From assembly GCF_028613635.1 (NCBI RefSeq), contig NZ_JAQRMY010000004.1, forward strand, positions 1 to 64,000: 64,000 nt of DNA. The letters run 5' to 3'. This stretch comes from Devosia sp. ZB163 (lineage in GTDB: Bacteria > Pseudomonadota > Alphaproteobacteria > Rhizobiales > Devosiaceae). A program made the position numbers and the translations under genes. Positions 1 through 64,000 of this stretch are shown here, piece by piece. The notes beneath the pieces are model-generated. The model was not told the origin of the DNA. It was given only the letters and a program-made list of their open reading frames with translations, and searched no databases. Position 1 is the first letter of the stretch. Each line of letters starts with the position of its first letter.

Positions 1-2
1 AT

Positions 3-896
3 CTCCCGGCCCGGCTCGAGGACAATCCGACCCTTGCCGAGGAAGACCCGCTGTATGAGGCCCGGTTGCATGGCCTCGGCAGTGAGGCCTTGGTCAGGGC
101 CATGCGCTACGGCGATTGGGATGTCGTAGACGGCGCGTTCTTCGATTGCTGGTCGGAGAGACTGCACGTCATCGAGCCGTTCGCCATCCCCGATGACTGG
201 GCAAAGTTCAGGTCTGGTGACTGGGGAAGCGCAAGGCCGTTCTCGTTCGGCTGGTGGGCCATAGTAGGGGACGACACCCGGCATCCCGTGACGGGCGTTC
301 TGCTCCCTCGTGGCGCCATCATTCGCTACCGCGAGTGGTACGGCTGCGAGCCGGGCAAGCCGAACAAGGGGCTGAAGCTCACCGCCGAACAGGTAGGCAA
401 GGGACTAGCTGAGCGCGAAACCGAAAAGGTCGGTCTAGGCGTTCTGGACCCCGCTGCATTTGCCGAGGACGGCGGGCCATCGATAGCGAGCCGGATCACC
501 ATTGGCTCAGGCGACAAGAAGATCTTCTTCCGCCACGCCGACAACAAGCGCGTCTCCCAACGCGGCGCCATGGGTGGCTGGGACATCATGCGCCAGCGGC
601 TCATCGGGACGACGCTGGACGAGGAAGGCAAGCCCAACCCGGAAGGGCGGCCGATGATCTTCTGCTTCTCAACGTGCCGAGACAGCATCCGGACCATACC
701 GATGCTGCAGCACGACGAGGCAAGGCCGGAAGACCTCGATACCGAGATGGAAGACCATGCGGCGGACGACTGGCGATACGCCTGCATGTCTCGGCCGTGG
801 GTGCGCAACAAGACCGCGGCCGAGACCAACCGAAACCGGTCCGGCTATTCTTCGCGCTCTGACGCTGCAGCACCTGGCGACTGGCAGTCGTACTGA
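3..896 (+). CDS. Phage terminase large subunit, 5'-truncated by window edge
   Basis: This is the C-terminal part of the packaging motor protein that cuts concatemeric phage DNA and drives it into the prohead. The reading frame is open from base 3, so the gene begins outside the window. The visible part starts with a PARLEDNP segment and continues with ALVRAMRYGDWDVVDGAFF, typical of the linker and RNase H-like nuclease half of TerL. The Walker ATPase half is not visible. The C-terminus is polar and low in complexity. A TTG at 66 could serve as a start but lies inside the conserved region, so I reject it. The portal gene follows after 9 bases, the usual order for a packaging module. Confidence 0.85.
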   Translation, partial: LPARLEDNPTLAEEDPLYEARLHGLGSEALVRAMRYGDWDVVDGAFFDCWSERLHVIEPFAIPDDWAKFRSGDWGSARPFSFGWWAIVGDDTRHPVTGVLLPRGAIIRYREWYGCEPGKPNKGLKLTAEQVGKGLAERETEKVGLGVLDPAAFAEDGGPSIASRITIGSGDKKIFFRHADNKRVSQRGAMGGWDIMRQRLIGTTLDEEGKPNPEGRPMIFCFSTCRDSIRTIPMLQHDEARPEDLDTEMEDHAADDWRYACMSRPWVRNKTAAETNRNRSGYSSRSDAAAPGDWQSY

Positions 897-905
897 GGAC
901 AATCG

Positions 906-2855
906 ATGATCGATACCGGATACGCGCCATCGCCGGCAGCCGCAGCGCCCGCACAGCCTCAGGGCGGCGGTCGTTCTCTGGAACGGCTGAAGCGAGAGTA
1001 CTTGGGCTATCTCGACGGCAAGACTGCCGAGGTCGAAGAGCAGCAAGAGGCTCGGCGCTACTACCACGCCTCGCAGTGGACGGCGAAGCAGATACGAACC
1101 TTCAATCGGCGCAAGCAGCCGGTTGTTACGTTCAACCGCATTGCCCGAAAGATCAACGCTGTGGTGGGGCTGCTCGAGAAGCAGAGGCAAGACCCCCGCG
1201 GGTTCGCTCGCACGCCAAAGCATGAAGCCGGAGCTGAGGTAGCGACTGCCGTCGTGCGCTATGTGCTCGATGAGCAACGCTGGGCTGAGAAGTCGCCCAT
1301 CGTAGGGCTCAACGCAGCGGTTGATGGCATCGGGGGCGTGGAGATCATCCTCGAACCGGGCGATCTGGGCGACACCGAAGTAGGTTTCGAGGTCGTGGAC
1401 CCGAGCGGCTTCTTCTATGACCCGCGCTCGAAAAGCGCTGACTTCTCCGACGCCAGCTACATGGGCATCGGCAAGTGGGCTGACACGGCCGAACTTCTGG
1501 CGACCTTCCCAGACAAGCGGGCAGAGATCGAGGCTTCGGTTGACCAGGGCTCCGAACTCACCAGCAACCCCGACAGTGACGACAAGTGGGTATCAGGCGA
1601 TGAGAACCATCGTCGGGTGCGCGTCATCGACCATTGGTATCGCGTAGGGAACGACTGGTTCTACTGCATCTACACCGGAGCCGCGATCCTTGCCGAGGGT
1701 CGGTCCTACCTGCGTGACCAGAAGCGCCGCTTGATCTGCAAGTACATCATGTTCTCCGCGAACGTCGATCACGACGGCGACCGCTACGGCTTCGTCCGCA
1801 ATATGAAGAGCAGCCAGGACGAGATCAACCAGCGGCGTTCCAAAGGCCTGCACACCAGCCAATCGCGCCGGATCATCGTTCGGGATGGGCAGGGCATCGA
1901 ACCAGAGAAAATCCGCGCGGAACTGGCGCGACCGGACGGTGTCGTCGTGGTGCCGGTCGGCGCCGAAATGCCTGAGTTCGATGATGCTGCAAGGGCGGCC
2001 GAACTGAACGCGAGCCTGGGCTTCCTCGAAGAGGCAAAGGCAGAAATCGAGAACTACGGCTTCAACCCCGCCCTGATGGGTACGGGTGTGCAGGACATGT
2101 CGGGTCGGGCCATCGCCTTGCAGCAGCAGGCCGGCATCGCTGAGTTGGGGCCGTATCTGCTCGGCTATAAGGGCTGGAAGTGGCGGCTCTACCGGGCGAT
2201 TTGGAACGCTGTCCAAAGCGTGTGGACGGCCGAACGCTGGATCAGGGTCACGGATGATGAGGAACTGGCGGACTGGCTGGCGATCAATCAGCTCACCGTC
2301 GATCCCACTACAGGCCAGCCGGTCATCGCCAACAAGCTTGGTTCGCTCGATGTCGACATCATCCTCGATGAGGGCCCGGATACCGTGAACATGCAGGCGG
2401 ACACGAACGAGTCGGTGCGTGAAGCGCTTCGTTCGGTCGGCCCGATGTTGTCGCCACAGGTCGCTCAGGCGGCGCTCGAGGTGCTTATCGACACGTCCGC
2501 CATGCCGGCGTCGGCCAAGGCCAAGTTCCGCCAGGCCGCTTCCGCTCCGCAGCAGCCGAATCCGGTTCAGCAGAAGGCGGCCATGGTCGAACTCGAAGGC
2601 AAGGTTGCCGAGAACCGCAAGACGGTCGCAGAAACCGACAAGATCATCGCGGAGACGCAGGACATCGGCGCCGACAGGGCTGCCGACCAGCAGAATCGGA
2701 TGCTCGATGTCGTCGACCGGCAGCAGGAGCAGGCATACCGCCGTGAAGAGCATGCCATGGACCGCGAAAGCGGGCTGATGGACCTCGAAGGCAAGCGCCT
2801 CAATCTCCGTGCTTCAGCGTTGCGCGCGGCACAGCCGCAGTCGCCCGCTCAGTAG
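906..2855 (+). CDS. P22-type portal protein
   Basis: The 649-residue protein would form the dodecameric portal ring through which DNA enters and leaves the capsid. The N-terminal part (about residues 30-110) has the pattern seen in P22-like portals: ARRYYHASQWTAKQ, then FNRIARKINAVVGLLEKQR. The length is close to that of P22 gp1. The last 100 residues (from about 545) are rich in Glu, Gln and Ala with heptad-like spacing, suggesting a helical coiled-coil barrel. The gene sits between terL and the scaffold gene, as expected. The match is from memory of the family. Confidence 0.85.
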   Translation: MIDTGYAPSPAAAAPAQPQGGGRSLERLKREYLGYLDGKTAEVEEQQEARRYYHASQWTAKQIRTFNRRKQPVVTFNRIARKINAVVGLLEKQRQDPRGFARTPKHEAGAEVATAVVRYVLDEQRWAEKSPIVGLNAAVDGIGGVEIILEPGDLGDTEVGFEVVDPSGFFYDPRSKSADFSDASYMGIGKWADTAELLATFPDKRAEIEASVDQGSELTSNPDSDDKWVSGDENHRRVRVIDHWYRVGNDWFYCIYTGAAILAEGRSYLRDQKRRLICKYIMFSANVDHDGDRYGFVRNMKSSQDEINQRRSKGLHTSQSRRIIVRDGQGIEPEKIRAELARPDGVVVVPVGAEMPEFDDAARAAELNASLGFLEEAKAEIENYGFNPALMGTGVQDMSGRAIALQQQAGIAELGPYLLGYKGWKWRLYRAIWNAVQSVWTAERWIRVTDDEELADWLAINQLTVDPTTGQPVIANKLGSLDVDIILDEGPDTVNMQADTNESVREALRSVGPMLSPQVAQAALEVLIDTSAMPASAKAKFRQAASAPQQPNPVQQKAAMVELEGKVAENRKTVAETDKIIAETQDIGADRAADQQNRMLDVVDRQQEQAYRREEHAMDRESGLMDLEGKRLNLRASALRAAQPQSPAQ

Positions 2856-2970
2856 TTCGTCAGCGCCACGATACGGCGCAGGGCCAGCCGAGACCCTGAT
2901 TTCGGCACCGCATCGCTCTCCGCGACAGAGAGGGTCACGCCATCGGACGCGATAGTCCGGGAGTCACGAC

Positions 2971-3834
2971 ATGAACGAGAACGACAACGGCCTTGCGGCC
3001 GACGACGACACCGCTTTGTTCAGTGCCACGGTTTCGGGCGACACGCCCATTCCCGAGGCTCCGATTGAAGAGGCGCCGCCGTCGCTAGAGGCTCCGGTTG
3101 TTGCTGAAGCGCCGACGACACCGCCCGCCGACACCGATCAGCAGCGCCACGAACCCGCCATTCCTCCCGCACGTCTCCGCGAAGAAGCGGATGCGCGCCG
3201 GGCGGCCGAACGGGAGCGTGACGAGCTTCGGGGGCGTCTGGCGGCGTACGAGTCTCAGCAGCGGCAGCCGGCACCGCAACCTGCGCAGCAGCAGCAGCCA
3301 AATGAGTTCTGGGACGATCCTGATGGGTTCGTTGGAGCCAAGCTGACGCCGATCCAGCAGGAGATGGTCGAAATGCGCGCCATGCTCTCGCACACGCGAG
3401 CCGTGAGCGAGTTCGGCCATGAAGCCGTCGTTGCTGCTCACACCGCCATGAAACAGGCGATTGAGCAGGGCGCTCTCGACGGGGCCGCAGTGAACGCCCG
3501 CCTACAGGCGTCACGCGATTCAGTCGGGGACATCGTGCGGTGGCACCAGGGTCAGAAGGCCCGGGAGAACATGCAGCGCATCGGGGGCGACCCTGACGCC
3601 TGGCTCGCAGCCGAGCTTGAGAAGCGCATGTCCGATCCGACCTTTCAGGCTCAGGTCATTGAACGTGCCCGCGGCACTGCCCAGCCAGCCGTTACTGCCC
3701 CCTCTCGTTCGGAAGTGCCTGCGATCCCATCACTGCGAAACATCGGCACTGCCGCGTCGGCTGCATCTGCGGCCAACGACCAGAGCGATGCGGAGCTGTT
3801 CTCAGCAACCACGCGCCGGGGCGGCAGAGGCTAG
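2971..3834 (+). CDS. Probable phage scaffolding protein
   Basis: The 287-residue acidic, Pro/Glu/Ala/Gln-rich protein lies between portal and capsid genes, where scaffolding proteins are encoded. Residues 1-60 are low-complexity. Residues about 65-95 are a charged helix (LREEADARRAAERERDELR) followed by a Gln/Pro stretch. The rest is predicted helical. A short motif, ALFSAT near residue 15 and ELFSAT near residue 277, appears at both ends. The start is supported by a GGGAG sequence 9 bases upstream. Function is inferred from position and composition, because scaffolds diverge too far to recognise by sequence alone. Confidence 0.65.
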   Translation: MNENDNGLAADDDTALFSATVSGDTPIPEAPIEEAPPSLEAPVVAEAPTTPPADTDQQRHEPAIPPARLREEADARRAAERERDELRGRLAAYESQQRQPAPQPAQQQQPNEFWDDPDGFVGAKLTPIQQEMVEMRAMLSHTRAVSEFGHEAVVAAHTAMKQAIEQGALDGAAVNARLQASRDSVGDIVRWHQGQKARENMQRIGGDPDAWLAAELEKRMSDPTFQAQVIERARGTAQPAVTAPSRSEVPAIPSLRNIGTAASAASAANDQSDAELFSATTRRGGRG

Positions 3835-3861
3835 CGCCCGGCCAATCTTTGGGAGCCCGAA

Positions 3862-5064
3862 ATGGCCCTTACTCCGAACCATCCCAACAACGAAGTCGTC
3901 AAATTCCGCAAGGACGTGGCGACCGACTTCCTGCGCAAGTCGCGCTTCGACAAGTACATGGGCGATGACTCGACTTCGATCATCGTTCGCATGGCCGACC
4001 TCGATGCAGACGGCAAGGAAATCCGCGTCCCGCTTGTTACCCAGCTTTCGGGCGACGGCGTCGGTACCGGCCAGTTGCGCGGCAACGAAGAGCAGATCGA
4101 CAGCTACGGCATGCCGCTTTGGGCCGACTGGGCCCGTAACGGCGTTGCCAACAATCGGGCTGCCAATAAGGAAAGCTCGTTCTCGGTCCGCTCGACCGCC
4201 CGCAGCCTTCTCCGTGGCTGGGCCCGCCGCATCGTCCGTGACGATCTGGTCGACGCACTGTTGTCCATCCCCACGTCGTCCATTCAGTCCGGCCGTTTCG
4301 GCAACCCGGGCAACCGCGTGAACGGCATCAAGTGGGCGGCGGCTAGCGCCAGCGACAAGAACTCGTGGGTCACGTCGAACTACGACCGTGTCGTATTCGG
4401 TGCCGCGATTTCGAACTACTCGACCACCTTCGCTACGGCTGTCGGCAACGTCGACTCCACCTCCGACAAGATGTCGGTGGCGGTCGGCAGCCTGATGAAG
4501 GACCAGGCGAAGCAGTCGGGCGTCGATCCGAACAACCCGGGCGTCTACAACGGCCGGCCGAAGATCACGCCCTACCTTATCGAGGACGGCGACGAGGAAT
4601 GGTACGTGTGCTTCTGCGGTTCGCGTGGTTTCCGCGACCTCAAGGCGGACCCCGTGATGGTCGCAGCCAACCGTGAAGCGCGTTCCCGCGAAGGGGGCGA
4701 CGTGACCAAGACCAACCCGCTCTTCACTGGCGGTTCGCTGGTCTACGACGGCGTGATCTACGTCGAGATCCCCGAGATCACTCAGCGGCTCCTGCTCAAG
4801 AGCGTCGGCGCCTCGACCATCGACGTGGAGCCGGTGTTCCTGTGCGGCCAGGGTGCTCTTGCCTACGTGACCGGCCAGATGCCCCGTCCCACACAGCTCG
4901 AGGACGGTGATTACGACTTCATCACCGGCATGGGCATCGAAGCGCAGTACGGCACCGGCAAGATCGCCAAGGCCCCGCTGAGCGAAGGCGCGTCCGCCGG
5001 CAACGGCAAGCTTGTCGACTGGGGCATGGTGACCGGCTTCGTGGCCGGCGTTGCCAACCAGTAA
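3862..5064 (+). CDS. Major capsid protein, N4 gp56 family
   Basis: The 400-residue protein fits the N4 gp56-like family of HK97-fold capsid proteins in length and in its N-terminal layout: a short helix with VVKFRKDVATDFLRKS, then the GQLRGNEEQIDSYGMPLWADWARN region around residues 70-95. It would form the icosahedral shell. It follows the scaffold gene by 27 bases. It is likely the most highly expressed gene of the late operon. Confidence 0.85.
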   Translation: MALTPNHPNNEVVKFRKDVATDFLRKSRFDKYMGDDSTSIIVRMADLDADGKEIRVPLVTQLSGDGVGTGQLRGNEEQIDSYGMPLWADWARNGVANNRAANKESSFSVRSTARSLLRGWARRIVRDDLVDALLSIPTSSIQSGRFGNPGNRVNGIKWAAASASDKNSWVTSNYDRVVFGAAISNYSTTFATAVGNVDSTSDKMSVAVGSLMKDQAKQSGVDPNNPGVYNGRPKITPYLIEDGDEEWYVCFCGSRGFRDLKADPVMVAANREARSREGGDVTKTNPLFTGGSLVYDGVIYVEIPEITQRLLLKSVGASTIDVEPVFLCGQGALAYVTGQMPRPTQLEDGDYDFITGMGIEAQYGTGKIAKAPLSEGASAGNGKLVDWGMVTGFVAGVANQ

Positions 5065-5130
5065 TGCGTCGGGCGGGGGCATAGACTCCCGCCCTTTCCC
5101 TTCTCATGAAATCGCAAAGGAGATCGGCAA

Positions 5131-5547
5131 ATGGCTGATCGCAAGGCGTATCGCCAGCCCCAGGCTGGCCCGCAGGGCTTCGCCCGTACCGCCAAGGTCT
5201 TTGGAGACGACATCGCGCTCGTTGCTGCTGACCTTGCCCTCAACAAGACCGTGGGTCTGTTCGTCGTCCCCAAGGGCTTCGTTCTGACTTCGCTGTCCGT
5301 GGTCGTTCCCGACCTCGACACCGGCACTCCTGCACTGGTGTTCGCCATCGGCGATGCGGTGGACGATGACCGCTTCATCACGGGCGCAACTACCGGTCAG
5401 GCGGGCGGCACCAATACGACGCTCGCTGCTTCGGGGCTGAACTACGAGTTCACCGAAGACACCGAGATCGTGTGGAAGACCACCACGGCGGCGGCAACCG
5501 CGGCGGCCGGCACGATCAAGCCGCGCTTCTTCGGCTACATGAAGTGA
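5131..5547 (+). CDS. Putative capsid decoration or head structural protein
   Basis: The 138-residue protein is preceded by a strong ribosome binding site (AAAGGAGA) and follows the capsid gene by 66 bases. The sequence is mostly beta-prone, with VGLFVVPKGFVLTSLSVVVPDLD in the middle and a Thr/Ala-rich loop (residues about 90-130). Small proteins directly after the capsid gene are often decoration or cement proteins. I do not recognise the family, so the role rests on position. Confidence 0.6.
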   Translation: MADRKAYRQPQAGPQGFARTAKVFGDDIALVAADLALNKTVGLFVVPKGFVLTSLSVVVPDLDTGTPALVFAIGDAVDDDRFITGATTGQAGGTNTTLAASGLNYEFTEDTEIVWKTTTAAATAAAGTIKPRFFGYMK

Positions 5548-5555
5548 GGCGCTGA

Positions 5556-5921
5556 ATGACCAAGATCACCTATCACGCGCCGGCCGGTGACGAAGCCGTG
5601 GTCACCATTGGTGGCATTCGGCTCTTCGATGGTCGGGCTGAGGAAGTGGACCCGGTCGAGCACGCCACGCTCATCGCCAAGCTCCGCACCAACCCGCACT
5701 TCGAAGTCGACGGCGTCGATGCCGGCGACGACGAGCCCGATGACGAGCCCGATGACGGCGAACCGTTCGTCGGCTTGCGCGCCAAGCACCGGGGCCGCGG
5801 CAAGTACTCGATCCTTCGCGGCGACGAGGACAGGGAAGTCAAGGAAGGCCTGACCAAGGCCGACGCTGACGCCTTCAATGCCCTCAGTGCCGAGGACAAA
5901 GAAGCCTACGTGAAAGACTAA
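5556..5921 (+). CDS. Acidic phage protein of unknown function
   Basis: The 121-residue protein starts 8 bases after the previous gene. It has a beta-type N-terminus (residues 1-50), a very acidic linker with three DDEP-type units (about residues 59-70) and a helical C-terminus (DAFNALSAEDKEAYVKD). The C-terminal end resembles short head-protein tails in other phages, but I cannot name a family. It lies inside the head gene block, so a structural or assembly role is likely. Confidence 0.6.
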   Translation: MTKITYHAPAGDEAVVTIGGIRLFDGRAEEVDPVEHATLIAKLRTNPHFEVDGVDAGDDEPDDEPDDGEPFVGLRAKHRGRGKYSILRGDEDREVKEGLTKADADAFNALSAEDKEAYVKD

Positions 5922-5936
5922 GCAGCGGGGCCGCTC

Positions 5937-6272
5937 ATGAAGTCGCGGGAACAACTGGTGAACCGGGCTCTGATCGAGCTCGGGGTCGTCGGCGCGGGCC
6001 AAACGGCTGCGGCTGAGGACTACGCCGTCATCAACGACGCCGTCGAACCCGTCATGAGCGACCTCGCGACCCGCGATATCTGGGTGTGGGGTAACCCAGA
6101 CGAGTACGAGGAAGACGCCTTCGACCACCTGGGCGTCCTGCTCGCTAACGCGCGCGCCCGGGCCTTTGGCTCAGCTCCCAGCGAGGAAGTCCGCCTTCTG
6201 GCTGAGCGCCGTTTGCGGGCGCTGAAGCCGACGTTCCTGTCCGGCCAGTCGCAGACGACGGAATACTACTGA
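5937..6272 (+). CDS. Head-to-tail adaptor, P22 gp4-like
   Basis: The 111-residue mainly helical protein begins with REQLVNRALIELGVVGAGQTAAAEDYAVINDAV. This is the pattern of P22 gp4-type tail accessory factors, which bind under the portal and plug the filled head. The stop codon is shared with the start of the next gene (the A of TGA is the first base of ATG), indicating translational coupling. The gene order, followed by a gp10-like protein, supports the call. Confidence 0.65.
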   Translation: MKSREQLVNRALIELGVVGAGQTAAAEDYAVINDAVEPVMSDLATRDIWVWGNPDEYEEDAFDHLGVLLANARARAFGSAPSEEVRLLAERRLRALKPTFLSGQSQTTEYY

Positions 6273-7690
6273 TGCCGCCCATCAACTTCCCCACCAGCAC
6301 TGCGCCGGGTGTGAACCCGACCGAAACGGGTGGGCGGCTGATCAACTGCTTTGCCGAGAAGGCCCCGACCGGCTCGCGGAGCGAGATCGTCTGGCGCCGT
6401 GTCGCTGGGCTGATCAACCGCTTCGCGACGACGCAGACCGCTATCCGGGGGGCGCTGCTCGTCGGCTCGGTCCTCTACGTCGTGTCCAACGACAAGGCGT
6501 ACTCAATCACCAACGGCGGCGTGGTGACGGAGCTGACGGGCACAGTCGGCGGGTCGGGCCCGGTTACGATGGCCCGCAACATGAAAGCCCCGATCCCGGA
6601 CGTGCTGATCGTCCATTCGTCGGGCATGTCCTCCATCAACATTTCCGGCTCGGCGGTAACGAGCTTCAGCGATGGCGATCTGCCCTCGGTGAACTCGATC
6701 TGCTTCATCGACGGCTATTTCATCCTGACCACCGAAGCCGGCGGAATGTACCAGTCGGGCATCAACGACACGACGTTCTCGTCTGTCGATCGCACGACGG
6801 CTGAAGCCGATCCAGACGGGCTCTATCGCGGAGTGGCGCTTGGCAGCGACCTCATAGCGATGGGGTTTGCCTCGCTCGAGTTCTATTCCAATGCGGCCAA
6901 TCCGACTGGCTTTGCCTCCAACCGCGGCGTGGTCGTTCCGGTCGGGCTGAAGGGCCCATGGGCTGTTGCGGGGTTCGAACCGGGGTTTTCGGACAACCTG
7001 ATCTTCGTGGCGAACGACAACACCGTCCGCACGATGCAGGGCTATACCCCGGCCAAGATTTCACCTCCCGAGTTGGACCGGCTCATCGAGGCCGTTTCGA
7101 GCGCCACCGACCTCATCGCCTTCGTCTACCAGGCGGCCGGCCATGCCTATTGGGTGCTGAGCGGCCCGGGCTGGACGTGGGTCTATGACGTGTCCACCGG
7201 CAACTGGCACGAGAGGCAGACATACGGCCACGATGATTGGCGCTGCCGCTACGGCGTCAATGCGTGGGGGAAGTGGTTCACCTTCGACCTCGACAGCGGC
7301 AAGGTGTTCGAACTCAGTTCCACAGCCAAGCGCGACGATGAAAGCCCGCTGGTGTGGACGCTGGGATCTGCGCAGTCGCACCGGTTCCCGGGCCGGGCAG
7401 TGGTCAACAAGGCCAGCTTCGACTTCGAGGTAGGCGTCGGCATCGACGCGGGTATCTCCCCAATCGAAACGGAGCCTGTCGTCCGCATTCGCTGGTCCGA
7501 TGATGGCGGGCGCACGTGGGGCAACTACCTGACCCGCTCGCTCGGCACTCAGGGCGAGAACGTGCCTATCGACATCAACCGCGCCGGCATGACGGGGCGC
7601 AAGGGTCGTATCTGGGAAATGACCATCTCCGACCCCATCGAGATCGCATTCTTCGGTGGGGCCATGGACGTTGAGGAGCGGGCAGCGTGA
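6272..7690 (+). CDS. Packaged-DNA stabilisation protein, P22 gp10-like
   Basis: The 472-residue protein is beta-rich throughout with repeated strands such as YVVSNDKAYSITNGG and FVANDNTVRTMQGYTPAKISP. This fits the beta-propeller tail-hub factors related to P22 gp10, which close the neck after packaging and connect the gp4 ring to the tail needle. Length agrees with gp10 (about 470 residues). Its start overlaps the stop of the gp4-like gene by one base, and its stop overlaps the next start by four bases. Confidence 0.7.
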   Translation: MPPINFPTSTAPGVNPTETGGRLINCFAEKAPTGSRSEIVWRRVAGLINRFATTQTAIRGALLVGSVLYVVSNDKAYSITNGGVVTELTGTVGGSGPVTMARNMKAPIPDVLIVHSSGMSSINISGSAVTSFSDGDLPSVNSICFIDGYFILTTEAGGMYQSGINDTTFSSVDRTTAEADPDGLYRGVALGSDLIAMGFASLEFYSNAANPTGFASNRGVVVPVGLKGPWAVAGFEPGFSDNLIFVANDNTVRTMQGYTPAKISPPELDRLIEAVSSATDLIAFVYQAAGHAYWVLSGPGWTWVYDVSTGNWHERQTYGHDDWRCRYGVNAWGKWFTFDLDSGKVFELSSTAKRDDESPLVWTLGSAQSHRFPGRAVVNKASFDFEVGVGIDAGISPIETEPVVRIRWSDDGGRTWGNYLTRSLGTQGENVPIDINRAGMTGRKGRIWEMTISDPIEIAFFGGAMDVEERAA

Positions 7691-8064
7691 GCGCGTCCGA
7701 CCGCATCCGGCCTATCCCGATCCCAAGCGCTCGCCTTGTCGAAGCGAACGGGATGATGGCGAAGGTCTGGTACGACTGGTTCGTCCAGTTGGCGGGCAAG
7801 CTCGATGAACTGACCCCATTGCAGGGCACGGCCACCTACGACCCGGCGAGCCTGGCGGACGGAGCAGGGGCGACAACCACTGTCACCGTTCCCGGCGCGG
7901 CCCTTGGCGACATGGCGGCCGCGTCCTTCTCCCTCGCGACATCGGGCATCCTCATCACGGCTTGGGTGAGTGCCGCGAACACCGTTTCCGTCCGCTTCCA
8001 GAACGAGAGCGGCGGCGCATTGGACATTGGCAGCGGCATGTTGACCGCTCGCGTGCTGAAGTAG
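7687..8064 (+). CDS. Phage structural protein of unknown function
   Basis: The 125-residue protein uses a GTG start overlapping the previous stop (GTGA). The N-terminal half is a short helix with a conserved-looking MMAKVWYDWFVQLAGKLDEL. The C-terminal half (residues 45-125) is predicted beta (TTTVTVPGAALGDMAAASFSL). Proteins with this pattern are common in tail and fibre regions of alphaproteobacterial phages but have no known function. Confidence 0.6.
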   Translation: MSASDRIRPIPIPSARLVEANGMMAKVWYDWFVQLAGKLDELTPLQGTATYDPASLADGAGATTTVTVPGAALGDMAAASFSLATSGILITAWVSAANTVSVRFQNESGGALDIGSGMLTARVLK

Positions 8065-8073
8065 GAGCCCAGA

Positions 8074-8763
8074 ATGGCAGACATCTTCGAAACCATCGGT
8101 GACTGGCTGGGCCTCAACAAGGGCAAGGCCACCATCGAGGCGGCCAAGCAGAACAAGGGCATTATCGACAATCTCGGCACGACCGGCCGCGGCATCATCG
8201 GCGGCATTCAGGACGTCACGGGCGATTATCTCGACCTCGGCAAGCGTGGTGCCGGCCTCTATGCCGACGCCATGGGGCTCGGCGGCGAGGATGGCTTTGG
8301 CCGTGCGCGGGAGGCCTTCACCACAGGCCCCGGCTATCAGTTCGCAATGGATCAGGGGCAGCAGGCTATCGAGCGCCTCGGCTCCAAGTACGGCCGTGGG
8401 AACTCCGGCAATACCGACCTCGACATGCTGCGGTACGCCACGGGCTTTGCTGACCAGAACTATGGTGACTGGCTGACCCGGCTTGGTGGGTACAACGACA
8501 TGTACACGGGTGGCGTTGACCGCGACGTGGCAGGGCGCGGCCTTGGGCTCGATTTCGAGAGCGGCCTGTCGTCCGCCTACATGGGTGCAAACAACCAGAA
8601 GGCGGCGGGCAAGGAAGCGGGGCAGGGCGCCATGCTCGATACCCTCGGGGCGATTGTCGGCATCGGCGGCAAGGCGTTCGGTGGGGGCGGATTCGGCGGC
8701 TATGGCGGCTTCGGCGGTGGTGGTTCTGTGAACCCCACGACCCGCATGCCGGCGCTGTACTGA
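8074..8763 (+). CDS. Putative DNA ejection (internal virion) protein
   Basis: The 229-residue protein has a helical, Gly/Ala-rich N-terminal half and a Gly/Phe/Tyr-rich tail (residues about 195-215) before NPTTRMPALY. It lies between the neck genes and the virion lysozyme, where P22-like phages keep ejection proteins (gp7, gp20, gp16). These leave the capsid with the DNA and help it cross the envelope. The assignment rests on position and composition. Confidence 0.55.
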   Translation: MADIFETIGDWLGLNKGKATIEAAKQNKGIIDNLGTTGRGIIGGIQDVTGDYLDLGKRGAGLYADAMGLGGEDGFGRAREAFTTGPGYQFAMDQGQQAIERLGSKYGRGNSGNTDLDMLRYATGFADQNYGDWLTRLGGYNDMYTGGVDRDVAGRGLGLDFESGLSSAYMGANNQKAAGKEAGQGAMLDTLGAIVGIGGKAFGGGGFGGYGGFGGGGSVNPTTRMPALY

Positions 8764-8773
8764 GGGCTGAGCC

Positions 8774-10342
8774 ATGGTCCAGATCAACTATCCCGGCTAC
8801 GCGGTTCCCCAGCCCACCAAGACCACGATCCTTGACGTGCTGGATCAGTGGAACAAGGGCGTTGCTGATGGGCGGCAGGAACGGTTCGAAGCGGAAGCGC
8901 CTGATGCCTTCGCCTCGTACATCGACAGCCTATACGGGCCGCAGTCGGCTCCCGGTGGTGGCGCACAGACCACGGGATTGGTCGGCAGCAGCCATGAGGC
9001 GGCAATGGCGGCCGAAGACCCGATGCTATCGGCATACTTTGCCAACACCCGGCGCTCTGAGAGCGGCGGCAACGACGCTGCAAAGAACCCGAACTCGAGT
9101 GCGTTGGGCCGGTACCAGTTCATCGACAGCACCTGGCAGGGACTGATGCAGTCGCACCCCGAGCTGGGTTTGACCGCTGATGGCCGCACTGACCCAGCAC
9201 AGCAGGAGAAGGCTATTCGCGCCTTTACCGCGGACAATGCCCGGCACTTGCGCGGCGCAGGCGTGCCGGTCAATCCGGGTGCGCTCTATGCCGCGCACTT
9301 CCTTGGCGCAGGAGGTGCATCCAAGGTGCTCGGCGGTGACCCGAACAGCCCCGTTTCGGCGTATGTCGATCCGTCCGTGATTGAGGCCAACGCGCAGTTG
9401 CAGGGCATGACAGTTGGGCAATTCTCTCAGTGGGCCGCGGAGAAGGGCGGGAACGGGAAGGGTGGCTATGCGGCGCCTCTGGACGTGTCGGGGCCGGGCG
9501 GCCTGCCGTCGCGTGAGATTATGATGAGCCTGTTCCGCAATCCGGTGACCCGCCCCCTCGCTCTCGACGCTATCAAGGTTGCCCAGTCGAGCACGGCGGG
9601 CAAGCCCACGGACGACATGCAGGAGTACATGTTCGCCCTGTCTCAAGGGTTCGCCGGCTCGTTTGCCGACTGGCAGGCACAGAACAAGAGCGGCACCACG
9701 GTCAACGTCGACACTGCCGGCAATTCTGGCGCCTTTGGCAAGAAGGCCGACGAGCTGGCGGCAGGTCGCATGGATGAGACCGTTGCGGGTGGCGCCAAGG
9801 CGCAAGAGATGATGGCCGACCTCGAGGCGCTGCGGAACATTGGCGCCAGCCTCGAAACCGGCAAGACCGCGGAAGTTCTGAACGCACTTGGGCCCTATGC
9901 CGAGGCGGCGGGAATCGACATCAGCGGCTTGGGTGAGGGGCAGGCGTACGACGCCATCATCTCGCGCATGGCCCCGCAGATGCGCACCCCCGGGGCCGGA
10001 GCGTCGTCGGACTTCGACGCCAAGCAGTTCCTCAAGTCGCTGCCCGGGCTCGGCAAGAGTCCCGAAGGCAATGCTCTCATCATCGCCACCTTCCAAGCCA
10101 TCCAGGACCACAAGGTCAAGGCGGCAGAGATTGCGTCCCAGGCCCTCAGCGGCGAGATCAAGTGGCAGGAAGCCGACAGGCAAATCCGCGCTCTGCCCAA
10201 CCCGTTCAAGGCGTTCAAGGACTCGCAGAAAGGTGCGCCGAAGACCGACGCTGCCGGCGACGCGCCTCCCGCCGATTGGACCGGGGACGCTGCGCTGTGG
10301 CAGTTTCTCACCCCTGAGGAGCGTGCGCTGTGGCAGAATTGA
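8774..10342 (+). CDS. Virion-associated lytic transglycosylase-like ejection protein
   Basis: The 522-residue protein carries a lysozyme-like domain at about residues 85-190. A candidate catalytic Glu96 lies in RRSESGGNDAAKN, followed by ALGRYQFIDSTWQGL and LYAAHFLGAGGASKVL, the classic pattern of phage and SLT-like muramidases. The rest is helical and has no clear family. It would locally open peptidoglycan during DNA entry. The last 13 bases overlap the next gene. Confidence 0.75.
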   Translation: MVQINYPGYAVPQPTKTTILDVLDQWNKGVADGRQERFEAEAPDAFASYIDSLYGPQSAPGGGAQTTGLVGSSHEAAMAAEDPMLSAYFANTRRSESGGNDAAKNPNSSALGRYQFIDSTWQGLMQSHPELGLTADGRTDPAQQEKAIRAFTADNARHLRGAGVPVNPGALYAAHFLGAGGASKVLGGDPNSPVSAYVDPSVIEANAQLQGMTVGQFSQWAAEKGGNGKGGYAAPLDVSGPGGLPSREIMMSLFRNPVTRPLALDAIKVAQSSTAGKPTDDMQEYMFALSQGFAGSFADWQAQNKSGTTVNVDTAGNSGAFGKKADELAAGRMDETVAGGAKAQEMMADLEALRNIGASLETGKTAEVLNALGPYAEAAGIDISGLGEGQAYDAIISRMAPQMRTPGAGASSDFDAKQFLKSLPGLGKSPEGNALIIATFQAIQDHKVKAAEIASQALSGEIKWQEADRQIRALPNPFKAFKDSQKGAPKTDAAGDAPPADWTGDAALWQFLTPEERALWQN

Positions 10343-12420
10343 CAGCAGAACAGCAGAAGGCTCTAGCCCTCGCAGCAGCCCGCAAGCGGCAGGCAGAGCA
10401 GTCGGGAGAAGCCGCCACAGCGGCGGCGCCAGAAGGGCTCAAGCCCGGTTCCCGGGAGTATGCCGACTGGGCCGTACAGCAGGCTAAGGCTGGGCGGGAA
10501 CTGCCACAGGTAAGCGCAGAGCCGCCCGCGCCTGCGATTTCGGAACCGAATACCGACATCGCAGCCAAGCTGTACACCGCTGGCGGTTCGTTCCTCGAAG
10601 GTGTGCCGGTAGCCGGGCCTACGCTGGTTGATTGGGCCAAGCAGGGCCGCGCTGCCGTACATGGCATGACCAAGGAGGACGTAGACCAGGAGTTTGCCGA
10701 GGCCAAAGAAGCGAACCCGGTCAGCGCCACGGCAGGAAACTTGACCGGTGCCGTGGTTTCGACGCTACCACTTGCTGCGACGAAGGCAGGGCAGTTTGCG
10801 TTTGGCATGACTGGCCCGGCGCTGCAGCGCGTTTTGCTCGGCGGGGGATCGGGCGGCACTCTCGCGTTTGCCGACGCACTCGCGCGCGGCAAGGACTTCG
10901 AAGAGGCTGGCGACTCTGCACTGTGGGGCGCCGGGTTCGGCGCGGCTGGCGGCGCGGCCGCTCCGTACATTGACGACGCGCTCGGCTGGATTGGCCGCTC
11001 GCTCGGCCTTCGTTCCAACGTCGCGGCGGACAACCTCTCCCGGCCCTCTCGTGAGGTGCTGCAGCGCTCGTTCGGCGCTGACAACGCGCTCGGTCCTGCC
11101 GGTATGGATACGATCCGCGCGGGCGGTCCTGATGCCATGCTGGTTGACGCATCGCCATCGGCGGTGGGTACCCTCGATGCCGCAATCTCGCGCACCGGCC
11201 CCGGCTCTGCAGCGGCGCGGGAGGCGATTGAGACTCGTGCCGCCAACGCCAACACGACCATCAACCAAGCTTTGGACGACGCGCTGGGCGCCCCGCAAGG
11301 CGTGAAGAGCACCGAAACCGGTCTGCGCACTGGAACTGCGGCCGCGCGCGATGCGGCCTACAAGCAGGCATACGCCCAGCCCATCGACTATTCTTCCCCA
11401 GCCGGCCTCGAGATCGAGAGTATGCTGACCCGGGTGCCGGAAGGCGTGATCGGCCTTGCCAACCGGCTGATGCAGGTTGAGGGGCATCAGTCCAAGCAAA
11501 TCCTCGCCAAGATCGCAGACGACGGCACTGTGACCTATCTGCGCCAGCCCGACGTGACGCAAATCGACTACATCACCCGCGCCCTGAACACCGCGGCGAA
11601 GAGCGGCGAGGGGCAGGGCGCGATGGGCGGCCAGACCGACATTGGCCGCGCGTTCGGGAATTTGGCGCGCGACCTCCGCGATGTCACCCGGACGGCTGTG
11701 CCGGAGTACGACGCGGCGCTACAGACTGCGGCGACACCGATCCAGCAGCGGGAGGCCCTGCGTTTCGGGGAGAGCCTCTTGTCGCCCAGTGTGGCTCGCG
11801 ATGAGGCCCGCGAGACTGTCGAGGCCTTCACGCGGCCACAGCTCGACATGGCGCGTCAGGGGGTACGGTCCCGCGTGGATGAGGTTCTTGCGAACGTCAA
11901 CGACATCGTCTCCAACCCGAACCTCGATGCCCGTGAGGCCATGAAAGCGCTCCGCGACCTGAGTAGCCGAGCGGCGCGCGACAAGATCAGGCTCATCATG
12001 GACGATACCGCCGCCAGCAACCGCCTGTTTGCCCGTCTGGCTCAGGCGCAGCGGGCATTGGAGTTGCGCGCGAACGTCGCCACGAACTCGCGCACATTCG
12101 GCCGTCTAGCGGCGGATGAAGCGGTCAGGGAAGCGACTGACGGAGGCGCAGTTGGGGCGCTGATGCGGGGCGAACCGCTTAATGCCGGCCGGCGCCTCGT
12201 ACAGAACGTGACCGGGCGAACACCTGCGGGGACGCGTAACATGTCCGATCGAGTGTATTCGGAGCTTGCAAATGCGCTGACGCTGCAAGGCGACGATGCT
12301 CTGGGCATGCTGTCGAGCTTGGCGTTTAGGTCAGCCAATCCGCGCGCACAAGGCGCATTCCTGCCGGGGCTCGCTCAGTTCGGTGAGGACTACGGCCCGC
12401 CGGTTATGGCACGTCCCTAA
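10330..12420 (+). CDS. Large internal virion / ejection protein
   Basis: The 696-residue protein starts at a GTG inside the preceding gene. It is almost entirely helical and Ala-rich, with two hydrophobic Gly/Ala stretches at about residues 130-215 (LTGAVVSTLPLAATKAG and LLGGGSGGTLAFADALA) that could insert into a membrane. Long helical proteins after the virion lysozyme are typical of podovirus ejectosomes. No enzymatic motif is visible. The gene ends 16 bases inside the convergent membrane-protein gene. Confidence 0.65.
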   Translation: MAELTAEQQKALALAAARKRQAEQSGEAATAAAPEGLKPGSREYADWAVQQAKAGRELPQVSAEPPAPAISEPNTDIAAKLYTAGGSFLEGVPVAGPTLVDWAKQGRAAVHGMTKEDVDQEFAEAKEANPVSATAGNLTGAVVSTLPLAATKAGQFAFGMTGPALQRVLLGGGSGGTLAFADALARGKDFEEAGDSALWGAGFGAAGGAAAPYIDDALGWIGRSLGLRSNVAADNLSRPSREVLQRSFGADNALGPAGMDTIRAGGPDAMLVDASPSAVGTLDAAISRTGPGSAAAREAIETRAANANTTINQALDDALGAPQGVKSTETGLRTGTAAARDAAYKQAYAQPIDYSSPAGLEIESMLTRVPEGVIGLANRLMQVEGHQSKQILAKIADDGTVTYLRQPDVTQIDYITRALNTAAKSGEGQGAMGGQTDIGRAFGNLARDLRDVTRTAVPEYDAALQTAATPIQQREALRFGESLLSPSVARDEARETVEAFTRPQLDMARQGVRSRVDEVLANVNDIVSNPNLDAREAMKALRDLSSRAARDKIRLIMDDTAASNRLFARLAQAQRALELRANVATNSRTFGRLAADEAVREATDGGAVGALMRGEPLNAGRRLVQNVTGRTPAGTRNMSDRVYSELANALTLQGDDALGMLSSLAFRSANPRAQGAFLPGLAQFGEDYGPPVMARP

Positions 12421-12679
12421 AGCGGACACCGATCACGACGCCGATGGCCAGGAACGGCAAACCAACGACGAGGGCCAATCGCCAATCCCACTGTAGGTAG
12501 TGCATGGCGATGCCGAGCCAGATCATGGCCATCAGAGGCACATACCAGAAGAAGATGGGCGAGTACCGCTGTACGCGGCGCGCTCGCCCCTCAACGGTCT
12601 TTGGTTCCAAATCAGGCATCGGCAGAACATAGGCGCGATGGTGGACTGGTTCAACAACCACTTCCGAACGTGGCCGCAT
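12404..12679 (-). CDS. Small two-helix membrane protein on the opposite strand (cargo gene)
   Basis: The 91-residue protein has two clear membrane segments, FFWYVPLMAMIWLGIAMHYL (about 44-63) and LALVVGLPFLAIGVVIGV (about 69-86), after a basic, polar N-terminus. It is the only reverse-strand gene inside the structural region, which is typical of a prophage moron. The start is uncertain: Met1 and Met21 are possible and neither has a good ribosome binding site. It is divergent from the glycosyltransferase gene, suggesting a shared control region. The function is unknown. Confidence 0.5.
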   Translation of the reverse strand: MRPRSEVVVEPVHHRAYVLPMPDLEPKTVEGRARRVQRYSPIFFWYVPLMAMIWLGIAMHYLQWDWRLALVVGLPFLAIGVVIGVRFRDVP

Positions 12680-12696
12680 CAGTGTATTCGTTGTTC

Positions 12697-13407
12697 ATGA
12701 GGGAAGTGGATACACTAGTCATCCACCTTGAACGAGCAACTGACCGTGCCGCGAATGTAACAGCGCTGTCAGAGGCTTGCGGTGGAAAGTTGACCGTTGT
12801 CGACGCAGTTGACGGTCGGCAAATGTCTCAGCAGGAGCGCAGCCACTACCAGCCGCGCTTTCTGTCCCCTGCTTACCCGTTCCGGCTGAATGACGGTGAG
12901 ATCGGGTGCTTTCTCAGTCACAGGCGAGCGTGGAGCATCATCGCCAACGGCAGCGTGCCATTCGGGATTGTGTTCGAGGATGACGTTGTGAACGTCAGCG
13001 GCGAGTTCGCGGCGCACGCGGCATGGCTTGCGAGTGTCGCGTCTCCCGACTCGTACGTCCGGCTGCTGAAGAAGCAGACTAGAGCAGAACCCGGCGACGT
13101 GATCGCACAGCAAGGAAGCTGGACGCTCTCAAAGCCGCGGCGGGTCGGCCTTCGGGCCGCGGCCCAGCTAGTGGGCAGGGAGGCCGCACAGCGGCTCCTA
13201 GAATGGACTGAGGTGTTCGACCGTCCGGTTGACACCGCATTGCAAATGGCATGGCTCCACAAGGTGCCGATGCTGGTCGCCGGCCCCTCGTTGTTCGAAA
13301 CGATGGGAGCCTCGACCGTTAGCCGCCGCAGGCTTTCGGTAGCGCAGCGACTGCATCGCGAGATTGCCAGACCACTCTACCGCTTGAAGGTCGCGGCGCT
13401 GTCCTAA
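12697..13407 (+). CDS. Family 25 glycosyltransferase (LPS/LOS type) carried by the prophage
   Basis: The 236-residue protein shows the GT25 signatures in order: TLVIHLERATDRAANV near the N-terminus, GEIGCFLSHRRAW at residues 67-79, and FEDDV at 93-97, the acidic metal/sugar-nucleotide site. GT25 enzymes add sugars, often galactose, to lipooligosaccharide. An upstream in-frame extension lacks family similarity, so I chose the ATG at 12697. By eye its composition is more AT-rich than the surrounding late genes. A role in changing the host surface is inferred from family and location. Confidence 0.8.
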   Translation: MREVDTLVIHLERATDRAANVTALSEACGGKLTVVDAVDGRQMSQQERSHYQPRFLSPAYPFRLNDGEIGCFLSHRRAWSIIANGSVPFGIVFEDDVVNVSGEFAAHAAWLASVASPDSYVRLLKKQTRAEPGDVIAQQGSWTLSKPRRVGLRAAAQLVGREAAQRLLEWTEVFDRPVDTALQMAWLHKVPMLVAGPSLFETMGASTVSRRRLSVAQRLHREIARPLYRLKVAALS

Positions 13408-13434
13408 CAGCCCACGACTGAGCCGGTATCTACC

Positions 13435-13464
13435 AAAGGGGCGCTCCCGGGGCGGCCCCTTTTT
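13435..13464 (+). terminator. Intrinsic terminator after the glycosyltransferase gene
   Basis: AAAGGGGC (13435-13442) can pair with GCCCCTTT (13455-13462), followed directly by more T residues. It ends the cargo transcript just before the receptor-binding gene. Confidence 0.75.
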
Positions 13465-13481
13465 CTCATGGGGAAATCGAT

Positions 13482-14498
13482 ATGGCTGCTATTTGGCCCG
13501 GCGGGCGCACGCCCTGGCTGGACGAGAACGGCGCTCCTATGGTTGGGGCGCAGTTGTTCTTCTACGACGTGAACACGACCACGCCGCAGGTCGTCTACAC
13601 GGACGGGTCGTTGAGTGTTGCGCATGACCAGCCCATCCTTGCCAATGCGCGAGGCATCTTCCCGATTGTCTATCTGAACCCGACGCCGGGCTCCTATCGG
13701 CAGAAGATGCTCGAGGCGGACGACACGCTCGTCTTTGACGACGACGACATCAGCGTGCCTCAGGCGGCCGACTATGTGCCACCGTCAGCCGGCGAAACCT
13801 CCGTCGAACTACTGGCGCGCACTGGCGACCTGAAGCCCCACTATGGAAACACCGCGACCTCTGGTTGGGTGCGCGCCAACGGGCGGACAATCGGCTCCGC
13901 TGCGTCGGGCGCCACTGAGCGGGCCAACGCCGACTGCGAGGACCTGTTCCTCCATCTGTGGACTGAGGACTCAACGCTTACCGTCTCCGGCGGGCGTGGC
14001 GCGTCAGCGGCCGGAGATTGGGCGGCGAACAAGACCATCCAGCTTCCCGATGGTCGCGACAGAGGCTTCATCGGCCTAGGCGCGATGGGCAACACGGACG
14101 CCAATCGCATCGCGGACACGCTGGTCGACGGTGGCGAGAACAACACCACTCTAGGCGCCACGGTTGGTGCTTCGACGCACACCCTGACCTCGGGGCAGAT
14201 GCCTGCCCACGCCCACGGCAACGGCACTCTGAAGATGCCGAACCACGGGCACGCGTTCCGCGTCAGCACGTCGGACAGCTCGCAGAGCGCCACGGATGGC
14301 GGCGGCGGCTTCATGCTGCGCCACTTCAACAACCTCACGCGAAACGCCTTCACCGGCACGCCTTCCAACACCGACGGACAGCAGATCGGCGGTTCGGGGG
14401 AGGTGGCGGTTACGGGCGCTATGGCGGACGCCGGGTCGGGTGAAGCGCACCCCAACGTGCAGCCATCCATGTTCGTTCTCTGGCTCATCAAACTCTGA
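13482..14498 (+). CDS. Tail fibre with P22-like head-binding domain and collar-type tip
   Basis: The 338-residue protein starts with a domain like the particle-binding part of P22-group tailspikes (residues 1-95: TPWLDENGAPMVGAQLFFYD, then an SYRQKML segment). Residues about 115-338 form a tail-collar-type domain: GWVRANGRTIG, LPDGRDRGFIGLG, then TLTSGQMPAHAHG. It ends with the common SMFVLWLIKL tail. It is probably a receptor-binding protein. It is the first gene after the terminator, so it may have its own promoter. Confidence 0.75.
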   Translation: MAAIWPGGRTPWLDENGAPMVGAQLFFYDVNTTTPQVVYTDGSLSVAHDQPILANARGIFPIVYLNPTPGSYRQKMLEADDTLVFDDDDISVPQAADYVPPSAGETSVELLARTGDLKPHYGNTATSGWVRANGRTIGSAASGATERANADCEDLFLHLWTEDSTLTVSGGRGASAAGDWAANKTIQLPDGRDRGFIGLGAMGNTDANRIADTLVDGGENNTTLGATVGASTHTLTSGQMPAHAHGNGTLKMPNHGHAFRVSTSDSSQSATDGGGGFMLRHFNNLTRNAFTGTPSNTDGQQIGGSGEVAVTGAMADAGSGEAHPNVQPSMFVLWLIKL

Positions 14499-14506
14499 GG
14501 TAGGCC

Positions 14507-14845
14507 ATGTACGAACTTCAGTTCTTCGCCACCGACGATGCAGACTGGGCGCAGCGGGTCGACCTCACCGACGACAGGACCAACCTGCCGCTCGATACGA
14601 CAGACGTTCTGTTCGAGCTCGAGGTGAGTTGCCGGGGTTCGACCTATCTATCTGCCACGACTGCGGACAACAGCATCGAGATCCCCGAGGCCGGCACGAT
14701 CCAGTGGCGCTTCACCAAGGAGCAGATGCGAAGCCTCGACATCCGCAACACCTACAAGGTCGGCTGTCGGATGACGAACGGCACGGGCACGACCCAGCTG
14801 TTCACTGGCTCGCTGGTGTTCGTCGGCGGCGGGTTTGGCGCATGA
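14507..14845 (+). CDS. Small tail-region protein of unknown function
   Basis: The 112-residue beta-rich protein (YELQFFATDDADWAQRVDLTDD, later GTIQWRFTKEQMRSL) resembles small proteins encoded before tail fibres in many phages. They may adapt the fibre to the baseplate or neck. The start is 8 bases after the previous gene. The stop overlaps the next start (ATGA). I cannot name a family with certainty. Confidence 0.6.
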   Translation: MYELQFFATDDADWAQRVDLTDDRTNLPLDTTDVLFELEVSCRGSTYLSATTADNSIEIPEAGTIQWRFTKEQMRSLDIRNTYKVGCRMTNGTGTTQLFTGSLVFVGGGFGA

Positions 14846-16575
14846 GCGATACGATCACCCCTCGGCTGCGGATCAAGTCCCAGCCCCAGGTAGCGGTGCG
14901 GGCGAAAGCCGTTCAGCCGACGAAGGTTCGGCTTCGGGTCATCCCGTCACTGATGCCCATGGAGATCGAGCTGCAGAACACTGGCACGATGGTCCAGTGG
15001 CGCTATGTCGGGCAGGACTGGCAAGACCTGATCCCGATTGAAGACATCAACGCCTCGGTGACGATCGGCACTGTCACGACGCTGCCAGCAGGCTCCGACG
15101 CGACGGTTGAGAACGTCGGTACCGCACAGGATGTCGTGCTGAACTTCGGCATCCCCGAGGGCATCCAAGGCATTCAGGGCTTCGCGGCGACCATTGCCGT
15201 TGGCACGGTCACGACCGTTGACCCCAGCGACCCTGCGACAGTGACGAACTCCGGCGACGAGAACGACGCGGTGTTCGACTTCGACATCCCGCAAGGTGCC
15301 GCCGCGACCATCGCTGTCGGGACGGTGACCACCGTCGATCCGGCCGACCCTGCAACGGTCACCAACGTTGGCACGGCTGGCGCGGCAGTCTTCAACTTCG
15401 AGATCCCGAAGGGCGACAAGGGCGCCGACGGCGCCGGGGCGGTCAACAGCGTCAACGGGAAGACTGGCACGGTAGTGCTTGATGCCGACGACATCGACGA
15501 CGCGGCCACTACGCAGAAGTTTGCCACGGCAGCGCAGCTTGCCAAGGTTGACCACCTGACCGTCACCCAGGCCGTTGATCTGGACGACGTGGAGTCACGC
15601 GCGGCGCTGCTTACCAAGGCCAGCCCCGCCGGCCCGGCCTCTCTCGACCTGGCCGAGGACACGGACAACGGCGCTCACAAGGTGACGTTGCAGGCACCGT
15701 CATCGTTGGCAGCCGACCGGGCCTTCGTACTTCCCGATGCCGATGTGACGCTCACGGCGTTCATCGCCTCGTTGCTCAACAGCACGACGGTCGCAGGCAT
15801 TCAGTCCGTTATCGGTGTTCGAGAGGTGCTGACCGCCAACCGCATCTACTATGTCCGAACTGACGGCAACGATAGCAACGACGGGCTCACGAACACAGCC
15901 GGTGGGGCCTTCCTGACTATCCAGAAGGCGATCGACGTTGCCTGCGCACTAGACCTGTCCATCTACAACGTCACCATTCAGCTCGCGAATGGCACCTACA
16001 ATGCAGCCAACGCCCTCAAGAGCTATGTCGGGGCGGGGCCTATTACCATTCAGGGCAACACGACTACTCCGGCCAACGTCGTCGTGAACGTCACGGGCGG
16101 CATCTGCTTCGCTGCCCCTGCTGCCCTAGGACGATACAACATCACTGGGCTGAAGATGACGGGGGCTTACGGCATTCTCGCGGATAGCGGGAGCTATGTC
16201 GCGTTCGGGAACGTCGACTTCGGCGCATGCACCGAGGTGCATGCCTACACCCAGTCGCTAGGTAATCTCTACGCCTACCAAAACTACACCATATCGGGGG
16301 GTGCAAAGCGCCACTGGTACATCGGGGCTCTCAGCAATGGCACCCTCCGAGGCCGCACGATCACTCTCACCGGCACCCCAGCTTTCTCCGTCGCCTTCTG
16401 TCAGGCGATCAATGGTGGTTACGCCTCTGTCTACAGCAACACGTTCGTTGGTTCGGCCACTGGTGTCAGGTACTCTGCCACACAGAATGGCGTGATCGAC
16501 ACCAACGGCGGTGGGGCGAGTTACCTTCCCGGCAGTTCGGCTGGCGCGATCGCGACAGGCGGTCAGTACATCTAA
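14842..16575 (+). CDS. Second tail fibre/tailspike with repeats and beta-helix domain
   Basis: The 577-residue protein starts at the ATG in the ATGA overlap. An upstream extension in the same frame is antisense noise. Residues about 74-195 contain three related units built on TIxxGTVTTxxPxxxATVxN and ending in F-I-P-x-G. They are followed by a VNSVNGKTGTVVLDADDIDD segment common in phage fibres. From about residue 330 the sequence looks like a right-handed beta-helix, as in pectin-lyase-like spikes (YYVRTDGNDSNDGLTNTAGG). It probably binds or cleaves a surface glycan. Confidence 0.75.
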   Translation: MSDTITPRLRIKSQPQVAVRAKAVQPTKVRLRVIPSLMPMEIELQNTGTMVQWRYVGQDWQDLIPIEDINASVTIGTVTTLPAGSDATVENVGTAQDVVLNFGIPEGIQGIQGFAATIAVGTVTTVDPSDPATVTNSGDENDAVFDFDIPQGAAATIAVGTVTTVDPADPATVTNVGTAGAAVFNFEIPKGDKGADGAGAVNSVNGKTGTVVLDADDIDDAATTQKFATAAQLAKVDHLTVTQAVDLDDVESRAALLTKASPAGPASLDLAEDTDNGAHKVTLQAPSSLAADRAFVLPDADVTLTAFIASLLNSTTVAGIQSVIGVREVLTANRIYYVRTDGNDSNDGLTNTAGGAFLTIQKAIDVACALDLSIYNVTIQLANGTYNAANALKSYVGAGPITIQGNTTTPANVVVNVTGGICFAAPAALGRYNITGLKMTGAYGILADSGSYVAFGNVDFGACTEVHAYTQSLGNLYAYQNYTISGGAKRHWYIGALSNGTLRGRTITLTGTPAFSVAFCQAINGGYASVYSNTFVGSATGVRYSATQNGVIDTNGGGASYLPGSSAGAIATGGQYI

Positions 16576-16585
16576 GGAGCTAGGC

Positions 16586-17110
16586 ATGGATCGCTCTTTT
16601 TCCCCTCATTCTTGGTTCTGGGTCGTGGCTGGCGACGAGACTCGGTACTGGTCCTCGGAGGCAGTGGCCTATGTCACCGAACTGCCGGAAGGCGCGGGTG
16701 TCACGCGGATTGGGTCCGAGGCCGAGCTATCTGACGTGTTGCGCGTTCACGGAATTCAGGGGCCGTTGGTCAGCAAGGATGACCTCTACGCTGAGCGCGA
16801 ACGGCGCATTGCGCTGCCACTGGCGGTCACGCTGTCGGTTGGGACGATCCAGATCAACATGGATGCGCTTTCCCAGCGCAACATCCAGGGACTAGCATCG
16901 GTGGGGCAGTACCTCTCGGCAGCCAGCCCCGAGCACATGACCGCCTTCCGCGGCTTCGACAACGTCACCTACCAGCTTACAGCGGCCGATCTCGTGTCCA
17001 TGGGGCTGCAGGTCGCCGCTCGCATCCAAGCTGCCTACAATGCCGAATGGGCGCTCAAGGCGATGGACCCGGTTCCCCTAGATTACCAAAACGACCGGTA
17101 CTGGAAATGA
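16586..17110 (+). CDS. DUF4376-like protein, probable fibre-associated factor
   Basis: The 174-residue protein starts at an ATG with AAGGAG 6 bases upstream. The C-terminal half (about residues 70-165) has the layout of DUF4376 proteins: RRIALPLAVTLSVGTIQIN, a helical stretch, the FDNVTYQLTAADLVSMGLQV segment and a final helix. These often sit next to tail fibres and may act as chaperones or tip proteins. Its stop overlaps the next start (ATGA). Confidence 0.65.
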   Translation: MDRSFSPHSWFWVVAGDETRYWSSEAVAYVTELPEGAGVTRIGSEAELSDVLRVHGIQGPLVSKDDLYAERERRIALPLAVTLSVGTIQINMDALSQRNIQGLASVGQYLSAASPEHMTAFRGFDNVTYQLTAADLVSMGLQVAARIQAAYNAEWALKAMDPVPLDYQNDRYWK

Positions 17111-17331
17111 CGGACGGCTGCACCGGGTTCTGGTTCCTCGAATGGCTGTTCCCATCCATCCGCGCCTGCTGTGACGTGCACGACCTGGGCGGCACGGACG
17201 GCACGTTGCTGGATTGCCTGCAGCAAGTCCTCCCGCCTTGGGCGTGGGCCATCGCGGCGTTCTGTGTCGCGCTGATGATCCTCTTTCGACCGATCTACAA
17301 GCAGATCAAGCGCCTGTTCCAGCGCACCTGA
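17107..17331 (+). CDS. Small membrane protein with a PLA2-like CCxxHD motif
   Basis: The 74-residue protein starts in an ATGA overlap. Residues 21-26 read CCDVHD, similar to the phospholipase A2 active-site signature CCxxHxxC, but the last Cys is replaced by Gly. One membrane helix follows (WAWAIAAFCVALMILF, about 45-60) and the tail is basic. It sits directly before the endolysin, so a holin or spanin-like lysis role is plausible. Enzymatic activity is only a guess. Confidence 0.6.
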   Translation: MTDGCTGFWFLEWLFPSIRACCDVHDLGGTDGTLLDCLQQVLPPWAWAIAAFCVALMILFRPIYKQIKRLFQRT

Positions 17332-17354
17332 ACTTCCAACATCGGAGTATCCCA

Positions 17355-18044
17355 ATGAACGCGTCGTTCGCACGCGCGCTCGCCTCTGTGCTTCGGCACG
17401 AGGGCGGGTACGTGAACCATTCGAAAGACCCTGGCGGCCCGACCAACATGGGCATCACGCTCGCCACCTTCCGCAAGTGGGTGAAGCGAGAAGGCACGAT
17501 TGCCGACCTCAAGGCCATCACCCGGGAGCAGGTCGCGAAGGTCTATCGATCGGTCTACTGGAATGCCGTTCGTGGCGATGACCTGCCGGCCGGCGTGGAC
17601 TATGCCGTGTTCGACTACGCCGTGAACAGTGGCCCGTCTCGAGCTGCGAAAGCCCTTCAAGGCGTGCTGGGCGTGGCGCAGGACGGTGTTGTTGGCCCGA
17701 TCACCCTCGCGGCTGTGAAGGCCGCCGACCCGATCAAGCTCATCCACTCGCTCTGCGATCAGCGGATGTCGTTCCTCAAGGGGCTGAAGACCTGGGAGAC
17801 GTTCGGCAAGGGCTGGTCGAACCGCGTGGAAGACGTCCGAGATACGGCGGTCCAACTGACTGCCCCGGTATCGAAGCCGCCGACAGTTCCCGCCGAACCG
17901 CCGATCCCGACGACGAAGCCCCCGGCCGCCGCCCCAGACCCGGCGCCCGTCACCAGCAAGGCCCGCTTCATCTCCGGCTGGACCATCTTCTGGGTGGTCG
18001 TGGCCGCTGCGCTTCTCATCGCCGCTTTCACCATCAAGTTCTAG
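17355..18044 (+). CDS. Endolysin, GH108 muramidase with C-terminal membrane anchor
   Basis: The 229-residue protein begins with the GH108 core: Glu16 in LRHEGGYVN is the expected catalytic acid, followed by KDPGGPTNMGITLATF. Residues about 90-165 match the peptidoglycan-binding domain often paired with GH108 (ALQGVLGVAQDGVVGPIT). A Pro-rich linker (about 173-203) leads to a hydrophobic helix near the C-terminus (TIFWVVVAAALLIAAF). The ATG at 17355 was chosen because the family starts there. It would digest the wall at the end of infection. Confidence 0.85.
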   Translation: MNASFARALASVLRHEGGYVNHSKDPGGPTNMGITLATFRKWVKREGTIADLKAITREQVAKVYRSVYWNAVRGDDLPAGVDYAVFDYAVNSGPSRAAKALQGVLGVAQDGVVGPITLAAVKAADPIKLIHSLCDQRMSFLKGLKTWETFGKGWSNRVEDVRDTAVQLTAPVSKPPTVPAEPPIPTTKPPAAAPDPAPVTSKARFISGWTIFWVVVAAALLIAAFTIKF

Positions 18045-18054
18045 GAGACGCCCG

Positions 18055-18441
18055 ATGGGCTCGTTCTTCGCCTCTGTTGCCGTGCAGTGGTTCCTTCGCC
18101 GTATCTGGGAAATCGGTGGGCTTCTCACCGGTACTCTGAGCGGCCTGCTCGGTCTCTATTCCCTGATGCCGCCCGACATTCAGCAAACTGCCCTGCTCGT
18201 GCTGCAAGGCAACTGGGAGGACCTGTCGCTGAAGGCGGCAGGCGGCTTCATCGTCTGGGCCTTCGTGCAGTGGCGCTCCTACCGAGCCACGGTGAAACCT
18301 CAGGTCGTGATCGACGGCCGGCAGGTTGAGTTGCGCGAGATCCCGCAGAAGACCGTTGTCGAGGAACTGACCCGCACCGCTCTAGGCCAGCGGAAGGAAA
18401 CCCTGATCGAGAAGCTGTTGAAGCTGAAGCTCGGACGATGA
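18055..18441 (+). CDS. Holin-like membrane protein
   Basis: The 128-residue protein has hydrophobic segments near residues 18-37 (EIGGLLTGTLSGLLGLYSL) and 58-72 (LKAAGGFIVWAFVQW), then a charged soluble C-terminus. It follows the endolysin by 10 bases. Size, membrane segments and position point to a holin or holin-associated protein, but the family is not recognised. Confidence 0.6.
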   Translation: MGSFFASVAVQWFLRRIWEIGGLLTGTLSGLLGLYSLMPPDIQQTALLVLQGNWEDLSLKAAGGFIVWAFVQWRSYRATVKPQVVIDGRQVELREIPQKTVVEELTRTALGQRKETLIEKLLKLKLGR

Positions 18442-18555
18442 TCGATCGGCCCCGGAGAAGCAGTGGGTTGCCCTCCGGAGCCTAGGACAACCCCAGAGAT
18501 GAACTGGAGACTGCCCGTGCCTGATACTACCCAGACGCATTTGAGGAATTCGTAA

Positions 18556-18843
18556 ATGGCGGACGACGTCTCCTTTACGCCGGAACAACTCCGCCAGCTC
18601 GCCTCTGTGGTGAAGGCAGCGGTTCGGGAAGAACTGGCCGATTCCGGGCTAAGGCTCGACGGCAGTGAGCATCAGGACGAGGCACGCGAAGATTTCCGGT
18701 TCTTGCGCCGGCTCCGCATCGGGTGGGATGGCACCGCTGCCAAGATAGGCAACTGGGTTCTGGTGGGCGTTCTCGTCGTTGCCGGGAGCATTATCGCGAC
18801 GGGCTTCTGGACCTGGATCAACTCCGGGGGGAAGACCCCTTGA
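18556..18843 (+). CDS. Single-helix membrane protein of the lysis cassette
   Basis: The 95-residue protein has a polar, charged N-terminal half ([22 protein letters not shown]) and one membrane helix at about residues 67-86 ([19 protein letters not shown]). Similar proteins occur near holins in alphaproteobacterial prophages. It could be an antiholin or accessory factor. Its TGA stop overlaps the TTG start of the next gene. Confidence 0.6.
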
Positions 18844-19205
18844 TCCGACACATCATCGCTGGAATCGCTGCGGCGCTCGTGATCCTCACGGGCGCCTTTC
18901 TCTTTCTGACGAACTCTGCGCTCGCCTGCAGCCGGATGGTGGCATCGCATTACGGCGCGGAATCCGGCTCGGTGACCGCCAACGGCGAGCGCTTCACCGG
19001 CAAGGGCATGACGGCGGCCCACAAGACGCTGCCCTTCGGCACCAAGCTCCGCGTCACCTACCGGGGCAAGTCCGTCGTCGTCCGCATCAATGACCGCGGC
19101 CCCTTCGTCCGTGGCCGCCATCTCGACCTCAGCACTGCCGCTGCCCGCCATATCGGAATGACCCGGGCGGGGGTCGCAACCGTCTGCGTGGAGAAGCTAT
19201 CATGA
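18840..19205 (+). CDS. RlpA-like double-psi beta-barrel protein
   Basis: The 121-residue protein starts at a TTG overlapping the previous stop. Residues 1-29 are an N-terminal export signal ([23 protein letters not shown]). The rest is one RlpA domain: [33 protein letters not shown] and VRINDRGPF with the conserved Asp, ending [14 protein letters not shown]. RlpA proteins cleave or bind denuded glycan strands. It probably helps lysis or remodels peptidoglycan. The Cys after the signal is not in a good lipobox. Confidence 0.8.
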
Positions 19206-19501
19206 TCCGCTCTTCTGATGCCGTGATCCTGCTTGCAGGAATCGCGGGTGTACTTGCGTTCGCTGCTGTTGCCCCGGTGAGGGCGCAGGAGTGCCTTGCT
19301 GTTCCCGATGCCGTCGCTGCTGCCGAGAGTGTCGACGGCGGGCTTATCGACCTCGTGCCTGTGGACGGCAGCGTCATCGACCACGTTCTGCTGGTGGAAG
19401 GTGGAAACGGGCTCATCCAGCTATGGGGCGTTGCCGAAGGGTGCGTGCTTGGCCCGATGATCCCGCTGGATACCGTGAAGGACCGGGGACAGCCGGTGTG
19501 A
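19202..19501 (+). CDS. Small exported protein of unknown function
   Basis: The 99-residue protein starts in an ATGA overlap with the RlpA-like gene. It has a signal peptide (about residues 1-28, ending PVRAQE) and a short mature part with two Cys residues (near 31 and 81), which could form a disulfide. It is the last + strand gene of the lysis cassette. A spanin role is possible but it lacks a lipobox. Confidence 0.6.
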
Positions 19502-19529
19502 GCCTATCTCTCTCCTTCACATAGGGGTG

Positions 19530-19901
19530 TCAGCGACCGAACGACACGGTAACGCCCTTGCCCATGCGAAAGACTTTGGGGTCGGCGGCCTCGACCGGAT
19601 CAAGTAGCTGGCGCATGCGGACGTATACTTCGCGCCCCGATCGGTTGTGCAGTTCGACCAACTCGTCCCAGTGGGGGACGAGGGCCGCCCAATACGCTGA
19701 CACTGCGGCCATCTCGCCAATGCGGGCCTTCCACTCCGGGACAGCTTCCAGCAGCCGTATGCACCGGCCAAGGTCGTCCCCGTCATGGGGGTGCGACTTG
19801 TCTGATGGCACGCCCATCATCGTGGCCCAGAGTGCCTTGGAGGAAGCCCCGGTATCGCGACCGGCGATCCACGCGGCAGCGCGTTCAATTGTCGTCGTCA
19901 T
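19530..19901 (-). CDS. Prophage right-end protein of unknown function
   Basis: The 123-residue soluble protein is convergent with the lysis genes. Its N-terminus, TIERAAAWIAGRDTGASSKALWA, followed by HPHDGDDLGRCIRLLEAVPEW, is a pattern I associate with hypothetical proteins of many alphaproteobacterial prophages. It is probably expressed separately from the late operon. No function can be assigned. Confidence 0.6.
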   Translation of the reverse strand: MTTTIERAAAWIAGRDTGASSKALWATMMGVPSDKSHPHDGDDLGRCIRLLEAVPEWKARIGEMAAVSAYWAALVPHWDELVELHNRSGREVYVRMRQLLDPVEAADPKVFRMGKGVTVSFGR

Positions 19902-20137
19902 TCCCCATCATCCTTTCAGGACAAAGCTGGGTGGGTTAGGAGGGCCAGTTCTCGCGAGTGAGCCGGGAACGTGGTGTGAACATCCTGTACGCGCAGTGTA
20001 CGGGGACCCCCGCAGAATCCCCGTTTGTTCTCGTTTTCGGCTGCAAGAACCTGCAAGGACGCATCCCGAGAACGAAGTGTGAAGCCGGCCAGTTTCCCCT
20101 TGCGCTCAAGGCCATTTGCCTTATTAGAGGGCGCGAC
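19902..20137. other. Prophage-chromosome boundary region (candidate attachment zone)
   Basis: This 236-base stretch between the last prophage-type gene and tRNA-Ser has no convincing gene. It contains GTTCTCG repeated (near 19949 and 20027) and once inverted as CGAGAAC (near 20070), a CTGCAAG direct repeat, and the palindrome CTCGCGAG. Such clusters can be integrase or repressor sites. The true end of the prophage cannot be fixed without the left end. Confidence 0.35.
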
Positions 20138-20228
20138 GGAGAGGTGGCCGAGTGGTCGAAGGCACGCCCCTGCTAAGGGCGCAGACCTCTAAAGGGTCTC
20201 GTGGGTTCGAATCCCATCCTCTCCGCCA
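20138..20228 (+). tRNA. tRNA-Ser (anticodon GCU)
   Basis: The acceptor stem GGAGAGG (20138-20144) pairs with CCTCTCC (20218-20224), followed by discriminator G and an encoded CCA. The anticodon loop CTGCTAA, between CGCCC and GGGCG, gives anticodon GCU. A long variable arm and the TTCGAAT T-loop fit a class II serine tRNA. It reads AGC and AGU codons. The gene is intact and lies on the right side of the prophage. Confidence 0.95.
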
Positions 20229-20350
20229 CCCAATCTTCCCACCTCAGTTGTCGACGACGCCGCCCGGCGTACCCAGCGGGATTCCGGAAACCATTGCATT
20301 GCCGTCATGTTCAGACATGATTGCGTGCGGGGCAGTTCGGAGGCGGTGAC

Positions 20351-22009
20351 TTGGAGTCTTTCGTCGCTACGCTTGCCATTGCCGGCGCCATAGCCTTGTT
20401 GCTGTGGGGCGCGCATATGGTGCAGTCCGGGGTGCAGCGCGCCTTCGGGCCTCGACTCCGTGCGGTCCTGACGGGGACGTTGCGCAACCGTTTCGCGGCG
20501 CTGCTCGCCGGCATCGGCGTGACGACGTTGTTGCAGTCGAGCACCGCGACCGCGCTCATGGCGACCAACTTCACCGCTGCCGGGCTCGTCGAGCTGGTGC
20601 CGGCGATGGCGGTGATGCTGGGCGCCAATATCGGTACGGCGCTGATCGTCACCGTGCTCTCGTTTAATGTCGTGGTGCTGTCGGCGCCGCTGATCGCCGG
20701 CGGCGTGCTGCTGTTCCGGCTCGATCGCAGCGCGATGAGCCACGACCTGGGGCGCGTGCTGATCGGGCTGGGGCTGATGCTGCTGGCGCTGCATCAGTTG
20801 CTCGAAGCACTGGAGCCGATGGCCAGCTCAGCCGAGGTCGTGGCGCTGCTGGGGCTGCTCGGTGCCATGCCGCTCCTCGCCGTCCTGCTTGGTGCACTTG
20901 CCTCGTGGGCGGTGCATTCGAGCGTTGCGGTGGTGCTGCTGATCATTTCGCTGGCGAGCCACGGCGTGGTCGGGTTCGAAAGCGCGCTGCTGCTCGTGCT
21001 GGGTGCCAACCTCGGCACGGCGCTCAATCCGCTGTTCGAGGCGGGGGACGGGGATCCGGCGGCGCGGCGGCTGCCGCTCGCGAACCTCTTCAACCGGCTG
21101 GTCGGCGTTGCCATCGCCTGGGTGGCGCTGGCGCCGATCGTGACGCTGCTCCGCGGGACGGGGCTGGGCGAGGGGACTTCGCTCGCGCTGTTCCACCTGG
21201 GCTTCAACATCGTCATGGCGCTGCTCGCGCTGCCCTTCCTGAGGCAGATCGCGGCGCTGATGACACGCCTGGTGCCGGACCGCGAGGATACGGCCGATCC
21301 GGCGCGACCGATCTATCTCGACCACGCCGCGCTCGAGACGCCGATGATGGCGCTGGGCGGAGCGCAGCGCGAGGCGCTGCGGCTCGCCGACGCGCTCGAG
21401 GCGATGCTGACCGGTGCACGCGATGCGCTGGTCAGGCACGATCGCCGGCTGGTCGCCGAGACGCGGGCGATGGACGACACGCTCGACGGGCTCAACACGG
21501 CCATCAAGCGCTACCTGGCGCTGTTCGACGAGGACGACCTCAGCGACGAGGACCGGCAGAAGCTGCACCAGATCATGGTGTTCTCGATGAACATGGAGCA
21601 GGCCGGCGACGTGCTGGACCGGAACCTGTTGCCGCACGCCACCAAGCGCTTCAAGCGCGGGTTGCTGCCTGATGCGGACAGCGAAGTGGAACTCGTTGCC
21701 ATGATGGACCGGCTCATCGCCAACACCCGGATGGCGGCCTCGCTGTTCGTCACCGAGGATGCCAACGTCGCGCGCATCCTTGCCGCCGAGAAGGTGGTGT
21801 TCCGCCGGGCGGAGCAGAACGGGACCACGCGGCATTTCTCCCACATGCGCGACGGGTTCTCGGCAGCATCGCAATCGAGCGCGCTGCATCTGGACCTGAT
21901 GCGCGACATGAAGCTGGTGAACTCGTTCATCGTCGCGGCTGCTGCCTACCCTTTGCTGGACAAGGCGGGCGAGCTGCTCGAGAGCCGGCTGGCGTCGTCG
22001 GCAGAGTAG
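20351..22009 (+). CDS. Na/Pi cotransporter family protein with PhoU-like tail
   Basis: The 552-residue inner-membrane protein carries the Na/Pi cotransporter inverted repeat: QSSTAT at residues 62-67 and a matching HSSVA near residue 196, each within hydrophobic helices. After about residue 320 the soluble helical part resembles PhoU-type domains. It should move phosphate with sodium. I chose TTG at 20351 because GGAGG stands 8 bases upstream. A TTG at 20321 lacks such a site. Confidence 0.85.
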   Translation: MESFVATLAIAGAIALLLWGAHMVQSGVQRAFGPRLRAVLTGTLRNRFAALLAGIGVTTLLQSSTATALMATNFTAAGLVELVPAMAVMLGANIGTALIVTVLSFNVVVLSAPLIAGGVLLFRLDRSAMSHDLGRVLIGLGLMLLALHQLLEALEPMASSAEVVALLGLLGAMPLLAVLLGALASWAVHSSVAVVLLIISLASHGVVGFESALLLVLGANLGTALNPLFEAGDGDPAARRLPLANLFNRLVGVAIAWVALAPIVTLLRGTGLGEGTSLALFHLGFNIVMALLALPFLRQIAALMTRLVPDREDTADPARPIYLDHAALETPMMALGGAQREALRLADALEAMLTGARDALVRHDRRLVAETRAMDDTLDGLNTAIKRYLALFDEDDLSDEDRQKLHQIMVFSMNMEQAGDVLDRNLLPHATKRFKRGLLPDADSEVELVAMMDRLIANTRMAASLFVTEDANVARILAAEKVVFRRAEQNGTTRHFSHMRDGFSAASQSSALHLDLMRDMKLVNSFIVAAAAYPLLDKAGELLESRLASSAE

Positions 22010-22022
22010 TGGTCGGCTGGTG

Positions 22023-22745
22023 TCAGCGGGTATCGTGGGCGATGCGCCACTCGCGGTAGCGGCGGCGGCCATCCTCGAGGTGGCGACGCATGGCGATGCG
22101 GGCCTCGTCGGGCTTGCGGTCGGCGATGGCTTCGTAGATGCGGCGGTGCTCGAGCTGGATGGCGTCGAGGAAATCGGCCTTGCTCTTTTCGTCGGCAAAG
22201 CTCGCGCCCAGAGCCCGGCGTGGGAGCAGCCGTTCGCCCATCTCGTCGACGAAGAGGCGGAAGCGGTTGTTGTTGGTCGCGTCGGCAATGGCGCGGTGGA
22301 AGGCGCGGTCGGCTTCGGTGCCCAGAGTGTTGTCGGTGAGATGCCGCCTGAACTGGGCGAGGGCCTGTTCCATGCGCAACAGGTGCGTTTCCGTGCGGCG
22401 CTCGGCGGCGAGGCCCGCCGCTTCAACCTCGACGCTGATGCGGAACTCCATGAAATCGAGGATGTCGCCGATCTCCTGCGGCGCCGCCATGAACATGGAC
22501 AGCTCGCTCGTCGTCGCCGACGGGGTCTCCACATAGACGCCGCTGCCGCGCAGCGAGCGCAGGCGCCCTTCGGCTTTCAGGCTGGCGATGGCCTCGCGGA
22601 CCACCGTGCGGCTGACGGAGAACTTCTCGCACAGCTGCTCGGCCGGCGGCAGCTTGTCGCCGGGCTGGAGGTTGTCCGTTTCGATGAGGCGCAGGAGGCC
22701 GAGCTTGACGCGGTCGGTGAGGTGGACGGTGGGTGCGGCGGACAT
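22023..22745 (-). CDS. GntR-family regulator, FadR subfamily, of the sugar-acid locus
   Basis: The 240-residue protein has an N-terminal winged helix (about 12-75: PPAEQLCEKFSVSRTVVREAI, then RSLRGSGVYV) and a helical FCD ligand domain with metal-site-like residues. The start is set at MSAAP because the upstream extension lacks family similarity. It is divergent from the mannonate dehydratase gene, and regulators in this place usually repress hexuronate or aldarate catabolism until a substrate or intermediate binds. The candidate operator AGTATGAT occurs in the shared intergenic region. Confidence 0.85.
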   Translation of the reverse strand: MSAAPTVHLTDRVKLGLLRLIETDNLQPGDKLPPAEQLCEKFSVSRTVVREAIASLKAEGRLRSLRGSGVYVETPSATTSELSMFMAAPQEIGDILDFMEFRISVEVEAAGLAAERRTETHLLRMEQALAQFRRHLTDNTLGTEADRAFHRAIADATNNNRFRLFVDEMGERLLPRRALGASFADEKSKADFLDAIQLEHRRIYEAIADRKPDEARIAMRRHLEDGRRRYREWRIAHDTR

Positions 22746-22832
22746 GGCTGGGTTCAAAACGGGTTGATGTGCAAGGCCTGGCAGCGGCATAGGCGGCGTT
22801 GTGTGACTGCCGGTTGCCCACTGCAAAAATCT

Positions 22833-22840
22833 ATCATACT
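22833..22840 (-). promoter_or_regulatory. Candidate GntR operator, copy 1
   Basis: ATCATACT (AGTATGAT on the minus strand) stands 36 bases before the mannonate dehydratase start, in the divergent region with the regulator. The same 8-mer recurs at 27352 and 27437, in the control regions of the other sugar-acid genes. Confidence 0.5.
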
Positions 22841-22876
22841 ACTTTGAAGAAGTCATAAACTATCGGGGGGAATGCG

Positions 22877-23887
22877 ATGTACGTCGGCACTCAGCTGGGG
22901 GGCGACCAGTTCGCCAAGGTAGGGGACCGCTACCTCGGGCAGCTGGCACAATTGGGTGTCCGGCACGTCTGTATAGACCCGGTCGGCGACCCCTACCAGT
23001 GGAACCGCGACATCCTTGCCCGCCATGTGGATCGCATCGACCAGCATGGTCTCGTGCTCGACATGGTGCAGTTGCCGCTGCCGTCTTCCGGCATCGAGCG
23101 CAACCACCAGGCGCCGGGCATCGTGCTAGGCCGGCCCGGCGAACGCGACCGCGAGATCGACGGCATCTGCAGGATCATCGAGGACCTGGCGGCGGTCGGC
23201 ATCGGCGCGGCGAAGTACAACTTCAACGTGCTGGGCATCCCGCGGACGGAGTCCGAGCGGGGCAGGGGCGGGGCTGTGCTGTCGACCTTCCGGGCCGACA
23301 AGACGACCGACGACGACGTGCTCACCGTGGCGGGCCGGGTGGGCGCCGAGGAGTTCTGGGAGCGCATCGAGTATTTCCTCGAGCGCGTCGTGCCGGTTGC
23401 GACCGAGAACAAGGTGCGGCTCGCCTGCCATCCGCACGACCCGATGACGCGGCCGGGCTATCGCGGTTTCGAGACGCGCGTGCTGTCGAGCGTCGAGGGG
23501 CTGATGCGGTTCGTGCAGACCTGCGAGAGCCCCTATCACGGGCTCAACTTCTGCCAGGGGACGGTGGCCGAGGGGCTGGAGAACCCGCGGGCGGAAATTT
23601 CGGAGGTCATCCGCTGGTTCGGCAGCCGGAAGAAGATCTTCAACGTCCACTTCCGCAACATCAAGGGCGGCCGCTACTCGTTCACCGAGGAGTTCCCCGA
23701 TGCCGGGGACATGGACATGCCGGCGACGTTCAAGATCTACAAGGAGACTGGCTACGATGGCATGATCATGCCCGACCATGTGCCGCATATCGACGCCGAC
23801 AACTCGATGGAAACGGCCTTCGCCTTCTGCTTCGGCTACATCATCGCGCTGTTCCAGGCGAACGGATGGGATCCGTACGGCGCGTGA
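22877..23887 (+). CDS. uxuA: D-mannonate dehydratase (UxuA family)
   Basis: The 336-residue TIM-barrel protein converts D-mannonate to 2-keto-3-deoxygluconate in hexuronate breakdown. It has the UxuA-like metal-binding motifs: CHPHDP near 181, LNFCQGT near 220, NVHFRNI near 257 and MPDHVP near 298. A GGGGGGA ribosome binding site precedes the ATG. It is slightly shorter than E. coli UxuA (394). The next gene follows after 26 bases, so they form an operon. Exact substrate is inferred from the family. Confidence 0.8.
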   Translation: MYVGTQLGGDQFAKVGDRYLGQLAQLGVRHVCIDPVGDPYQWNRDILARHVDRIDQHGLVLDMVQLPLPSSGIERNHQAPGIVLGRPGERDREIDGICRIIEDLAAVGIGAAKYNFNVLGIPRTESERGRGGAVLSTFRADKTTDDDVLTVAGRVGAEEFWERIEYFLERVVPVATENKVRLACHPHDPMTRPGYRGFETRVLSSVEGLMRFVQTCESPYHGLNFCQGTVAEGLENPRAEISEVIRWFGSRKKIFNVHFRNIKGGRYSFTEEFPDAGDMDMPATFKIYKETGYDGMIMPDHVPHIDADNSMETAFAFCFGYIIALFQANGWDPYGA

Positions 23888-23913
23888 GGCGACGACCTCG
23901 CGGGGGAGGTAGC

Positions 23914-25104
23914 GTGAACGGGAATACCTCCATCCCCGGCAGCAGTCCGCTTGCCGGACTTGCGGCGGGACCGGCCACGACCGATCGCATCGCCTGGGTG
24001 AAGCTGTCGCTGATCATGCTGCCGCTCAAGGCGCCGATCAGCGACGCCAAGGTGCTGACCGGGCGGCAGCGGCCGCTGACCGAGGTTGCCATGCTCTTCG
24101 CCGAGATCGAGAGCGAGCGCGGGCACCAGGGCATCGGCTTCAGCTATTCCAAGCGGGCGGGCGGACCCGGGCTTTATGCGCATGCGCGGGAGATCGCGCC
24201 GGCCCTGATCGGGGAGGACCCCAACGACATCGCGCGGCTGTGGGACAAGCTCGCCTGGGCTGGTGCTTCGGTAGGGCGGAGTGGACTCGCCACGCAGGCC
24301 ATCGCCGCGTTCGACGTCGCGCTTTGGGACATGAAGGCGAAGCGCGCGGGGTTACCCTTGGCGAAGCTGCTGGGTGCGCGCCGGGACTCGGTGCGCTGCT
24401 ACAACACCTCGGGCGGCTTCCTGTCGACGCCGACCGACCAGTTGGTTGCCAACTGCGAGGCTTCGATCGAAGCAGGAATTGGCGGGCTGAAGATCAAGGT
24501 CGGGCAGCCCGATCCGATGGCCGACCTCGCCCGGATGGAGGCGGTGCGCAAGGTCGTCGATGGCCGTGTGCCGCTCATGGTCGATGCCAACCAGCAGTGG
24601 GACCGGCCGACCGCCGAGCGCGTCGGACGCGCCCTCGAGGAGTTCAACCTCGTCTGGATCGAGGAGCCGCTCGACGCCTATGACGTCGAGGGACACGCAC
24701 GCCTTGCGGCCCAACTCACGACCCCCATTGCTTCGGGCGAGATGCTGACCAGCGTCGCCGAGCATATGGCGCTGATCGCGGGCAACGCGGTCGATTTCAT
24801 CCAGCCGGACGCGCCGCGGGTCGGCGGGATTACGCAGTTCCTGAAGATCGCGACGATGGCCGAGCAGAAGTACCTCAACATGGCGCCGCACTTCGCCATG
24901 GAGATCCACCTGCACCTCGCGGCCGCGTATGCGCACGACACCTGGGTCGAGCATTTCGACTGGCTGGACCCGCTGTTCAACGAGCAACTCGAGATCAGGG
25001 ACGGGCGCATGCTTGTCTCGGACCGGCCGGGGCTCGGCATCACGCTGAGCGAACAGGCGCTGGGATGGCGGGCGGACAGCGTCGAGGTCGGCAAGCGGAC
25101 GTGA
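23914..25104 (+). CDS. L-talarate/galactarate dehydratase (enolase superfamily)
   Basis: The 396-residue protein closely recalls Salmonella L-talarate/galactarate dehydratase: PISDAKVLTGRQRPLTE near residue 41 and GFSYSKRAGGPG near 75. Expected catalytic residues are Lys193 and Lys195 (KIK), metal ligands Asp224, Glu250 and Glu276, and His326 in APHFAME. It would dehydrate galactarate to 5-keto-4-deoxyglucarate, the substrate of the KdgD-like enzyme encoded nearby. The GTG start has GGGGGAGG upstream. Confidence 0.85.
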   Translation: MNGNTSIPGSSPLAGLAAGPATTDRIAWVKLSLIMLPLKAPISDAKVLTGRQRPLTEVAMLFAEIESERGHQGIGFSYSKRAGGPGLYAHAREIAPALIGEDPNDIARLWDKLAWAGASVGRSGLATQAIAAFDVALWDMKAKRAGLPLAKLLGARRDSVRCYNTSGGFLSTPTDQLVANCEASIEAGIGGLKIKVGQPDPMADLARMEAVRKVVDGRVPLMVDANQQWDRPTAERVGRALEEFNLVWIEEPLDAYDVEGHARLAAQLTTPIASGEMLTSVAEHMALIAGNAVDFIQPDAPRVGGITQFLKIATMAEQKYLNMAPHFAMEIHLHLAAAYAHDTWVEHFDWLDPLFNEQLEIRDGRMLVSDRPGLGITLSEQALGWRADSVEVGKRT

Positions 25105-25177
25105 TCGCGAGGGCATCGACCGGGGAGCCGGGTTCGCCTACGGTCGCGCTCCCATCGTTGACCCGAGGAGCGGCCGC

Positions 25178-25756
25178 ATGACATCTCCCGATCCCGCACG
25201 CAGCGCGGTGTCGCTGCTCCACACCTGGCAGCTGGACTCCGCGACGCTCGTCACCATTCGCGCGCTGCTGGACGAAGCCTATGGCGACGACTTCGCCGAG
25301 GCGGACTGGGAGCACACGCTGGGCGGCGTCCATGCCCTGGCATTATGGGAGGACGGCCAACTGGTCGGGCACGGCTCGGTGGTGCAGCGCCGGCTGCTGT
25401 ACACGCCGCCGGCCGGCGCGGCCGGGACGGCACGGGTGCTGCGGGGCGGGTACATCGAGGGTGTCGCGGTGCGGGCCGACCGGCGCCGACGCGGCCATGG
25501 CGGGGCGATCATGGGGGCACTCGGCGACGTCATCCACGGCGCCTATGCGGTGGGCGGCCTCAGCGCTTCGGATGAGGGGCGCTCGCTCTACGAGGGGCAG
25601 GGCTGGTTGGCCTGGCAGGGCCGCACCTTCGCGATGGCGCCGCATGGGCTCGAGCGCACCGAGGAGGAGGATGCGGGCATCTTCGTGCTGCCGGTCGAGC
25701 CGCTGGATCTCGGTGGCGATCTCGCCTGCGACTGGCGGGACGGCGACGTCTGGTGA
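25178..25756 (+). CDS. Aminoglycoside 2'-N-acetyltransferase-like GNAT enzyme, AAC(2')-I
   Basis: The 192-residue GNAT protein resembles mycobacterial AAC(2')-I along its length: DFAEADWEHTLGGVHALAL near residue 30, YIEGVAVRADRRRRGHG near 92 with the acetyl-CoA loop, and the ending CDWRDGDVW. AAC(2') enzymes acetylate the 2'-amino group of gentamicin and tobramycin. In the chromosome of an environmental bacterium the natural role may differ. GAGGAG precedes the ATG. It lies inside the sugar-acid locus. Confidence 0.8.
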   Translation: MTSPDPARSAVSLLHTWQLDSATLVTIRALLDEAYGDDFAEADWEHTLGGVHALALWEDGQLVGHGSVVQRRLLYTPPAGAAGTARVLRGGYIEGVAVRADRRRRGHGGAIMGALGDVIHGAYAVGGLSASDEGRSLYEGQGWLAWQGRTFAMAPHGLERTEEEDAGIFVLPVEPLDLGGDLACDWRDGDVW

Positions 25757-25766
25757 GCGGGGCGGC

Positions 25767-25962
25767 CTAGCCGTTCCACTTCATGCCCGTGTAGACTCCG
25801 CCGATTTCGAGCTCATCGAGCATCTGGGCCAGATGCTTGTGCTTGGTCGCTTCGCGCTTGGCCTTGTTGATCCAGAGCAGGTAGTCGTTGCGCGGGTGGG
25901 CGGGCGTCGTACTGCTCGCGCAGTCCGCTGCGCTCGAGGGCGTCGCGGACGAAGTCGGGCAT
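25767..25962 (-). pseudogene. YdeI/OmdA-like gene broken by a frameshift
   Basis: Reading the minus strand from the ATG at 25962 gives MPDFVRDALERSGLREQYDARPP. The sequence then continues as a family-like RNDYLLWINKAKREATKHKH only in another frame, ending MKWNG at 25767. The switch lies near 25891-25905, at a G/C-rich stretch. The intact product would be a about 65-residue YdeI/OmpD-associated domain protein. A sequencing error at the GC-rich site is an alternative to true decay. Confidence 0.6.
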
Positions 25963-26038
25963 TTCCTCGCGCTTGCGAAAGCCTCGCGGAGGTTCAGTAA
26001 CAATCGCGGTATTCTATTACCGTGGTATGCCGGCCGGC

Positions 26039-26383
26039 CTAGGTCGAGGCCATGGCCTTGCGCGACTTTGCCGGTCGCTTCGCGGTGCGTGCCTCGAGGA
26101 GCCGCCGGGTTTCCAGCAGGCTGATCCTGAGCGCGAAGAGCAGGTCGCGGACGCAGCCGACGCGCACGGCATCGAAGCCGACAAGGCGGGGGCTGACGCT
26201 GTCGATCGCGTCAAGCTCGTCCTGCAGGCTGGCCAGCAGTTTTTCGGTGTGCGCGACCTGCTTCTTGGTCACGCGCCCCGAACCTGCCGCAAGTTGACGA
26301 AGGTGATCGGCGTCGTCCTCCCAGTCGGAGTACGACAGGCCATCAATCACCAGTGGTGAGTACGCAGGCCGTTCCACTTCCAT
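26039..26383 (-). CDS. Hypothetical helical protein
   Basis: The 114-residue protein is charged and helical, with VGCVRDLLFALRISLLETRRLLEA near the middle and a Lys/Arg/Ala-rich tail. No family is recognised. The nearest GGAAG is too far upstream to be a good ribosome binding site. The amino acid composition is more natural than in the opposite frames, so I keep it as a probable gene. Confidence 0.45.
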   Translation of the reverse strand: MEVERPAYSPLVIDGLSYSDWEDDADHLRQLAAGSGRVTKKQVAHTEKLLASLQDELDAIDSVSPRLVGFDAVRVGCVRDLLFALRISLLETRRLLEARTAKRPAKSRKAMAST

Positions 26384-26425
26384 GAAAAATGGAAATACTT
26401 CCAGCCCAAGGCGAAATTGCGACGA

Positions 26426-27331
26426 TCAGCTGTGCGCGGCGATCAGTGCCGCCAAAGTATCTCGTTCGCCCGGGTCGAGGTCAGTCAACGGCGGGCGGAC
26501 CTTGCCGGCGCCGCGTCCGACGAGGTCGGCGCCTGCCTTGACCAGCGAGACAGCGTAACCGCGCTTGCGGTCGCGCAACTCGATCAGGGGCAGGTAGAAG
26601 CCCTTCATCAGCGCGTCGATGGTCGCGGTGTCGCGCTGGCGGACGGCGCGGTAGAAGCGCAGGGCCAGTTCGGGGACGAAGTTGAACACGGCCGACGAGT
26701 AGGTGGTGACGCCCATCTCGAGATAGGGCTGGGCGAAGACCTCGGCTGTCGGCAGGCCACCGATATGGACGACGCGGTCGCCCAGCCGGTAGGCGATGCG
26801 CTGCATGAGCTGCAGGTCGCCGATGCCGTCCTTGTAGCCGATGAAGTTGGGGCAGGCCTCGGCGAGCTGCTCGAGCGAGGCTGGCGAGAGGCGGCTGTTG
26901 TCGCGGGCGTAGTAGATGACGCCGATGCCGACCGCGGCGCAGATGGCCTTCATGTGGGCCAGCACGCCGGCCTCCTCGGCCACCATCAGGTAGTGCGGCA
27001 GGACGAGGATGCCGGCGGCGCCGGCCGCCTCGGCACGCCGGGCGAGATCGACGGCCATGCGGGTGCCGTAGCCGACGCCGGCAAGCACCGGCACGTCGGC
27101 GGCGCTGTTCTCCACGGCGGTGCGGATGACGTTGTCATACTCGTCATAGCCGATGGAGAAGAACTCGCCCGTGCCGCCGGCAGCAAAGAGGCCCGCGGCG
27201 CCAAACGAGGACAGCCACTGGAGACGCCTGGCGTAGCTCGGGGCATCGAACTCGCCATTGGCGTCGAAGTCGGTGACGGGGAATGAGAGCAGTCCGGAAC
27301 CGATCTTGGCCTTGATCTCGTCGAAGGACAT
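26426..27331 (-). CDS. kdgD: 5-dehydro-4-deoxyglucarate dehydratase (KdgD, DapA superfamily)
   Basis: The 301-residue protein has the KdgD pattern: GLLSFPVTDFDANGEF at the N-terminus and LFAAGGTGEFFS near 48. Lys167 in FIGYKDGIGD should form the Schiff base, with Tyr140/141 nearby. It dehydrates and decarboxylates 5-keto-4-deoxyglucarate to alpha-ketoglutarate semialdehyde. It is the step after galactarate/talarate and glucarate dehydratases, both encoded in this locus. AGGAGA lies 6 bases before the ATG. It is divergent from the transporter operon. Confidence 0.9.
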   Translation of the reverse strand: MSFDEIKAKIGSGLLSFPVTDFDANGEFDAPSYARRLQWLSSFGAAGLFAAGGTGEFFSIGYDEYDNVIRTAVENSAADVPVLAGVGYGTRMAVDLARRAEAAGAAGILVLPHYLMVAEEAGVLAHMKAICAAVGIGVIYYARDNSRLSPASLEQLAEACPNFIGYKDGIGDLQLMQRIAYRLGDRVVHIGGLPTAEVFAQPYLEMGVTTYSSAVFNFVPELALRFYRAVRQRDTATIDALMKGFYLPLIELRDRKRGYAVSLVKAGADLVGRGAGKVRPPLTDLDPGERDTLAALIAAHS

Positions 27332-27351
27332 TCACGTCTCCTGCTCAGATT

Positions 27352-27359
27352 AGTATGAT
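27352..27359 (+). promoter_or_regulatory. Candidate GntR operator, copy 2
   Basis: AGTATGAT within AGTATGATTACT, an AGTA-N4-TACT palindrome, 21 bases upstream of the kdgD start on the minus strand. Confidence 0.5.
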
Positions 27360-27436
27360 TACTTGCGACTATCACCACCATTCCGGTCGTGTCAACGCAC
27401 TGCGTGGCGGTTCTCAACGGGGTGTTGCGCACAGGC

Positions 27437-27444
27437 AGTATGAT
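27437..27444 (+). promoter_or_regulatory. Candidate GntR operator, copy 3
   Basis: AGTATGAT just upstream of the TTGACA -35 element of the transporter operon, a position suited to blocking RNA polymerase. Confidence 0.45.
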
Positions 27445-27765
27445 TGGTCGTTGACAGGTGTGGGATTGACCGACAGATTGAGTTACGTTCGGCATGACGA
27501 GTGACGCCGACGGCCGCACAACGTCCCGGGGGAGGGAGGGCGACGTGAAACATACACCGTTGAACACCCCCGGTTCTTTCCGGTCTCGGGCGCTCCAGTT
27601 CGCTCGTGCCGGTGTCGAGCACTTCCACACACCATGCATCCCGACAGGCGCCGATTGTGCGCAGGAGGCCTTGTTGCGATGATCTAGCGATCCCGTGGGG
27701 AGACCTGGGCATGCGGTGGAGGGACCGACTGCCCGGAACGGAAAATCAGAAGGAGGAGACCAATC

Positions 27766-29169
27766 ATGGACAAGAACAAGTTCAGCCGCCGCGACATCCT
27801 GCGTGGCTCGGCGGCAGTGGGCGCCGGCATGGTGTTGGGCGCGAACGGGTTGCCCGTATTCGCCCAGGACGCGCCCAAGCCCGACGAGGCGCTGCCCGTG
27901 GGCGCCAGCGGCAAGCTGACCGTCATTCACCGCACCGAGTATTTCGAGGCGGCTCAGACGGCCTTCCGCGACACGGTGCAGGCCTTCGCGGATTCCAAGG
28001 GCGTCCAACTCGACATCTCGACCACGAACCCGGAGTCGTTCGGCGACTTCATGGGAAAGATGACGGCGGCAGTGAAGGCCGGCAATCCGCCGGATTTCGC
28101 CTACACGTCGAACGTGTCGATCTCGCAGTTGCACCTGCTCGACCTGGTCGAGGACATGACCGACGTGGTCGACGAGGCCGTCAGGCTCTACGGCGACATC
28201 ATGCCGGGCCTGAATGCTGCCAAGACGGCGCAACTCGACGGCAAGTGGTGGGCCGTTCCGCTGATCGGCACGACGACGGGCTATTATGCGCGTGGCGACA
28301 AGCTGAAGGAAAAGGGCATCGACCCCGCTTCGCTGAAGACGATCGTCGATCGCCGCGAAGCAGCGCTCGCCATTTCCGGGCCCGACTTCTACGGCTGGGG
28401 CTTCACCCCCAACCAGTCCGGCGACGGCTTCGGCTTCCTGATCGCGACGGTGCAGGCCTTCGGCGGCCACTTTACCGACGAGACGGGCCAGGTCGTCACC
28501 TTCAACTCTCCGGAGACCGTGGCGGCCTTCGAGTTCCTGCGCGAAACCTACGACCGCAACGGCAAGTATGCCGCCATGCTGCCGCCGGGTGTCGAGAGCT
28601 GGAACGACACGGGCAACAACGAGGCCTGGCTCGCCGGGCAAATCGGGTTCACCCAGAACGCCTTCTCGATCTATGCGCAGTCCAAGCGCGACGCGAACCC
28701 GGTCTATCCGAACACCCTGCTGCTGCAGGCGCCGGCGGCGATCAACGGCGACAGCCGTGACGGCGGCAACGTCGGCGGCTGGATGACCGTGTTCAAGGGT
28801 GCTCCGAACGCGGCGCTCGCCAAGGAACTGGCGCTCAACCTGCTCGACCCGGTGAACTTCAGCAAGATCGCGTCGCTGGGCAGCGTGCTGTTCACGCCGG
28901 CTTACCAGAAGCTCTGGACCCCCGAGCTGCTGGCTGCCGAACCGAACCTTGCGACCATCAAGCAAGCGGTGGACGTCACCGATCCGTTCCTCGGCCAGTC
29001 GTGGCCGGCGAACCCGAACGCGGGCGTCGACGCCATCCGCGCGCAGGGCGTGCTCGAGCAGTCGGTCGGCAACGTCATCTCGGGCCGTATGTCGCCCGCC
29101 GATGCAGTCAAGGATGCCCACCAGAAGATGGTCGACCTCTTCGAGGAGGGCGGGATCATGCAGCCCTAA
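27766..29169 (+). CDS. Sugar ABC transporter substrate-binding protein (family 1, Tat-exported)
   Basis: The 467-residue protein begins with a twin-arginine signal (SRRDILRGSAAVGAG), ending near AFAQ-type VFAQD at about residue 34. The rest is a family 1 solute-binding protein (KLTVIHRTEYFEAAQTAF, later GKWWAVPLIGTTTGYYARG). It should bind a sugar acid in the periplasm and feed the permease encoded downstream. Export through Tat suggests folding before export. A hairpin separates it from the permease gene. Confidence 0.85.
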   Translation: MDKNKFSRRDILRGSAAVGAGMVLGANGLPVFAQDAPKPDEALPVGASGKLTVIHRTEYFEAAQTAFRDTVQAFADSKGVQLDISTTNPESFGDFMGKMTAAVKAGNPPDFAYTSNVSISQLHLLDLVEDMTDVVDEAVRLYGDIMPGLNAAKTAQLDGKWWAVPLIGTTTGYYARGDKLKEKGIDPASLKTIVDRREAALAISGPDFYGWGFTPNQSGDGFGFLIATVQAFGGHFTDETGQVVTFNSPETVAAFEFLRETYDRNGKYAAMLPPGVESWNDTGNNEAWLAGQIGFTQNAFSIYAQSKRDANPVYPNTLLLQAPAAINGDSRDGGNVGGWMTVFKGAPNAALAKELALNLLDPVNFSKIASLGSVLFTPAYQKLWTPELLAAEPNLATIKQAVDVTDPFLGQSWPANPNAGVDAIRAQGVLEQSVGNVISGRMSPADAVKDAHQKMVDLFEEGGIMQP

Positions 29170-29185
29170 GGCTGCACTGCTTCCT

Positions 29186-29216
29186 GGCCGGAGGGCGGCA
29201 GCGCTGCCCTCCGGCC
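29186..29216 (+). promoter_or_regulatory. Strong intercistronic hairpin after the binding-protein gene
   Basis: GGCCGGAGGGC (29186-29196) and GCCCTCCGGCC (29206-29216) form a perfect 11-bp stem with a 9-base loop. There is no T-run, so it is more likely an mRNA-stabilising or attenuating hairpin that keeps the binding-protein message in excess over the permease message. Confidence 0.6.
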
Positions 29217-29310
29217 ATCGTGTGTCGAATGCGGCTGTCACATCGTGACGCCCGACGGCGCCCAACTACTGCACCAGCCACCGGTGCTTCAGCTGGAAGG
29301 AGGCTTGACT

Positions 29311-31266
29311 ATGGACAAGCGCATCACTCTCGACATGCCCGTTAGCGGCACCACTACCGCCGCGCGTCCGCGGTTCAAGCTCAAGAATATATTCGGCCGC
29401 GACTGGAAGATCGCCTACCTGTTCGTGCTGCCGATGGTCGTGCTGATGGCCGGGTTGATCTTCTGGCCGTTCATCAGCGCCATCCTGATGTCGATGACGA
29501 CGTTCAATTTCAACACCGGCGACACGGTGCAGGTGGGGCTGAGGAACTACCAGCGGCTCTACACCAATTCGGACTACCTGCTGAGCCTTTCGAACACGAT
29601 CAACTTCACGTTCTGGTCGCTGTCGATCAAGTTCGTCACCGGCATGACCATCGCCATGATCCTCCACTCCAAGTTGCCCTGGCGCAACCTGATGTCGGCG
29701 ATCATGCTGCTGCCGTGGATCGTGCCCGAAATCGTCACCGCGCTGGCCTGGAAGTCGATCTACGACCCGCTGTTCGGTGGCCTCAACCCGATCCTGCAAG
29801 GCGCGGGCCTCATCGACAAGCCGCTCGGCTGGCTGTCGGATTCGAACCTCGCGCTGGGCAGCGTGATCGCGGTGAACGTCTGGAAGGGCATTCCGTTCTT
29901 CACCCTGCTGCTGCTTGCCGGCCTCAAGGCGATCGATACCGAACTCTATGAATCGGCCGAAGTCGATGGCGCCAATGCCGTGCAGCGCTTCCGCTACATC
30001 ACGCTGCCGGGCATGCGCTACGTGATCCTCGTGGTGCTGCTGCTCAGCTTCATCTCGACCTTCAACCAGTTCGGGCTGATCTTCCTGATGACCGGTGGCG
30101 GGCCGAGCGGCGCCACCCGCCTCTATTCGATCCTCGCCTATGAAAAGGCGATCGGCTCGCTGCAATATGGCCCCGGCAGCGCGATTGCGCTCAGCGTGGC
30201 GCCGCTGATGGCGTTCCTGATCTACCTGCTGTCCAAGTACATGCGGCACGACGAGCGCGCCGCAGGCGTGCAGAAGCCGGGGCTCGGCATCGGGAAGTTC
30301 TTCGGCCGGCTGTTCAGCTTCGTGCTCGATATCTTCTTCTGGCCATTCGACATGCTGAACCGCGGCATCGAGGTGCTGGGCCGGTCGCTGCGCAAGCGCA
30401 TGACCGGGTCGGTCGAGAAGCCGGTGTTCAAGCCGCAGGGCCGCGAACGCATGGGGATCGGCATCCGCATCCTGATCCTCTTGCCGATCATGGTGTTCGT
30501 GCTGTTCCCGTTCTACTGGGTGCTGATCACCTCGTTCAAGACGACGTCCCAGATCAGCCAGCGGCAATCGATCTTCTGGCCGAGCCCGCCAACGCTCAAC
30601 CAGTACCAGGAGCTGATCTTCGGCTCGCCGTTCCTGGTGTGGCTGGGGAACTCGATCCTGGTCGCGGCCCTGAGCACGGTCATTTCCGTGGCGATTGCAG
30701 CACTGGCGGCCTATGCGCTGACCCGGCTGAAGTTCCTCGGGGCAGGGCTGCTGACGACGGCGATCCTCATCACCTACCTGCTGCCCGGCACGCTGATCTT
30801 CATCCCGCTCTACCAGACGCTGAGCGATCTCGGGCTGATCAACAGCTACGGCGCGCTGCTGACCACCTACCCGACCTTCCTCGTGCCCTTCGCGACCTGG
30901 GTGCTGATCGGCTACTTCCGCTCGATCCCGGTGGAGCTCGAGGAGGCGGCGATGATCGACGGGGCGAGCCGGCTGTACGCCTTTATCCGCATCACGCTGC
31001 CGCTGGCGGCGCCGGCGCTGCTCTCGGTGGCTCTGTTCGCCTTCACCAATGCGTGGAACGAGTTCCTCTTCGCCTTCGTGTTCATCACGTCGGAGTCGCT
31101 GAGGACGCTGCCGATCGGGCTGCAGTCGATGGTGGTGGGCGACATCCTGCCGTGGGGTGAACTGATGGCAGCGTCGCTGCTGACAGCGATCCCGGTGGCG
31201 ATACTCTACATGTATGCGCAGCGCTTCCTTGTCGGTGGGCTAACCGTGGGGGCCGTGAAGGGCTGA
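29311..31266 (+). CDS. Fused double ABC permease (MalF-like plus MalG-like domains in one chain)
   Basis: The 651-residue protein joins two sugar permeases usually made as separate subunits. The first (about 30-315) has the coupling loop YESAEVDGANAVQRFRYITLPG. A charged linker follows (about 320-385). The second (about 390-650) has the matching loop EEAAMIDGASRLYAFIRITLPL. There are about 12 membrane helices. It should form the whole membrane channel with an ATPase bound to each loop, but no ATPase gene lies in this window. AAGGAGG precedes the ATG at 29311. Confidence 0.85.
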   Translation: MDKRITLDMPVSGTTTAARPRFKLKNIFGRDWKIAYLFVLPMVVLMAGLIFWPFISAILMSMTTFNFNTGDTVQVGLRNYQRLYTNSDYLLSLSNTINFTFWSLSIKFVTGMTIAMILHSKLPWRNLMSAIMLLPWIVPEIVTALAWKSIYDPLFGGLNPILQGAGLIDKPLGWLSDSNLALGSVIAVNVWKGIPFFTLLLLAGLKAIDTELYESAEVDGANAVQRFRYITLPGMRYVILVVLLLSFISTFNQFGLIFLMTGGGPSGATRLYSILAYEKAIGSLQYGPGSAIALSVAPLMAFLIYLLSKYMRHDERAAGVQKPGLGIGKFFGRLFSFVLDIFFWPFDMLNRGIEVLGRSLRKRMTGSVEKPVFKPQGRERMGIGIRILILLPIMVFVLFPFYWVLITSFKTTSQISQRQSIFWPSPPTLNQYQELIFGSPFLVWLGNSILVAALSTVISVAIAALAAYALTRLKFLGAGLLTTAILITYLLPGTLIFIPLYQTLSDLGLINSYGALLTTYPTFLVPFATWVLIGYFRSIPVELEEAAMIDGASRLYAFIRITLPLAAPALLSVALFAFTNAWNEFLFAFVFITSESLRTLPIGLQSMVVGDILPWGELMAASLLTAIPVAILYMYAQRFLVGGLTVGAVKG

Positions 31267-31326
31267 CCGACAGGCGGGCGGGCGCAACCTCGCCTGCTTC
31301 TTCCAATCGTCTTTCGGGAGGGCAGG

Positions 31327-32658
31327 GTGCCGCACTCGACACCGATCGTTACCGGCATGCGCGTCGTGCCGGTTGCGGGGCAGGACAGCATGCTGCTCAA
31401 CCTGAGCGGCGCCCACGCTCCGTTCTTCACGCGGAACATCGTCATCCTCACCGACAGTGCCGGCAATATCGGGCTCGGCGAGGTGCCGGGCGGTGAGGCG
31501 ATCGCCTTCACGCTCGAGGAGGCGAGGCACTTCGTCGAGGGGCGAGAGATCGGGCTCTACCGGACGATCCTGCGCGAAGTCGGCGACGCCTTCGCCTCGC
31601 GCGATGCCGGGGGGCGGGGGCTGCAGACCTTCGACCTGCGCGTCGCAGTGCACGCCGTGGCCGCGCTCGAATGCGCGCTGCTCGACCTGATGGGCCAGTT
31701 CCAGGGCGTGCCCATGGCGGAACTGCTCGGCGACGGGATGGTGCGTTCCGAGGTGCCGATGCTGGGCTACCTGTTCTATGTGGGCGACCGCACGCGCACG
31801 CCGCTTGGCTACCGCGTGCCGCCGCCGGGGGCAGACGGCTGGATGCGCGTGCGCGACGAGCCGGCGCTCGACGCCGAGGCCATCGTGCGGCAGGCCGAGG
31901 CGGCAGAAGCGCGTTACGGTTTCCGCGACTTCAAGCTCAAGGGCGGGGTGCTGTCGGGGCAGGAGGAGGCCGAGGCGATCGAGGCGCTGTCCGACCACTT
32001 CCGCGGAGCACGGCTGACGATCGACCCCAATGGGGCGTGGTCGCTGGAGGAGGCAGTCGGCATCGGCAAGCGGCTCGAGGGCATCCTCGCCTATGCCGAG
32101 GATCCGTGTGGTGCGGAGGCCGGGTTCTCGGGTCGCGAGATTCTCGCCGAGTTCCGGCGGCGCACCGGGCTCAAGGTCGCGACCAACATGATCGCCACCG
32201 ACTGGCGGCAGCTGGATCATGCGCTACGGCTGGGTAGCGTCGATATTCCGCTGGCCGACCCACATTTCTGGACGCCGCGCGGCTCTATCGACGTGGCCCG
32301 ATTGTGCGCGCGCTGGGGGCTGACGTGGGGTTCGCATTCGAACAACCATTTCGACATTTCGCTGGCGATGTTCACGCAGGTCGGGGCGGCCGCCCCGGGG
32401 GAGATCACGGCGCTCGACACGCACTGGATCTGGCAGGACGGGCAGCGGCTGACGGCCGAACCACCGATGATCCGCGACGGGGCGGTGGCGGTGCCGGAGC
32501 GTGCCGGGCTCGGTGTCGAACTGGACGAGGCCGCACTCGAGGCGGCGCATCTGCTCTATCGCTCACTGCCGGCCGGGGCGCGCAACGACGCGGCGGCGAT
32601 GCAGTTCGTGATCCCGGGCTGGGCGTTCGATCCGAAGCGGCCGGCGCTGGTGAGGTAG
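31327..32658 (+). CDS. gudD: Glucarate dehydratase (enolase superfamily)
   Basis: The 443-residue protein matches GudD in length and motifs: [19 protein letters not shown] near the N-terminus, Lys203 and Lys205 in FKLKGG, DPNGAW, EDPCG, NMIATD, and the His in GSHSNNHFD. It converts D-glucarate to 5-keto-4-deoxyglucarate for the KdgD-like enzyme. The start is GTG with GGGAGG upstream. It is 60 bases after the permease gene, likely in the same operon, which suggests the transporter brings in glucarate or related acids. Confidence 0.85.
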
Positions 32659-32663
32659 GGGCG

Positions 32664-32754
32664 GTTGTCGCGTCCCTCTCCCTTAGGGGTGGGGTGGTGC
32701 GGTGATCGCCGATGGACCCCCACCCCCAACCCCTCCCCTCAAGGGGGAGGGGAA
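32664..32754. repeat. Palindromic intergenic repeat, copy A
   Basis: Two GC-rich inverted repeats in tandem, the second being CCCCTCCCCTCAAGGGGGAGGGG. It is nearly identical over about 50 bases to copy B at 33025-33117. The two copies flank the small DUF1127 gene. It may also terminate the gudD transcript. Confidence 0.6.
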
Positions 32755-32767
32755 CTCACCTGAGGCT

Positions 32768-32926
32768 CTAGCGGTCGATGCTGCGGAAGGTGCCCGGGTC
32801 GATCCCGAGGGCGTCGAGGTCACGCCGGCGTGGCTGGAGGCCGTTCTCGACGGAACCGGCGGCGCGCGCCGCGGCAGCTAAGGTGCCGAAGGCGGATTTG
32901 AGATTACGGACGAAACGACTGGTCAT
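32768..32926 (-). CDS. DUF1127-type small protein
   Basis: This 52-residue gene reads MTSRFVRNLKSAFGTLAAA at the N-terminus. Its C-terminal half (RRRDLDALGIDPGTFRSID) is the typical DUF1127 pattern of a short Arg-rich helix, then DL..LGI. The ATG has GGAGA 7 bases upstream. Such proteins bind RNA in Rhodobacter (CcaF1) and affect growth or stress responses in other alphaproteobacteria. The gene is between palindromic repeats and opposite to its neighbour gudD. Confidence 0.7.
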   Translation of the reverse strand: MTSRFVRNLKSAFGTLAAAARAAGSVENGLQPRRRDLDALGIDPGTFRSIDR

Positions 32927-33024
32927 GCTCTGGTCTCCTGACACCACAAGTGGTGGGGCAGGGGGCCGAGCGTTAGGGCGCCTGTTGCATGGGAGCCGTG
33001 CGGGACGCGCCGAGGTTGAGGCCG

Positions 33025-33117
33025 TCGCTTCCCTCCCCTTGCGGAGGGGTTGAGGAGGGGGCGGGGATCACCGATGGATCCCCACCCCCAGCCCCTCCCC
33101 TCAAGGGGGAGGGAGCT
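33025..33117. repeat. Palindromic intergenic repeat, copy B
   Basis: Second copy of the element at 32664-32754, with the same hairpin (CCCCTCCCCTCAAGGGGGAGGG). It lies between the DUF1127 gene and the 3' end of the dehydratase gene that follows on the minus strand. Confidence 0.6.
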
Positions 33118-33125
33118 TACGTTGA

Positions 33126-34280
33126 TCAGGCGAACCAGGTGGTGCCGGGGTACTGGTGGGCCTTGGCGACGTCGAAGTTGAGGTCGAGGCCGATGCCGGG
33201 GCGGTCGGTGACGGTGATCTTGCCGTCCTTGATGATCTCGCCGCCGTCGGTGATCGTCGACCAGTAGTCGCGATGGAACCAGTGGAACTCGAGGACGAGG
33301 AAGTTCGGCACGGTGGCGCAGACATGCGCGGAGGCCATCGTCCCGATCGGTGACGACACGTTGTGCGGCGCGAAGGGCATAGAGTAGATCTCGGCCATGT
33401 TCGCGATCTTGCGGCACTCCGACAGGCCCCCGCACTTGGGGATGTCGGGCATGATGATGTCGACGGCGTGCTTCTCGATCAGGTCGCGGAAGCCATGGCG
33501 CAGGTAGAGGTTCTCGCCGGCGCAGATCGGCGTCGAAGTGGCCTGGGTGATCTCGCGCATGGTGTCGATGTTCTCGGGCGGGATCGGCTCCTCGAGCCAC
33601 ATGAGCTTCAGGTGCTCGAGATCGCGGGCGAGGCGGATGGCGCTGTGCTTGTCGAGGCGCGTGTGGAGGTCCGCGGCGACCTCGACGGTGGGGCCTGCGG
33701 CGGCAACCACCATCTCGGCCAGTTGCACCATGCGGTCGTGCTCCCAGCGGTCCGGCGTCATGTTGAAGCGGTCCTTGACGAAGCCCGCCGTCTCGCTGCC
33801 GTGGTGGCCGTATGCGAAGATATCGAGGTCGATCTTGAGCGCGGTGAATCCGGCTTCCAGCACCTCGTCGACGACGCGCTTGATCTCGTCCATGTTCATG
33901 CCGGGCTCGACTTCGCAGTCGCAGTAGACCCGGATGTCGTCGCGGAACTTGCCGCCGAGCAGGTCGTAGACCGGGGCCTTGAGCGCCTTGCCCTTGAGAT
34001 CCCAGAGCGCGATCTCGATGCCGGTCAGCGCCGTGATCAGCGCGCCGGCGAAGCCGCCCTCGAAGACGAGGCTGCGCCGCATTTCCTCGAAGATCGCATC
34101 GATTGCGAAGGGATCGCGGCCGACCAGCTTGGGCGCGAATTCCTGGATGATGGCGATGGCCTGATGTCCGCCATGGACACATTCGCCGAGACCGGTGACG
34201 CCGGCGTCGGTCTCGATCATGACCCACAAGTGCATGCAGTGACCGCGGGTGGCCGCGGTCCTAACCGAAGTAATCTTCAC
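33126..34280 (-). CDS. Mandelate racemase/enolase-superfamily sugar-acid dehydratase
   Basis: The 384-residue protein shows the D-galactonate-dehydratase-like arrangement: Lys149 and Asp151 (LKIDLD), Asp204 in AADLH, Glu230 in EEPIPPE, Glu256 in GENLY and His306 in APHN. The DLH ligand motif differs from the talarate and glucarate enzymes in the same locus. The exact acid substrate cannot be read from sequence. I start at GTG 34280, which has GGAGG upstream, instead of the longer frame. Confidence 0.8.
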   Translation of the reverse strand: MKITSVRTAATRGHCMHLWVMIETDAGVTGLGECVHGGHQAIAIIQEFAPKLVGRDPFAIDAIFEEMRRSLVFEGGFAGALITALTGIEIALWDLKGKALKAPVYDLLGGKFRDDIRVYCDCEVEPGMNMDEIKRVVDEVLEAGFTALKIDLDIFAYGHHGSETAGFVKDRFNMTPDRWEHDRMVQLAEMVVAAAGPTVEVAADLHTRLDKHSAIRLARDLEHLKLMWLEEPIPPENIDTMREITQATSTPICAGENLYLRHGFRDLIEKHAVDIIMPDIPKCGGLSECRKIANMAEIYSMPFAPHNVSSPIGTMASAHVCATVPNFLVLEFHWFHRDYWSTITDGGEIIKDGKITVTDRPGIGLDLNFDVAKAHQYPGTTWFA

Positions 34281-34381
34281 GTCTGAAACCCCTCCAGGAT
34301 AACGCGATCTCCCGTTCGCGTTCTCTATGTGTAGAGGCTGCAAGGGGGCAGGTCGAGCGTCGGAAGATAGGACTTTTGGTC

Positions 34382-34414
34382 AGAAGCCCCGGCGGGAGGG
34401 ACGCCGGGGCTTCT
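34382..34414 (-). terminator. Strong hairpin downstream of the Spy-like gene
   Basis: AGAAGCCCCGGCG and CGCCGGGGCTTCT form a perfect 13-bp stem with a 7-base loop. It is the likely end of the minus-strand Spy-like transcript, although the T-run is poor. Confidence 0.5.
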
Positions 34415-34461
34415 CGGTACGGCTGAGGCGACCTCACGCGGAGCGAGGTCGGCCTTGGGGA

Positions 34462-35001
34462 TCAGCCGTTCGACTGGGCGCCCGGGCGCGGGGCGTGGGG
34501 CTGGTCCATGCCGCGGCCGGGCATCAGCTCGTGCTTCTGGGTGTCGGTCAGGCTGCCGTAGAAGGTCTTGAAGTGCGGCAGGAGCTCGCTCATGGCGGCG
34601 AGGCGGGCTTCATCGAACTTCAGCCGCTGCTCGAGGCGCTGGATCAGGTCCGCGCGTTCCTTGCTGGCAGTGGCGCCCGGGCGGATGGTGTCGCACTGGT
34701 CGGCGAATTCGGTCTGGGCGGTGAGGGCCGAGGTGCGGAAGTCCTCGAACAGCTTCTCCTGCTCCTTGGTCAGTTCGAGCCTGCCGGCCATGCGGTCGAG
34801 GCGACGCTCGAGCCGGTCGGCGGCGCGATCGTTGCAGGAGAACTGGGCGAAGCGGAAGGCGCCGCCGTCGCGACGGAACTCGAGCATACGGCCGGTGTCG
34901 TGGCGCTGATGCTGCGGGCCGGCAGCGAAGGTGGGGCTCATGGCGGTGAGGCCGAGGGCGGCGACGAGGGCGGCGAAGAGTGAGGCGCGGGTCGGGGTCA
35001 T
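34462..35001 (-). CDS. Spy/CpxP-like periplasmic protein with LTxxQ motifs
   Basis: The 179-residue protein has a signal peptide (ending near FAAGPQ), a helical body with the two LTxxQ motifs (LTKEQ and LTDTQ), and a Pro-rich C-terminus. These are the features of Spy/CpxP-type periplasmic chaperones or envelope-stress sensors. The ATG at 35001 has GGGAG upstream. Confidence 0.75.
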   Translation of the reverse strand: MTPTRASLFAALVAALGLTAMSPTFAAGPQHQRHDTGRMLEFRRDGGAFRFAQFSCNDRAADRLERRLDRMAGRLELTKEQEKLFEDFRTSALTAQTEFADQCDTIRPGATASKERADLIQRLEQRLKFDEARLAAMSELLPHFKTFYGSLTDTQKHELMPGRGMDQPHAPRPGAQSNG

Positions 35002-35129
35002 CGTGGTCTCCCAGAGTGGCAATGGGGAGACGATGCCCTGCGTCGGATTGCGGGGGGATTGCGGCGCGATGAAATGGCGGAAAGGTTGGAAAGGTGACGG
35101 GCTCAGCCCTCATCCGGCGCTTCGCGCCA

Positions 35130-35152
35130 CCTTCTCCGACAAGCGGAGAAGG
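35130..35152. repeat. Rhizobial-type intergenic palindrome
   Basis: CCTTCTCCG and CGGAGAAGG form a 9-bp stem. The preceding CCCTCATCCGGCGCTTCGCGCC is the kind of sequence that recurs between genes in many Hyphomicrobiales. Confidence 0.55.
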
Positions 35153-35208
35153 AAGAGGTGGAGCCGCGTCGACGCGCGGCCCCTGCATCCCCGGGGCAGG
35201 CCCGGACC

Positions 35209-35637
35209 TTAAGACGCGATGTATTGCTTGAGGGCGAGGGCTTCCTGCTCGGTTTCCTCGATCTTGCGCTTCACCACGTCGCCGATGGAGACGATGCCGG
35301 TGAGCTTGCCGCCCTCCACGATGGGGATGTGGCGGATGCGGTTGAGGGTCATGGTTTCCATGAGATCCGACACCGTCGAGGCCGAAGTGCAGGTAATGAC
35401 CTTGGAGGTCATCGCGCTGCGCACGGGCGACGCGAGCAGGGCGACTGGATCCTTGTCGAGACGCCGCACGATGTCGCGCTCCGACAGGATGCCGACGACC
35501 TTGCCCTTGGCGTCCACGACGACCACGGCACCGATCTTTTTGGTGTTGAGGACGTGCACGGCTTCAGAGAGCGGCGCGCCAGCTTCCACGGTGAAGACCG
35601 TGTGACCCTTGGATTGAAGGATAGTCTCGACTTGCAT
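35209..35637 (-). CDS. Two-CBS-domain protein
   Basis: The 142-residue protein consists of two CBS modules (about 8-62 with GAVVVVDAKGKVVGILSERDIV, and about 75-130 with RIRHIPIVEGGKLTGIVSIGDVV). Stand-alone CBS pairs bind adenosine nucleotides and act as energy or redox sensors. The target is unknown. GAGGAGG precedes the ATG at 35637. It is a common single gene in alphaproteobacteria. Confidence 0.85.
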   Translation of the reverse strand: MQVETILQSKGHTVFTVEAGAPLSEAVHVLNTKKIGAVVVVDAKGKVVGILSERDIVRRLDKDPVALLASPVRSAMTSKVITCTSASTVSDLMETMTLNRIRHIPIVEGGKLTGIVSIGDVVKRKIEETEQEALALKQYIAS

Positions 35638-35732
35638 CGTTAGTCCTCCTCTCTCAGGGCACCATAGTGCCCCCAAAGGGGGGAGGGGACAAGTCGGTCA
35701 GTGGGCAGCCCGCTTCACCGTTTCGCCGGTTT

Positions 35733-35755
35733 CCTCCCCCGCCGCGCGGGGGAGG
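35733..35755. terminator. GC-rich hairpin downstream of the large exported protein gene
   Basis: CCTCCCCCGC and GCGGGGGAGG form a 10-bp stem with a 3-base loop, just beyond the 3' end of the minus-strand gene at 35774. It lacks a long T-run, so it may be a processed end or a repeat element. Confidence 0.45.
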
Positions 35756-35773
35756 ATCAGGTGCGGCCCTTGC

Positions 35774-37654
35774 TTACTGCGTGGTGGCCGGGGTCTTCAG
35801 GTCGCGCTTCTGGTCCTGCATCGAGGGGGGAGCCTCGACGAGGGGGAGGACGACCGGCTCGCCGCTGGCTTCGGCGACGACGTCGAGCTTGCCGGCGAGC
35901 GCTGCCGGGTTGGTCTCGGCTGCGGCGAGGTCGGCGAGGCCGATGCCGGCTTCGTCCTTGCTGGTGATCGTCACCTTGAGGTGCGAGGCACCCTGCAGGA
36001 ACGTGCCGAGCTGCTGGGCGGCGGTGAGCGCCTCGGTGGTGTTGCCGAGGAAGGCGAGGGTCATGCCCTGCGCCATGCCGGCGACGGCAGTGCGGAAGGC
36101 TTCCTCCGGCTGGCCGGCTTCCTTGGCGCCGGCAGCGAAGGCGATGGAGCCGATGCCCCGGTCCTCGACCTCGATGGTGAGCGCCTTGAGCGTCATCATC
36201 TGGGCGGCGATGAGGGCCTCGTCCGGGTTGTCGGCGAACAGCGCCTCGGTGGCGTTGCCGAAAGTGCCCGAGAAGTTGACCCGACCCAGCGCGCCCATGT
36301 CGATCAGCACGTCCTCGACCTCGATGGTCGAAGCCTCCTCGTTCCAGGCGAGCTTGGTGCCCAGCGAGATGTCGAGGGTGTAGATGCCACGGTCGAGCAG
36401 GTCCTGGACGGGCAGGTCCTTCATGTCGGCGGTGATCGGCAGGATGAAGTTCGCGAGGGTCAGCGCGACGTCGGCGGGGATGCCGTTGACGTAGTTGCCG
36501 AGGGTCGCGTCGAACGATCCGAGCGTGCCCTTGACGCGCGCGCCAGGCTTGTCCGGGTCGGGCACGTCGACATCGAGGTTGGCAAGGCTGAAGCCGTCCA
36601 TGGCGGGCACGAGCTTGCGCCAGTTGGCGGTGAAGAAGGCCTCGTCGAGGGTAGTGGCGGCTTCGACGGTCTCGATCGCGGTAGTGAAGTCCATCCGCTT
36701 CCAGGTGAAGTTGCCGAAGTTGACGTGGCCGTCGCCCTCGACCTCGATCTTGAGATCGTCGAGGGAGAAGTCTGGGTAGATGGCTGGCTCGAAGCCGCCG
36801 GCGGTAATGGTGCCCGCCGAGAAGGCGAGAGGCTTGCCGGCGTCGTCCTGGCCGGAGCAATCGATGCCCTCGAACGTCATCGGCGACGAGGAGAAGGCGG
36901 TGAGCAGGTCTGTGTAGAAGAGGACGATCTGCTTGATCTGCTCGGGCTCGATCGGTGTTCCGGCCTTCTCGGCAGCTTCCGCCTCGAGGATCAGGCCCTG
37001 GATGTCGCCCATGCTCTGCTTGAGCGGGCGGGCGCTGAAGCTTGCCACTTCGGCGCCGCCAATGTCGCAGTTGAAGACGCCGTCGACGGCAAAGGTGCCG
37101 CCCGAGAAGGTGAAGTCGGAATAGACCTCGCGCAGTTCAGTGTCGGTGCCGTCCGTCGGAACAAGGCCGTAGAAACCGAGCAGGCGGCCGAGATCGAAAT
37201 TGCTGGCGGACATTTCGCCGAACTTGGCGATGCCGGCCTCGCCGCCCTTGAACTCAGACGAGGCGACGGTGGCGGATGCGGCGACGCCGTCGACGACATC
37301 GGTGAGGACGAGATCGTGGTAGGTGATGACGGCGGGCTCGGCGCCTTCGACGTCGATCTTGTAGGAGACCGAGATCTCGGGGATCGTCACCGAAGCGGCG
37401 TTGAGCGTCGAGAGCGGCTGCAGGGCATCCGGGGTGCCCGTGAAGAGGCCGCGCACGGTGCCTTCGTTGAGGTTGCCATCGACGACTTCGATGGTCGGGA
37501 CGCTGAGGCCGTAGCCCGAAGCGTCGGTGGGCGCGATGTCGGTTACGGTGAGGGTTTCGGCGAGGGCGCCGCTGGCAGCCAGGCTCGCGAAGGCGGTGCC
37601 AAGCAGGAGTCCCCGCAGCGGGCGGCCGAGCGGGGCAAAATCGGATCGGGTCAT
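35774..37654 (-). CDS. Large exported protein of unknown function
   Basis: The 626-residue protein has an N-terminal signal (LLLGTAFASLAASGALA) and an acidic mature part with alternating beta-strands and helices and few Cys residues. The texture recalls AsmA-like or outer-membrane-lipid-associated proteins, with repeated units such as SFDATLGNYVNGIPADVALTLANF. I recognise no domain. It is monocistronic. Confidence 0.75.
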   Translation of the reverse strand: MTRSDFAPLGRPLRGLLLGTAFASLAASGALAETLTVTDIAPTDASGYGLSVPTIEVVDGNLNEGTVRGLFTGTPDALQPLSTLNAASVTIPEISVSYKIDVEGAEPAVITYHDLVLTDVVDGVAASATVASSEFKGGEAGIAKFGEMSASNFDLGRLLGFYGLVPTDGTDTELREVYSDFTFSGGTFAVDGVFNCDIGGAEVASFSARPLKQSMGDIQGLILEAEAAEKAGTPIEPEQIKQIVLFYTDLLTAFSSSPMTFEGIDCSGQDDAGKPLAFSAGTITAGGFEPAIYPDFSLDDLKIEVEGDGHVNFGNFTWKRMDFTTAIETVEAATTLDEAFFTANWRKLVPAMDGFSLANLDVDVPDPDKPGARVKGTLGSFDATLGNYVNGIPADVALTLANFILPITADMKDLPVQDLLDRGIYTLDISLGTKLAWNEEASTIEVEDVLIDMGALGRVNFSGTFGNATEALFADNPDEALIAAQMMTLKALTIEVEDRGIGSIAFAAGAKEAGQPEEAFRTAVAGMAQGMTLAFLGNTTEALTAAQQLGTFLQGASHLKVTITSKDEAGIGLADLAAAETNPAALAGKLDVVAEASGEPVVLPLVEAPPSMQDQKRDLKTPATTQ

Positions 37655-37811
37655 TGTTTCCTCAGTCGCTGGTGTCTGACGCCGCCGGCGCGCCTCTCAG
37701 GGGGCGAACTCTTGCGGGCGCATCACTGGCCAAAGTGAGCGCTACCTGCCTTTTACGGCATTGCAACTAACGGGAAGATGAACGGATCGAGGAAACGTTA
37801 CCGCCAGTTAA

Positions 37812-38162
37812 TCAGCCCTCACCGTGGCCCGGCTTCCAGGCGGACAGCGGGTTGGCCTGCCGCGGCTTGGCCGGACGCAGTCCTTCGCGGAGGATCGAGC
37901 GGACGACCTCGACGATGATGGCGAACAGCAGCGCGGTGAGCGGCACGAGTAACAGGATGACGCCGGTATCGAACTCGCGGCTGCCGATGATGGCGTGCGC
38001 GGGGAACACCCCCAGCAGCAACGCTATGCCGCCGGCGACGAAGGTGAGCGAGAACGAGATGGCCGCGGCCGTGGTCAGCGGGTTGCCGAGGCGAAGCTTG
38101 GGGAGCCGGAACTGCGGCTTTTTCGGCGTCGGAAGCTTGGTGGGGGACATCGGCTCGCTCAC
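37812..38162 (-). CDS. Small inner-membrane protein of unknown function
   Basis: The 116-residue protein has a basic, Pro/Lys-rich N-terminus and two membrane helices (about 30-54 and 68-90: AISFSLTFVAGGIALLLGVF and ILLLVPLTALLFAIIVEVV). The C-terminus is basic. No family is recognised. Confidence 0.65.
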   Translation of the reverse strand: MSEPMSPTKLPTPKKPQFRLPKLRLGNPLTTAAAISFSLTFVAGGIALLLGVFPAHAIIGSREFDTGVILLLVPLTALLFAIIVEVVRSILREGLRPAKPRQANPLSAWKPGHGEG

Positions 38163-38296
38163 TCAATTCAGACGATCACAACGCAGTGAGGTGACCGCGG
38201 GAATGCGCGGATGTTTCGTTGCTACGGCGGTGAAGGGCGGACGTTTTTGAGGCATTCCTGTGACGGGGCGCCCCGTCCGCCGACAGGGAGGTGGAG

Positions 38297-40019
<1,723 letters not shown>

Positions 40020-40020
<1 letters not shown>

Positions 40021-40979
40021 TGGTCCACCCCGTAACCGAGCCGGTCGCGAGCGGCTGGCTCGAGGTCGGGGATGGCAACGCACTCTGGTGGCAAGAGGCG
40101 GGCAACCCGAACGGGGTGCCGGCGCTGATCCTCCATGGCGGGCCGGGTTCGGGGTCTTCGGCCTCGATGCGGCGGTTCTTCGATCCCCGGTGCTATCGGA
40201 TCATTGGCTTCGACCAGCGCGGTTGCGGCAAGAGCACGCCACATGCATCGGGCGAGGGCGTTGATTTCTCGGTGATCACCACGGCGCATCTGGTCGCCGA
40301 TATCGAGCGGCTGCGTGCACATTTCGGCGTCGACAGGTGGGTGATCTATGGCGGGTCGTGGGGGACGACGCTGGGGCTTGCCTATGCCGAGGAGCACCCC
40401 GAGCACGTTGCGGCGATGGTGTTCGGAGGGGTGACGACGACGCGGCGGCGGGAGATCGACTGGCTCTATCGCGGCATGGCGCCGCTCTACCCGGCGGAGT
40501 GGGAGCGGTTCGTCGCGGGCGCGCCGGTCGGGACGCCGGAGGACGAGCTGATCGCGGCGTACAACAAGCTGCTGTTCGATGCCGATCCGGCGGTGCGAGA
40601 CAAGGCGGCGCGGGACTTTCACGACTGGGACAATGCGGCGGCTTCGGTAAATGCGCAGGTCGGGCGACCGTCCGATGGTGTGGATCCGGCGCGGCTGCTG
40701 GCGCGTGGCCGGATCGTTACGCACTTCTTCCAGCATGGGGCGTGGATGGAGGAGGGCCAGTTGTTCGCCAATGCCCATCGGCTGCGCGGGATACCGGGCG
40801 TGCTGGTACAGGGGCGGCTCGATCTGCAGGGGCCGCTGGTGACGGCGTGGGAGCTGGCACGGGCCTGGCCGGGGGCCGAGCTGGTGGTGATCGACGGAGC
40901 AGGGCACTCGGCGGGAGATGCCGGGATGGCTGAGGCGATCACGGCGGCGCTGGATGGGTTTGCTGGGGTTACCGTTTAA
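40020..40979 (+). CDS. pip: Proline iminopeptidase (S33 alpha/beta hydrolase)
   Basis: The 319-residue protein removes N-terminal proline from peptides. The oxyanion motif HGGPGSG lies at 39-45, FDQRGCGKS at 64-72, the nucleophile Ser113 in GGSWGTT, an Asp in GRLD (about 267) and a His in GAGHS (about 296). Its ATG overlaps the aminotransferase stop, so the two are co-translated. A terminator follows. Confidence 0.85.
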
Positions 40980-40995
40980 CGGGGCGCACGCGAAC

Positions 40996-41023
40996 CGCGG
41001 CGGCCGGTTGGCCGCCGCGTTTT
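40996..41023 (+). terminator. Intrinsic terminator after pip
   Basis: GCGGCGGCC (40997-41005) pairs with GGCCGCCGC (41010-41018), with TTTT shortly after. It probably also serves the convergent cupin gene ending at 41026. Confidence 0.7.
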
Positions 41024-41025
41024 CG

Positions 41026-41400
41026 CTAGATGCTCCAAGCCGGCTGGAACGACGGCTTGCCCGCTACCACGGCGTGGCTGCCGGCCGGGAGCACGGTGAC
41101 TGCTTCGAACGGTTCGTCTCCCAAGGAGCCCAGCCGGAAGCTGGTGAAGGCTGGAACGGCGAACGCGTCGCCGGGCGCGAGTTCGTAGCGGTGGGCGCCG
41201 ACCTGGACCACGCCCTTGCCGTTGACGGCGACGATGATCTCCTCGCGCGTCATGTGATGTTCGAGGCCGAGCGAGTTTGGCTCGACGCGGGTCCGCCATA
41301 TGGCATTCTCCACCGAGCCGCGGCTCGGGGCTGCGACGTTGACGAACGAGACACCGGGTATCTCGAAACTGGGCGGATTGGCATTGTTGATGAGCGGCAT
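41026..41400 (-). CDS. Cupin-domain protein
   Basis: The 124-residue protein has a single cupin fold: LEHHMTREEIIVAVNGKGVVQVG holds the first metal motif with His and Glu residues, followed by LAPGDAFAVPAFTSF. The start at MPLINN has AAGGAG upstream. It is divergent from a MarR gene with two operator palindromes, so it is probably a target of that regulator. Confidence 0.75.
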   Translation of the reverse strand: MPLINNANPPSFEIPGVSFVNVAAPSRGSVENAIWRTRVEPNSLGLEHHMTREEIIVAVNGKGVVQVGAHRYELAPGDAFAVPAFTSFRLGSLGDEPFEAVTVLPAGSHAVVAGKPSFQPAWSI

Positions 41401-41448
41401 GGTCGTGCTCCTTGCGTTATCTTGCATGGGTGGTCGTGAAGACGTATC

Positions 41449-41463
41449 GTCAAGCAACTTGAC
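41449..41463. promoter_or_regulatory. MarR operator palindrome, site 1
   Basis: GTCAAGCAACTTGAC is an inverted repeat GTCAAG-N3-CTTGAC between the divergent cupin and marR genes. An identical copy begins 35 bases further on. Confidence 0.75.
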
Positions 41464-41480
41464 TACATGGAGCGCATGAG

Positions 41481-41924
41481 TTGGTCAAGCAACTTGACGA
41501 TAAACTTCCGCCGCTGATCGACCATGTCGGATGGCGGCTATGGCGCCTGGCGCGGCAATGGAAGGCCGAGTTCGACGCAGGCATGGCGGCGCGCGGGCAT
41601 GGCTGGATGGCCGAGGCGCGCGGCGCTGTGGTGGGGCATCTGCGTCCGGGCGGCCTTTCACAATCCGCACTCACCGCTGCGATGGGGATCAGCAAGCAGG
41701 CCGTTCAGCAACTGGTGGATGAACTGGTCGCCGAGCAGATCGTCGAGCGCGTACCGGACCCTGACGACAAGCGCGGGAAGATCGTCCGGTTGCTGCCCAA
41801 GGGGATCAAGGCGATCGCTGATGGCAACGAGGTCAAGCGAGAGATCGAGGCCCGCTATGCGGAACGCATCGGGGCCGAACGGCTGGCGAGTTTGAACGCC
41901 GCGCTTGATGATCTCGCGGGGTAG
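41481..41924 (+). CDS. MarR-family regulator
   Basis: The 147-residue protein has a winged helix at about 45-105 (LSQSALTAAMGISKQAVQQLVDEL, then RVPDPDDKRGKIVRL with the wing) and flanking dimer helices. The only in-frame start is TTG at 41481, with GGAG upstream. Codons 2-6 form the second operator palindrome, which implies autoregulation by blocking initiation or early elongation. The ligand is unknown. Confidence 0.8.
   Translation: MVKQLDDKLPPLIDHVGWRLWRLARQWKAEFDAGMAARGHGWMAEARGAVVGHLRPGGLSQSALTAAMGISKQAVQQLVDELVAEQIVERVPDPDDKRGKIVRLLPKGIKAIADGNEVKREIEARYAERIGAERLASLNAALDDLAG
41484..41498. promoter_or_regulatory. MarR operator palindrome, site 2, inside the coding start
   Basis: Second perfect copy of GTCAAGCAACTTGAC, encoding residues 2-6 of MarR. 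The 35-bp separation from site 1 allows two dimers to bind. Confidence 0.7.
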
Positions 41925-41988
41925 GGGTGAGGGCGGCTCACTGGACTGCCGTATGGCGTTGCCCAGCACTCGCGCGGAGCTCGTTACG

Positions 41989-42546
41989 TCATGCCCGCCA
42001 GATGATTTCCGGCATCCCGCGCGGGTTCGCGCCTGGAACTTTTGATGGATAGCCCAGCGTGAATGCGGCATGCGGCGTGTAGCCGGCCGGGACGCCGAGG
42101 CTGGCGCTGGTGGCCGGGTCGCGCAACCACTGCATCGGCGAGCCGACCCAGCATGTGCCGAGGGCGCGCGCGTGCGCCGATAGCATGAGGTTCTGGCCGG
42201 CGCGGCTGCAGTCCTGGATCGCCTGCCCGTAGCCGTCATCGAAGCCGCACACGATGACGACGGCCGGCGCGTTGAAGAAAACGAGAAAACCCGGCTTCTC
42301 GACCCAGTCGGAGGCGGTGCCGGGTCTGCGGTGCTGCCTGGCGAAAGCGAGTGCCGCAGCCCCATATTCGGCGATGCGTTCGAGGCCCTCGATGACGATG
42401 AAAACGAATGGTGCCTCGCCGCTCACTGGCGGGGTCGGCGCTTGCGCGGCGTCGCGCAGTATCGCCTCGATAAGCGGTCGCGGGACCCGGCGGGGCTCAT
42501 AGTCCCTTATCGAACGGCGACCATAGATGGCTGCGATCGTATCCAT
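41989..42546 (-). CDS. Nitroreductase-family protein
   Basis: The 185-residue protein begins with the FMN-binding motif of the family (IYGRRSIRDYEPRRV), has an AQAPTPPVSGEAPFVFIV segment, and ends with FTLGYPSKVPGANPRGMPEII. It would reduce nitro or enone compounds with NAD(P)H. The substrate is unknown. Confidence 0.8.
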   Translation of the reverse strand: MDTIAAIYGRRSIRDYEPRRVPRPLIEAILRDAAQAPTPPVSGEAPFVFIVIEGLERIAEYGAAALAFARQHRRPGTASDWVEKPGFLVFFNAPAVVIVCGFDDGYGQAIQDCSRAGQNLMLSAHARALGTCWVGSPMQWLRDPATSASLGVPAGYTPHAAFTLGYPSKVPGANPRGMPEIIWRA

Positions 42547-42662
42547 GGGGAAGCCGCCCTGCGCGATGTTGCCCTCTCTTCATGATACCGGCGCAAGGCC
42601 CTGGGGTCACGCGCGGCCACTTTGTCGTGGAAACCGCCAAGGACTACCTACACGTTCGGCGC

Positions 42663-43760
42663 CTACAGATAGTCCATCAAGCTCATCGAGCGTCCTTCGT
42701 CGCCGCTACTGCTGCCGAAGGCGGAGGAGCCGGTGACCTGGCCGAGGATGGAGCCGAGCTTGCTGGCCGTCTGATAGTTGGCGACGGCGGCGTTGTAGAG
42801 GTTTTCGGACCAGCCGGCGGCGGCGCGCTCCTCGCTGCTCATGGCGCCGTAGAGCGAGATGACGTTCTGGGCAAAGCCGGCGGGGTTGCCGTTGCCGGCG
42901 GACTTGAGGCTCTGCAGCAGCGCGGCGCCCGAGCGGGAGCGCATTTCCTGCGAAGCGGCTCGGACCTCGGTCGGCGAGAATTTGTCCGCCGAGTTGAGCG
43001 CCACCGAGGCGAGGGAGCGGCTGTCGAACTCGGAATAGTCGGGCTTGCTGCTGCCGGTCGCCTTGTACTGGGCGTCGAGCGTGGTGCGGGCGTCGGCGGC
43101 GACGTTGGCGATGTCGCGCGGCTTGCCGGTTTCGCCTGTGGCGAGACGCTCCATGTAGGCGTTGATCGGATCGTTGGGCACGGCGCCAGGGAGGGTCGAG
43201 GGCTTGGCCTCGATCTGCTTCAGCATCTCCTCGAGCGCGGCGCGCTGGTCGACATAAGCGGCGGAGGCCTTCTCCTCAGGGCCCATGGCGTCGAAATAGG
43301 CGAGGGCGGCGACGTAGAGGCCTTTGACACTGCCGGTGACGCGGCCGACGGCGGTGGGGCCGGCGAGCGCCTGGTCGAAGCGGTTCTGCAGCTCGATGGC
43401 GGCGGCCTTCTGCTCATCGGCGGTGAACAGCTGGTTGGAGTTGGTGCTCATCGCATAGAGCTCGCGCCGATCGACCTTGCTGAGGTCGAGAGCGAGCTTG
43501 CCGTCCTTCAGCGGGCTCGTGAGCTTTGCGTCGGAAAGCAGCTTGTCGAGGGTAGCGCGCGCCTCGGTGGTGACGGTGGCGAAGCTCTTCTCGGCCAGCG
43601 CGGCCTTGGCGGCATCGGAGAGCGTCACGCTGGTGGCGGAACTGCCGGAACTACCCGACGTCGAAGCGGCGGTGCCGGCGGTGGCCTGCTGCGACTTCTG
43701 CGCGCTCGCGAGGATCTGCGCATAGCTCATGGACTGGCTGACGGTACCGACGCTGGTCAT
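42663..43760 (-). CDS. Hypothetical Ala/Ser-rich protein
   Basis: The 365-residue protein lacks a signal peptide, opens with a Ser/Ala/Thr/Gly-rich tract (about 15-40) and is then mainly helical (AKAALAEKSFATVTTEARATLDKLL). It recalls secreted or flagellum-associated proteins, but no domain is certain. The start at MTSVGT was preferred to an upstream ATG. Confidence 0.65.
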   Translation of the reverse strand: MTSVGTVSQSMSYAQILASAQKSQQATAGTAASTSGSSGSSATSVTLSDAAKAALAEKSFATVTTEARATLDKLLSDAKLTSPLKDGKLALDLSKVDRRELYAMSTNSNQLFTADEQKAAAIELQNRFDQALAGPTAVGRVTGSVKGLYVAALAYFDAMGPEEKASAAYVDQRAALEEMLKQIEAKPSTLPGAVPNDPINAYMERLATGETGKPRDIANVAADARTTLDAQYKATGSSKPDYSEFDSRSLASVALNSADKFSPTEVRAASQEMRSRSGAALLQSLKSAGNGNPAGFAQNVISLYGAMSSEERAAAGWSENLYNAAVANYQTASKLGSILGQVTGSSAFGSSSGDEGRSMSLMDYL

Positions 43761-43884
43761 GGAAGCCTCCGACGTTCGACGGAACCCCATGCAGATCGCG
43801 TGCCAGCCCGCAAAGCCCGGATTTCCGGGCGCCGTGCTGGCTCGGAACGGTCAGGCCGGCAGGAAATGCCGGGCACATGTTGCA

Positions 43885-43926
43885 GAAAAAGAAAAAGGGC
43901 TCCGCTCGAGGGGATGAGCGGAGCCC
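43885..43926 (-). terminator. Terminator of small RNA 3
   Basis: Perfect 11-bp stem, loop of 8 bases, and TTTTTCTTTTTC on the minus strand. Confidence 0.85.
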
Positions 43927-43970
43927 CGGAGGCCGGCTCGCCGAAGCGGGCGACCAAGGAGAAGCGGCCT

Positions 43971-43979
43971 GGGAGGAGG
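43971..43979 (-). ncRNA. CCUCCUCCC loop motif of small RNA 3
   Basis: The nine-base motif lies in the hairpin loop and is complementary to GGGAGGAGG-type ribosome binding sites. Confidence 0.75.
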
Positions 43980-44002
43980 TAGGCCGCGATCTCTTGAAAC
44001 TG

Positions 44003-44031
44003 ACTATCGCGGTGAAGGCCGCTGCGGACAA
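44003..44031 (-). promoter_or_regulatory. Putative promoter of small RNA 3
   Basis: TTGTCC and GATAGT, spaced 17 bases on the minus strand. Both boxes match the sigma-70 consensus only in part. Confidence 0.45.
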
Positions 44032-44109
44032 ACGCTTAGTCGGAACGGCTGCCATGCGTCAGGCGCGGGCGCATCGCCAGCGCGCTCGGATGGTCTAGTC
44101 GTCGGAAGC

Positions 44110-44141
44110 AAAAAAAGAGGCTCCATCCGAAGATGGAGCCT
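44110..44141 (-). terminator. Terminator of small RNA 2
   Basis: A 10-bp stem with a 4-base loop and T7 on the minus strand. Confidence 0.9.
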
Positions 44142-44188
44142 GATGAAAAGGACCGAAGTCCAAATCGAAAGTGGTGGCAAATGGACGA

Positions 44189-44287
44189 GGGAGGAGGATA
44201 CGCCATTTGCCAGTGGTTCTAGGTCGAGGGAGGAGGATACGACTTCGAACCGGGTGTCGCAGAGCAGGACCGTGGGAGGAGGATACG
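44189..44287 (-). repeat. Triple repeat of the 14-base anti-Shine-Dalgarno motif
   Basis: CGTATCCTCCTCCC occurs at 44287-44274, 44241-44228 and 44202-44189. The spacing is 46 and 39 bases, with unrelated stems around each, so only the loop is conserved. Confidence 0.85.
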
Positions 44288-44310
44288 GTGCGGCTCACAT
44301 CGACACTCAC

Positions 44311-44339
44311 AATATGCACTTTGACCGTTTGGTCAGCAA
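44311..44339 (-). promoter_or_regulatory. Putative promoter of small RNA 2
   Basis: TTGCTG (44339-44334) and CATATT (44316-44311) with a 17-base spacer on the minus strand. The spacer contains the inverted repeat TGACC/GGTCA, a possible regulator site. Confidence 0.45.
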
Positions 44340-44441
44340 TGCGCATTGCTACATGCCAGCTATGCAGTTTCCGCAGGGAAAGGACAGCTGTGCTGACATG
44401 ACGTAAACGTCACATTGCAGCACCGGTTTCATTTCGGGGGC

Positions 44442-44480
44442 AGAAAAGAATAAGGCCCCGCTCGAGGGGAGAGCGGGGCC
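44442..44480 (-). terminator. Terminator of small RNA 1
   Basis: A 10-bp GC-rich stem, 7-base loop, and a T-rich run on the minus strand. Confidence 0.8.
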
Positions 44481-44561
44481 GAGTTTGCAGACATTGCTGA
44501 CTGCAAGGAGGAACAACAACGAGCGCGAGGAGGAGGAGGGAGAAGCGCTCAGCTGCTGTCG
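44442..44561 (-). ncRNA. Small RNA 1 with a pyrimidine-rich CCUCCU loop
   Basis: Minus-strand TTGATA (44596-44591) and TATATC (44573-44568) spaced 17 bases predict a start near 44561. The first hairpin GAGCGC/GCGCTC (44521-44526 and 44545-44550) has a loop with TCTCCCTCCTCCTCC, a variant of the motif. The terminator GGCCCCGCTC/GAGCGGGGCC (44454-44480) is followed by TTATTCTTTTCT. This fits the same small-RNA class as the two units to its left. Confidence 0.7.
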
Positions 44562-44567
44562 GGGCGG

Positions 44568-44596
44568 GATATAGGTTCGTGATCCTGACCTATCAA
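44568..44596 (-). promoter_or_regulatory. Putative promoter of small RNA 1
   Basis: TTGATA and TATATC, 17-base spacer. The CCTATAT context also resembles -10 elements of alphaproteobacterial heat-shock sigma factors, which control CcsR RNAs in Rhodobacter. Confidence 0.55.
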
Positions 44597-44769
44597 CCCG
44601 GAATGATGAATGCGTGTTATGCAAAAAACGCATGGTTGCTAAGTCGATGGGTTTGCTCGTGTATTCCCTAAATCCGGTGTGCCACGCTGTCGCACGGTTG
44701 TTCATGTTTGTGGCCTAAGGCCCTGATGTGACAGTTTTTTGTCAGTGCCATGGGCGAATCCGGCAGGGC

Positions 44770-45756
44770 TCAGAGCCAGCCGCTACGCTTGAAGAACAGG
44801 TAGGGCAGGAGCGCGGACAGGAACATGAGCCCCAGCGCGAACGGATAGCCCAGGGCCCAGTCCAGCTCGGGCATGAAGTCGAAGTTCATGCCGTAGATCG
44901 AGGCGACCAGCGTCGGCGGCAGGAACACCACGGCCGCGACCGAGAAGATCTTGATGATCTGGTTCTGCTCGAGGTTGATCAGGCCCAGCGTCGCGTCGAG
45001 CAGGAAGGTGATCTTGTCGGAGAGGAAAGCGGCGTGGTCGCTGAGCGCCGTAGCGTCGCGCTGGAGGACCTTCAGTTCCAGCCTGCGTTCGCGCACCGCG
45101 CGCTGATCGTCGGTGCCGGCGGTCTGGTGGAAGCTGACGAGCCGGTTGATCGAGACGAGACTCTCGCGGGCCAGGGTGAGGACATCGCCCTTCTTGCCGA
45201 TCTGCTCGATCAGCGACTGCAGGTCGCGGGTCTTGCGGGTGGGCTTCTTGGCCTTGTTGCCGAACACTTCGCGCGAGATCTGGTCGATGCCGTCGCCGGT
45301 GGTTTCGAGCAGTTGGGCCAGGCGATCGATGAAGGATTCGAGCAGGCCGATCATGACGCGCTCGCCGCCGAACTCGCCCTTGTTGGCACGGGAGACGAAA
45401 CGCTCGTAGAGACGGAACGGCTTGGGGTCGGCGTAGCGGACGGTCACCAGCTGGTCGTTGCGCAGGACGAAGGTGATCGGCGTCTTGATCGGCTGCTCGC
45501 CCTCACCGTCGATGAGGGCGGTGATGGTCATGAACTCGGCGCCGTCCTCGCTGTAGAGGCGAGCGGAGGGCTCGATGTCCTGCATCTCGCGGCGGGTCGG
45601 GATGTCGATGCCGAGGCACGACTCGACGAACTTGTCTTCCTCGCGCGTGGGGTCGGTAAGGCTGTACCAGACGGCGCCGCCGAGATTGGCGTCGGACGCA
45701 GGGTCAAAATCGGTGGGAACGAGGCGGTCGCCTTCGCGAATATAGGCACGCAGCAT
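44770..45756 (-). CDS. corA: Magnesium/cobalt transporter CorA
   Basis: The 328-residue protein has the long soluble funnel domain, then two membrane helices at the C-terminus with the signature YGMNF between them. CorA forms a pentameric Mg channel in the inner membrane. The start at 45756 gives the family length. The 194-base upstream region to the next gene contains a GGGCC/GGCCC hairpin near 45780, but no known magnesium riboswitch could be recognised. Confidence 0.9.
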   Translation of the reverse strand: MLRAYIREGDRLVPTDFDPASDANLGGAVWYSLTDPTREEDKFVESCLGIDIPTRREMQDIEPSARLYSEDGAEFMTITALIDGEGEQPIKTPITFVLRNDQLVTVRYADPKPFRLYERFVSRANKGEFGGERVMIGLLESFIDRLAQLLETTGDGIDQISREVFGNKAKKPTRKTRDLQSLIEQIGKKGDVLTLARESLVSINRLVSFHQTAGTDDQRAVRERRLELKVLQRDATALSDHAAFLSDKITFLLDATLGLINLEQNQIIKIFSVAAVVFLPPTLVASIYGMNFDFMPELDWALGYPFALGLMFLSALLPYLFFKRSGWL

Positions 45757-45949
45757 GACGGGGCTCCACTATATAGCCGGGCCAGCGCGCCCGGCCCGTG
45801 GAGCCTAGAGCGCCGGCAAGATCGAAGATCGACTTCGACTGTCGGGGTTCATTTTCAGTCCTTGATGAAGGTCCGGGTGCAAGCGCCCGGAACAAGGTCG
45901 GAATGCGCCTTTAGGGACGGCGCGTCAAGGGGCGGGATCGCTGGCCCGC

Positions 45950-46444
45950 TCAGTTCTCGAAGACCGAGGAAAGGACGGTGCGCAGGTCACCCTCGGTGGC
46001 GTAGGCGAGGTTGTCGATGCGCCAGAAACTGGCGCCGGTCGCGGGGTCGTCGACCTGCTTCAGCATCAGGGAGTCGCTGAAGTTGGCGTCTGGGTAATCC
46101 TTGAAGGCATAGTCGATGGCGACACTGGCTTCGCCTGGCGTGAGGGTGACAGCGCCGGGCGTGCAGGTGTCGGCATAGTCGGGGAAGGCCTGCCACGGAA
46201 TGCCGTCGCCGAGCGGCGGCTTCTCGTCCGGGGTGGCTTTCTGGATGGTGTCGTTCTTCGCCTCGGCTTCGGCGATGGCGGACTTCAGTTCGGCGGTGAG
46301 CAGGCCCTCGACCGGTGTCATGTCGTTGCCCTCACGGGCGATGCAGAAGATCTCGCCGATCTGCTCGGGGCTGATGGTGACCATCTGGGCGAATGACGGC
46401 GTGGCGAGCAGGCAGAGCGCGGCTGCGGCGGCGAAACGGTGCAT
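45950..46444 (-). CDS. Small exported protein, paralogue of the gene at 47241
   Basis: The 164-residue protein has a signal peptide (ending TPSFAQ). The mature start, ISPEQIGEIFCIAREGNDMTPVEGLLT, resembles the paralogue's SGQFGAIFCMSRLSGDMAPVLAILT. The Cys and the acidic context are shared. Both end with charged C-terminal parts. The function is unknown. The two genes flank a GNAT gene. Confidence 0.7.
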   Translation of the reverse strand: MHRFAAAAALCLLATPSFAQMVTISPEQIGEIFCIAREGNDMTPVEGLLTAELKSAIAEAEAKNDTIQKATPDEKPPLGDGIPWQAFPDYADTCTPGAVTLTPGEASVAIDYAFKDYPDANFSDSLMLKQVDDPATGASFWRIDNLAYATEGDLRTVLSSVFEN

Positions 46445-46544
46445 GGTGATCCCCGAGGTTGGCCCGTTCTAGCGGAGGCGGCTGAATTGCCGATGAACGG
46501 GCATGGGTGATAGAGGCGTGTCGCCATACTCAAGGACTTTGCCC

Positions 46545-47228
46545 ATGACGGATTTCTCCCTGCTCGACGATCCCGCGTGGAATGCGCTGACCACCGAGCA
46601 CATGGCGCTGGGGCAGCTGAATGGCGGGGCGGCGCGATACCGGGCGGAGCTGTCGCCATTGGCGGGATTGCAGGCCTATGACGAGGCGGCGTTCGCACAG
46701 TTGCGGCCGCTGATCGAGCCGGAGGGGGCGGTTGGGCTGGTGTCGGCATCGAAGTATGCGGTGCCCAGCGACTGGGATGTGCTGCAGGTGGTGCCGGTGT
46801 TCCAGATGGTGTGCGAGACGCCACCGACGGCGCGTGGCGTCGGGGCGGTGCAGCTCACCGTTGCCGATGCGCCTGAAATGCTGGAGCTGGCGACGGCGAC
46901 CGAGCCGGGACCGTTTCGTCTCGGGACGATCGGCATGGGGCACTACTTCGGGCTGCGGGCGGAGGACGGGCGGCTGATGGCGATGAGCGGGGAGCGGATG
47001 CGGCTCGACGGGCTGACAGAGGTCAGCGCGGTGTGCACGTGGCCGGAATTCCGGGGCAGGGGGCTGGCAAAGGCGCTGGTCTCGCATGTGTCGGCGCTGA
47101 TCGGGGCGGAGGGACGCGTGCCGTTCCTGCACGTGAAGACCGAGAACGCCGGAGCCATCGCGCTCTACGAGAAGCTTGGTTTCGCGGTGCGCGCGCAGCT
47201 GGACTTCACGGTCGTGCGGCCGCGCTGA
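46545..47228 (+). CDS. GNAT-family acetyltransferase
   Basis: The 227-residue protein has an unusual N-terminal half of about 120 residues and a C-terminal GNAT core: TEVSAVCTWPEFRGRGLAKALVSHV holds the acetyl-CoA loop (RGRGLA), followed by ENAGAIALYEKLGF. Substrate unknown. The start at MTDFS has AAGGA upstream. It is divergent from one exported-protein paralogue and convergent with the other. Confidence 0.8.
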   Translation: MTDFSLLDDPAWNALTTEHMALGQLNGGAARYRAELSPLAGLQAYDEAAFAQLRPLIEPEGAVGLVSASKYAVPSDWDVLQVVPVFQMVCETPPTARGVGAVQLTVADAPEMLELATATEPGPFRLGTIGMGHYFGLRAEDGRLMAMSGERMRLDGLTEVSAVCTWPEFRGRGLAKALVSHVSALIGAEGRVPFLHVKTENAGAIALYEKLGFAVRAQLDFTVVRPR

Positions 47229-47240
47229 GGCGCGGAGCAA

Positions 47241-47657
47241 TCAGCTGAGGCTGTCGCGGAGCGATGTTTTGTCGGCGAACAGGATGTCGTCGAGGCGCAG
47301 GCGGCCATCGACGAACACGGTGACGAGGCGATCGGAGAAGTTCGCCTTGTCGGGTTCCCGGTACTGGTAGGAGAGGATGATCTCGGGGCGTTCGGCCGTG
47401 CCGGCGGCGCCGACGGGCTGGCACATGGCGGCATAGTCGGGCTTGCCCTGCCAGCGGACCTGCGCCGGGTCGGCCTTGCCGACGAGGTCGGTGAGTTCGG
47501 GCGTGAGGATGGCGAGGACGGGCGCCATGTCGCCGGAGAGGCGCGACATGCAGAAGATCGCGCCGAACTGCCCGGACGTTAGCGAGTCCGCCTGGGACGG
47601 CGCGACGAGGAGGGCGGGCAGGAGCGCCAGCCCGAGCAGACGGTTCAGAATGACCAC
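47241..47657 (-). CDS. Small exported protein, paralogue of the gene at 45950
   Basis: The 138-residue protein has a signal peptide (LLGLALLPALLVAPSQA) and a mature region beginning SGQFGAIFCMSRLSGDMAPVLAILT, which mirrors the neighbour at 45950. It starts at a GTG that overlaps the end of the LysR gene by 13 bases, so it is translationally coupled to it. Function unknown. Confidence 0.7.
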   Translation of the reverse strand: MVILNRLLGLALLPALLVAPSQADSLTSGQFGAIFCMSRLSGDMAPVLAILTPELTDLVGKADPAQVRWQGKPDYAAMCQPVGAAGTAERPEIILSYQYREPDKANFSDRLVTVFVDGRLRLDDILFADKTSLRDSLS

Positions 47658-48538
47658 TCGCGTGCCTTGCCGACGAGGAAGTCGCGGAAGACGCCGACGC
47701 GCTTGGAATTCTTCAGCGCGGGCGGATAGACGAAATAGGCCTCGTAGGCCGGCAACTCGATGCCCGGGAGGACGCGGACGAGGTTGTCCTCACCCTCGGT
47801 GACGTAGTCGGGCAGCATGGCGATGCCGATGCCGGCGCGGGCGGCCTGCATCATGCCGTAGATGGCGTTGACCTTCATGGCGGCGCGGCGGGGCGAGGAG
47901 TCCGGTCGGCCGAGGCGCTCGAGGTAGTTGATGTCGCCGAGGTAGGAGGGGACGGGCTCGCCGAACGAGATGATGCGGTGCTTGTCCAGATCTTCGACGG
48001 CGGAGGGCTCGCCGAACTCGCCGACATAGCTGCGCGACGCATAGAAGTGGTTGTGCACCGTGAACAGCTTGCGCTGGATCATCTCTGACTGGTTCGGCCG
48101 GTGCAGCCGGATGGCGACGTCGGCCTCGCGCATGGCGAGATCGAGCTCGGCGTCGTTGAGCTTAATCTCGATCTGGATTTCCGGATAAAGGATCAGAAAC
48201 TCGTGGATGCGGGACGATAGCCAGGTCGAGCCGATACCCACCGTGGTGGTTACGAGCAGGGGGCCGGTCGGCACCTCCTGGCTCTCGGACATCTGCGTCT
48301 CGACCTGCTGCAGCTCCCAATGCATGCGGTGCGCGGTGCGGAAGAGCTGCTCGCCGACTTCGGTCAGAACCAGCCCGCGGGCGTGGCGGATGAAGAGCTT
48401 GAGCCCAAGGTCTTCCTCGAGTGCCGAAATCTGCCGCGAGACGGCAGACTGGCTCATGTTCAGCCGCTCGGCGGCGTGGGTAAAGGACCCTGATTCAGCG
48501 GCGGTGTGGAAGATGCGGAGCTTGTCCCAATCCAGCAT
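47645..48538 (-). CDS. LysR-family regulator next to trxB
   Basis: The 297-residue protein has an N-terminal helix-turn-helix (LRIFHTAAESGSFTHAAERL, then MSQSAVSRQISALEEDLG) and a periplasmic-binding-like effector domain. It starts 3 bases after the trxB stop, so it is in one operon with trxB. This LysR-trxB pairing recurs in Hyphomicrobiales. The target genes are not known to me. Confidence 0.85.
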   Translation of the reverse strand: MLDWDKLRIFHTAAESGSFTHAAERLNMSQSAVSRQISALEEDLGLKLFIRHARGLVLTEVGEQLFRTAHRMHWELQQVETQMSESQEVPTGPLLVTTTVGIGSTWLSSRIHEFLILYPEIQIEIKLNDAELDLAMREADVAIRLHRPNQSEMIQRKLFTVHNHFYASRSYVGEFGEPSAVEDLDKHRIISFGEPVPSYLGDINYLERLGRPDSSPRRAAMKVNAIYGMMQAARAGIGIAMLPDYVTEGEDNLVRVLPGIELPAYEAYFVYPPALKNSKRVGVFRDFLVGKAREWSF

Positions 48539-48541
48539 CGG

Positions 48542-49492
48542 CTATTCCGCAGCTTCCGCGAGCTCGACCGAGGCGAGGAACTCCTCGGCGTCGAGTGCGG
48601 CCATGCAGCCCATGCCGGCCGCAGTCACGGCCTGGCGATAGACATCGTCGGTAACGTCGCCCGCGGCGAAGACACCCGGGATGTTCGTGGAGGTGCCGCC
48701 GGGCACGACCTTGAGATAGCCTCCGGGCTTCATGTCCAGCTTGCCCGAGAAGATGGAGGTCGCCGGCTGGTGGCCGATGGCGATGAAGACGCCATCGACG
48801 TTCTTCTCGGTGACCTGGCCGGTCCTGGTGTCGCGGATCTTTACGCCCTTCACGGAGCGGGGCATGTCGTCGCCGTAGACCTCTTCGATCTCGGCGTTCC
48901 AGATCACCTCGACCTTCTCGTTCTTGAACAGGCGCTCCTGCAGGATGCGCTCGGCGCGGAACTCGCCGCGGCGGTGAACGACGGTGACCTTGGATGCGAA
49001 GTTGGTGAGGAAGAGGGCTTCCTCGACGGCGGTGTTGCCGCCGCCGACCACGACCACTTCCTTGCCACGGTAGAAGAAGCCGTCGCAGGTGGCGCAGGCC
49101 GATACGCCGAAGCCCTGGAAGTGGGTTTCGGAGTCGAGACCGAGCCAGCGCGCCTGGGCGCCGGTTGCGATGATGACGGCATCGGCGGTGTAGGTCGTGC
49201 CGCTATCGCCCTTGAGGACGAAGGGGCGGCGGTCGAAGTCGACCTCGACGATGATATCGTTGATCATCTTCGTGCCGACGTGCTCGGCCTGAGCCTTCAT
49301 CTGCTCCATGAGCCAGGGGCCCTGGATGACGTCGGCGAAGCCGGGATAGTTCTCGACATCGGTGGTGATCGTGAGCTGGCCGCCGGGCTGGAGGCCCGCA
49401 ATCATGACCGGCTCGAGCATTGCGCGCGCCGCATAGATGGCGGCGGTGTAGCCGGCCGGACCCGATCCGATGATGACGACCTTAGCGTGCAC
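48542..49492 (-). CDS. trxB: Thioredoxin reductase
   Basis: The 316-residue flavoprotein reduces thioredoxin with NADPH. It has the FAD motif IIGSGPAGYTAAIYAARA at the N-terminus, the redox pair CATC at 133-136, and the NADPH motif VVVVGGGNTAVEEA. The C-terminal FAD part includes GVFAAGDVTDDVYRQAVTAAG. Length is typical. It heads an operon with the LysR gene. Confidence 0.95.
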   Translation of the reverse strand: MHAKVVIIGSGPAGYTAAIYAARAMLEPVMIAGLQPGGQLTITTDVENYPGFADVIQGPWLMEQMKAQAEHVGTKMINDIIVEVDFDRRPFVLKGDSGTTYTADAVIIATGAQARWLGLDSETHFQGFGVSACATCDGFFYRGKEVVVVGGGNTAVEEALFLTNFASKVTVVHRRGEFRAERILQERLFKNEKVEVIWNAEIEEVYGDDMPRSVKGVKIRDTRTGQVTEKNVDGVFIAIGHQPATSIFSGKLDMKPGGYLKVVPGGTSTNIPGVFAAGDVTDDVYRQAVTAAGMGCMAALDAEEFLASVELAEAAE

Positions 49493-49648
49493 CGTACATG
49501 CTCCAAAACACTGAGACTTTTAGTCTAGTCAAAATAGGAGGATAGGTGCCCACGTTTCAAGGCCGGCTCCATCGCACTGAGACGATGGAGCGCAGGCTGG
49601 TGTCCCAAAGTCCACAGCTTCGCGCGGCCGATACCGCGCTCAGGTGGA

Positions 49649-50122
49649 TCAGACGAACTTTACCTCGAGGATTTCGTAGGTTTTGGCGCCGCCGGGGGCA
49701 GCGACCTCGACCGAATCGCCTGGCTCCTTGCCGATCATGGCGCGGGCGATGGGGGACGAGATGGAGACGCGGCCCTTGCTGAGGTCGGCCTCGGCGTCGC
49801 CCACGATCTGGTAGGACTTCTCGGCCTCGGTATCCTCGTCGACGAGCTTTACCGTGGCGCCGAACTTGACGGTCGAGCCGGAGAGCTTGGTGACGTCGAT
49901 GATCTCGGCAAGCGCCAGCAACGTCTCGAGTTCCTTGATGCGGCCCTCGTTGAGGCTCTGCTGCTCCTTGGCGGCATGGTACTCGGCGTTCTCGCTAAGG
50001 TCGCCATGCGCGCGGGCTTCGGAGATATCGGCAATGATCTTGGGGCGATCCTCGGCCGTGCGGCGGCGATATTCCTCAGCCAGGGCCTGATGACCAACAG
50101 GTGTCAGCGGAATTTTTTCCAT
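49649..50122 (-). CDS. greA: Transcription elongation factor GreA
   Basis: The 157-residue protein rescues arrested RNA polymerase by stimulating transcript cleavage. The N-terminal coiled coil carries [20 protein letters not shown] with the functional acidic tip, and the C-terminal FKBP-like domain ends [23 protein letters not shown]. The ATG at 50122 gives normal length. An upstream in-frame ATG would add 14 residues that are not in the family. Confidence 0.95.
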
Positions 50123-50555
50123 GGCCGTCTCCAAATCAAGAAAGCTCCACCCGGCCAAAGTCATTCGGCGTCGTCACCAAGCTGACCTGAAGGGGGAGCG
50201 TAAGACTAAGTTGCCTTCGACGAAGGCTTCGGTCAAGCGCGCGGCCACTTAGTGCCCTCGCGAGCGGTGCATATCGTTGCATATCGTGGCGGCGTCAAGG
50301 CCTTAGTCCGGTTGGGCCAGTTCGGCCCAGTAGTGACCATCGCCTGGCCGCTCGAGGACGCGCCGCAGACCCATGGGGCCACGCTGCACATTGTCGACGC
50401 GGATTTCGTTGTTGCAGGCGCCGGTCACGTTGCCTTGCGATTCTCGCGGATAGGTCGGCGATCACGATGCCGTCGGGGGGCAGCGCGAAGCCAGAAAAGA
50501 CAAAAGCGCAGCCCACGCGGGGCCGCGCTTTGCCGAACCGGTGGTGTCCGGAAGA
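50123..50555. other. Region between greA and the cold-shock gene: terminator, repeat, gene remnant
   Basis: No intact gene is convincing. It holds a tandem TGCATATCGT (50268-50287), a possible minus-strand gene remnant (50304 to about 50450, with GACNNEIRVDNVQRGPMG in a frame that is closed upstream), and the terminator of the cold-shock gene. The greA promoter must lie in the left part. Confidence 0.45.
50503..50531 (-). terminator. Intrinsic terminator of the cold-shock gene
   Basis: AAAGCGC (50503-50509) pairs with GCGCTTT (50525-50531), with an inner GCCC/GGGC stem. On the minus strand it is followed by TTTTGTCTTTTC. Confidence 0.75.
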
Positions 50556-50765
50556 TCAGGACGCCTGGAGGTTGTCCGCGGCTGCTTTGCCGGTGCGCTT
50601 GTCCTTGACGATCTCGTACGTCACCTTCTGGCCTTCATCGAGGCCGGAAAGCCCCGAACGCTGGACAGCAGAGATGTGCACGAAGACATCAGCCCCACCC
50701 TCGTCGGGCTGAATGAAGCCGTAGCCCTTCTGGCCGTTGAACCATTTCACAGTGCCGGTAGCCAT
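50556..50765 (-). CDS. Cold-shock-domain protein
   Basis: The 69-residue protein is a single CSD barrel: [22 protein letters not shown] with RNP1 (KGYGFI) and VFVHIS (RNP2). It binds single-stranded RNA and melts structure. AAAGGGA precedes the ATG. The 5' region has an inverted repeat GGTTCC/GGAACC (50797-50818), possibly a structured leader. Confidence 0.9.
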
Positions 50766-51175
50766 ATATAGAGTCCCTTTCGCAGACTGCCGTGGCGGTT
50801 CCCACCCCAATAGGAACCTTTGCCCATCGAATTCTTGGAATGACCTCAGCAGGCGCGTAAGACGCCAGGCACGAAGTGTCGGCCGCAATATTCGACTATT
50901 AACTTGTAGCCGGAAATGTTCCGCCTATCAATACGGGCAATGAAACGACTTTTGCCCGGCGAGCCGATGGCGCGACGGGTTGAAATTCGATCCGGCAAGT
51001 AGTCCTGCGCACCGGGGAGTGGGTGCGTCGAGGCGTAGGGAACGCCGGTGCATTGGCCCGGCAGGCCGGCCCGAAGCCTGGGTTGACCTTGGTCCATTGT
51101 ATGCCGCACCGATGTGACAGCAAAGTGGAAATTCCCCTCCGCCCCCACCTTCCCCAGCCGTCGGCGATGCGCTAA
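50766..51175. promoter_or_regulatory. Divergent region between the cold-shock gene and the methyltransferase gene
   Basis: The 410 bases contain the cold-shock leader hairpin (50797-50818), and no convincing gene. The sequence near 50895-50935 is locally AT-richer and may hold the promoters. Confidence 0.4.
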
Positions 51176-52201
51176 TTGCAGCTGCGTCGCGCCTGCTGGG
51201 GGCAAGCAAACTTGCATCGAATACAGTATTCGTCCGGTGACATCGTCGCCGACCGCCGCGCCGCTTATGCCGTGGCGCTGGCAGCCAAGCGCGCTTTTCC
51301 CGAGGCGGCCGAGGTCATGGCCCAGGCTCTCGAACTGGCGCCGTGGTGGGCCGCGGGTTGGGATCTGCTCGGGCAATACCGCAAGCAGGCCGGCGATGTC
51401 GCGGGCGCGATATCGGCATGGACGGAGCTGCTGGCGCATGACAACGAGGGCGTGTTCGGGGCGCGACTGAAGCTCGCGGCGCATGGCGTGGGCGGCGATC
51501 GGAGTCCGGCCCCGGACTATGTCGCGGCGCTGTTCGACGACTACGCGCCGCGTTTCGAGACCTCGCTGGTCGAAGGACTCGGCTACCGGATGCCGGACGA
51601 GCTTGCTGCTGCCCTGATATCGGTGCTTGCGTCACGGCCCGCGCGGCCGGTGCGCAGGGCCATTGACCTGGGCTGCGGGACCGGGCTCATGGGCGAGAGG
51701 CTGCGCCCACTGGTGGACTGGCTGGAAGGCGTCGACCTGTCGGTCGGGATGCTGACAAAGGCGAAGCAGAAGGGCATCTACGACCGGCTGGAGCGGGCCG
51801 AACTGGTTGCCTTCCTCGAGGCCGAGACGGCCGGGTGCGACCTGATCGTGGCGGCGGACGTGTTCAACTATGTCGGCGACCTGGCTCCTGCACTGATCGC
51901 GGCCCGTCGCGTGCTCGCGCCGAGCGGGCTGCTGGCCTTCACGCTGGAGACGCATCCGGGTGAGGAGCCCGTGGTGCTGACCGAGAACCTGAGGTTCCAG
52001 CATTCGGGCAGGCATGCGATCGAGCTCTGCCGCTCCATCGGCTTCCACGACCTTGTGGCGACCGAGACGGTCATCCGCACGGAGCGGGGCAAGCCTGTCG
52101 GCGGACTGATCGTCGTGGCGCGAGCCGGTCTCGCTGTCATCGAGGGCACGCCTGATGGCGGGCCTGCGAATGACAACTCCCCGGTCAATCAGGCAGCGTA
52201 G
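51176..52201 (+). CDS. TPR-containing SAM-dependent methyltransferase
   Basis: The 341-residue protein begins with a TPR-like helical part (about 20-90: AAYAVALAAKRAFPEAAEVMAQALELAP and AISAWTELLAHD). It is followed by a class I methyltransferase domain, with motif I RAIDLGCGTGLMGERL near 160. The target is unknown. The start is uncertain: TTG at 51176 or TTG at 51212 would both fit. No strong ribosome binding site is seen. Confidence 0.75.
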   Translation: MQLRRACWGQANLHRIQYSSGDIVADRRAAYAVALAAKRAFPEAAEVMAQALELAPWWAAGWDLLGQYRKQAGDVAGAISAWTELLAHDNEGVFGARLKLAAHGVGGDRSPAPDYVAALFDDYAPRFETSLVEGLGYRMPDELAAALISVLASRPARPVRRAIDLGCGTGLMGERLRPLVDWLEGVDLSVGMLTKAKQKGIYDRLERAELVAFLEAETAGCDLIVAADVFNYVGDLAPALIAARRVLAPSGLLAFTLETHPGEEPVVLTENLRFQHSGRHAIELCRSIGFHDLVATETVIRTERGKPVGGLIVVARAGLAVIEGTPDGGPANDNSPVNQAA

Positions 52202-52253
52202 TCGGTGAAGCGAGCCGCCGCCGAGGGGGCGGCTCGCCTGCGTACCTGTGGCG

Positions 52254-53345
52254 TCAGTGCTCGATGCCCAGGTACTTGGTGCGCAGGGCCTGCGTTGTTC
52301 CGTCCTCGTGAGCGCCGAGGACTTCGAGCGACAGGGCCTTGCCCAACGGACTCTCGTTGGCGGTGACGAAGCCGTACTTTTCGGGGTCAAACAGCGGTCC
52401 GACTACCTGCAGGCCTGCCTGGGCCTCGTGATGAACGTGATATTCGAGGACCGAGCCGTCGGCGATGATGGCATCGATGCGCTGCTCGCCAAGCGCCTGG
52501 GAGGCTTCGCCGAGGGTGCGGAAGGGGCGTATCGTGAGCCCGATCTTCTTGGCATAGGCCTCGGACATGCCGCCGGCCAGCACGCCGACGGTGCGATCGC
52601 CAAGGTCGGCAACGCTCTTGATCTCGTCGGTTACGGCAGCAGCGGTCATCACGCTGGCAACGGATGAGGTGACGAAGGCCAGCACGGCGACACCGCAGAC
52701 CAGCCAGAATGCCGAGAGCAGCTTGCCGAAGGCACCGAACATGGGCTTGCGCGAGGTCCGGCCGGACGTGGCGATGGACACGACATGGTGGAAGCTGTCG
52801 ATAAGCCCGGGCAGCCAGCCCCTGGGAAAATCCTTGTCGAACTTGCGATCGAACAGGGTCAGCAGGATCGTGGCGACGACGATGATGCAGCCGAGCCAGA
52901 GCAACGCCCTGAGGTGCCCGGCGTCGCCGAGTTCGCCGAGGAGTTCGCCAAGGCTCAGCCCATCGGACGCAGCGGTCATGATGCGCAGGCCGCCATCATG
53001 CCAGGGCTGGGTGAAATCGACGAAGTCCTCGCGCTCGCGCGTGATGGTGATGTTACCGATCCCCACGTCGATCTCGCCGGCGTTGATCGCGGCCAGCAGG
53101 TCGCGGGGCGTCTCGTAGTCCACGTAGACCGGCGTGATCTGGTTGCGCTGCGCAATCTCGTGGAACAGGTCGTAGGCGAGACCGGAATAGGTGTCTCCCT
53201 CGCGCGCGACGAACGGCGCGCTGAGATAGACGCCGACCTTCACCGGCTCGGCCGGCGCATCGTCCTGCGCCACCGTGTTCGAGGTGGAAAAAGAAAGAAG
53301 AAGAACGGCAAACAAGAGCCGCGCCAGAAGCGCTGGAAAATGCAT
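52254..53345 (-). CDS. Ionotropic glutamate receptor-like channel (bacterial GluR type)
   Basis: The 363-residue protein splits a periplasmic-binding-like ligand domain with a pore module. It has a signal peptide (1-26) and S1 (35-130), including ITREREDFVDFTQPW. M1 follows (about 146-165), then a re-entrant pore segment (about 178-200, SFHHVVSIATSGRTS), M3 (about 207-232) and S2 (240-360). This matches prokaryotic GluR0-type channels more than an ABC binding protein. The ion selectivity motif differs from the K-channel TVGYG. Confidence 0.8.
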   Translation of the reverse strand: MHFPALLARLLFAVLLLSFSTSNTVAQDDAPAEPVKVGVYLSAPFVAREGDTYSGLAYDLFHEIAQRNQITPVYVDYETPRDLLAAINAGEIDVGIGNITITREREDFVDFTQPWHDGGLRIMTAASDGLSLGELLGELGDAGHLRALLWLGCIIVVATILLTLFDRKFDKDFPRGWLPGLIDSFHHVVSIATSGRTSRKPMFGAFGKLLSAFWLVCGVAVLAFVTSSVASVMTAAAVTDEIKSVADLGDRTVGVLAGGMSEAYAKKIGLTIRPFRTLGEASQALGEQRIDAIIADGSVLEYHVHHEAQAGLQVVGPLFDPEKYGFVTANESPLGKALSLEVLGAHEDGTTQALRTKYLGIEH

Positions 53346-53428
53346 GACAATGAGCCCCCCAAAGGCAATGGCGGAGAAGATAGTATCGCCGGACTAAGCG
53401 GCAGCTAATCTGCTTGGTTATTCAGTGA

Positions 53429-54286
53429 CTAACGTGAGATCGCGCTGCGACGCCGATCGGCCCCGACAAGGGCGAGGGCCACGCCGCCGAGGATGCCGAT
53501 CGAAGCGAGGACCAGCCGCCCGGTGACGGTCTCGCCGATGAAGAAGACGCCGCCCATGGCAGCTATTGCCGGGACCGTCAGTTGGACGATGGCGGCGGTA
53601 GTGCGCGGCAGGCCGGGCAGGGCGGCGTACCAGACCGCGTAGCCGAGACCGGAAGCCAATGCGCCGGAGGCTGCGGCATAGGCTGCGGCCGCAGGGTCGA
53701 TCGGCTGGCCGGCAAGGCCGGCCACCAGCAGAAGCGCGGCGACCGGGACGGTGCGGATGAAGTTGCCGGCGGTATCCTGCAGCGGAGAGCGGGAGGCGCG
53801 GCCGAGCAAGGTGTAGGCGGCCCAGCACAGGCCGGCGAGGACCATGAGGAGCGTGCCGACCGGGTGGGGCGCCACCAGCCCGGGCGACACCAGCCAGGCA
53901 AAGGCGGCCAGCGCAACGGCCATACCGAGCCACTCGAGCGGTCCCGGTCGGTCGCCCTTGAGGATCGCCCAGCCGATGATGCCAACCTGCACGCTGGCAA
54001 ACAGGATCAGCGCGCCTGTGCCCGCGCCCAGCAGGACGTAGGCGATGGAGAAGGCGATGGCGTAGCCGAACAAGGCTGCTGCCGCATGCCAGCTGCCGCC
54101 GAGCGAGCGGGGCAGCGTGCGCTGCCGCAAGCCGAGGAGGATGGAGAGCATGGCGGCGCCCGAAACGAGGCGGATGGCCGTGTAGCTCAAGGGCTCGGCG
54201 CCGGCCGTCGCGAAGGCGAGGCGGGCCAGCACGGAGTTGGCCGCGAAGGCGATCATGGCTACTGCAGTCAGCAGAACCAGCCTCAC
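53429..54286 (-). CDS. EamA/DMT-family transporter
   Basis: The 285-residue protein has about ten hydrophobic helices and two EamA repeats (about 1-135 and 145-280). It is probably an exporter of metabolites or drugs. The GTG start has GGAGGAGG upstream. It shares strand and close spacing with the CatB-like gene, so it may belong to the same transcript. Confidence 0.8.
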   Translation of the reverse strand: MRLVLLTAVAMIAFAANSVLARLAFATAGAEPLSYTAIRLVSGAAMLSILLGLRQRTLPRSLGGSWHAAAALFGYAIAFSIAYVLLGAGTGALILFASVQVGIIGWAILKGDRPGPLEWLGMAVALAAFAWLVSPGLVAPHPVGTLLMVLAGLCWAAYTLLGRASRSPLQDTAGNFIRTVPVAALLLVAGLAGQPIDPAAAAYAAASGALASGLGYAVWYAALPGLPRTTAAIVQLTVPAIAAMGGVFFIGETVTGRLVLASIGILGGVALALVGADRRRSAISR

Positions 54287-54308
54287 GCGGCCTCCTCCCG
54301 GTGTTGGG

Positions 54309-54947
54309 CTATGCCTTCAGTACTGCCGTCTGCCAGTAGGCGTAAAGATCGGCGATGCGGTTCGATGTGAGCAGCGGCATGGTGCCGGCGAGTTGCTCGT
54401 CGGTCCAGTCCCACCAGTTCATTTCGAGCAGCATGGCGATCTTCTCATCGGCGAAGCGCTTGCGGATCGGCTTGGCCGGGTTGCCGCCGACGATGGTGTA
54501 GGGCTCGACATCCCTGGTCACCAGCGCGCGGGTGCCGACGAGGGCGCCATGGCCGACGGTGACGCCGGGCATGATGATGGCCTCGGAGCCGATCCAAACG
54601 TCGTTGCCGATGACGGTGTCACCGGCTGGCCGGAAGCCGTCGGCGGCACCGGCGAAGGCTGCGACCTCAGGCATGTAGTGGAACGGGAAGGTGCTGACCC
54701 AATCGTTCCGATGTCCCTGGTTGCCGGCCATGATGAAGGCGGCGCCCGAGCCGATGGAGCAGAAGCTGCCGATGATCAGGCGATCGACATCGGTGCGGTC
54801 GGGGATGAGGTAACGGGCGCAATCGTCGAAGCTATGGCCGTGGTAGTAGCCCGAGTAGTAGCTGAAGCGGCCGACGATGATGTTGGGGTTGGTCACGTGC
54901 TCGTCGAGCCGGATACCCTTGAACGGGCTTTCGAAATAGTTGGTCAT
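54309..54947 (-). CDS. catB: CatB-type (xenobiotic) acetyltransferase
   Basis: The 212-residue left-handed beta-helix protein closely recalls type B chloramphenicol acetyltransferases. Examples are [19 protein letters not shown] at the N-terminus, [19 protein letters not shown], and [22 protein letters not shown] with the catalytic His. The hexapeptide repeats follow ([17 protein letters not shown]). It acetylates chloramphenicol-like hydroxyls in characterised relatives. In this chromosome the natural substrate is unknown. The ribosome binding site is weak. Confidence 0.85.
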
Positions 54948-55026
54948 GATGCTGTCTCGATAGAGGACCGGCGCCGCGGGATCCGGGCGCTACAGGCCGT
55001 GATGATTTGAGAATGAGCAGCCGCAC

Positions 55027-55065
55027 TCACCCGGCGCGGAGCGCTGGTGGCAGCAGCATCGTCAC
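55027..55065 (-). CDS. Possible upstream short ORF 2 before catB
   Basis: A short frame (GTG 55065, with an inner ATG at 55059) encodes a peptide ending LLPPALRAG, 80 bases upstream of catB. It could be part of a translational-attenuation leader. It may also be chance. Confidence 0.2.
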   Translation of the reverse strand: MTMLLPPALRAG

Positions 55066-55070
55066 GCCGA

Positions 55071-55115
55071 TCAGGCGCGCGACGCGATGCAGATGGTTCG
55101 GTCTGCCAGCTTCAT
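55071..55115 (-). CDS. Possible upstream short ORF 1 before catB
   Basis: A 14-residue frame (MKLADRTICIASRA) with an AAGGG ribosome binding site 9 bases upstream, in the 204-base gap between the APH-family gene and catB. Drug-inducible cat genes often have such leaders, but nothing here proves stalling. Confidence 0.25.
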   Translation of the reverse strand: MKLADRTICIASRA

Positions 55116-55151
55116 GATGCGAGCCCTTCTAGGTGCCGCGGCGAGAGAGTG

Positions 55152-56018
55152 TCAATCCGCCGGTGGCGGCAGATCGAGGGCACGGATAGCCCAGGGCAGT
55201 GCGGTGGACAGCTGCTCGCGCTGTACGCGGCGGACGAAAGGCGAGAGCGGGATGTCGGGCTTGCCCGCCCGGGAGGCGAAAAAACCGGCGACGAGAGCGG
55301 CGATGTCGGGCCGCTCCGGAAGGATGGTTTCGGGGCGCGGGCCGTTCTCGTAGGCGAGGCTCGGAAGGAAGAAGCCGAGATCGACGTCGGCGGCGGAGCG
55401 GCAGGCCTCTGCCCAATCGATGAACTTCACGCCCGATGGGGTGACACAGAGGTTGTCGCTGCGGAGGTCGAGGTGGGTGAGGGCGTCGCCGGCGAGGTGG
55501 CACGACCGCTCCGCGGCGATCAGGGCGGGCAGGGCGCTGTCGAGCCAGTCGGCGGTGACGAGGCCCAGCGACAGGAAGGACTCCGGATCCGCTGCGACGG
55601 TCGGCCAGCCGGCCTCGCGGCCTTCAAGCAGGCCACCGTGCTCGAGCGTGCTTGGCGTGGCATGCATGCGATCAATCGCTTCGAGGACCTGATCGACCGC
55701 GGCTTCCGTCCATGGCGGTGGCCAGGCGGCGGCGCTCAGGTCTTCGATAATGAGGATGGGCGTGTCTGGATCAGGATCGGCACCGTAGCAGCGGGGCACG
55801 AAGTCACCGGAGATGCCCGAATAGGCAACGATCTCGCAGTTGATCTGTCTGGCTGTGACGTCGGTCGTCGCAACTTTGACGAAGCCGGTACGCTTGCCGG
55901 CGGCGACGGCGTAGCGGGCCGTGGGGGTGTAGCCGCCATGGACGGGCCGCCAGCTTTCGGGGGCCCATCCGAGGAGTCGTTCGACCCGCGCGACGATTTC
56001 GGGCGCGGGTCGGGTCAT
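55152..56018 (-). CDS. APH-family phosphotransferase
   Basis: The 288-residue protein has the APH/choline-kinase fold: a catalytic loop LTHLDLRSDNLCV (HxDxxxxN) and FIDWAEA for the metal site. An ATP-binding lobe precedes it. The acceptor is unknown: it could be an aminoglycoside, choline or another alcohol. It begins only 3 bases after the carB stop, so it is probably co-transcribed. Confidence 0.75.
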   Translation of the reverse strand: MTRPAPEIVARVERLLGWAPESWRPVHGGYTPTARYAVAAGKRTGFVKVATTDVTARQINCEIVAYSGISGDFVPRCYGADPDPDTPILIIEDLSAAAWPPPWTEAAVDQVLEAIDRMHATPSTLEHGGLLEGREAGWPTVAADPESFLSLGLVTADWLDSALPALIAAERSCHLAGDALTHLDLRSDNLCVTPSGVKFIDWAEACRSAADVDLGFFLPSLAYENGPRPETILPERPDIAALVAGFFASRAGKPDIPLSPFVRRVQREQLSTALPWAIRALDLPPPAD

Positions 56019-56021
56019 GCG

Positions 56022-59345
<3,324 letters not shown>

Positions 59346-59381
59346 CTGTGGCTCTCGGTTCTCAGTTGCGCTTCGGCTTGT

Positions 59382-59405
59382 CCGAAAAGTCCTGCAACTT
59401 TTCGG
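59382..59405 (-). promoter_or_regulatory. Hairpin in the carB leader
   Basis: CCGAAAAGT and ACTTTTCGG form a perfect 9-bp stem with a 6-base loop, 37 bases upstream of the carB start. It could be an operator or an mRNA structure. Confidence 0.4.
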
Positions 59406-59546
59406 GCCTCAGCGTTGCGCGCGCGGAAAGACGCGCGGCGGCGGCGCGGGCTTGGGCGGCAGACTCTGTGGGCTAAGCGCGTCCTGTAACCGAAGCGGTG
59501 GGGGAAGGGAACCCCCGGCGCGAAGGATGAGGGCGCAAGTTGTCGC

Positions 59547-59582
59547 GGGGATGCGCAAGGGCGCACCCCGGGGATGCGCAAG
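59547..59582. repeat. Direct repeat GGGGATGCGCAAG
   Basis: Two identical 13-base copies with a 23-base period (59547-59559 and 59570-59582), between carB and the DUF2161 gene. Confidence 0.6.
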
Positions 59583-59603
59583 CACGCCCCGAGGGCGCGA
59601 GGC

Positions 59604-60233
59604 TCAGGCGTCGACCGGCCAGCGCTTCAGGGCTTCCTGTCCCGCATCGGTCAGCGCGTAGACGCCCCGGTCGATACGGTCGAACCAGCCATAGACGTTG
59701 TGGAGCACGATCTTGGCGGCAATCGGGGTTGTGGCCTTGAGGTCGCGCGGGCGGAGGGGACCTGCCTGGAGCGCGGCTGCGCAGGCGAGGGCCTGCTGGC
59801 GATAGGCGGTCATGATCGGCTGGCGGGTGCTGCCGCCGAGGGTGGGATCGCCCTTCCGCCGTCGATGCTCATCGACCAGGCGGTTGCGCTTGCGCGTGTT
59901 CTTCCGGGGCATCGGGGCGATCGGACTGACGATGACCTCGACGTGATCCGTCGCGCTGACGCCGAGCATGCCGAGGCCGAGGCGTCGGCAGAGGTCGCGG
60001 AAGCGGCGGTCGCGTTCGCGGCCCTTGCCGGTCATGGAGATGCGGGCGGCGATCCAGACCTCGTCGCTCTGGGCCTGCCGGTCGACGGCCTGCAGCACCA
60101 GTTCGAGGTTGAAGGCCTGCTTGAGCTCGCAGACCACGAGCAGCGGAGGCTCTCCCTCGAGCAGCCCGACGAGATCGCAGCCGCCGACCTCGCCCTTCAC
60201 GGCGTAACCGGCAGCTTCGAGGAAGCTCTTCAC
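59604..60233 (-). CDS. DUF2161 (PD-(D/E)XK-like) protein
   Basis: The 209-residue protein has the DUF2161 pattern: GGCDLVGLLEGEPPLLVVCELK with the nuclease-like Asp and ELK residues, and a C-terminal helical part. It may be a DNA-processing enzyme, but the function is unknown. Family similarity seems to extend upstream of the GTG at 60233 (LETTLYPPV in the same frame), where only a rare CTG is available. The true start is therefore uncertain. Confidence 0.65.
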   Translation of the reverse strand: MKSFLEAAGYAVKGEVGGCDLVGLLEGEPPLLVVCELKQAFNLELVLQAVDRQAQSDEVWIAARISMTGKGRERDRRFRDLCRRLGLGMLGVSATDHVEVIVSPIAPMPRKNTRKRNRLVDEHRRRKGDPTLGGSTRQPIMTAYRQQALACAAALQAGPLRPRDLKATTPIAAKIVLHNVYGWFDRIDRGVYALTDAGQEALKRWPVDA

Positions 60234-60399
60234 AGGCGGGTAGAGGGTGGTTTCCAGTTGAGGGCGTCCGAGCGTGATTCTCGGGGCATGTTACCCCGGA
60301 TGGGGCGGCCGCCGGAAATGGCGAAGCCCGGCATTGGCCGGGGAACCATTGACGCGCTAGAACGTACGCCTCTGATATTGTTCCGGATGGAGCCTGCCC

Positions 60400-60678
60400 A
60401 TGTGCCGCAACATCAAGCCGCTGTTCAACTTCGAGCCGCCGGCGAGCACGAACGAGATGCGGGACGCGGCGCTGCAGTTCGTGCGCAAGATCTCGGGCTA
60501 CACGCACCCGTCCAAGAGCAACGAGACGGCGTTCTACGCGGCCGTCGACGACATCGAGAAGGTGGTGAAGCGCCTGCTCAAGGAACTCGAGACCGACGCG
60601 CCCAAGCGCGACCGCGAGGTGCTGATCGCGCGGGCCCGGGAGCGGGCGAAAGTGCGCTACGCGCGGGAGAGCGCCTGA
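60400..60678 (+). CDS. DUF2277 protein
   Basis: The 92-residue protein begins with MCRNIKPLFNFEPPAS, the fixed N-terminal motif of DUF2277, and continues with FVRKISGYTHPSKSNETAF and a helical C-terminus. The function is unknown, but the family is conserved in many bacteria. Confidence 0.85.
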   Translation: MCRNIKPLFNFEPPASTNEMRDAALQFVRKISGYTHPSKSNETAFYAAVDDIEKVVKRLLKELETDAPKRDREVLIARARERAKVRYARESA

Positions 60679-60681
60679 CCG

Positions 60682-61254
60682 TCAGCCCGGGCGCGGGATG
60701 GCGGTGTAGACGCGCTCGATGAAGGCCTCGAACTCAACCATGTAGTCACGCAGGAACACCTCGGTGCTCTCGTCGGTGACCTCGCCATCGTCGGCGATGA
60801 GGCCGGGCGTGAAGTGGATGTACGCCTCGATGGCGTTCATCAGGGGCGAGTTGCAGAAGGCCATGACGCTCTTGAGGCTCTGCTGAGCCACCGCCGTTCC
60901 AATGGAGCCGATGGAGGCGCCGATCACGCCCGACGGCTTCCGGCGGAACGAGTTCTGGCCCCATGGGCGACTGGCCCAGTCGATGGCGTTCTTGAGGCCG
61001 CCTGGGATGGAGCGGTTGTACTCGGGCGTGACGAACAGGATGGCCTCGGCGGCGTCGACACTGGCCTTGAAGCGCTTGGCCTCGGGCGGGAAGTCGGCGT
61101 CGTAGTCGTAGCTGTAGAGCGGCAGGTCGGCGAAGGTGATCTCGTTCATGATCAGGCCGGAAGGCGCAAGGCGCACCAGCGCCTTGGCAAGCTTGCGGTT
61201 GATGGATGCCTTGGCGAGGCTGCCGACGAAGTAGCCAACCTTGTAGTCGGTCAT
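60682..61254 (-). CDS. NADPH-dependent FMN reductase family protein
   Basis: The 190-residue protein has a flavodoxin-like fold: VGSLAKASINRKLAKAL near the N-terminus and FVTPEYNRSIPGGLKNAIDWASR with the family motif. It would reduce quinones, azo compounds or chromate with NAD(P)H. The physiological substrate is unknown. Confidence 0.85.
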   Translation of the reverse strand: MTDYKVGYFVGSLAKASINRKLAKALVRLAPSGLIMNEITFADLPLYSYDYDADFPPEAKRFKASVDAAEAILFVTPEYNRSIPGGLKNAIDWASRPWGQNSFRRKPSGVIGASIGSIGTAVAQQSLKSVMAFCNSPLMNAIEAYIHFTPGLIADDGEVTDESTEVFLRDYMVEFEAFIERVYTAIPRPG

Positions 61255-61307
61255 GCCAGTTCTCCTCTTGGTCTAGCCCCCAAGAGTCGTCGCGATTGCC
61301 TGTCGGC

Positions 61308-61814
61308 CTAGCCCCGCCTGAAGGCGATGTTCGAGTCGTTCATCGCCCCTTTGCGGTCAACCAGCCGGAAAGCGAGGCGAATGGCGCTGCCGGCCAGCGT
61401 TAGCGTCGACGAGATGGTGCCGTAGCGGGTGGTGATGGCGCCGGTCGAAAAGACGATTGATCCGCCCTGCTTCTTGCCGACGGTCTGGTTCGAGACGCCC
61501 TGGGCGCTCGATGCGGCTTCGTAGCGGCGGGCAGCATCGTTGTAGAGCATCGTGCCCCGGAAGCTCGCGGCGCCAGATCCGCTGAAGGAACAGCGGCCGG
61601 TATAGCTGAGCCTGCCGGAGTTGGCGGCCTTGAAGGTAATGCGACAGACGACGGTACCCGGATTGGGCCCGGTGACCTTGCCGATGCCGCGCCACTCGCC
61701 GGCGTATTTGGCGAGCGTGGCGTTCTCAGCCGGCCCAGCGGTGGCCGGAAGTGGCGACATGGCGACGACCGCCGCGAGGGCAACCAGTCGGAAGACGAGA
61801 GGCAGACGCAGCAT
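61308..61814 (-). CDS. Small exported protein of unknown function
   Basis: The 168-residue protein has a signal peptide (ending PATAGPA) and a beta-rich mature part (YAGEWRGIGKVTGPNPGTVVC, RLSYTGRCSFSGSG). It may be a lipocalin-like or DUF-type protein, and two Cys residues could pair. The start at MLRLP was chosen as the first good signal start. Confidence 0.65.
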   Translation of the reverse strand: MLRLPLVFRLVALAAVVAMSPLPATAGPAENATLAKYAGEWRGIGKVTGPNPGTVVCRITFKAANSGRLSYTGRCSFSGSGAASFRGTMLYNDAARRYEAASSAQGVSNQTVGKKQGGSIVFSTGAITTRYGTISSTLTLAGSAIRLAFRLVDRKGAMNDSNIAFRRG

Positions 61815-62022
61815 GGGCAACTCCGGAAGCGGCTTGGACGGCACAACGCTCGCGCGGCCCCTGTGGTTGCGGGGCACGATCGCGCGGTTTGGGTCGCCGG
61901 TTGCAGAAGGATGCCAATGTAGACGAAACGCCAGTATTCAGCGCCGGTTCAGCTGTATTGTGCTTAATCAACTTCATATGCGGCGGGGATTTACCAGTCG
62001 CAGGGGGAGAGGGGTGAGGGAA

Positions 62023-63084
62023 ATGGCCATCAAACGGCTTCTGATGCCGGTCGCGTTGTGCGCGGCAGGGCTGATAATCACGGCCGGAACAGCGTTCGCG
62101 GTCGAGGCGACTGCCAAGTCGGGGGTCAACGTGCGCACCGGCCCGGGAAAGGACTTCGGCATTGTCGATCAACTGACGGCGGGCGAGGTGGTGACGATCA
62201 CCGAATGTGCGCCGTCCAACTTCTGCTTCGTCCAGCATGACGGGCCCGACGGCTGGGTCAGCGCCAGCTTCCTTCTGCCTGTCGAGGACGAAGAGGAGGT
62301 CATCGAGGAAGGTTCGGGCGACAACCCTGAATGCAGCTTCGGCTTCAATGTCGGGCCGGGCGGCCCGAGCCTGTCGGTCAACTGCGGCGACGAACCGCTG
62401 CCACCACCGCCTCCGCCGCCGGTTCCCGATGACGAGGACGAGGAGGCGGGCGCCTGCTTCTACACCGGCAACGGCCTCAGCGGCGATGAACTGTGCGTGG
62501 GCCTCGGGACCCGCAACACACTCAATGCCACGTTCAACAACAAGATCTCGTCGGTACAGCTGCTCGGCGGGGCCAAGGCCCGGCTGTGCGAGAACACGAA
62601 CCTCGGCGAATATTGCCGGAACGTGAACAACGACACCGACCAGCTGCACACCTCGATCAACAACAAGGCGTCGTCGCTGACGGTGTATGTCGGCGTTCCG
62701 CCGTTGCCCCCGCCGCCGGAGCCGATAGAGGCGCCGGTGACGCATTCGACGGGGCCGATCGAGCTCAAGCAGACCTTCCAGGCCAATCTCGACAACGGCA
62801 ATGTCGGCGGGGCCGGGGTGGATATCTGGTACCAGGCCGTGACCGCGGTAGAGAAGTACATCACTCCGCAGGGTGGCGCGCAGTTGGCACTGGGTAACGG
62901 CTCGAACCGCGGCTACGACGGCTGCGCCGAGGAGGACTTCTCGGGCGACAGCATCCCGCTCGCCGATGTTCCGCCGGGCACCTATGTGTGCGCCAAGACC
63001 AACCAGGGTCGCATCTCGCAGTTCAGGGTGAACGGCTTTGCGGGCACGACGATGAAGCTCGGCTACACGACCTGGGCCAACTGA
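62023..63084 (+). CDS. Exported SH3b plus crystallin-like (peptidase-inhibitor I36-type) protein
   Basis: The 353-residue protein has a signal peptide (1-27), an SH3b domain (about 30-85) with SGVNVRTGPGKDFG and GWVSASFL, an acidic linker, and PPPPPPPVPDDEDEE. A beta/gamma-crystallin-like domain (about 145-225) follows, with two NNKxSS motifs (NNKISSV and NNKASSL). Residues about 240-353 form a novel-looking C-terminal domain. It probably acts in the periplasm or outside the cell. Confidence 0.75.
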   Translation: MAIKRLLMPVALCAAGLIITAGTAFAVEATAKSGVNVRTGPGKDFGIVDQLTAGEVVTITECAPSNFCFVQHDGPDGWVSASFLLPVEDEEEVIEEGSGDNPECSFGFNVGPGGPSLSVNCGDEPLPPPPPPPVPDDEDEEAGACFYTGNGLSGDELCVGLGTRNTLNATFNNKISSVQLLGGAKARLCENTNLGEYCRNVNNDTDQLHTSINNKASSLTVYVGVPPLPPPPEPIEAPVTHSTGPIELKQTFQANLDNGNVGGAGVDIWYQAVTAVEKYITPQGGAQLALGNGSNRGYDGCAEEDFSGDSIPLADVPPGTYVCAKTNQGRISQFRVNGFAGTTMKLGYTTWAN

Positions 63085-63104
63085 TCGGCTGGTGAAGTGA
63101 CGCG

Positions 63105-63129
63105 AAGGGCCCGGTTCGACCGGGCCCTT
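63105..63129. terminator. Bidirectional intrinsic terminator
   Basis: AAGGGCCCGGT and ACCGGGCCCTT form a perfect 11-bp stem with a TCG loop. A T-run follows on the + strand. It ends the gene at 62023 and also lies downstream of the ChaN gene. Confidence 0.8.
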
Positions 63130-63142
63130 TCTCTTTGCGCGC

Positions 63143-63964
63143 TTAGTCGATGCTGCCGGGAGGCAGGCGGAACAGGGCGTCGGCGATGCCGGGCTGGCGG
63201 GCGGGATCGTAGGGGCTGTCTGCCGGCAGCAGCACCGAGACCCGGTCTATGCCGAGGTCGGCAAGCTGGTAGGGCGTGCCGTAGCCATACTCGAGATGAC
63301 CCCGGCCGATGATGCCGAGGACAAGCGGGGCGTCCGGGGCCTCGGCAGCGCGTGCGATGTTGCAGGCAAAGGCGCGGTCCCAGGTCTGCTGGGCCCGAAC
63401 GAAGCGATCGGAGCTCGCCTCGTCGCGCGGGCGGTCCGGGGGGCCGGCTACGCCAGCGAGGTAGGCGCGATAGGCGGGCAGGGCCGGGCGGGCGGGCGTG
63501 AGGCCATCGCGTTCCTCGACCGGGATGGCGTCCCAGCCTTCCTTGCCGACGCGGGTGACGAGGGTGCGGTAGCAGTTCAGTGCCAGCATCGGCACCTGGA
63601 ACTCGCGGCAGAAGCGGAAGAGCGGCAGGTAGAGCGCGGCGTCGTAGCGCCAGACCTCGGCCCATTCGACGGCCTCGAGAAATGCCTCTTCTGAGGCGAA
63701 CCCGCCGGCTATCCACTCGTCGAGTACCGGTTGCTGGCGGCGCTGGAACATCTCGAAGCCCATCGCGATCGGACGATGAGCCATCAGCCCTGCGGCCACA
63801 TGGAGCTGCCAGCGATGGATATCGTAGCGCGTGTGGGTCTCGCCGAGCAGCACGACACGCTGGCGGGACAGGCTTTGCATCAGTTCGGCATGGCCGAAAC
63901 GATCGCCGCTGTGCGGATCGAGCCAGGTGGAGAGCGGGAAATCGATGGGGGACGAGGCAGTCAC
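63143..63964 (-). CDS. ChaN-family (haem-binding) protein
   Basis: The 273-residue protein has the ChaN/DUF399 signatures VVLLGETHTRYDIHRWQ near residue 37, GFEMFQRRQQPVLD, and GRGHLEYGYG near 222. Campylobacter ChaN binds haem and is linked to iron uptake. No lipobox is visible at its N-terminus, so it may be cytoplasmic here. Confidence 0.8.
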   Translation of the reverse strand: MTASSPIDFPLSTWLDPHSGDRFGHAELMQSLSRQRVVLLGETHTRYDIHRWQLHVAAGLMAHRPIAMGFEMFQRRQQPVLDEWIAGGFASEEAFLEAVEWAEVWRYDAALYLPLFRFCREFQVPMLALNCYRTLVTRVGKEGWDAIPVEERDGLTPARPALPAYRAYLAGVAGPPDRPRDEASSDRFVRAQQTWDRAFACNIARAAEAPDAPLVLGIIGRGHLEYGYGTPYQLADLGIDRVSVLLPADSPYDPARQPGIADALFRLPPGSID

Positions 63965-64000
63965 GGCGAGCTCCGGTTCAGTGGACGCTGGCTCGCAGGT

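Follow-up and report, generated by a model that had tools for sequence, protein, structure and literature searches.

Three candidate small RNAs with anti-Shine-Dalgarno loops lie downstream of trxB-lsrB in Devosia sp. ZB163

What are the three terminator-bearing units that lie side by side between two protein genes of Devosia sp. ZB163, and what might control them? They fall within a window of 64,000 nucleotides (positions 1 to 64,000 of contig NZ_JAQRMY010000004.1), where they occupy 43885-44640 on the minus strand between a corA-like gene, with its stop at 44770, and a hypothetical gene (42663-43790, start ~43760-43790), both likewise on the minus strand. The unit starts (44561, 44304 and 43996) are unmapped guesses of an earlier sequence-only reading, and the unit ends used for folding are that reading's or were set by eye. 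The -35-like and -10-like hexamers were also picked by eye from the sequence; a scan for sigma-70 consensus promoters gave 0 sites. The features are as follows.

48542..49492, minus strand: presumably trxB, thioredoxin reductase (named from its translation), adjoining lsrB as in A. tumefaciens
47645..48538, minus strand: lsrB/vtlR, encoding a LysR-type regulator that is proposed to activate units 1 to 3
44770..45756, minus strand: corA-like gene (a name that we presume from its translation), upstream of unit 1
44569..44633, minus strand: putative unit 1 promoter region, LsrB-type box TGCATAACACGCAT at 44623-44610, -35-like TTGATA at 44596-44591, -10-like CTATAT at 44574-44569
44444..44561, minus strand: candidate unit 1 sRNA with an anatomy like that of AbcR: a first stem-loop whose CU-rich loop is CCUCCUCCUCC, then unpaired GUUCCUCC, another hairpin and the terminator at 44480-44454
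44311..44366, minus strand: putative unit 2 promoter region, box TGCATAGCTGGCAT at 44366-44353, -35-like TTGCTG at 44339-44334, -10-like CATATT at 44316-44311
44111..44304, minus strand: candidate unit 2 sRNA, three hairpins with UAUCCUCCUCCC loops, small hairpin, terminator 44141-44118; ar14-like
44275-44282, 44229-44236 and 44190-44197, minus strand: CCUCCUCC loop sites of unit 2
44003..44057, minus strand: putative unit 3 promoter region, box GCATGGCAGCCGT at 44057-44045, -35-like TTTGTC, -10-like GATAGT at 44008-44003
43888..43996, minus strand: candidate unit 3 sRNA, one CCUCCUCCC hairpin loop at 43972-43979, middle hairpin, terminator 43927-43896 with UCCCCUC loop

Two small proteins encoded on the minus strand between corA and lsrB (45950-46444 and 47241-47657) are mutually similar, at ~27-45% identity, each matching the other's place in relatives; they may be a duplicated pair.

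The sequence-only reading had described three tandem minus-strand units with terminators and five loops of a constant type, and both descriptions held. Intrinsic terminators at 44480-44454, 44141-44118 and 43927-43896 close one unit each; with three found against a shuffle mean of 2.1, the terminator scan is not significant by itself. On the minus strand of 43750-44800 we found five separate CCTCCTCC sites (44529-44539, 44275-44282, 44229-44236, 44190-44197 and 43972-43979), where dinucleotide shuffles averaged 0.064 and none of 2000 reached five. Across the whole window the motif has 11 matches against 3.9 expected, a count reached by one of 100 shuffles. The three terminator-bearing units together carry five CCUCCUCC sites, and the 14-mer CGTATCCTCCTCCC can be read in all three loops of unit 2, as had been claimed. 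Fold z-scores were -8.37, -7.05 and -4.90 for units 1, 2 and 3 (200 dinucleotide shuffles each). Units 1 and 3 have C-rich terminator loops as well (UCCCCUC), at the place of the third anti-Shine-Dalgarno (aSD) hairpin in the ar14 model.

By blastn the region is present in 30 of 61 Devosiaceae genomes. The 30 include its own genome, and every one of the 18 Devosia genomes is among them. From these 30 we arranged 22 clusters by hand, a selection that omits G003, G005, G008, G012, G014, G017, G037 and G054. The usual set of aSD motifs in a cluster is a single unit-1 type, one or two of the unit-2 type and a single unit-3 type; G022 is among the exceptions. The unit-2 alignment (A1; 23 rows from 21 genomes) omits G022, in which two hairpins were seen, and the four-loop unit of G033, while the unit-1 alignment (A4; 19 rows) omits G016, G018 and G020. 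TCCTCCC occurs three times in 23 of 23 unit-2 sequences, and CCTCCTCCC three times in 21 of the 23 and twice in G007 and G016.

These alignments to relatives, a check that the sequence-only reading had proposed, bear out its view of constant loops on diverged stems: among the 23 unit-2 sequences, 28 of 35 consensus stem pairs show two-sided change and the loops are nearly fixed. Pairing extends to 92.7% of cells, and none of five measures was reached by any of 500 shuffles; the shuffles ignore relatedness, which can inflate the score and the percentage paired but rarely the counts of pairs or types. When the partner is slid by 1-3 columns, unit-2 pairing falls to 28-50%, a comparison that favours the structure because it was derived from that same alignment. 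We take this pattern as the probable mark of RNA under selection, with the loop as its constant part. ORFs of 83-134 aa in the ORF list do overlap the units, as they would if there were no RNA genes here and a small protein or a DNA element accounted for the conservation. That reading sits badly with the terminator at each unit end and with the unit-2 alignment, whose 23 sequences combine length-changing gaps with compensatory stem changes, and we consider it extremely improbable.

We then asked what accompanies the units. The LysR-type gene at 47645-48538 sits 3 kb upstream on the same strand and is itself preceded on that strand by the gene at 48542-49492. The best solved relative of its protein is PDB 9HH1 (371.6 bits, residues 2-297), given as A. 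tumefaciens LsrB in the available text of PMC11975290, and the gene is the LsrB/VtlR ortholog. According to the accessible part of PMC7486931, trxB is the partner gene of lsrB/vtlR, and in A. tumefaciens abcR1 and abcR2 follow immediately after trxB-vtlR. All 20 stretches that we obtained from relatives have lsrB upstream of the sRNA cluster on the same strand (L034 and L039 end inside the gene): lsrB is the constant neighbour of the cluster. A corA match stands between the two in 8 of the 20 stretches only, so corA is no fixed partner. This count bears on the possibility that the RNAs derive from the corA 3' UTR, cut from the corA mRNA and its readthrough. Such an origin would suit the position of corA, just upstream on the same strand, and the want of a clear terminator after it (none seen by eye, none listed by the scan), but the units have boxes and -10-like elements of their own in front, and lsrB rather than corA is upstream in every relative. 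Because corA is no constant neighbour, we reject its 3' UTR as the main reading and think this origin highly unlikely.

The sequence-only reading missed both the regulator lsrB and its boxes. Two forms of box have been published: GCAT-N3-TG-N3-T, the LsrB/VtlR box at -61 to -49 in PabcR1, with a gel shift, in the portion of PMC8844928 available, and TGCA-N6-GCAT in PnfeR1, from the available text of PMC10746234, which also has LsrB activating NfeR1/ar14. The unit 2 box fits both forms exactly. That of unit 1 fits TGCA-N6-GCAT and has two mismatches to GCAT-N3-TG-N3-T; that of unit 3 has one mismatch to the latter form, with an exact GCATGGCTGACGT in relatives G015, G016 and G011. Each box begins 61 nt upstream of a unit's start, as placed by the unmapped guesses, and the distance from box start to first loop motif is 82, 82 and 78 nt for units 1, 2 and 3. 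We defined a box-loop pair as either published form, or a looser GCAT-N6-CAT, followed 75-85 nt later by YCCTCC. The 22 clusters contain 51 such pairs against 0.06 expected (50 shuffles each), with 1-3 per cluster and two in the Devosia sp. ZB163 cluster. TGCA-N6-GCAT occurs six times in the whole window against 2.1 expected; 4 of 100 shuffles reach six, and three of the six lie at the units. Together, lsrB and the boxes point to probable LsrB/VtlR control of the units. In front of unit 1, at 44610-44633, TGCA-N6-GCAT boxes overlap on opposite strands (the second at 44620-44633), a possible double LsrB site.

To which known RNAs are the units closest? The label given by the sequence-only reading was CcsR/'cuckoo'. 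Membership of the broad group of aSD-loop sRNAs that includes ar14 and CcsR stands; the specific CcsR/DUF1127 match does not, the best CcsR1 score (RF02791) being 24.8 bits, on unit 2, with 20.1 on unit 3 and 15.1 on unit 1, against a gathering score of 65.3. A CcsR-type stress operon would, as in Rhodobacter, comprise a single precursor, RNase E processing, RpoH-driven expression and DUF1127 protein maturation. The CCUCCUCCC loops, the tandem order – both shared with CcsR1-4/CcaF1 of Rhodobacter sphaeroides – and the weak CcsR1 matches in all units speak for it. Here, however, every unit has its own terminator and box, and ar14 outscores CcsR1. Nor was a DUF1127 partner found: at E<=0.01 the Pfam profile matches nothing in the window, contrary to the DUF1127 gene that had been placed 11 kb away, and of its seven places in the genome the nearest on the same contig is at C4:316638. 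On score, partner and terminators we rejected the CcsR/DUF1127 operon, which we judge improbable.

Rfam covariance models, the other check that had been proposed, gave ar14 and CcsR1 matches in all units, all below the gathering score, with ar14 above CcsR1 for each. In the local scan, ar14 (RF02344) scored 38.8, 32.9 and 26.2 bits on units 3, 2 and 1 against a gathering score of 58.8. A whole-genome search at E<=10 ranked the locus first (unit 2, 32.9 bits, E 3.9e-4; unit 3 region, 17.2 bits), and unit 1 was absent from its matches; at the same E, 9 of 14 control genomes matched too, none over the cut-off. At E<=0.1, 26 of 28 relatives matched, one of them over the cut-off (G033, 62.2 bits), and one of 14 controls. 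In one relative, L034, an extra ar14-like match (1625-1711; G001:C40:40124-40210) scores 28.7 bits at a distance of several kb downstream from the cluster.

The likeness to ar14/NfeR1 of Sinorhizobium meliloti (SmelA075/SmelA099) extends to three CCUCCUCCC loops with diverged stems in unit 2, the LsrB-type box upstream, multiple copies and transporter-type candidate targets. Three hairpins with CCUCCUCCC loops and variable stems are found in unit 2 only. In the Rfam consensus the third aSD hairpin doubles as the terminator, whereas the third loop of unit 2 does not, its terminator being separate, with a UUCG loop; further differences are the scores (26-39 bits vs 58.8) and the tandem array near lsrB. 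Unit 2 had been thought an unusual multi-loop form. This view falls, since multi-loop CCUCCUCCC RNAs with variable stems were already described (PMC3927594, section 2.7; available text of PMC10746234), with three loops in S. meliloti SmelA075 and four in SmelA099 (PMC3927594, section 2.7). The families given for ar14 in the accessible text of the review PMC7143759, which cites the 'cuckoo' paper for ar14, are Rhizobiaceae, Brucellaceae and Phyllobacteriaceae; Devosiaceae lie outside them. NfeR1 has been reported as Hfq-independent in a source available in part. Elsewhere in unit 2, the 3' end (44104-44168, minus strand) has a weak suhB/mmgR match of 20.8 bits (gathering score 41); the lsrB-linked RNAs of L067 and L068 match the same family at 29.6 and 31.2 bits, and suhB and ar15 share one Rfam clan.

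AbcR1/AbcR2 (ar15) resemble the units in place: these too are tandem sRNAs downstream of trxB-vtlR/lsrB and on its strand, with an LsrB box at about -61, and the same layout occurs in other families. Unit 1 also resembles them in anatomy: its aSD loop is followed by another CU-rich stretch, which is unpaired, by a further hairpin and by the terminator. The differences are a longer CCUCCUCC tract here, the 3 kb with other genes that separates lsrB from the units, a weak reciprocal model search (below) and the ar15 scores. The ar15 model (RF02345, gathering score 40) gave no match up to E 10 in the local scan of the units and none over the cut-off in 61 Devosiaceae genomes; at E<=0.1 it matched in 4 of the 61, in one also on the unit-1 place (G032, 21.6 bits). 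By score, the cluster lies outside ar14, ar15 and CcsR1 as Rfam draws them. On all that is readable from its sequence, it would work like ar14/AbcR. Neither Devosia nor Devosiaceae appears in the literature matches listed on such sRNAs, a search that left most subscription papers outside, so that a prior mention is possible.

To place the locus within its order, we surveyed the stretch downstream of lsrB. Of 121 genomes of the order, that of Devosia sp. ZB163 included, 108 have an LsrB match (E<=1e-90); the survey covered 70 of these 108, and Rfam was run on 29 of the 70 loci. Of the 70 lsrB loci, 29 have a box followed 60-110 nt later by an aSD motif (26 of the 66 non-Devosiaceae loci), compared with 1 of 70 when the reverse strand is read; the Devosia sp. 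ZB163 locus counts as a miss here because only 1500 nt were read. Among the 29 Rfam loci, ar15 was over its cut-off at L069 and below it at L070, L077, L079 and L088, and ar14 matched L067, L068 and L094, all below cut-off. SorX matched L069 and L077 and outscored ar15 at the latter. Other families have AbcR-type sRNAs at the same place downstream of lsrB.

We built reciprocal models, R1 from Devosiaceae unit 1 and R2 from 12 lsrB-linked AbcR-type RNAs. R1 gave 26 matches (E<=1; 15 with E<0.1) in the 66 non-Devosiaceae loci, and all 26 lie at most 1000 nt downstream of lsrB on its strand, a zone that makes up 11.7% of the search space; as these loci consist largely of coding sequence, their intergenic stretch would draw any model built on a C-rich RNA with a terminator. 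Of 54 further loci, 29 had R2 matches at E<=0.1; these number 30, and all of them lie within that same distance downstream and on that strand. Over 20 Devosiaceae sources, R2 found nothing on the units of our window and weak, scattered matches in relatives, the best (E 0.011) on a unit-2 type of G033, with unit 1 matched in seven sources at E 0.6-3.3. Both models rest mostly on sequence, since their RNAalifold structures hold 10 pairs each, chiefly in the terminator. R1 matches Devosiaceae units 2 and 3 as well, which means that the three units resemble each other. In our reading, place and anatomy make unit 1 AbcR-like; the reciprocal models are strong forward and weak in reverse. The locus is the predicted Devosiaceae version of the trxB-lsrB-sRNA arrangement.

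In families f40 (L089, L094, L102) and f51 (L117, L118), one to three two-loop aSD units lie downstream of lsrB, some of them near-identical within one genome. A TGCA-N6-GCAT box precedes the loop by ~91-102 nt in many, not all, of these units: two of three in L089, two of three in L118, three of three in L117 and the single units of L094 and L102.

Which mRNAs might such loops meet? In the Devosia sp. ZB163 genome, GGGAGGA-N4-10-ATG occurs 95 times, against 17 with GTA and 14 in a backward control, an excess that mainly shows GGGAGGA to be used as a Shine-Dalgarno (SD) sequence. For the full 9-mer GGGAGGAGG, the genome shows no enrichment before ATG (3 vs 3 with GTA and 1 in the backward control), and the 7-mer was chosen after this result was known. 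The 95 matches represent 92 loci and 91 distinct ORFs, 67 of them of at least 80 aa, the longer ORF being kept where two matches shared a stretch; two later matches, L325 (which likely encodes a substrate-binding protein) and L326 (12 aa), stand outside the Pfam count. Among the 67 ORFs, Pfam identified 11 Peripla_BP_4, 10 SBP_bac_1 and 2 DctP, plus further transporter parts.

Substrate-binding proteins thus number about 23 of 67, on the assumption that each matches a single one of the three families, compared with some 2-3 among 57 control ORFs (Fisher p 1e-5 or 5e-5 with 2 or 3 control cases). The controls stand behind AAAGGAG (33 matches, 20 in its backward control) or AAGGAGA (70 matches, 12 in its backward control), SDs that are A-rich, and include some chance ORFs. 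Their count is given as 2-3 because 25 of 78 control families were listed; among those 25, Peripla_BP_4, SBP_bac_1 and DctP were absent and there was one OpuAC. Transporter genes may favour this SD for reasons of their own, and the SD link could stem from that preference. NfeR1 and AbcR have been reported, in sources available in part, to act on transport mRNAs.

A different use of the loops would be as ribosome decoys, occupying mRNA SDs generally or competing with 16S rRNA in stress, with no defined regulon. Loops that match any strong GGAGG, several to an RNA, would serve this end; the GGGAGGA genes, though, are a transporter-rich class, and the published relatives repress defined mRNAs according to the partial texts available, so that we find decoys an unlikely account.

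The explanation that we favour, and consider probable, is that the locus encodes three LsrB/VtlR-activated, trans-acting sRNAs with additive effect, whose loops would block the SDs of nutrient-uptake mRNAs. It builds on the observed anatomy, conservation, covariation, box positions, lsrB linkage and make-up of the GGGAGGA genes. The predicted steps are transcription, LsrB binding, pairing and repression. Each of the three sibling RNAs would be made as a transcript of its own from a separate sigma-70-like promoter, and LsrB/VtlR, bound ~61 nt ahead of the presumed start, would activate each promoter. Their CU-rich loops, one or more per RNA, would imitate the 16S rRNA 3' end and base-pair with SDs of the GGGAGGA type, as in AbcR/NfeR1 action. 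Ribosome loading would then be blocked on nutrient-uptake mRNAs, above all those of sugar ABC substrate-binding proteins, and several loops per RNA and several RNAs per locus would give redundant, additive capacity. Published accounts of the first step differ: under the conditions of PMC7486931, LsrB of S. meliloti is without control over AbcR, contrary to PMC8844928, as far as the available texts of both papers go.

LsrB of Devosia sp. ZB163 contains no cysteine. Aligned with 9HH1, it has valines where A. tumefaciens LsrB has C144 and C273, and neither place holds a cysteine in any of 20 Devosiaceae stretches (L034 and L039 partial), while the C236 place does in 9 of the 20. Outside Devosiaceae, the C144 place has a cysteine in 4 of 66 loci and the C273 place in 2, so that the pair, called conserved in the available text of PMC11975290, is not general in these orthologs. 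A broader and tentative scenario, which we hold to be possible rather than likely, is that aSD sRNAs have, throughout the order, a nursery downstream of trxB-lsrB, where AbcR-type genes duplicate in tandem and gain or lose aSD hairpins at nearly fixed LsrB-box spacing. The ar14-like RNAs would have arisen there from AbcR in Devosiaceae, and similar multi-loop arrays again in f40 and f51. As Devosiaceae LsrB is without the conserved redox cysteine pair, the Devosiaceae array may answer a signal other than thiol oxidation.

The arrangement is related to, yet distinct from, known small RNAs of root-nodule bacteria. In it the separately named ar14/NfeR1 and ar15/AbcR come together at a single locus, with the same regulator box and the same spacing, which makes the origin of such sibling RNAs open to test. 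The missing cysteine pair makes Devosia LsrB a natural test of the redox-sensing model for this regulator. Under the proposed mechanism, the soil genus Devosia would join the rhizobial and Brucella families as one more group in which LsrB governs nutrient uptake.
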